Below are positions 1 to 25,794 of a stretch of 25,794 nt of DNA, in pieces. How positions within the stretch are numbered: position 1 is the stretch's first letter; every line of letters begins with the position of its first letter. Source of the stretch: a virus. The notes beneath the pieces were generated by a model. The model was given only the letters and a program-made list of their open reading frames with translations. It was not told the origin of the DNA and searched no databases. A program made the position numbers and the translations under genes. Where the stretch lies: positions 1 through 25,794 of IMG/VR virus record IMGVR_UViG_3300008218_000044, one strand, 5' to 3'.

Positions 1-314
1 CCTCTACTAAACGACGGTGGTTCCATAACCTCTGCTACTACAACTCCACCACCAACAGCAGATCCTGCAACAAGCATTGATACTGCCATGTTAGGTGACA
101 CACCCATCATGCGTAGGGCAGAGTACGGTAGCTTGAGCGTAGTAAAGAGTGCCTTCCACTTCTGTGACTCGGACTGTAGGTACTCTACCTTGGCAAGTGT
201 CCAGTCCCGCCATGCCCGTAGCTTATGATACGTCGCCATAGGTGAGCGGAGAAAGCTCCACCAACCAAACTGCAATTCAAGTAACAGACTCAAATACCAT
301 TCAGCAATAGCCAT
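1..314 (-). CDS. Hypothetical membrane-type protein, C-terminus cut by window edge
   Basis: I do not recognise this protein. The reading frame opens with ATG at 314, overlaps the stop of the upstream gene (TAATG), and stays open for 104 codons to the window edge, so the C-terminus is missing. The N-terminal half is rich in Trp, Tyr and Leu (two adjacent Trp at residues 18-19). A basic, probably helical stretch follows (about residues 28-60). Residues about 76-96 form a Gly/Ala/Val-rich hydrophobic segment that could span a membrane. It follows two other small membrane-type genes at the distal end of the late operon. In tailed phages such distal clusters often carry lysis functions, but no catalytic motif is visible, so that is only an inference from context. 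Translation is probably coupled to the preceding gene. Confidence 0.6.
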   Translation of the reverse strand, partial: MAIAEWYLSLLLELQFGWWSFLRSPMATYHKLRAWRDWTLAKVEYLQSESQKWKALFTTLKLPYSALRMMGVSPNMAVSMLVAGSAVGGGVVVAEVMEPPSFSR

Positions 315-490
315 TATTCTTGCTCCAATACCTTCAGACTAACCCCGCCTAAGAATCCGAATACACTGCCGATCACAGCCGTCACGATTTCAGTAGCACC
401 CATCTTCATTCCAATCCACATACCAACAATACCGAAGACGGTTCCACATAGTATAGCCGCCATGATCTGTGGTCTGAGCTTGCCTATCAT
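314..490 (-). CDS. Small two-helix membrane protein, holin-like
   Basis: A 58-residue protein starting at ATG 490, which overlaps the stop of the previous gene as ATGA, and ending with TAA at 314, which overlaps the next start. It has two hydrophobic segments, about residues 9-28 and 34-53, joined by a short turn (Gly-Met-Lys-Met-Gly), a short basic N-terminus (Lys4, Arg6) and a charged C-terminus ending in Glu-Gln-Glu. Two closely spaced membrane helices in under 70 residues is the layout of class II phage holins, which permeabilise the inner membrane at the end of infection. The position at the far end of the structural operon fits. Holins are not conserved in sequence, no neighbouring endolysin is visible, and any small two-helix membrane protein would look the same. 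Confidence 0.6.
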   Translation of the reverse strand: MIGKLRPQIMAAILCGTVFGIVGMWIGMKMGATEIVTAVIGSVFGFLGGVSLKVLEQE

Positions 491-654
491 TTCTTACCCC
501 CCTCATAGTGGGACCAGAAGAGCGTGTTCAGTGGCTGTTTCTTTTCGCTAGGCACACGGCCCCCTACGGTCGCCTGGTGTACCGCCTTGGCAAAGGCAAA
601 GAGAGCCAGGACTAAAGCCCTGTTTGTAAAGCATATGCGTATCATAGCCTTCAT
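487..654 (-). CDS. Small protein with hydrophobic N-terminal segment
   Basis: A 55-residue protein of unknown function. The start at 654 is supported by AGGTG a few bases upstream, and the stop overlaps the next start as ATGA. The N-terminus carries positive residues (Lys2, Arg6, Arg12) followed by a short hydrophobic run rich in Ala, Leu and Phe (about residues 13-22), then a polar, basic C-terminal half. This could be a signal sequence or a single membrane anchor. The protein is the first of three consecutive membrane-type genes. In context it could be a spanin-like or antiholin-like accessory of lysis, but there is no lipobox (the only Cys, residue 8, is not in one) and no clear coiled coil, so the role is open. 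Confidence 0.5.
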   Translation of the reverse strand: MKAMIRICFTNRALVLALFAFAKAVHQATVGGRVPSEKKQPLNTLFWSHYEGGKK

Positions 655-665
655 TGCTCACCTGA

Positions 666-881
666 TTACGCCAACGCAAGAGCTTGCGCTTTACTGACCA
701 GACTGGCCGCGGCAGTCCTCTCGTCACTAGTCGAGTTAGAAATCAACAAGTCTGTGACCACGGCTGTAGTGATTTCCGTGTTGTCATTATCAAGAATTTG
801 ATACTTAACAGAAGCAGACACGGTGCCGTCGGCATTTACTTCCAGCGTCCTTACAACTGCGTTCGCTTTAGTTATAGCCAT
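666..881 (-). CDS. Small hypothetical protein downstream of the fibre gene
   Basis: A 71-residue protein that I cannot assign. It starts at 881, sharing the TAATG junction with the fibre gene. A good ribosome site (AAAGGAGAG) is embedded in the last codons of that gene, so translation is probably coupled. The first half looks beta-rich (alternating Val, Thr, Ser), with an Asn-Ala-Asp-Gly turn near residue 17. The C-terminal third is Ala-rich and probably helical. It has no Cys, no membrane segment and no catalytic motif. Its tie to the fibre gene suggests a small virion or fibre-assembly component, but this is inference from position. Confidence 0.6.
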   Translation of the reverse strand: MAITKANAVVRTLEVNADGTVSASVKYQILDNDNTEITTAVVTDLLISNSTSDERTAAASLVSKAQALALA

Positions 882-3577
882 TAGTTCTCTCCTTTGAGGC
901 TCAATACCTGTGCCTCTAATTCTTTAACTTTCCCACTCAGTATATCAATGGTAGTTCTGGACTGGTATATAGCCCCTGCCATAAGAGCATCCATCCGTTG
1001 AGGGGAATACCCCAGCCACCCATCGTCATACTTTCTAAGGATACCTATCTCGGCAAGCAACTCTTTACCTCTTGCCATTATATCCTTTCCCAACTTGTAA
1101 CTCTCTGCGGTAGGGCTGTAAGCCGCCGCCAGAACCATTGCGTCATCGTAATCATCGAAAGCACTTTCATCTGTCGTGGAGTCAAAGTCCACGGTTGCCT
1201 GACCATGCGGAATGCGAATAAGGTCTTTGCCAGTCCCTGCGCCATCTATATCACTACTGTTTAGGAACCATTGGTCAGAGGATACTGCCATCCCCATAAT
1301 GTACTTATATGTCCCTGCGTTCTGGAACTGAACCTGAATCTGCCCAGAAGCGTTATCCAGATAGAGGTCACCATCATGGATTTTTACGTTCTCATCGAGG
1401 GTGATTGTATTACCACCCGCCTCTATGGAAACGGCTTGATCGAATGTCATTTTGTCTATGGCTGTCAATGCCAGAGTTGCATCATCGTCATTCCCCGCAA
1501 TACTAAGACGAGTTGTTTCTGATGGACTCGACGCATCGGTTGTACGGAGTTGTACTGCCCCCTTCATACCTGCACCACCAGCGTCAAAATCATGCCCAAA
1601 CGCTACAAACTGACCACCTTTCGATGTACTAGTGCCGCCCTCATACCTAATGTACTGATCGTCTGCTGCATTCACAATGTTCTTTTGCCCATTCATCGTA
1701 ATAGTCTGAGCAAAGGTTACCCCGCCACCGTCTGCTATAGTCATAGCAACGTCGCCGTCACTATAATCAATGGTTCGTATTTGCATACTGCCTGTTGAGG
1801 TTAGCGTGTTAGACCCAAGGTCAACAGCAGCAGCAATAGTCAATCCAGAAGAATCCGTAATAGTGCCATCGGTTACCACGGTATCCCCAATGGTAAAGTC
1901 TGTCGTCGCATCAATCGTTGTACCCGTAATCCCTGCAAACTCAACGGCATTCCCTGTACCTACTCCGATAGAAGTTCTAAGCGTAGCTCCGCTCTCGGCT
2001 ACAGGGTCAGTGGTTCCGTCTCCAACTATCATCTCTCCATCAGCAAGAACAGCCATAGCGGTAACTGCACTTGTACCAGAGCCTAGAAGCACTCCACCAT
2101 CAGTTAAGCTGGATGCCCCGGTACCGCCGTAAGCTACCCCTACATCAGTACCGTTCCATGTACCTGCGGCGATAGTTCCCGCATCAGCAATTCCTGCTGA
2201 GAATGTGGTAGCTTTGGCTACTGTGATAGCCTCAGAGCTATTGGTCGTAACGAATGTTATATAAGCATTATTTGCTTCTTCTATAATTAAGGCACTAGCC
2301 TGGTTGTCTGGTATCTTGATAGAGTTCTCGCCAGCATTGGTGAACTGCAACGCACCATCAGCACCACCAGACAGGGTCAAGTCTCCAGATATATCAGCCG
2401 TTCCATCAATGTCCAAGTTGGCTGCTAACTGAAGCCCTGATGAATCAGTAATAACACCATCCGTTATTACTGTATCTCCTATAGTAAAGTCAGTAGTTGC
2501 ATCAATAGTCCCAGATGTAATCGCTGTTGCCCCTGTAATTGCTCCGTCAAAAACTACCGCACCATTGATGTCTACGGTAGTGTCTGAGGTTATGGTCAGT
2601 ACCCCGTCAGAAGACTGGTGTATGAATGTTCCTGTATCCCCAAACGTCAGCTTGTTAGTAGAGTTCAAGGTCAGGCCAGTGCCATCGGTATGCGTTAGGG
2701 TGGTATCGTTGTCTGCTCCAAAGCCTAAAACAGCAGAGTCGCTATTAAGCTTTAGGTCATTACTCACTAACACTGCCGTAGAAGCATTAAGGTCTATCGT
2801 TGCTTCTCCATCAACGGTCATCACACCATCAGATGACTGATGGATGAAAGTTGCAGTATCCCCGAACAATATCTTTTCGGTACTGTTCATCAATATCTCA
2901 TCAGAGAACTTGAAGTAGTCCTCGTCTTCCATCCATGTGATGACACCATCTGCACTCTCAGCATCAAAGGTCAGCGTGATATCTGTAGCTGCCGTGCCTG
3001 TACCAAATGTTACGGAGTCTTGGTTGAAGTCTATAGACTGCGCCCCTGCCGTAGAGGAAGCAATAGTGAACGCCTTGATAAGGCTGCCACCCTGTAGTAC
3101 ATCAAACTCAAACTGTCCGTCTTCAGAGCCAGATGTTACATCTGTTGCCACCACGGTCATCCGGGCAAACTCATCGAGGTTGCCAGCGGAGTCATGTAAC
3201 TTGAACGACAGGTAGATCTCGTCGTTATCTGCCTTGGTGGAGTTAGCACCGCTGAATACGGCCACCTGGTTCGCCGTACTGTTTGTTATATTGCTGAACG
3301 TGGCAGCAGGGGTGGTTGCACCAGTATTATTGCGGACATCTATCTCCTGAAGGGAGATTTCATCACTCCACTTGATACGCCTGACCGAACTGCCTTTTGT
3401 TATCTCTACATCATAACGATCCTGATCGGCCTCGCTAAAGTCCCATCGCCCATCGCTATCCGTAGTAACGGTAGAGCCTTCCTGTGTAGTGGTCCCTGTC
3501 TCCAGGAGCTTGACACTGGCTCCGCTTACCGCATTACCTGCATCATCATATACATTACCACCAAAGTTAATTGCCAT
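881..3577 (-). CDS. Tail fibre / receptor-contacting protein with repeats
   Basis: An 898-residue protein, the largest of the tail block. Residues about 3-62 resemble a carboxypeptidase-regulatory-like (Ig-like) beta-sandwich, with the typical DDAGNAVSGASV turn and the DGRWDF pattern. The long middle is a low-complexity, Thr/Asp/Gly-rich beta repeat region in which related segments recur: a FIHQSSDGV unit occurs twice, and an ATTDFTIGDT unit with a following ITDSSGL occurs twice. This is typical of trimeric beta-helical phage fibres. The last ~30 residues look like a short coiled coil (heptad pattern around KVKELEAQVLSLKG) that could set trimerisation. A strong ribosome site (AGGAGGTG) precedes the start. 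The role of host recognition is inferred from the architecture and from its place at the end of the tail block; no glycanase motif is seen. Confidence 0.75.
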   Translation of the reverse strand: MAINFGGNVYDDAGNAVSGASVKLLETGTTTQEGSTVTTDSDGRWDFSEADQDRYDVEITKGSSVRRIKWSDEISLQEIDVRNNTGATTPAATFSNITNSTANQVAVFSGANSTKADNDEIYLSFKLHDSAGNLDEFARMTVVATDVTSGSEDGQFEFDVLQGGSLIKAFTIASSTAGAQSIDFNQDSVTFGTGTAATDITLTFDAESADGVITWMEDEDYFKFSDEILMNSTEKILFGDTATFIHQSSDGVMTVDGEATIDLNASTAVLVSNDLKLNSDSAVLGFGADNDTTLTHTDGTGLTLNSTNKLTFGDTGTFIHQSSDGVLTITSDTTVDINGAVVFDGAITGATAITSGTIDATTDFTIGDTVITDGVITDSSGLQLAANLDIDGTADISGDLTLSGGADGALQFTNAGENSIKIPDNQASALIIEEANNAYITFVTTNSSEAITVAKATTFSAGIADAGTIAAGTWNGTDVGVAYGGTGASSLTDGGVLLGSGTSAVTAMAVLADGEMIVGDGTTDPVAESGATLRTSIGVGTGNAVEFAGITGTTIDATTDFTIGDTVVTDGTITDSSGLTIAAAVDLGSNTLTSTGSMQIRTIDYSDGDVAMTIADGGGVTFAQTITMNGQKNIVNAADDQYIRYEGGTSTSKGGQFVAFGHDFDAGGAGMKGAVQLRTTDASSPSETTRLSIAGNDDDATLALTAIDKMTFDQAVSIEAGGNTITLDENVKIHDGDLYLDNASGQIQVQFQNAGTYKYIMGMAVSSDQWFLNSSDIDGAGTGKDLIRIPHGQATVDFDSTTDESAFDDYDDAMVLAAAYSPTAESYKLGKDIMARGKELLAEIGILRKYDDGWLGYSPQRMDALMAGAIYQSRTTIDILSGKVKELEAQVLSLKGEN

Positions 3578-3972
3578 TATCCACCTCCTAGCCTGGAGTG
3601 ATCTCTATAGTTTAATGCTTCCCGACAGTAGTATGTAGGATCTTTCATAAGGTCATCATCGTCTATGAATATCAGCGTAAGGTTCTGGCCTGCCATACTG
3701 GCTCTTGCCATGATGTCCCTGGCTCTCGCCTCTACTCCAAATTCATAGTGATAATAGACTCCCTGTACGTTTACTGCAAGGTCAGGCGGGTTAGTGAACA
3801 GAAAGTCCAGCACCACACCGCCCTTATCCATACGTCCACCCATCAGGGGAGACTGGTAAGTGAAGTCCTCTCCCGGCTGTCTGCCAAGCGCAATGAACGC
3901 CTGATAGGCCATATATTCCGGTATGGAACCCGGCCAGTCTGGAGGAACCTGCTGTGCTACCTGTGTTGTCAT
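3577..3972 (-). CDS. Possible PD-(D/E)XK / VSR-fold nuclease-like protein
   Basis: A 131-residue soluble protein. Its layout recalls the very-short-patch-repair / PD-(D/E)XK nuclease fold: an early helix with Glu19 (PEYMAYQAF), a beta strand ending in Asp56 (GVVLDF), a second strand and turn with NVQGVYYHY (residues 68-76, His75), a helix with Arg83 and Arg85, then a hydrophobic strand running into IDDDDL (103-108). In VSR-like proteins the second strand usually carries an acidic residue before the Gly; here it is Gln70, so the protein may be inactive or use another ligand. The gene sits between two tail genes, overlapping its neighbour by one base, which is odd for a nuclease. A minor virion protein or ejected anti-host factor is possible. 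The fold assignment is my reading of motifs, not a search result. Confidence 0.5.
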   Translation of the reverse strand: MTTQVAQQVPPDWPGSIPEYMAYQAFIALGRQPGEDFTYQSPLMGGRMDKGGVVLDFLFTNPPDLAVNVQGVYYHYEFGVEARARDIMARASMAGQNLTLIFIDDDDLMKDPTYYCREALNYRDHSRLGGG

Positions 3973-3973
3973 A

Positions 3974-4267
3974 TCATCCTTCCAGTATCATAATCCAGGA
4001 AACCTTGTCGTTATTCGTCCCGGCATCCACATAGAATACATTTGCAGGGACGCTGCCTCCGAACTCACCAAAGTTCATCTCAAGTTCATTGCCTCCGTCC
4101 AACTCGTATCCGAGCGAAGCGCTAACATCACTGACACCTACATAGGCCATTCCTGAGTTAGCGGTCAGTGCCCTGAACTTAACCCACTTAATGCGGTTCG
4201 TTGCGTTCAGCACCTGCACCGCTGTGCCTGCTGAAGATACCGTAGCTATTCCCTGATCAATTCTCAT
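3974..4267 (-). CDS. Small beta-rich minor virion protein
   Basis: A 97-residue protein with alternating short beta stretches and Gly/Asn turns, no Cys and no membrane helix. The pattern (an Ala/Thr-rich N-terminus, WVKFRAL, then YVGVSDVSAS and YELDGGNE) resembles small virion proteins found beside tail genes in many phages, usually read as a compact beta-sandwich or barrel. It lies between the beta-propeller-like protein and the nuclease-like gene and has a ribosome site AGGAGAAGG just upstream of the start. A decoration or tail-tip role is inferred from context only. Confidence 0.6.
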   Translation of the reverse strand: MRIDQGIATVSSAGTAVQVLNATNRIKWVKFRALTANSGMAYVGVSDVSASLGYELDGGNELEMNFGEFGGSVPANVFYVDAGTNNDKVSWIMILEG

Positions 4268-4276
4268 TTCCTTCTC

Positions 4277-6226
4277 CTATGGCTCCACAACACTTATGGT
4301 CGTAGACCCTCTTTCGTCATGTCCTGTAAACTCCATGCCCTGTGCTGATACGACATCCACATAGTAGTTCCTCGTTCCCCCACCGTCATCCCTAAAGGTG
4401 AACTCTACCAACGTCGTACTCTCTATGGCAGACACCAGGTTGGACCGCAGATCCCTGGGTACATTGCCCTTGTATTCATTCGTCAGGTCTATGTCTACCG
4501 TATGCCCCCATTTGGCCGTAATCTTCTTGCGGTACTCCAGTGTCAGGGATACCACGTCTGGTGTATTGAACTTCTCCAAACCCGTACTCGTTGCGTCATC
4601 CCTCTCAAGGGTAATCTTAAACTTTATGGCACGGAAAGGAGTGCCAACTCCACTCGCAAACGTGTATGTGTACGTCCCCGCAGAGGCTCCCATAGTGCTT
4701 GAGTTAAGCGAAGATACTGCCGTGGTGTAGCTTTCTGAATAGTCTGTAGCATATTCTATCTTAACAATTTCCTTATCGGCTGCCGTCAGGTCCTGTGCCT
4801 CAATGCGTAGGTTGAGTGCCAGCTTATCAACTTCACTCTGCCCTGCATTGAACCACGGGGTTTCGTGTATGCCAGATGTGGCGTATGCGAACTCCGACAC
4901 CTCAGATGGATTGATGATATCCTTGGGCAGATCCATAAAGTGTACTATATTGTTATGCCCCCACCATACCCTGTATTCAGAGTAGGCATCCGAAACGTGT
5001 ATCGAATCAAAGCCCTTGCCTGACGTAGCAGACTGCCACTTCACTTCCCATCCCATCTCGTTATACCCCAGGATACTACTGTAGCCTGTATCCGGGGCGA
5101 TAACTGGCGACCCCTGGTGACTGATCCATTGATACGGTATGGAGGTTGATGCAATGGTTGACGGCGCAGCGCTTGCGTCTACACCTACGAGCAGTTCATT
5201 GTGTGATCCTGCCATATTCCGTATAGCTCCACGCTTATCAGACGGTAAGCCGTCATCCCTGTCCGGCCCCATGATCGTTATCACAGCGGCATTATTCCCG
5301 TTGATGTACTTATAGATTCCGTTGCCGGAGCTGATATATACCGAGTCGCGCCACCTCACTGTTCCCTTGCCGTTGTCCGGGTGGACAGGGAAGTCCATCT
5401 GCGTCGCTTCCCACATGGCGTTGTCTGCATTGTGGGCAAACAAACCATGTGTGGTCGCAGCATATATGATTGGCACACCCATTGCGTTACGAGCCACAAA
5501 CAGGGCTGTTACAGAGCCATCTGGCAGAGGCAGCACAGCATCGTTCACCTCTGTACCGATGGTGGTGGCATACCACAGTTGTCCAGTATGCGACATGCCC
5601 CAGAGCCTTTCATCCCATACAGTCACAAACTTTGTATCTGTTGTATCTGTAGTCCAGCTTGAACCGTTAGAAGAATATGTATACCCACTGCCATTCGAGT
5701 CGTAATGGGCAAAGACAAGGTATGTCGTACCCCCGGCATCGGTGAACACCACGCTGTCAGTCACCTGATCAGTGGCACTCTGGGTGAGTGCCGACCCCCA
5801 ACTATCATTCGTGTTGTTGTACTTAAATAGCTTTGGGCTTTCCGATATCGAGCCGTTCCAGAAGGCATATACCTCATCAGACAGGGTATTAATAGCGCCT
5901 ATCTTAGCATCAGTAAGGCCGTGAGAGGGGCTTGTGGACTCTGTCGCCAACCCAGGCAATACCAGGTGGTTCTTATAACGCAACTGACAGGTGCTGTACC
6001 ACGCCCTGTTAACCTCACCGGCACCTTCCATGCGGTTGATGCCTATGCCACCACGCCAGTCAGACCACGATATGATCGATGAGCGCAGGTTAGAGTCCTT
6101 TGTTGTATCCCCTATCACCACCTTGGCAGGGTAGATTGAAGCAAGCGTAGAACGCACAGGCCTTGTGGTGGGATAGTACACGCCATTCAAAAATATCTCA
6201 TTGGTGTCTACAACCTGTGAGGTCAT
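4277..6226 (-). CDS. Tail nozzle-like / beta-propeller structural protein
   Basis: A 649-residue protein. Residues about 105-430 contain repeated beta-strand blocks with aromatic-Gly turns (for example VWDERLWGMSHTGQLWYAT near 203-221 and TVRWRDSVYISSGNGIYKYI near 289-309), as in beta-propellers of phage tails. The C-terminal part (about 465-649) is beta-rich, with paired strands and EYRKK, which may form a baseplate or nozzle-contacting sandwich. It follows the connector-like gene, with one base of overlap, and precedes small virion and fibre genes. That is the position of the tail nozzle gene in short-tailed phages (the counterpart of T7 gp12, by position only). No enzyme motif is seen. Alternative: a receptor-binding propeller. 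Confidence 0.6.
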   Translation of the reverse strand: MTSQVVDTNEIFLNGVYYPTTRPVRSTLASIYPAKVVIGDTTKDSNLRSSIISWSDWRGGIGINRMEGAGEVNRAWYSTCQLRYKNHLVLPGLATESTSPSHGLTDAKIGAINTLSDEVYAFWNGSISESPKLFKYNNTNDSWGSALTQSATDQVTDSVVFTDAGGTTYLVFAHYDSNGSGYTYSSNGSSWTTDTTDTKFVTVWDERLWGMSHTGQLWYATTIGTEVNDAVLPLPDGSVTALFVARNAMGVPIIYAATTHGLFAHNADNAMWEATQMDFPVHPDNGKGTVRWRDSVYISSGNGIYKYINGNNAAVITIMGPDRDDGLPSDKRGAIRNMAGSHNELLVGVDASAAPSTIASTSIPYQWISHQGSPVIAPDTGYSSILGYNEMGWEVKWQSATSGKGFDSIHVSDAYSEYRVWWGHNNIVHFMDLPKDIINPSEVSEFAYATSGIHETPWFNAGQSEVDKLALNLRIEAQDLTAADKEIVKIEYATDYSESYTTAVSSLNSSTMGASAGTYTYTFASGVGTPFRAIKFKITLERDDATSTGLEKFNTPDVVSLTLEYRKKITAKWGHTVDIDLTNEYKGNVPRDLRSNLVSAIESTTLVEFTFRDDGGGTRNYYVDVVSAQGMEFTGHDERGSTTISVVEP

Positions 6227-7491
6227 CAGTCAACGGACCTCACGTTCACAAGCATTGGAAAGCTCCTGCGTGACCGCTCTGCCTGTGTTGCCCAGTAAGC
6301 ACTGAGCTGGCGTTTAGCATCAGGGTCTGTGGCAGGGCCACCGGAAGCTGACAGGAGCGCCTGGGTTACCGCACTGGCAATGATGTAATCTTCCGGGATC
6401 TCGGTAGCTGTTGCATCACTGGATAGCAGAGCTGGCTTATCACCGCCCACTATCTTAATCAGGCTGTAACCCACCGCATCGTGACCATCACGGCCAAGAA
6501 TAAGGTCCCGTGCCTCTTTATCAACACGCCAGTTACGCCTGTCCAGGGTTGCCCATTCAGCCGTGTCATTCTCTACGGCAGAGATATCGTCTATCCACAC
6601 CGTCACGGCTCCGATATCGGAGTCATACTCCAGACCCACAGAGATAATTGCTGTATCAGTCTCCGGGTTCGCAAGAGACATACGGACAAATGTCCATGTA
6701 TCCGCTGTTAGGGCAGGGATACTAAGGGTTTCAAGGGGACTGGCACAGGAAGCAGTGTCATCAAGCAAGAGCTTGAGATTACCAGCACTAGTTGCTACTG
6801 TGCTTTTCACCCACATCTCTATGGTGTCGTACCTGGATAGATCCTTACTAGTAATGCTATCAGTAACAAAATCCCCCGCTGATGCGCCTACTGCAATGAC
6901 CATCTTCAGTGACTGAGTACCCTGCTTTCTGTCCTTGGTGTCCAAGGACTGGGTAAAGTCACCGTCTGTAGCCTCATCAAACGTGGTAGCACAGGCATGA
7001 ATCCTGGTGGAGCTTACCTTATGTCTGTAGTCTACCCTGGATATCATTGATATGTTGGAAGGAATATCAAACCGTGCCTGATGTCCATCGCCATGAAGAG
7101 AGATATTCTCTATCGGGTCGTATACAAGCCCGGTAGCACTTAGAATGCTCTGGTTAATAAAGTCATCTATCACATCAGGATTGTACTCGCCATCCCACAA
7201 CTCGTAGGACTCTGATGCCGTTGCAGTTCCAACCGTAGGCATAAACGTAAGGGTGGTGACGTTACTGGATATCGCAGAATCGGTGACGCGTCGTGTTACT
7301 GCATCGTTATTACCACTGGTGAACCTGACCCACTTTCCGATCTGGGTATCAGCCCCACCTAATACCAGGGTATTGTCCAGCAGCGTTGTTGTACTCCCGC
7401 TACTTGACGCAGAGGAAACGTACACCGCACCAAGGGCATTCCCAATGTGCTGCCTTAATTGCTCACGCGTTCTCCCTTGTATTGCTGGCAT
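6226..7491 (-). CDS. Head-tail connector/adaptor-like protein with inserted carbohydrate-binding-like domain
   Basis: A 421-residue protein. Residues 1-165 start with a helix (GRTREQLRQHIGNALGA) and continue into beta-rich sequence. The C-terminal region (about 310-421) is helical and ends in an Arg-rich segment, with PEDYIIASAVTQALL near 366-380, as in phage adaptor or tail-completion proteins that bind under the portal. Between them, about residues 168-306, lies a domain with the pattern of jelly-roll carbohydrate-binding modules: an opening FDEATDGDF, GTQSLKM, YDTIEMWVKS, a middle DTWTFVRMSL, and a closing VTVWIDDI. Such domains bind glycans or act as virion decoration. Connector role is inferred from gene order and shape, and the domain from sequence pattern. 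It overlaps the next gene by one base. Confidence 0.55.
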   Translation of the reverse strand: MPAIQGRTREQLRQHIGNALGAVYVSSASSSGSTTTLLDNTLVLGGADTQIGKWVRFTSGNNDAVTRRVTDSAISSNVTTLTFMPTVGTATASESYELWDGEYNPDVIDDFINQSILSATGLVYDPIENISLHGDGHQARFDIPSNISMISRVDYRHKVSSTRIHACATTFDEATDGDFTQSLDTKDRKQGTQSLKMVIAVGASAGDFVTDSITSKDLSRYDTIEMWVKSTVATSAGNLKLLLDDTASCASPLETLSIPALTADTWTFVRMSLANPETDTAIISVGLEYDSDIGAVTVWIDDISAVENDTAEWATLDRRNWRVDKEARDLILGRDGHDAVGYSLIKIVGGDKPALLSSDATATEIPEDYIIASAVTQALLSASGGPATDPDAKRQLSAYWATQAERSRRSFPMLVNVRSVD

Positions 7492-7507
7492 AGTCGTACC
7501 TCATTAA

Positions 7508-7663
7508 TTATCTAGTGCGGCGCATGGGGGACCGTCCTCGCCGTGCCTGACGCACAGCAGGTTTGACTGCCTTGAGAGCCAGTACAAACTTAGGGTCCTT
7601 CAAACGCTCTTTTTGTTCCTCTGTAAGCCGATGTGGTTCACGTCTTGGTCGTGCGGTAGCCAT
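7508..7663 (-). CDS. Arg/Lys-rich micro-protein (51 residues)
   Basis: A 51-residue protein with about 17 basic residues and only five acidic ones; the last dozen residues are especially Arg-rich (ARRGRSP, MRRTR). The start at 7663 shares a TAATG junction with the preceding micro-gene, and AAAGGTGG lies seven bases upstream, so this is a translated gene rather than a chance frame. A likely helix covers about residues 13-32. The charge suggests contact with DNA or RNA, for example inside the capsid or with the packaged genome, but no known fold is recognised. It is not homologous in any obvious way to the other micro-protein next to it. Confidence 0.6.
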   Translation of the reverse strand: MATARPRREPHRLTEEQKERLKDPKFVLALKAVKPAVRQARRGRSPMRRTR

Positions 7664-7779
7664 TAGTAGCCACCTTTCTTCTTCTTAGTCATGGGCTTAC
7701 CAGTAGCCTTTGAATACCTCTTAGCTGCTGACTGCCCCTTCTTGGTGTAAGGAAAAGATCGCCTACCTACCTTTGGCAT
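7663..7779 (-). CDS. Lys-rich micro-protein (38 residues), MPKVG...KKK type
   Basis: A 38-residue protein with 13 Lys/Arg and no Asp or Glu; it ends in a run of four Lys followed by Gly-Gly-Tyr. The start has a strong GGAGG site upstream, and the stop overlaps the next start. The opening pattern (MPKVG, then FPYTKKG and an Ala-Ala-Lys-Arg stretch) resembles tiny basic proteins I have seen encoded beside capsid and tail genes in environmental phage genomes, where the function is not known. Binding to nucleic acid or to an acidic virion protein is plausible from the charge. The family likeness is from memory, not from a search. Confidence 0.65.
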   Translation of the reverse strand: MPKVGRRSFPYTKKGQSAAKRYSKATGKPMTKKKKGGY

Positions 7780-7803
7780 AGTTACGCCTCCTTCAGAACC
7801 TGA

Positions 7804-8013
7804 TTATCTCTCCGTTCCGTCGTTCTGTATGTCGTGAAGTTCCATCTGTGTATTTTCCAGCTCCTGCGTAAGCCTCGTTATCTCTCCATGTGCCTCACTC
7901 AGCTTTCGTATCAAAGCTCGGTTCTGCACCTGTAATGTTACCATTGGATTGGTTTGCATAACAGACTGTATATCGTCTGCCGTAACCTCAATTGGTATAT
8001 CCTGTTGTGTCAT
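7804..8013 (-). CDS. Small coiled-coil protein
   Basis: A 69-residue protein. Residues about 25-62 show a heptad pattern rich in Leu, Glu, Gln and Arg (NRALIRKLSEAHGEI and TRLTQELENTQMEL), indicating a coiled coil. The N-terminus (about 5-24) is acidic. The start overlaps the stop of the helix-turn-helix gene as ATGA, so the two are probably co-translated and might act together. The first 11 bases of the gene (ATGACACAACA) repeat those of the upstream gene. The coiled coil could drive dimerisation with its partner, but no function is known to me. Confidence 0.65.
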   Translation of the reverse strand: MTQQDIPIEVTADDIQSVMQTNPMVTLQVQNRALIRKLSEAHGEITRLTQELENTQMELHDIQNDGTER

Positions 8014-8204
8014 AACGACACCTTCTCTATCTGTCGCTCAATAAACGCATCAAGTTCCTCTCGCAGGAAGTATCGCCTGCTTCCTATGCGGTACGATCTG
8101 AGAACTTTGTCTTTTATCAATTGCTGCAACCCATTCCGCGAGATGCCGCCCAAGTACTCCATAGCATCTTGTGTATTAAAACCACGCTTTTCTTGCTGTG
8201 TCAT
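8010..8204 (-). CDS. Excisionase-type helix-turn-helix DNA-binding protein
   Basis: A 64-residue protein that matches the small winged helix-turn-helix of the excisionase/MerR-like (HTH_17) type: NTQDAMEYLGGISRNGLQQLI (about residues 10-30) gives the helix-turn-helix, RSYRIGSRRYFLREELDAFI (about 37-56) the wing and final helix. Such proteins bind DNA as excision factors or transcription regulators. Its place inside the late structural operon, between a capsid-side gene and a coiled-coil gene, is unusual; there is no integrase in view. An autoregulatory role, for instance at the repeat-flanked promoter near 24957, is possible but unproven. Translation of the next gene overlaps its stop. Confidence 0.8.
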   Translation of the reverse strand: MTQQEKRGFNTQDAMEYLGGISRNGLQQLIKDKVLRSYRIGSRRYFLREELDAFIERQIEKVSL

Positions 8205-8215
8205 ATTCCTATTCC

Positions 8216-8572
8216 TTAAAAGTATATTTTTCCTGTTGTACTATCCCTGCGCCGGGTGCGGTACTTCAGAAAGTCATCGAGGGCTTTGCCTGCGTGTTTG
8301 CGCTCCTCGGCTGTCGCAGGGCGCTTGTCATACTTCTCCCTGACTTCCTGGAGAAACTTCTCGGCTGCATTAGCCATCATATCTTCGATGTGCGCCTGAC
8401 TCGTATCCGGGTCAGCCAGTACCTGCACACGCATCTTATGCTCCTTGCCAAACTTATCCTTGGCCTTGAGCATAATCGTATGCGCTACAATCGCATCACC
8501 TGTTTCTGCATTGTAGCCCACGGGGGCTGCCCCTTTATAGGCAGTCCCCGCAGGTGTCCACAAATCGTACAT
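8216..8572 (-). CDS. Hypothetical protein between decoration-like and HTH genes
   Basis: A 118-residue protein with no recognised family. The N-terminal half (about 1-55) looks beta-rich (a VGYNAETGDAIVAHTI strand pair). The C-terminal half is helical and charged (EKFLQEVREKYDKRP, then basic KYRTRRR). It has no Cys and no membrane segment. It lies in the run of small genes following the capsid genes and is probably a virion or morphogenesis accessory, judged by position alone. Confidence 0.6.
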   Translation of the reverse strand: MYDLWTPAGTAYKGAAPVGYNAETGDAIVAHTIMLKAKDKFGKEHKMRVQVLADPDTSQAHIEDMMANAAEKFLQEVREKYDKRPATAEERKHAGKALDDFLKYRTRRRDSTTGKIYF

Positions 8573-8585
8573 CTATATCCTGTTC

Positions 8586-9353
8586 CTAGTTTCTAATAGC
8601 TAACATCACGATCTGGTTGTCAGTGTCAACGGACGGGATGTTCATTGCATGACCGATAGGTCGTGTGTCCTCTTCAGAAGAAGCGTCCCACAAGTCAAAT
8701 GCACCTGACTCACCTGATGCTTGGCTTACACCGATAGCATCACCGACAACAGCAACCGCTGCCCCTGACAAGACAGAAGCAATACCTGCTGTCTGTAGCC
8801 AGAAGTAGTACGAAGCCGTGACAGGGATTGGGTTCACACCCAATGGCCCAGTAGTCATGGTTCCGTCACCGTCAATGATCTTGACATCCTTGTATGGGTT
8901 GTAAGAAATCCCAAACAGGGACGAAGTGGTTAAGGCTGTCCGTATGCCATCTGGCTCATCAATCGTGAAGATTACCGTGTTGTCAGCAGACGCATCATGC
9001 AAAGGGTGAGACTTGATCCTGTAGACCTCGCCCTGACCGGGGCCATCATTGATGAGAAGATACCCATCTGCATACTGGTCTTTTGTCAGGTCAGTAGTAG
9101 GAACTTCAAGACTGATTGTCGTGTCGCCTACTGAATGTGCTTCCGTGGCTGCAACGTCCATGTCATGAGCAGCTACGGCTGCAATACCATCCACGATCTT
9201 CCCGCCGGGAGTAATTGCCGCAGAACTGTTCTTGGCATAGTAGTATACCCTGCCGTCAGGAAGCACAGCCCTTGTGCCAAGCTTTTGCTTCTGCTCCGAA
9301 GTCTCAACTTTCTCTTGTCCATAACTCAAATAAACCGTCGTTGGAAACGCCAT
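8586..9353 (-). CDS. Capsid decoration-like structural protein
   Basis: A 255-residue protein, beta-rich and without enzyme motifs. It starts with a short strand and continues into LGTRAVLPDGRVYYYAK (residues 25-41). A central VGDTTISLEV-type strand pair follows, then DGYLLINDGPGQGEVYRI near 96-113 and ASYYFWLQTAG near 179-189. This order of motifs is familiar from proteins encoded next to the major capsid gene in many environmental phages, where they are usually read as head decoration or other virion proteins. AAAAAGGAG precedes the start. The likeness is recalled, not searched. It lies two genes after the capsid protein, which supports an outer capsid role. Confidence 0.65.
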   Translation of the reverse strand: MAFPTTVYLSYGQEKVETSEQKQKLGTRAVLPDGRVYYYAKNSSAAITPGGKIVDGIAAVAAHDMDVAATEAHSVGDTTISLEVPTTDLTKDQYADGYLLINDGPGQGEVYRIKSHPLHDASADNTVIFTIDEPDGIRTALTTSSLFGISYNPYKDVKIIDGDGTMTTGPLGVNPIPVTASYYFWLQTAGIASVLSGAAVAVVGDAIGVSQASGESGAFDLWDASSEEDTRPIGHAMNIPSVDTDNQIVMLAIRN

Positions 9354-9430
9354 CTCAAACTCCTTTTTACAGGCTCAAAGTCCTGCGAATGCCGTTAGTA
9401 TTTTATCGCTAGGCACGGCAATCGTTACAC

Positions 9431-9814
9431 CTAGCTTTCTACCCTGAAATGAGGCCCCATTCGCCTCGTTCCTCTTCCTTGTGCTGTTGCTACTGGCTGA
9501 GTCGCGGCCTCATCGCTGATCGAATCAGCCACGGCATCAACCTGGTTGCTCTCGGAACACCACCGACAGGTACAGGTATCACTTGGAGGCCAGGGGAATA
9601 ACCCTATCTTGGCCTTGCGTAGCACATAATCCGGGCTTCCCGGCACTCCACGCACTGTCGTACCCACATCTTCCGTGATCTCTCCCTCGATATTATAGCT
9701 CGGCTTGTGACGATACAAGGTCGTCTTAGGCTGCCACTCATCAATGTAACGGAGAGTGAACCCTGCATTTGCCAGTTCGTTCTTTTGCTGGTTACGTTCT
9801 GTTATCCCTGCCAT
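9431..9814 (-). CDS. Hypothetical protein with CxCxxC motif, next to capsid gene
   Basis: A 127-residue protein directly downstream of the major capsid gene. I do not recognise it. It contains a single cluster of cysteines, TCTCRWC (Cys81, Cys83, Cys86), after a hydrophobic IGLFPWPP stretch; His34 and other residues could complete a metal site, or it could form intermolecular contacts. The N-terminal half contains YRHKPSY and a Gly/Pro turn region. The C-terminal 40 residues look disordered and end in a basic segment. A capsid-associated role is suggested only by its place between two virion genes. Confidence 0.6.
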   Translation of the reverse strand: MAGITERNQQKNELANAGFTLRYIDEWQPKTTLYRHKPSYNIEGEITEDVGTTVRGVPGSPDYVLRKAKIGLFPWPPSDTCTCRWCSESNQVDAVADSISDEAATQPVATAQGRGTRRMGPHFRVES

Positions 9815-9836
9815 TAATTACCTCTTCCTATTCCTG

Positions 9837-10715
9837 TTAGCTGAAGGACAGATCACCAATCTCAGCGATGAAGGACGCACCACGGCTATCATCAAGTTCA
9901 AACACGCCATAGTCTGCTGTCATCACAACCTCGGTAGCCCTGAGAGAAGCATCTCTCTGTCGCTCTGTCCGTGTGTCTACGCTTGTCAGGGCTGCCATAG
10001 CAGTCTTGTCAGCGATGACACCATACCCGGAGTCCTGTCCACTTATCTTATCTATGTTTCCGTCTTCAAATATGCTTACGCCATTGATTGGGCGTAGGCC
10101 ACTGTAGAAGTTCGCCAACAGATCCACGCTCCACCCGCTGGTTAGTCCTGCGGCTGCGGCTGTGTCAGCAGTAGTTGCAGATGCCTTAGAAAGTTCAGCA
10201 ACCGCATTCGGATGATGAATAATATAAAGCTGATTGCCAAATTTGTTTGCCTTAGCCCTGGAAATAGCAGCATGGACATTCGCTGTAGAGAATGTCTGGT
10301 TATCTGCACTAAGAGCAGTACCACCATTGAGGTTAGGCCACAAGGCTATAACATCCGTGTCCTTCTTCCTGGCCATACCGTCACCAAGCTGCCTGCCAAT
10401 CATGCTGAACACGTTGTCTGCACTCTGGCGTACCAGCTTATCCGTGAGAACAACCTTGGCTCCGACCTCTGAAGCGGTGAGGTCTACCGTGGTCATCCCT
10501 ATGTCTTCCTCGTCTATGATATCCTGACCGTCAACAAGGTCGCTCATAGACATCTGTCCTACCTTGGGGACAGTAACCTGCTTGGAACCCTTGGGCAGAC
10601 TGAACTGCTCAATGAGCGCAAGCGCTGGAGCGTTATGCTCCTCTGTGTACCTAGCCGAAGCTATGATAATCCTCTGGGCATTCTCTAAATTACCCGTTGT
10701 TGCTGTCTGTGCCAT
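9837..10715 (-). CDS. Major capsid protein, HK97-fold-like
   Basis: A 292-residue protein in the typical size range of HK97-type capsid proteins. An N-terminal helical arm (about 1-30) is followed by PALALIEQFSLPKGSKQVTVPKVG (the E-loop-like entry), and GAKVVLTDKLVRQS (about 85-98) and the MIGRQLGDGMARKKDTDVIALW helix (about 105-126) match the spine helix of capsid proteins in this class. The C-terminal half is the beta-rich P/A-domain core, including GVIADKTAMAAL and a closing YGVFELDDS. It has the strongest ribosome site of the window (AAAGGAGGT, overlapping the stop of the upstream gene), as expected for the most abundant protein. It follows a scaffold-like gene. Absence of a protease gene suggests scaffold-based, not protease-based, maturation. 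Confidence 0.85.
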   Translation of the reverse strand: MAQTATTGNLENAQRIIIASARYTEEHNAPALALIEQFSLPKGSKQVTVPKVGQMSMSDLVDGQDIIDEEDIGMTTVDLTASEVGAKVVLTDKLVRQSADNVFSMIGRQLGDGMARKKDTDVIALWPNLNGGTALSADNQTFSTANVHAAISRAKANKFGNQLYIIHHPNAVAELSKASATTADTAAAAGLTSGWSVDLLANFYSGLRPINGVSIFEDGNIDKISGQDSGYGVIADKTAMAALTSVDTRTERQRDASLRATEVVMTADYGVFELDDSRGASFIAEIGDLSFS

Positions 10716-10727
10716 AAGACACCTCCT

Positions 10728-11501
10728 TTATGAACCAAACGCTAATCGTCTCGCAGCCCGCACCGCTGCATCCGACCTATCCCCATTATTGTACGCATCC
10801 AGGAGCCTCTGGTCATTGGATGTCGCTTCCGCTGCGCCCTGACTATTGTCGAAAGTCTGCGGTGCAACCCGACCCTGCTTGAGCTGTGCGATCTCAGCAG
10901 CCTGTGAGCGGAGCTGGGACATACGCCTAGCTTCCAGCTCCATCTCCTGTGGAGTTCTGAACTTGAGTAATGTCTGTATATCCTCAAGTGCCTGTTTGTT
11001 CACCAGTTTATGCTTCTGGGCAAAGTGCATGGCGGCATTGGACCGCCCTTCCACAAAGCCCACGAGATCCATCGCCTTTGACTCCTGGTCCCTAAGCTCT
11101 TTCTGGTGTGTCACATACTGACGTGCAACCTGCCTTGCGGACTGCGGGTCTGTCCCCTGCTCCTGCGCCCTCTGCTCAAGTTGCCTTGCCCTCTGCAAAA
11201 CCTGCTGTTCCCATTGCCTCTGTGAATCAGCCTGTCTTCTTTTCATAAGTTCATCCACAGCCTCTGGTCCAACCTGTGGCTGCGGCGTAGGAACCACCAT
11301 AGGCTCCTCGACAGGAGGAGCGGTCGCCACGGGGGCTGTAGCAATAGGAGCCTCTGGCTGTACGTCTACAGAAGCATCGTTGATATTATCAACGGGCGCA
11401 TCCTGCTCAACGCCAGAGACATCTACCTCCCCCACGTCTTCTATTTCTACCGCCTGTTGCGGTAGTTGCTGTTGTTCTACCCCATCTAGTGGTGTAACCA
11501 T
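10728..11501 (-). CDS. Scaffold-like protein upstream of the capsid gene
   Basis: A 257-residue protein, mostly disordered acidic/Gln-rich sequence up to about residue 95, then a long charged coiled coil (about 95-145, rich in Arg, Gln and Glu) and more helices, ending in a basic segment (AVRAARRLAFGS) typical of scaffold C-termini that bind capsid protein. This layout and the position immediately before the capsid gene fit a scaffolding protein. A longer frame opens with TTG at 11546, but ATG 11501 is preceded by AAGGAG at seven bases, so I use it; the extra 15 residues have no support. No protease motif (such as a Ser-His pair) is seen, so a fused maturation protease is unlikely. Confidence 0.75.
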   Translation of the reverse strand: MVTPLDGVEQQQLPQQAVEIEDVGEVDVSGVEQDAPVDNINDASVDVQPEAPIATAPVATAPPVEEPMVVPTPQPQVGPEAVDELMKRRQADSQRQWEQQVLQRARQLEQRAQEQGTDPQSARQVARQYVTHQKELRDQESKAMDLVGFVEGRSNAAMHFAQKHKLVNKQALEDIQTLLKFRTPQEMELEARRMSQLRSQAAEIAQLKQGRVAPQTFDNSQGAAEATSNDQRLLDAYNNGDRSDAAVRAARRLAFGS

Positions 11502-11549
11502 TTCCTTACTCCTTATGTAGTTTCTTCTATTTTCCCGAAATGTCAAGAG

Positions 11550-14500
11550 TTACTGGTAACGCTTGATCGCTTCAGGATCGACCTCTATGTTACGCACGGC
11601 AGACAGGAAGCCCGTCCAGTCCTTGATAGGCTTCACGTTGCGACGGTTCCGCTCCATGATATACCACACTGTTTGCCCGGCAGGGGTTTTGGGCTGAGTA
11701 TTCCGTGTAGACAGCACCATCAGCATGGCATCAATATGTGGTTGCTTCCTGAAGAATGGCCCTCTCCACACATCCATTGCACTACGCAAATTACCCAGCC
11801 ACCTATGCTTGTTCTCCAGGGTAGCCCTCATGGTTGCATCTGAAGCATCCCATTCTTTGTATATCTCCATGCCCTGTGCCGTTGTACCGGGCGCATACCG
11901 GGACAGCCATGACTCTACCCCTTTCTTACGCACATCGTAGTACCCTGACTCAGCGATGGCATCCTGTAAGTCCAGGATCATGCCTGTGATTGGCGGAGAC
12001 TCACGCTTCTGGTGTTCTTCCAGCCTTCTCCGGTAACTCTTTATCTTGGTATCGGACAGGGCAGGGAATTGCTTTTTCATCACATCTTCCCACATCTCGA
12101 GGCGTTGCTCGCGCAGATCCCAGTCCACCGAACCACCGTCTGTAACAATTGTAGTAAGAGGCTTGTTGTCAGGCCCCCGAAGAAGTTTGCCGTCCGGCCC
12201 CTTTTCATCCTTACCGGGGTATAGCAGGGTGTAATACCATGACTGTGCGCTGTCAAAGACATCCCTGTCAAAGGTAGACAGGTTGCCCAGTGCTGTGTCA
12301 CGGCTGAACTTGAATAGTTCTTCCCCTATGTCCTCAAAGGTACCATGAGGACCCGTTAAGGCTCGCAGGGTTGACGCTGTCGCCTTGCGGATGTCTGACA
12401 TACCTTTCATAAACTTCCCAAGGTCTTTAGCTCCACTCTCCAGAAAGTCCGCTTCTGCCTTTTGCAGCTTTGTAAACCCATCGGCTATGATCTCATCCCG
12501 CTCCACAGCGTACCGAGAATATTCCGTGGCACTCTGCTCCATTCGTTCCTTCACGCGGTTCTCAAGTGTGATCAGTTCCTCTGCTGTCATAATCTCCGTG
12601 AATTTACCTTCACGCACTGACCGCTGTATGTTCTTGCGTATATCACTGGCTACCTGGTCCCACGTCGGTGTCTTCTCGGAACCAATAGCCGCAAACGACA
12701 GGCTTATATCAAAGCCGTCATCCACGTTGACGATTTTGTGCCACCAGTCCTTGCCCATACTCGCCCATATCTCGTTCAGTTCGCCCTGCGTCATCCTGGC
12801 ATCGCTCTTGCCTGTTACCCCAAAGGCTTCTTGTAGCCTCGGGTCATCGGGGCCAAGTTCCAGTATGTCCGCATACGCCTTGTTTAGTGTTTCACTAACA
12901 CTCTCGTATGCACTCTTAGTACCCAGTATGCCGAAACCAAACTGTGCTGCGGCAGTGACTGTTTCCGTGACACCTTCCTTGATATCCCCCTCGCCAATCT
13001 CTCGGAAGCCCTCGCTGAACCGACCACCTAGGGTTTGCTTACCGGGATCGGCCAAGAAGACATCGTTCCATGAAAACGGCAGTGCGTGTTCCAACAACGT
13101 ATTCATCATCTCCGGGCTAAACACACCTTCAATAAACCCCTCGTCCTGCGGCCTTGTGCGCTCGCCTATGGAATTGTAGCCAGTAATAATATCGAGGCCA
13201 AGGCTGCTTACCGGGGCGCTAACATTACTCCGCAAGTCCCGCAATATCTCACCGCCGTGTTTGCGATTGAGTGCCATCAGCGGCAATGAACTAAAAATTC
13301 TCAGCAAGGAATCAAAGGGACCAAACAGGCTGACATCCAACGAACCTGCGTGTATACGCATGAAGTTCGGGTTAAAGTGCCATTTACCTGTTGAGGGATT
13401 TTGTATCAACGGATTGATATCCGTCTCTTCACCGTTGAGTTCATTAATGCCGAAGGTAAGAAACGAGGCAAAGCCCATATAGCGAGTCATGTGCTTGGCT
13501 GCGATGCGACGCTCCAGCGTCTTGTTCGTTCCCGGCAGTACCCCCTTCAGTGCATCCGAAGCCACCTTCATCCTTGCGTGGAAAAACCGCGGGGCAAAGA
13601 GCAGGAACTGTGCGGAATTGCCACCCCACCTGCGCTGCCCCACTCCTGTAAATACGTTGGTAAACCCTGCTATCCTGGCAGCATCTCCGCTGTCCAGAAG
13701 TTGTCGTGCCGTCTTGCCTGTCTGAGCCATCAAAAGTTGTAACTCTGCATCTGCCAGACCGTGCCTGAGTACGTTGCCGTACTGTGTAAACATACGGTCA
13801 AACTTAGTCAATATATGTCTGTTGCGACTAACATAAAAGTCCGGTGCGTTGGCAAGGATACCCAGACCCGCACTTGCCCATTCGTCCGGGGTGAGTGTCC
13901 CGTTATTAATAGCTGTGCGACGGGCAATGTAAAAGTACTCACCAACGATATCCGGGCCTTTGTCCGTCCACGCCTGTAGGCTTGACTTAAAGGCCTTCCA
14001 TGAATCCCCTTGACGGTTAATCTTCAGCTCCTGTGTTCCTCGGACATCTTTGCCCAACTGACCAATCCCCGGAACCAGCCTCGTCGCTCTTGTTCCCATC
14101 GCTGCTTCGTTGATAAGCGCAGCGCTGCCCTGTATGCCGATGGCGCTCATGTCTCCCGTTGCACCGTACATACGCAGAAGCGAGTTAATCGCAACGAGAC
14201 CCCCTCCGGGTAGTTGTCGGCGTTTCTCTGCTGCCGCGGACGCATTCAGGATAGCGTCCCTGAAGGCATGGGGGAAATATACTCCCTCCAACCCTAACCC
14301 CATACCGGACATTGTTGCCTTACCGCGCAACAGATCCTTCTTCGCAATATCATAATTGGCCTTTGCCTTGTCCAGTAATTTTAAGACCTGCTCCATCTCT
14401 TCTTTGTTCTTGCTCTGACGGCCCCCTAAACTCTTGACCTTTTTGTGCCATTCCGCGAACTTCTTATCCATGTACTGGAAGTATTCTTCAACACCCTCTG

Positions 14501-17384
14501 CCGTTCCCTGGAACTTAGTGAGGGGCGTTAAGCGTAGTTCTTTTCTCATGTCCTTCATAACATCGTCTGCGGATATTATCAGGCGCGTCTGACCCATGCC
14601 AGTAGCGCGCTTCTGGCGATTCTTGATGTTGCGTATCTTGTTGCGTACCTTCTCCAGGTTCATCTCGAACTTCTGGAACTCATCGGAGTTTTTGAGAAGC
14701 TGCTTAACCGTACCTGACTCCACCTTGTTCGCCTGTGAATACCGAACTATGAAATCTCCAATAGCATCGTTACGCTTCTTATCCCCAACGAACTTGATAT
14801 AGTCTGCTACCGCATCGGCGGGGTGGGCATACCATTCACCCCTTGTCATGCCTTCAGCCTGAGACAGGGCTACCCTGCCCTTAATAGCAGGCACTCCCCA
14901 CCTGCCACCACCCTCTGGGTTAAATGTAAGTTCCGTCGGAGCCTGCTTCTCATTCAGCACAAGCTCGGCTTTGCCCGTAGCGGGGTTTATCTCGACAGCG
15001 CCAGAAGCATTGCGTGGAAAGTAGTGTGCGCCTTCCCCGTACATCACACCTCTCGCAACGCCCTGCTGCGCCTTGCCTGCCACTTTAGGTAATGGACCTC
15101 GCATATTGACACCCATATCCACAAGTGTGTTCTCCATGCGAGCTGTGTATTCGGTGATGTCCTGCATCAGAGAATACGCATCGCGTACCTCCTGTCCGAT
15201 CTGTACCTTGACAGACTTGAGCTGCTGCTCATATAGCGGAAGCCGTTCCGCTACATCACCAAAGCCGGGGAGCAGGTTAGCATCCACAGTCTCCCCCCTC
15301 GCATTTTTGGATCTAACGCCCTGATACCCTTCGCTGACCAGGGTGTTGCCCCTGAAGGTCATACCAGACCCCTCTAGCACGGCATCGCTGAAGACGTAGT
15401 TGCCCTGTCCTTCACGCCCTGCACCTTCAAGGATATCTTCTATCAAGCTACCGCTTGCAGTAATAATCTCTGCCGCATCATCCGCATCGTGGGCGGCATT
15501 CATAACCTTGGCTGTTCCAGAGTTAAACCTGATAACACCCTGGTCTACCATTTTGGCAAGCATAAACGCTATATCGCCACGCGCATTATTAGCCATAGCC
15601 TCGGTGGCCTCATCAGCTTTATCACTAAAATCATTCAACTTACGTTCTACGTCGCGTCCACTCCTGGCAGCCGCCTGTCCCTCCGGTGTCTCTGCACGGG
15701 TGATGACGCGTGTTGGTTTCCTGAACAGGCCCCCGACAACCGGAGCCTTGCCCCAGGATTCAGGAATATTGCTTTTCAGCTTGTTTTCTAGCGGGAGTAT
15801 ATAGTCATCCCATAAACCCCGCACAATATCCCGCCCTCGTTCAGTATATGTACTTGCGAAATCTACGCTCAGCATATGCACTGGATGATGGAACCCACCG
15901 CGATCCTGCGGAACTACCTCTGGCCCCACAGGTGTACGGGGAGCCTTGAACTGCGGAGTATCTAATACGTCATGCACGATATCATCCATGATGTCATGTA
16001 CATCGAACTTACCCGGATCAATGTCATAGTTAACCTCTAAGCCATCTCGTGGGTTAATATCTCCAACGCCATCCATGACCTCGGACACCTTGGCTTCGGG
16101 GCTTAATTTAGACCACTCATCTATGCCCATGCCTTCTTGTGCTGAACGCGCGATTGCGTCAACATCATTGTACATATTGCCCAAGATATCTTGCGGAATA
16201 ATAGCAGGATCACTGGCACTGCGAAGAGGGTATTTCTCTGCGAGGCGAGTTAATGATGCTGTGCGTAGCGCAAGAGATTCCATTGCGTCAGGCCTACCCC
16301 CAGTACCGACAGACAGGTCTGGCTCTTCACTCATGAGCTTTGCCTGTCCTGCGGCAGTATCAATCTCATCATCAAACAGCCGTAACTGCTGACCTGGTTT
16401 CATATTCTCTACTTTATTCTGGTCAATCACAGACCGTGAAAAGTCCTGAGCCTTCTTATTCACTTCCATCACAGGAGCGCCTTCCTCAATAGCGCGCTTC
16501 CTGAATATGTTAATAGTATTTTTAAGCTGTGCCTTTGTGATACTCACGGCCCCTACACCAAAGAGGACAGGCTTGGCTACACCACCCTGCCACAACCACC
16601 CTAACGGCTTCGCCACCATCACGCCAAACAGATCATCCAGTTTCTTGGGGGTCATCAGTACCTTCTCGACCGCACCGCCTACTTGCTGTAGACCGCCGCC
16701 CGCTACACGGGCTGTCGTAGCCTTCGCCCCTTCTCCTGCGCCGTACTTCGCAGCGACGTGTTGTCCGACCTTGCCGAGTACTTTACCGCCCAGTTTTCCC
16801 GCGCTAGCCACACCAAGCGTCAAGGCCGTCTCCCCTACTGCCGACGCTATCTCGGTCGGAGCCTCGATCCACATCCTGTTTGAGAACTCGAGGGGTCCTA
16901 CTTTCTGTCGCTCCGTCAGCCAGGGCATCTCCCTGTCCTGAATGGTAGCCATGATGTCGTACTCTTCCGTCATCGTAGGCCGTCGCCCCTGCTCCGCCTC
17001 GAACTGCCTCTTAGCCCTTTCCACCTCTGCACCCATAGCGGTTTCACCCGATGGGTCCATCCTTTCCCCCCACGACTCGGGCAGGGGAGTAAGGTCTGCT
17101 GCTACATCAAGCCCCGTGCTTAATGTTTCCCGTCCAAGGTGACCGATGCCACCAAGAACACCACGGTCCCTGATAGCTTCACGGGTTTCCCCGAACTGCT
17201 GAACTACTTCTCCGGCAGCGCGTTGGGGATACATAAGCAAGGGTTCTATAACCTTCTTGTATACAGGCTCCACGACGCGACGGCCAAGTTCAAGCCCGCC
17301 AGTAGGCGTGGCTTTGGCCGCTCTCTGCCTGGCCCATTCCGCGTTACGCTCCCTGCGGCGTTGTATTTCTTCTTGAGAAGGCAT
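11550..17384 (-). CDS. Giant 1944-residue internal/ejection-type virion protein
   Basis: A very large, mostly helical protein between the small genes after the portal and the scaffold gene. Residues 1-60 are highly charged and basic. A Gly/Ala-rich hydrophobic stretch follows (about 178-215), with another at 250-290. There are long coiled-coil-like segments (about 905-925 and 975-1020). A conserved-looking core at 1241-1275 reads TNVFTGVGQRRWGG followed by FAPRFF and resembles a motif I recall from very large phage polyvalent and ejection proteins. A Trp-rich tail ends at 1944. No lysozyme, protease, RNA polymerase or kinase signature is seen. The absence of a tape measure and the size fit an internal protein ejected with DNA. 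Translation is coupled to the previous gene at a TAATG junction. Function is inferred. Confidence 0.65.
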   Translation of the reverse strand: MPSQEEIQRRRERNAEWARQRAAKATPTGGLELGRRVVEPVYKKVIEPLLMYPQRAAGEVVQQFGETREAIRDRGVLGGIGHLGRETLSTGLDVAADLTPLPESWGERMDPSGETAMGAEVERAKRQFEAEQGRRPTMTEEYDIMATIQDREMPWLTERQKVGPLEFSNRMWIEAPTEIASAVGETALTLGVASAGKLGGKVLGKVGQHVAAKYGAGEGAKATTARVAGGGLQQVGGAVEKVLMTPKKLDDLFGVMVAKPLGWLWQGGVAKPVLFGVGAVSITKAQLKNTINIFRKRAIEEGAPVMEVNKKAQDFSRSVIDQNKVENMKPGQQLRLFDDEIDTAAGQAKLMSEEPDLSVGTGGRPDAMESLALRTASLTRLAEKYPLRSASDPAIIPQDILGNMYNDVDAIARSAQEGMGIDEWSKLSPEAKVSEVMDGVGDINPRDGLEVNYDIDPGKFDVHDIMDDIVHDVLDTPQFKAPRTPVGPEVVPQDRGGFHHPVHMLSVDFASTYTERGRDIVRGLWDDYILPLENKLKSNIPESWGKAPVVGGLFRKPTRVITRAETPEGQAAARSGRDVERKLNDFSDKADEATEAMANNARGDIAFMLAKMVDQGVIRFNSGTAKVMNAAHDADDAAEIITASGSLIEDILEGAGREGQGNYVFSDAVLEGSGMTFRGNTLVSEGYQGVRSKNARGETVDANLLPGFGDVAERLPLYEQQLKSVKVQIGQEVRDAYSLMQDITEYTARMENTLVDMGVNMRGPLPKVAGKAQQGVARGVMYGEGAHYFPRNASGAVEINPATGKAELVLNEKQAPTELTFNPEGGGRWGVPAIKGRVALSQAEGMTRGEWYAHPADAVADYIKFVGDKKRNDAIGDFIVRYSQANKVESGTVKQLLKNSDEFQKFEMNLEKVRNKIRNIKNRQKRATGMGQTRLIISADDVMKDMRKELRLTPLTKFQGTAEGVEEYFQYMDKKFAEWHKKVKSLGGRQSKNKEEMEQVLKLLDKAKANYDIAKKDLLRGKATMSGMGLGLEGVYFPHAFRDAILNASAAAEKRRQLPGGGLVAINSLLRMYGATGDMSAIGIQGSAALINEAAMGTRATRLVPGIGQLGKDVRGTQELKINRQGDSWKAFKSSLQAWTDKGPDIVGEYFYIARRTAINNGTLTPDEWASAGLGILANAPDFYVSRNRHILTKFDRMFTQYGNVLRHGLADAELQLLMAQTGKTARQLLDSGDAARIAGFTNVFTGVGQRRWGGNSAQFLLFAPRFFHARMKVASDALKGVLPGTNKTLERRIAAKHMTRYMGFASFLTFGINELNGEETDINPLIQNPSTGKWHFNPNFMRIHAGSLDVSLFGPFDSLLRIFSSLPLMALNRKHGGEILRDLRSNVSAPVSSLGLDIITGYNSIGERTRPQDEGFIEGVFSPEMMNTLLEHALPFSWNDVFLADPGKQTLGGRFSEGFREIGEGDIKEGVTETVTAAAQFGFGILGTKSAYESVSETLNKAYADILELGPDDPRLQEAFGVTGKSDARMTQGELNEIWASMGKDWWHKIVNVDDGFDISLSFAAIGSEKTPTWDQVASDIRKNIQRSVREGKFTEIMTAEELITLENRVKERMEQSATEYSRYAVERDEIIADGFTKLQKAEADFLESGAKDLGKFMKGMSDIRKATASTLRALTGPHGTFEDIGEELFKFSRDTALGNLSTFDRDVFDSAQSWYYTLLYPGKDEKGPDGKLLRGPDNKPLTTIVTDGGSVDWDLREQRLEMWEDVMKKQFPALSDTKIKSYRRRLEEHQKRESPPITGMILDLQDAIAESGYYDVRKKGVESWLSRYAPGTTAQGMEIYKEWDASDATMRATLENKHRWLGNLRSAMDVWRGPFFRKQPHIDAMLMVLSTRNTQPKTPAGQTVWYIMERNRRNVKPIKDWTGFLSAVRNIEVDPEAIKRYQ

Positions 17385-17740
17385 TAGTAAAAGATAAACC
17401 TCGTTCTCGGATCAGTGTATGCGCGTGTTACGCCGCGCTCATACTGGGGAAGTCTTCCGTACCGTGCCGTCCACGGGTCAGTCTCAAGGAATTCCTGGAA
17501 GGACCTGGGTTCTTGTTCTTGTCCGCTTCTCAGGGCAGAGCCTATCTGACCAAGGTAGTCGCTGTACACATCCTGGTATGCCTGCTGAAAGTAACGTCCC
17601 TGCCTTGGGCTTTGCCCGCCAAACTGTGTCCCGGCAGGAGAACTGTAATACGCGGCCTGTGGCAATTGGGTCAACAATAGGCTGCCCCAGTCGCCTGCGC
17701 CTGATAAATAGTCCAGGAAAGGATTATTTCCGTTAGCCAT
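17384..17740 (-). CDS. Small Tyr/Gln-rich virion-associated protein
   Basis: A 118-residue protein, rich in Tyr, Gln, Gly and Arg, without Cys. The N-terminus (GDWGSLLLTQLPQAAYYSSPAG) is hydrophobic but too short and polar to be a membrane helix. The centre contains a helix (FQQAYQDVYSDYLGQIGSALR, about 52-72) and the C-terminus is basic (RTRFIFY). Its stop is fused to the start of the giant protein gene, so the two are co-translated and may act together. I do not recognise the family. A small internal or connector component of the virion is my inference from its neighbours. Confidence 0.6.
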   Translation of the reverse strand: MANGNNPFLDYLSGAGDWGSLLLTQLPQAAYYSSPAGTQFGGQSPRQGRYFQQAYQDVYSDYLGQIGSALRSGQEQEPRSFQEFLETDPWTARYGRLPQYERGVTRAYTDPRTRFIFY

Positions 17741-17751
17741 ATATTACTCCC

Positions 17752-18612
17752 TTACACCTGTGTTCCATTACCGTTGGTCACGGCTGGGGTTGCTTGGCGG
17801 CCAGCCACGCCTCCCAAACCCGAGGTGCGCCCAAGGTACCAGTCAAGGAAATTCGCTCCGGGTTGCTGGGCAATCAGTTGATCATATAACTCGTTCATCG
17901 CTCCCTGTATCGCCTGTCCCAGAATGCCGCCGTACATCCCGCCACCACTTCCGCGCTGCATCGCCAGCATATTGGCAAGCTGTCTCCTGTTCTGCTCTGA
18001 CCCTTCCCCAGTGCCGTATATCTGCCTGTACATGAGCCGTTGTGCATCGTCCAACGCCCCAATTTGCCCCAGCGCCGCTGTCCCAATAGCTGGTCCGGTA
18101 TAATCTGTCTGTGGATCTACATACTGCATGAACTGCCCTGGTGTAAGGTTGGCAATGGCCGAGGCTCGCTGTGCGAGCTGTCTCATGTTCTCTAATCCTG
18201 GCTGAGTATAGCTTCCCATAAAATCAGCAAACGAACCTCCGGGCTGTGCCATTGTTGGTGATTGCAGATAGTACTGCTGCATCAGGGGATTGTACGCATT
18301 GTAGAACGCGCCCCGCATCGGGTTATACCCACCGGGTTGAAACTGCTGCCCTGCATACTGACTGAACTGTTGTTGCGGAGTTACATCTCTCCACGGTAGT
18401 CCAGCCTCCTGGAACAGATTCTGCATCGCTGTATCCTGCTGCTGAGAATAACCACCCACGACCTCGGGCGCACCCTGTCCGACCGGCTGAGCTGTCACAC
18501 CAGTGCCTCCCTCGGCTGCTAACGCCGATAGTTCATCATCGTATTCCATCCCCGCGAATGGCCCGGATTGCGGAGTCCATTTTCCGGTCACGGTATTAAA
18601 TGTTGCTGCCAT
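17752..18612 (-). CDS. Gln/Gly/Tyr-rich protein of the internal-protein block
   Basis: A 286-residue protein with low-complexity stretches rich in Gln, Gly, Tyr, Ala and Pro, for example about residues 80-125 (QQFSQYAGQQFQPGGYNPMR). It has a more ordered helical centre (about 130-225), including LENMRQLAQRASAIANL, and a Gly-rich tail. No Cys, no membrane helix and no enzyme motif are present. The ribosome site AAGGGGG lies just upstream of ATG 18612. Such proteins are frequently small core or adhesive components of the virion. The two neighbours and this gene share coupling and similar composition, hinting at one functional block. Unknown function. Confidence 0.6.
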   Translation of the reverse strand: MAATFNTVTGKWTPQSGPFAGMEYDDELSALAAEGGTGVTAQPVGQGAPEVVGGYSQQQDTAMQNLFQEAGLPWRDVTPQQQFSQYAGQQFQPGGYNPMRGAFYNAYNPLMQQYYLQSPTMAQPGGSFADFMGSYTQPGLENMRQLAQRASAIANLTPGQFMQYVDPQTDYTGPAIGTAALGQIGALDDAQRLMYRQIYGTGEGSEQNRRQLANMLAMQRGSGGGMYGGILGQAIQGAMNELYDQLIAQQPGANFLDWYLGRTSGLGGVAGRQATPAVTNGNGTQV

Positions 18613-18657
18613 TATTTCCCCCTTATTATACTAAACTTATGCTCGTTAACAATTATA

Positions 18658-20592
18658 TTACCATCCATACGGAGATGGCGAACTAGTGCCGTTAGGTGCT
18701 GGCTGCCTTGGTGCCTGTGCCTGCATCGCAGGTGCATCCTTAACAAATGTTGTTAGGAAGTCCTCTTTACTGCGCCCGGCGCTAGTCCAGTCGGACAGCA
18801 TATTCTGAAAGAAGTTCTGCATATAATTCCTCACCCATGTGTCAGCGCCGGGATGCGTGTTGTACATCGCAACCAAGTTCGACAGGCGATTCTCGCTTTG
18901 GGTGTTTGGTGACATGAATACTGCCCTGTCCATCAGCATGTCATATCCTTCAGCGTTTTGGCCGACAATATTACTGACGTGGGCATTGCTGAGGCCGGAA
19001 AACTGTTCCATATTATCACGGAGACTTCTGACAGAATCGTGTAACCCGGAACGTGTCTCGCCGGGCTTCTGTAGGTATGTACCTTCAAGCCAGTCCGAGA
19101 ACAGGGCTTCCTCGTTTACGGCATCGGATTCAAGCATATTGCCGCGCACCCAACCATCCCCACCCAAATCATCATCAACCATACCTGCGCTGAACGGGTC
19201 GGCTCCTGCATCCTTAAGCCAGTCCCTGTCCTCCCATTTCGTGTTGAGATAGAATAGCGTCTCGGCATCTTTAAAGAGGTCGCCCTTGCGCTGCTGTGCT
19301 TCAAACCTACCGGAACCGGGCAGGTTGTTAAATACGTTGTTGAACTGATCCCAGTAGGAAGGTTGTCTCACGGGAATGCCAATGGTTGGGTCGTACTCGA
19401 TGCCCGGTATGGGTCTGTCAAACTGCATTTCAACTCCAGGGTCTTCTGGAGTGTCAATCCCGGTATCCGTATAGTCTACAAACGGGAGATCACTTATGTC
19501 CATCTCTTCTGGTATATCGGTGGTGTCGGGTATATCGGTGGTCATGGTTGGCTCAGGAGTTGGTTCCCCACCAGTGCCTGGTGCCTGGCCTGTCCCGTCC
19601 AGGTTGAGTGATGTGTACTGCGCCTGTACTGCATTACCAATTTCTATCTGGTCCGGGTCGCCGCTTGCAAACAGTGAGGCAAGCCATGCTTCCAGTGCAT
19701 TCGGGTCAATCGCTACTCCGCCAGCCTCATCTGGCATATAGTTATCCTCGTTACCAATGAAGCTCAGGAAGGCTGCCGGGTCTTCTGCCCAGTCAGTCTC
19801 GAATTCCCCGAACAGGATATCCTGCTGATACTCCTGGTCCATTTTGTCGGCCATATTCTGGGTAGTGCTGGATATGCCGTCACCCATGATATGATCGTAT
19901 GTCATTTGACTTGCAAGGGCTTCCGTCTTGCTATTCTCCATTACAACCTGTCCCAAATCCTCCACGCGATCTTCTATCCAGTCAGCACCCGAGTTCAGTA
20001 TTGAAGCAACTGTATCAGCCTGTGTTACTGTCGCCTCAGCCTGTGTTAATGCACCCTCACCTGCTAATCCCAGTACATCCGTGGCCGCATCCGTTATCGC
20101 ATTACCCACACCCTTGATAGCGTCCCACAAATCTATACCGCTGTCTTCTGCAAGATCCTCAAGGTCTGTCACGAAGTTATCAAAGTCCTCTCCGCCCGCA
20201 TCCATGAAGTCCTGTGCCTGGTCAAACAGATTGTCCATATCACCGTAACTCACGGTAGCCAGTTCCTGTATGCCGGGGTAGTTTTGCACAACGTTCTGTA
20301 GTTCCTGGTCAGTCAGGGCAGGGCCGAAGCCGGGGACAAGTCCCGCTGTCGGGACAGGGGAGTGGAGCTGCATGATCGCCTGATCGACGGCATCAGATGC
20401 CTCTTCCTCCAGCATACCCTCGTCACCGTATTCCCCGAACATATCCGACCCGGAAACATACTCATCCATTGCCTTGTCAAGGTCTCCGCTCTTGTTAGTA
20501 AACATACTCCACATAGTTTCAACCGGGGGTGCCAGCCATGTACTGCCAGCTATCCCCGGTATAAAGCCCCAGTTTCCAAAGACGTTAGCCAT
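18658..20592 (-). CDS. Large acidic protein following the portal
   Basis: A 644-residue protein, strongly acidic. The N-terminal 20 residues contain Gly/Trp-rich sequence (FGNWGFIPGIAG). Residues about 38-330 are helical and rich in Asp, Glu and Ala. About 333-390 form a Thr/Pro/Asp linker with a repeated TTDIP unit, and the rest (about 395-644) is more ordered, with several Trp and a helical C-terminus. No Cys and no enzymatic motif are seen. The start lies in the last codons of the portal, and its ribosome site (GGGAGGT) is inside the portal's end. By position and composition it may be an internal virion or portal-associated protein; a DNA-mimic-like role is a speculative alternative because of the acidity. 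Confidence 0.6.
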   Translation of the reverse strand: MANVFGNWGFIPGIAGSTWLAPPVETMWSMFTNKSGDLDKAMDEYVSGSDMFGEYGDEGMLEEEASDAVDQAIMQLHSPVPTAGLVPGFGPALTDQELQNVVQNYPGIQELATVSYGDMDNLFDQAQDFMDAGGEDFDNFVTDLEDLAEDSGIDLWDAIKGVGNAITDAATDVLGLAGEGALTQAEATVTQADTVASILNSGADWIEDRVEDLGQVVMENSKTEALASQMTYDHIMGDGISSTTQNMADKMDQEYQQDILFGEFETDWAEDPAAFLSFIGNEDNYMPDEAGGVAIDPNALEAWLASLFASGDPDQIEIGNAVQAQYTSLNLDGTGQAPGTGGEPTPEPTMTTDIPDTTDIPEEMDISDLPFVDYTDTGIDTPEDPGVEMQFDRPIPGIEYDPTIGIPVRQPSYWDQFNNVFNNLPGSGRFEAQQRKGDLFKDAETLFYLNTKWEDRDWLKDAGADPFSAGMVDDDLGGDGWVRGNMLESDAVNEEALFSDWLEGTYLQKPGETRSGLHDSVRSLRDNMEQFSGLSNAHVSNIVGQNAEGYDMLMDRAVFMSPNTQSENRLSNLVAMYNTHPGADTWVRNYMQNFFQNMLSDWTSAGRSKEDFLTTFVKDAPAMQAQAPRQPAPNGTSSPSPYGW

Positions 20593-22418
20593 CAGATACC
20601 TCCCTGTGCGCCGGGTCTTGGTGACCCGGGCGGTACTACAGGCCCTGCCTGTGGCGTGGGCTGCGGTGGCGGAACACCCATCATGGCATTCGGCATCACC
20701 GCCGGGTTAGTTGTGGGCGGACCTCCAGGCCTGGGTGGTAGTGGAGGTCCACCGGGTGGAGGACCGCCCGGAGGCGGGGCTGTCATGGCGGCATCCCGCA
20801 TTTCTGCGGCTTGTCGTTTCTGCATTATCACGGACATGAGTTCGTTCACATAGAACTGCACAAGGTCTTCCCGACCCTGTCGTTCCGCAGCCCGGAGCAG
20901 TGTCCAGAGTGCCGCTTCCGGCAGCATCCGTTCTGCCAACTGCTCCTTGATGGCATCGTCCATCTGGTCTGCGTCCTGTATTGCAAGGATACGGTCCCGT
21001 ATCGCCCTGTCTGACAGCAGCGGTGTCGGGCCTTCCCTTGCAATCTGTGCCATAGAGTACCGGGTCATGTCGTCCTGCGGTAGCTGACCCACAAGGTTCA
21101 CGACCGGTGACCCGGTATTTTTAATCATATCTGCTTCTATGTCCTCGGTAAAGTACACCCTGTTCCTGTCCATACCGGAAACTTCCATTGACTTATACGC
21201 ACCGGAAGCGTACTGATCGGACACCAGGTTAAATATCATCTGGTAAGCCTTCTCCACCCCCCTGAGATACTTGCTGACCACGGTTTCCACTCCCTGCCGG
21301 AGCGTGTTGATGGCAAATCCCGAGAGCTGGAACTGGAGCTCCCCGTATACCGAGTGGGGTATAGTTCCTCTCTGCATCTCTCCCGAGACGAGCTGCATAA
21401 ACGCACCCGTCTCCTTCGCCATCTCGAGGAGTCCGAGGGGTTCCACGTTCTCGTTCTGGGAGAGCGCAATCTCCGAACCCTCTAAGTAGGGGTCTTCATC
21501 CAGTGTCTTTGTACCGTCCCTTGACCGTACTATCAGTCCCTGTCTCCGTGACCTTGCGGTCAGTTCTAGCATCGTACTCATCATAAGGTTCTGCTTGGGA
21601 TAAAGGTCCCTGGATGCACGGAACACGCTCTCACCCACGTCTGCAATCGTATCCTGCATATTGGACTGTGAAAGTGCCACTATGTACGGGTTAGCTCCTA
21701 TAGGACCGAGAAAAGCCGGGACGCGGTCTGCGCCGTGCCGGGTCTGTTTCTTTACCACCCTGAGCAGGGGATTGGTTGTTGAACCGTTGTGTATGATAAT
21801 CGTGTTGATCTCCCTGTCATAGAAGTCGTACACGTCTATGCCGTCCACGTTATGCGGGGCATCCCAGTCTATCCTCACGTTGTACTGCGAGAATATCTGG
21901 TCTTTTGTCTTAGGAACCTTGTAACATATCCAGTCCAGACCTTCAGGGCCAAGACCCCAGTAAGTATGAAGCGGGTCCCAGGGTGTGATGTCCACATAAG
22001 TAGAGCCGTCCTCACGCTTGGCGAGGAGCGCCCTGCCTGCACACCAGCCCCGTATAGTCGCATACCACCCGAGCTGATCCCTCAAAGTAGGCTGCATCAG
22101 GGAGCATAGCCTCTCGTCGGCAGCCCTGAGTATGCCTATAAGGAACCTCTCCTTCAGGTCGTTCCGTTCCCTGAGTTCCGGTTCTGCACCGTCGTGGGGT
22201 ATCCTGACAGTCATCTCTGCCCCGGTGACCCATCCGATCACTTTCTCGGCATATGTCTGCGGATCATTGGAGGTATAACTCTGGTAACCCTCACCCGCAT
22301 CGTAAGGCTCAAGCCTGTACAGGGCGTGGTCATCCTGCATTCTCTGTCTCATCGGTTCAGTAGCGTCGTAGTGCGACTCCACCAGTTCGACAATCTCTTC
22401 CGGTTTACGTCTTACCAT
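20592..22418 (-). CDS. Portal protein
   Basis: A 608-residue protein that takes the portal position directly after the terminase. It shows portal-like order: an N-terminal helix, a beta/wing region (about 60-210, including WDPLHTYWGLGPEG), a clip-like stretch, and a long helical stem region (about 335-400), with LVSGEMQRGTIPHSVYGELQ near 342-361 and QGVETVVSKYLRGVEKAYQM next. In the virion this ring closes the capsid vertex and takes in DNA from the terminase. The last ~60 residues (547-608) are a Pro/Gly-rich low-complexity tail. The gene starts one base after the terminase stop. The family is assigned from context and general pattern, not a search. Confidence 0.8.
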   Translation of the reverse strand: MVRRKPEEIVELVESHYDATEPMRQRMQDDHALYRLEPYDAGEGYQSYTSNDPQTYAEKVIGWVTGAEMTVRIPHDGAEPELRERNDLKERFLIGILRAADERLCSLMQPTLRDQLGWYATIRGWCAGRALLAKREDGSTYVDITPWDPLHTYWGLGPEGLDWICYKVPKTKDQIFSQYNVRIDWDAPHNVDGIDVYDFYDREINTIIIHNGSTTNPLLRVVKKQTRHGADRVPAFLGPIGANPYIVALSQSNMQDTIADVGESVFRASRDLYPKQNLMMSTMLELTARSRRQGLIVRSRDGTKTLDEDPYLEGSEIALSQNENVEPLGLLEMAKETGAFMQLVSGEMQRGTIPHSVYGELQFQLSGFAINTLRQGVETVVSKYLRGVEKAYQMIFNLVSDQYASGAYKSMEVSGMDRNRVYFTEDIEADMIKNTGSPVVNLVGQLPQDDMTRYSMAQIAREGPTPLLSDRAIRDRILAIQDADQMDDAIKEQLAERMLPEAALWTLLRAAERQGREDLVQFYVNELMSVIMQKRQAAEMRDAAMTAPPPGGPPPGGPPLPPRPGGPPTTNPAVMPNAMMGVPPPQPTPQAGPVVPPGSPRPGAQGGI

Positions 22419-23771
22419 CTACATCCACCTTTTAACCCGGATACGGTCGCGGTTCTCGATATACCCGTACCCGAAACGGTCAACCAGTCCGTATATGACC
22501 GCCTTTATAGCATGATTATACTTGTCTTCCGGCACTTCGCCAACTATATTGCCTTCCCTGTCCGTTTTCCACCTGTAAGCCTTTGTCTGTCCGTCAAAAG
22601 GATTAGGCGCAGAGCCGAACTCTGAAAGTATACCGTGACATTTGGGGCTGAATACTATCCTCGGTGCGTGGGTCTTAGGATCTATCTTCAGCCAGCCCTT
22701 CAGCCGCTCAGTCCCCTCGTTAATCCTGATCTTCTGCGAAGATAAATAAAGCCCTGTCTGGTCCATCCACGCCTCTGTGGGCGCTGCCATTGCCTGGTGC
22801 TGCGTTCCCGCTATATCTATCACTCCGAATGAGACATCGGGCCACCATGTCCTTGACCGTGCAATATCGATGATCTCGTCCGTGACGAGTCCCTGTTCGT
22901 ATATCTCGTCTATGACACATATCTGCTCTCCCCTGAGCTGTACAGCCACCACCGCATAAGCCCCCGCATACCCGGGGTCCATCCATAAGTGAACGGGCGA
23001 TCCCGGTTCGTACTCCAGTTCTGCAATGTGCATATCAGGTCTGAATTCCGGGAACACCAGACCGCGGGGCGGGCTGGGCTTTCCTTCAATCCTCTCCATA
23101 AAGAAATCATCACTAGATGCCTCCTTCAGTCTCAATATCTCCGGGTCTGTCGAACCACCGGGATACAGGTGTACATTCGTCCAGCTCGGAAGCGAGAAAG
23201 CCCTGGAGTCAGGCTCCGCACCCGATGCCCACGCCGTGAACATCTGTGGATACCAACCTAAACTTCCCTCAAAAGTACCGGAAAGAAACATCCACCCCCG
23301 CTTCGGCGCACACCTTCCCATCAACCTGAAAAAAGTCTCGAGGTCAAGCTGACTTGCCTCACACCCCAGTATCCCGTTAGGCGCTCTCATCGCAAGCGTC
23401 CTCGGGTCCTTAGCACTCTTAGTCTCTATCCTCGTACCATCCGCAAGAACCAGGTGTCCGGGATCTACCCTCTTAGAAGCTTCCTTCAAAATCCCGAGCA
23501 CCGAAAAGTCCTGCAATAAATATTCGAACTCAGCCCTCGTCCTCTCGTAGTCCGCAGCCACCAGCCAGTACAACCCGCGCTCATCCGTGTCCGCAAACCT
23601 CGAAAGCAAATACTTAGACGCTACAAGACTCTTACCGGCCTGCTCACCACCAGCCACAAGATTAAACCTGTACCCCGAATCAAGTATAAAACTCTGCTCC
23701 GCAGTCGGATAAAATCCCACCTTGTCAAATAAATACTCCTTCAAAAGCGAACTACGGGTAGCAGTAGTCAT
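22419..23771 (-). CDS. Terminase large subunit
   Basis: A 450-residue packaging motor protein: the ATPase pumps DNA into the capsid and the nuclease cuts it. Walker A is GGEQAGKS (41-48). The Walker B position reads ILGCEAS (134-140), with Cys137 where Asp is common and Glu138 as the likely catalytic acid. A coupling motif SGT lies at 164-166. The nuclease domain shows Asp265 in MDPG and Asp319 in VIDIAG. The C-terminal motif is YNHAIKAVIYGL (418-429), where Asp is usual in front of His; here it is Asn419, so the third metal ligand may be Asp416 or Glu415. The length is typical. It follows TerS and a small Cys-rich gene and precedes the portal. Confidence 0.95.
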   Translation of the reverse strand: MTTATRSSLLKEYLFDKVGFYPTAEQSFILDSGYRFNLVAGGEQAGKSLVASKYLLSRFADTDERGLYWLVAADYERTRAEFEYLLQDFSVLGILKEASKRVDPGHLVLADGTRIETKSAKDPRTLAMRAPNGILGCEASQLDLETFFRLMGRCAPKRGWMFLSGTFEGSLGWYPQMFTAWASGAEPDSRAFSLPSWTNVHLYPGGSTDPEILRLKEASSDDFFMERIEGKPSPPRGLVFPEFRPDMHIAELEYEPGSPVHLWMDPGYAGAYAVVAVQLRGEQICVIDEIYEQGLVTDEIIDIARSRTWWPDVSFGVIDIAGTQHQAMAAPTEAWMDQTGLYLSSQKIRINEGTERLKGWLKIDPKTHAPRIVFSPKCHGILSEFGSAPNPFDGQTKAYRWKTDREGNIVGEVPEDKYNHAIKAVIYGLVDRFGYGYIENRDRIRVKRWM

Positions 23772-23780
23772 TCTTCCCCT

Positions 23781-24221
23781 TTACGATTTTAAGGCTTCTT
23801 CGATCCAATCTTCCATATCTGTCTTTTGGCGGTACTGCTTAACAAGCCACTCCATCATTGTAACCCCTTTGTGCTGGGCAATACGCAACTCAAATGTATA
23901 TAGGGGGGAACACCACTCACAAGAAAAATATATAATCAGTCCGTCACGCCGGGAGCTGGGGTTCCGTGCATTACGCCCACAGTTCTCGTCCACAGCAAGA
24001 AATGATCCCGTGTCCGCTATATACCCATGAATACCCTTGTCTGAGTCTTCTTCCCTAAAGAACCCTTCTACCCCTTCCTGGTGTAACCATACCCCCCTAC
24101 CATCAGGATAGTTCTTTAAGCATACCGGGCAAAGAAGAAGATCATGTACCCCGATGCCGACTTCGAAGGATTCCTCACTAACCGGGCCAACTAACTTATC
24201 TGGACCTTCCACCCACTTCAT
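23781..24221 (-). CDS. Small Cys-rich zinc-binding-like protein between TerS and TerL
   Basis: A 146-residue protein overlapping the end of TerS by ATGA. It contains two CxxC pairs, CPVC (31-34) and CEWC (101-104), and His116 in QHKG, an arrangement compatible with a zinc ribbon. Between the pairs is an acidic, Gly-rich part. The C-terminus is helical (EWLVKQYRQKTDMEDWIEEAL). An HNH nuclease is possible in this genomic place, since HNH genes sit near many terminases, but the His-Asn-His pattern is not visible. A DNA-binding packaging accessory or host-takeover protein are alternatives. Function not known. Confidence 0.7.
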   Translation of the reverse strand: MKWVEGPDKLVGPVSEESFEVGIGVHDLLLCPVCLKNYPDGRGVWLHQEGVEGFFREEDSDKGIHGYIADTGSFLAVDENCGRNARNPSSRRDGLIIYFSCEWCSPLYTFELRIAQHKGVTMMEWLVKQYRQKTDMEDWIEEALKS

Positions 24222-24757
24222 AGCTCACCCCGCTCTGTCTCCTCATCCTTCACAGGCGCACTGCCGCGCTTCTCCAATAACTCCGTAAGAGTCTGCTCAA
24301 CCCCCGCAGGCAAAGGCTCACTCACCGCTTCCGCCTTCACGTCCTGCGCCGCCTTCCGCCACTCCAGTATCAAGTCCTTAGCACTGTCCTCACTAATGGC
24401 AATCTGCGGCCTGTACTTCCAGGGCATAGTCCCATTCAATAAAAATATCAGCAAAACATCCGAACCCTTACCCTTGTCCGGGTTCTTTACCCTCTCTAAC
24501 GCGATACCCTCAAGATACTCACCAAACTCCTGCTTCGCATCCTCCACATCCCTCATGAAATCAGGATCTTCACGCACCCACCTTCGGTACGTCTGCCTGC
24601 TAATGCCAATCGCCCCTGTCGCTCCCCTCACATTCCCAAACTCACCATACGCCTTCAGGTATAACGCCTTCCTCTTAACAACATCCGCCGAGCGTTCAGC
24701 ATTCGACCGGTCCCTCAACAACGGCTGCTCCTTAGCAGGCTTCTTTGGAATTCCCAT
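24218..24757 (-). CDS. Terminase small subunit
   Basis: A 179-residue protein with an N-terminal helix-turn-helix at about residues 41-63 (GNVRGATGAIGISRQTYRRW), the type found in phage small terminases that bind packaging sites, followed by an oligomerisation-type helical region (about 66-92) and an acidic, variable C-terminus. It lies directly upstream of the other terminase genes. The start at ATG 24757 has GGGAGGG eight bases upstream. The protein recognises viral DNA and hands it to TerL; the binding site is often in or near its own gene, so the repeat-rich region immediately upstream may be of interest. Confidence 0.88.
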   Translation of the reverse strand: MGIPKKPAKEQPLLRDRSNAERSADVVKRKALYLKAYGEFGNVRGATGAIGISRQTYRRWVREDPDFMRDVEDAKQEFGEYLEGIALERVKNPDKGKGSDVLLIFLLNGTMPWKYRPQIAISEDSAKDLILEWRKAAQDVKAEAVSEPLPAGVEQTLTELLEKRGSAPVKDEETERGEL

Positions 24758-24804
24758 TAATATATCCCTCCCATATCATTCCCTATATCACCATTATAAA
24801 TGTG

Positions 24805-24851
24805 ATATAACATAACACAGGTATTATATATACCTGTGTGTTATGTTATAT
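24805..24851 (-). repeat. Long leader hairpin (inverted repeat)
   Basis: The left arm (24805-24823) and the right arm (24831-24851) are near-perfect reverse complements, differing by a two-base insertion, with a 7-base AT loop. It lies in the transcribed leader between the promoter and TerS. There is no T-run on the exit side, so a classical terminator is unlikely; a regulatory leader structure or protein-binding dyad fits better. Confidence 0.6.
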
Positions 24852-25010
24852 AACATGCTATATAACATGGCATAACATGTTATATTACGCCTAGAAATAC
24901 TACATCCGTAACGTTTTTACCGTATAACATCGCGTATAACATTGCATTTCACAGGCATAGTAGACTTACAGCCATCAGATGTCAATAATTCCCCCGATAT
25001 AACATGTTAT
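24807..25010. repeat. Cluster of ten ATAACAT heptamers (operator or iteron-like)
   Basis: Direct reading gives ATAACAT at 24807, 24850, 24862, 24872, 24924, 24936 and 24999, and its complement ATGTTAT at 24843, 24877 and 25004. Three perfect palindromes result: 24843-24856, 24872-24883 and 24997-25012. Several copies repeat at 10-12 bases, about one helical turn, so a protein could bind them on one face of the DNA. Confidence 0.75.
24957..24985 (-). promoter_or_regulatory. Sigma70-like leftward promoter of the late operon
   Basis: On the minus strand TTGACA (24985-24980) is followed after exactly 17 bases by TACTAT (24962-24957). The -35 is a perfect consensus and the -10 matches 4 of 6, with the key second A and last T present. 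The predicted start near 24950 gives a leader of about 190 bases before TerS. Two CGTATAACAT repeats (24921-24930 and 24933-24942) lie just downstream and a palindrome (24997-25012) just upstream, a layout typical of regulated promoters. It is the only strong leftward promoter I see. Confidence 0.6.
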
Positions 25011-25083
25011 ATAACAAAACAAACCGTGTTATACCAGGACAAAACATACAGTGGAGAACAAGGCCTTTAATGGAAAAATTCTG

Positions 25084-25314
25084 TCATGGGTATCCTTCGA
25101 CATACCCCACAACACCTAAGCCATACCCATCCCCCCACCAGAGACACCACACCCCCATCATCGCAACCACAATCACAAGCCAGTAACCAATCAGCGCACT
25201 AATCCCCCACACACAATCCCTGTCACCCATTAACAGACACACATAGATCATAACCATTAGAAGACACCCATCCCCATCAATGTTGTCGGCCTTCGGCCTC
25301 CATCGCCCATCCAC
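25084..25314 (-). CDS. Doubtful small membrane protein (GTG start)
   Basis: A 76-residue frame from GTG 25314 to TGA 25084, between the late promoter region and the right-end dyads. It would encode a polar N-terminus followed by two hydrophobic stretches (about residues 17-29 and 39-60), rich in Val, Trp and Gly. The strand has strong composition bias (the plus strand is C/A-rich), which by itself produces long hydrophobic frames. There is no clear ribosome site, only G-rich sequence upstream. If real, it would be a small membrane protein on the same strand as the late genes. I give it low weight. Confidence 0.25.
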   Translation of the reverse strand: MDGRWRPKADNIDGDGCLLMVMIYVCLLMGDRDCVWGISALIGYWLVIVVAMMGVWCLWWGDGYGLGVVGYVEGYP

Positions 25315-25500
25315 CCACCGCCACCGGGCAAGGCATAGCGTGGAACCCGTGATCGCTCAAGGCGTGGCGTGTGTGTGTCATGCGTTCGATTCTGTCGACT
25401 GCGATGCTGTGGCGTATGAATTACGCGAAAAGAACATCCAGAAGTTTATACAATCGAATGTATGGCACGTTTTTTATATAATCCGAACTAGACCTAACAC

Positions 25501-25522
25501 ATACCGCCACGATACCGCCACG
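25501..25522. repeat. 11-base tandem direct repeat
   Basis: ATACCGCCACG occurs twice in direct tandem (25501-25511 and 25512-25522) with no spacer. The 11-base period is about one helical turn, as for paired protein-binding sites. No protein partner can be named. Confidence 0.7.
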
Positions 25523-25576
25523 AATTCCCCCCGGTCCATTATTTGGAGTTCTGGATTCTATTTTCGGGCAATCCCG

Positions 25577-25596
25577 GGAGCTCCAATTGGAGCTCC
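25577..25596. repeat. Perfect 20-base palindrome
   Basis: GGAGCTCCAATTGGAGCTCC is an exact self-complementary 20-mer. It contains two GAGCTC units around CAATTG. Such a dyad could be an operator, a recombination core or a folded RNA stem. There is no T-run after it on either strand, so it is not a classical terminator. Confidence 0.8.
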
Positions 25597-25639
25597 TAAA
25601 TCCCACACTAACCCAAAATTACCACGACCGCCCACAATT

Positions 25640-25685
25640 CCGGCATATATCTAGAACCCTAAACGGGTTCGGCGATATATTCCGG
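25640..25685. repeat. Nested imperfect inverted repeat
   Basis: The inner stem GAACCC (25654-25659) and GGGTTC (25665-25670) is perfect with a five-base loop. The flanks extend the symmetry: CCGGCATATAT on the left and ATATATTCCGG on the right. Altogether about 18 of 21 positions pair with one gap. It may be a protein-binding dyad or attachment-like site. Confidence 0.6.
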
Positions 25686-25730
25686 TTCACAAATTCACTC
25701 GAAATTCATTATCACCACGCCTAGCATTAG

Positions 25731-25759
25731 TTGACATATGCATGCGTATTTGAGACAAT
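25731..25759 (+). promoter_or_regulatory. Candidate rightward sigma70-like promoter
   Basis: TTGACA (25731-25736), a 17-base spacer, then GACAAT (25754-25759). The -35 is a perfect match; the -10 matches 4 of 6 including the second A and last T. It points out of the window to the right, the opposite way from all genes seen, so it could drive a divergent (early) operon beyond the edge. Confidence 0.4.
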
Positions 25760-25766
25760 GGTCTCA
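25751..25766. promoter_or_regulatory. Dyad overlapping the rightward -10 (operator-like)
   Basis: TGAGAC (25751-25756) and GTCTCA (25761-25766) are perfect complements around a four-base centre. The dyad covers the -10 of the candidate rightward promoter, the position where a bound repressor would block polymerase. No repressor gene is in the window. Confidence 0.4.
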
Positions 25767-25794
25767 CGTCTAGTTATGGAGTGTGAATAGTGGA

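Follow-up and report, generated by a model that had tools for sequence, protein, structure and literature searches.

The phage T4 protein gp4 was predicted in 2005 as a PD-(D/E)XK protein encoded among structural genes (PMC1189080) and, according to a later report, acts as a nuclease that packaging requires (PMC7824862, citing Benler et al. 2020). Within the same superfold, the EDxHD/Vsr branch includes Vsr, whose half-motif has the form FXH (PMC1189080), and the EDxHD homing endonucleases, which carry extended DNA-binding regions (PMC3943268). A Vsr-like cavity without nuclease activity has been described for FASTKD4 (PMC11879112), one of the eukaryotic RNA-binding RAP domain proteins. Here, we report a predicted nuclease family of the EDxHD/Vsr branch that is tied to late structural genes in viral contigs.

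The window, i.e., the whole stretch of 25,794 bases analysed here, is a virus record representing a partial contig. It encodes a 131-aa protein, hereafter NUC, whose open reading frame had been delimited correctly by an earlier sequence-only reading but has to be read on the minus strand, as the plus-strand reading crosses stop codons. The residues singled out in that reading (Glu19, Asp56, Gln70, His75, and the acidic run at 104–107) are found at these positions of the translation. A search of viral contigs yielded 91 relatives, 80 of which were kept; the 61 distinct sequences are 49–92% identical to the window protein. The median pairwise dN/dS of NUC proteins from the window's clade (type I; types II and III occur in sister viruses, see below) is 0.25 (138 pairs). 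The number of relatives, the invariance of key positions in the 61 sequences, and the dN/dS value argue that the frame is a gene and not a chance occurrence. The protein is strongly acidic (mean net charge -7.8), which is unusual for a DNA binder.

This predicted nuclease family has no match of weight in Pfam or PHROG and none in INPHARED (50,697 phage records, tblastn). The single NUC protein matched nothing in Pfam and PHROG (in the latter, none up to E 0.1), and a Pfam scan of the 61 members gave weak matches only, to MTES_1575 in 9/61 (best E 0.028) and to DUF2726 in one. Strict peptide patterns matched 40 stretches of GTDB genomes, none of them a NUC relative, and comparison of the NUC profile with PDB sequences produced no significant match and one spurious one. 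Among publications on EDxHD/Vsr proteins, Vsr-like phage nucleases, and virion Vsr, we recognised no paper on the NUC family, the literature covered being that outside most subscription journals.

Table. Coordinates of NUC, its conserved residues and its neighbours in the window
Feature	Position	Strand	Evidence and conservation
NUC, 131-aa Vsr/EDxHD-fold protein with predicted complete catalytic set (type I)	3577..3972	minus	homologues, AF2, structural alignment
Glu19 codon, helix A; putative E of EDxHD	3916..3918	minus	invariant in 78/78 type I
Gly-rich loop GGRMDKGG (residues 45–52)	3817..3840	minus	all four glycines kept throughout type I; loop shortened or altered in types II and III
Asp56 codon; putative D of EDxHD / PD	3805..3807	minus	invariant in 78/78 type I
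Asn68 codon; acid position of PD-(D/E)XK	3769..3771	minus	invariant in 78/78 type I
Gln70 codon; x of EDxHD, Lys position of PD-(D/E)XK	3763..3765	minus	invariant in 78/78 type I; I-Bth0305I comparison
His75 codon; H of EDxHD	3748..3750	minus	invariant in 78/78 type I
Asp86 codon; putative second D of EDxHD	3715..3717	minus	invariant in 78/78 type I
AGGAGG, resembling a ribosome-binding site of the fibre gene, within the last NUC codons	3584..3589	minus	sequence
898-aa fibre-like gene directly downstream of NUC	881..3577	minus	recognised in 74/80 loci
97-aa gene directly upstream of NUC	3974..4267	minus	absent or unrecognised in 13/80 loci
649-aa conserved cassette gene, independent bait for the locus	4277..6226	minus	present in 80/80 loci

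NUC is part of a run of minus-strand genes containing recognisable terminase subunits and a major capsid protein, several unknowns, and then the 421-aa, 649-aa, and 97-aa genes, NUC, and the 898-aa fibre-like gene. Its neighbours are syntenic across the 80 loci (649-aa gene, 80/80; 898-aa gene, 74/80). The description of NUC as lying between tail genes thus holds as regards conserved neighbours, while the tail identity of the 649-aa and 898-aa proteins is presumptive: the former has no usable match among phage proteins, in PHROG (best E 0.017) or in the PDB, and the latter only a sub-threshold Pfam match to CarboxypepD_reg. The NUC stop and the fibre ATG share base 3577. As AGGAGG lies inside the last NUC codons, the conserved Gly-rich C-terminus of NUC is probably in part the ribosome-binding site of the fibre gene; a Shine–Dalgarno-like core near the fibre ATG is present in 61/78, 17/21, and 9/9 distinct rows of types I, II, and III, respectively. 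As to a methylase partner, absent according to the sequence-only reading, none was seen among the 10 proteins of this partial contig scanned with Pfam.

The major capsid protein of the window (9837–10715) is 27–32% identical to those of the pelagiphages HTVC112P, HTVC026P, HTVC111P, and HTVC202P and of phage DSL-LC06. Two of these phage genomes have their tail genes annotated quite differently, and a NUC relative was not found in the two genomes examined among these distant capsid relatives.

The AF2 model of NUC, based on 61 sequences (mean pLDDT 80, pTM 0.78; weak at residues 41–50 and 71–80, with a mean pLDDT of 55 for the block around His75), contains the core of the PD-(D/E)XK superfold, helices around a mixed sheet, in a predicted rather than solved structure. 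VIA-align ranked Vsr first (1cw0; Z 9.7, 109 residues aligned, rmsd 3.7), I-Bth0305I second (3r3p; Z 9.5, 93 residues, rmsd 3.0), and NGO0050 third (3hrl; Z 9.1). They are followed by two mitoribosomal chains of T. gondii (Z 8.9, presumably a RAP protein, and 8.7) and by a further Vsr structure, 1vsr (8.8), all others being at or below 6.6; the model also aligns structurally to TnsA and VRR_NUC. Foldseek alone gave weak matches (best E 0.037 in the PDB and 1.4e-3 in BFVD, where phage DUF559 and homing endonuclease entries stand near the top of the list). The nuclease-like fold of the VSR / PD-(D/E)XK kind proposed from the sequence was thus recovered by structure prediction and fold search, and NUC is predicted to fall, within the restriction-endonuclease fold, in the EDxHD branch of Vsr and I-Bth0305I. 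The model of a type III protein has Z-scores of 9.5 with I-Bth0305I and 9.0 with Vsr, which is not independent evidence, since its alignment included type I rows.

At the sequence level, profile A1 scored 12.2 bits against the printed I-Bth0305I segment (E 7e-6, an E-value for one comparison with a target preselected by the fold search; the best of 2000 shuffles reached 6.0). NUC shares with I-Bth0305I the fold, the LA-x-x-V-x-G-V-Y pattern, the spacing to the H position, and the E, D, H, D set. It differs in lacking an added DNA-binding region, in its fixed slot in a structural cassette, in having Gln for Asn at the x position, and in N-V-Q for E-V-N. The I-Bth0305I segment has Ala at the position of His75, which we interpret as a knock-out introduced on purpose into the crystallised protein. 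Similarity to E. coli Vsr (1cw0, 1vsr) includes the fold (Z 9.7 and 8.8) and an unorthodox half-motif lacking both acid and Lys, which reads FXH in Vsr (PMC1189080) and NXQ in NUC. In contrast, the comparison of profiles with 17 enterobacterial Vsr proteins, a narrow sample, was not significant (hhalign), PF03852 (Vsr) had no match in the 61 NUC members, and no adjoining dcm gene was seen among the 10 window proteins scanned with Pfam. Membership in Vsr proper was rejected on the basis of the profile comparison.

The six putative active-site positions E19, D56, N68, Q70, H75, and D86 (EDNQHD) are kept in all 78 distinct type I proteins, the type labels coming from profile scores that include the active-site columns. 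The invariant positions in the 61 sequences include these six as well as D36, F37, G45, G46, G51, G52, F57, P62, P63, the whole stretch from Q70 to Y76, G79, L100, F102, D104, A119, D124, and S126. Thus, Asp56, Gln70, and His75, whose conservation had been named as a point to check, do not vary freely in the window's clade. In the acidic run at 104–107, invariance in type I is limited to Asp104 (78/78); Asp106 is found in 65/78, and position 105 is D or E. The sequence-only reading took the glutamine to stand in place of the usual acid, which we correct: the I-Bth0305I segment has Asn at Gln70 and Vsr has FXH, so Gln70 falls at the Lys position of (D/E)XK, and the acid position is held by Asn68. 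The canonical acid and Lys of this half-motif are absent (N68-x-Q70 in 78/78 type I), and the EDxHD set (E19, D56, Q70, H75, D86) is present in 78/78. The Lys position is variable within the EDxHD/Vsr branch. We take E19, D56, and D86 to be the E, D, and D of EDxHD from topology, spacing, and the residue roles in Vsr.

An independent set of loci was collected with the 649-aa protein as bait, the best 80 being ranked by identity to the window. A NUC homologue is present in all 67 bait loci in which the bait end is complete and followed by at least 700 bases (40 of type I, 20 of type II, and 7 of type III, frequencies that are uninformative because of the ranking by identity). In the pooled loci, a NUC-like frame occurs in 273/301, representing 108 distinct proteins, which are the counts to be used, as locus counts are inflated by overlapping stretches of the same contig. 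The remaining 28 comprise 21 bait loci with a contig end within 544 bases and seven loci of a separate nuclease elsewhere (L212–L218).

All six site positions are kept in 78/78 distinct proteins of type I, 0/21 of type II, and 0/9 of type III; type I counts from peptide-pattern searches are biased, because the patterns include catalytic residues, and the bait-based set, free of that bias, gives 37/37, 0/15, and 0/5, respectively. Type II has lost His75 (21/21), and position 19 is occupied by A, S, or T in 20/21; position 56 remains acidic (21/21; 17 D and 4 E) and D86 is kept (21/21). A new Glu71 is invariant (21/21) and accompanied by His76 in 20/21, and hence the type II site may have been rebuilt and need not be dead. 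In type III, D56 is replaced by A, T, or K and Q70 by T, V, M, or I, and H75 is lost (9/9 each), the Gly loop is shortened, and E19 and N68 are kept. P10, F37, F57, P62, and A119 are retained in all 108 NUC proteins. The earlier suggestion of either a nuclease or an inactive structural fold therefore needs modification rather than a choice, since one does not preclude the other: the complete site persists in the window's clade, and its sisters retain the protein without it.

The median dN/dS is 0.15 for type II (7 pairs) and 0.21 for type III (9 pairs). All three types are under purifying selection, and on these values the reading of types II and III as pseudogenes was rejected. In the tree of the 649-aa protein (109 rows), every deep branch is of type I, the altered types fall inside one group of 37 rows, and the distribution of active and altered forms needs at least three changes. 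In the NUC tree computed without the six site columns, types II and III each occupy one side of a branch. Both are midpoint-rooted quick trees, on which the direction of change rests, and the NUC tree, built on 126 columns only, carries a warning of long branches meeting; their disagreement suggests exchange of the slot among viruses. Joint transfer of NUC types with the fibre N-terminus was rejected, as it takes eight changes on the poorly resolved tree of that region.

The 97-aa gene and NUC are separated by a PD-(D/E)XK-like gene of about 175–195 aa in three distinct lineages of type II (contigs of L198/L207, L247/L251/L252, and L261). This additional gene was observed in 6/49 type II loci, 0/206 type I loci, and 0/18 type III loci. 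Its nuclease assignment is by motif, as the L207 copy has no match in Pfam or PHROG; the L261 copy has Gln for one acidic residue, and relatives of the gene occur in other contexts. This pattern, comprising three cases only, fits replacement of a lost NUC activity by the neighbouring gene. NUC is not the sole nuclease of these phages, since a RecB/Cas4-like exonuclease and a RusA-like resolvase, recognised by eye, accompany both type I and the altered types in 16 large contigs. A cytosine methyltransferase domain (PF00145) was found in 6/49 type I, 4/21 type II, and 0/9 type III records, mostly fragments and with kinship uncorrected, and was not found in one further type II record. These counts are too small, and the records too incomplete, for interpretation, and mere acquisition of a cytosine methyltransferase by type II phages was rejected as an explanation.

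We propose, with a probability of slightly more than one-half (about 55%), that NUC is a component of the tail/fibre cassette which in the window's clade is an active EDxHD nuclease and which has a second role independent of catalysis. In this uncultured phage group, NUC would constitute a new family of the EDxHD/Vsr branch of the PD-(D/E)XK superfold, fixed in the late tail/fibre cassette. The protein of the window's clade would most likely be a metal-dependent DNA endonuclease acting via E19, D56, H75, and D86, while Q70 would occupy the Lys position. The analogy with T4 gp4 suggests that it may act during late assembly or genome delivery, possibly in association with the virion. Both gp4 and NUC are small PD-(D/E)XK-superfold proteins encoded among virion genes (PMC1189080, PMC7824862); however, gp4 is reported as TnsA/T7 endonuclease I-like, whereas NUC is Vsr-like. 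The scaffold of NUC probably also docks in tail/fibre assembly. Such a second role is suggested because purifying selection continues to maintain the protein in the sister viruses, although the site has disappeared in type III and has been either lost or rebuilt in type II. The most economical reading would then be two roles in one protein, the scaffold being needed in every virus and the nuclease activity in most. An extension of this proposal, which we advance tentatively and consider somewhat less probable than its negation, is that NUC is a moonlighting structural nuclease in which catalysis and structural function have become separated in nature and of which intact, rebuilt (Glu71/His76), and dead alleles circulate within one phage group, the lost activity being replaced in some lineages by the adjoining PD-(D/E)XK gene. 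As intact, altered, and dead versions share one slot, natural variants make the purpose of a nuclease in a virion cassette directly testable, and the PD-(D/E)XK-like gene next to NUC hints at the lineages in which the activity may still be required.

The complete catalytic set of type I would also be expected if NUC were a late-expressed non-virion nuclease attacking the DNA of the host or of competitors, as in host degradation or in conflict over superinfection or co-infection, and placed in the cassette only for the timing of expression. The intact and altered alleles do not track the tree of the 649-aa protein, as might be the case for a conflict gene, and C5-methyltransferases in type I (6/49) and type II (4/21) records point the same way, but the latter counts come from fragments uncorrected for kinship. 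Moreover, the slot is never empty (67/67), and homologues lacking the full site remain under purifying selection, a constraint for which a pure effector would have no need. We therefore regard this explanation as rather doubtful. The retention of proteins without the full catalytic set is what one would predict if NUC were purely structural in all types and the invariant type I residues served folding or binding, and the strong acidity of NUC and the precedent of FASTKD4, whose Vsr-like pocket has no nuclease activity (PMC11879112), are consistent with this. Such a role is nevertheless unlikely as the whole explanation: the residues of the EDxHD pocket vanish as a set in the sisters, whereas P10, F37, F57, P62, and A119 stay in all 108 proteins. 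The window's clade, unlike eukaryotic RAP proteins such as FASTKD4, keeps the full catalytic set.

A free-standing EDxHD homing endonuclease is suggested by the closest solved relative by sequence, the catalytic domain of I-Bth0305I, and by the high rank of phage DUF559 and homing endonuclease entries among the BFVD matches. NUC, however, forms a single domain in the model, its 131 residues including no extra DNA-binding region, in contrast to the extended regions reported for that family (PMC3943268). It occupies the same slot in all viruses examined (67/67 loci with room for it) and is not sporadic, and versions without the site are retained. We consider this possibility highly improbable.

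Several minor observations concern individual contigs. A divergent type I member, L304 (record 2811995110_000252, 35,114 bases), is encoded on a contig with an N-methyltransferase-like motif TSPPYW; the number of this record differs in kind from those of the metagenomes, and it may represent an isolate or a single-cell genome from which a host could be learned. The PF00145 domain was seen within two very large open frames of 2152 and 2207 aa (at G007:C1:24618-25550 and G056:C1:15597-16580); the 1944-aa frame of the window has no Pfam match. In L008/L009/L170 and L173, small inserts follow the 97-aa gene and NUC starts 598 bases past the 649-aa gene, compared with about 300 elsewhere; the insert of L173 is a small basic open reading frame. 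The interval before NUC thus accepts extra genes. Between the 97-aa gene and a type II NUC, L249 has an open reading frame (6304–6765) that by eye resembles the catalytic chain of ferredoxin-thioredoxin reductase and has two in-frame TGA codons at the expected cysteines, making it a candidate phage selenoprotein; the same spacing as for this insert is observed in L250 and L274–L276.
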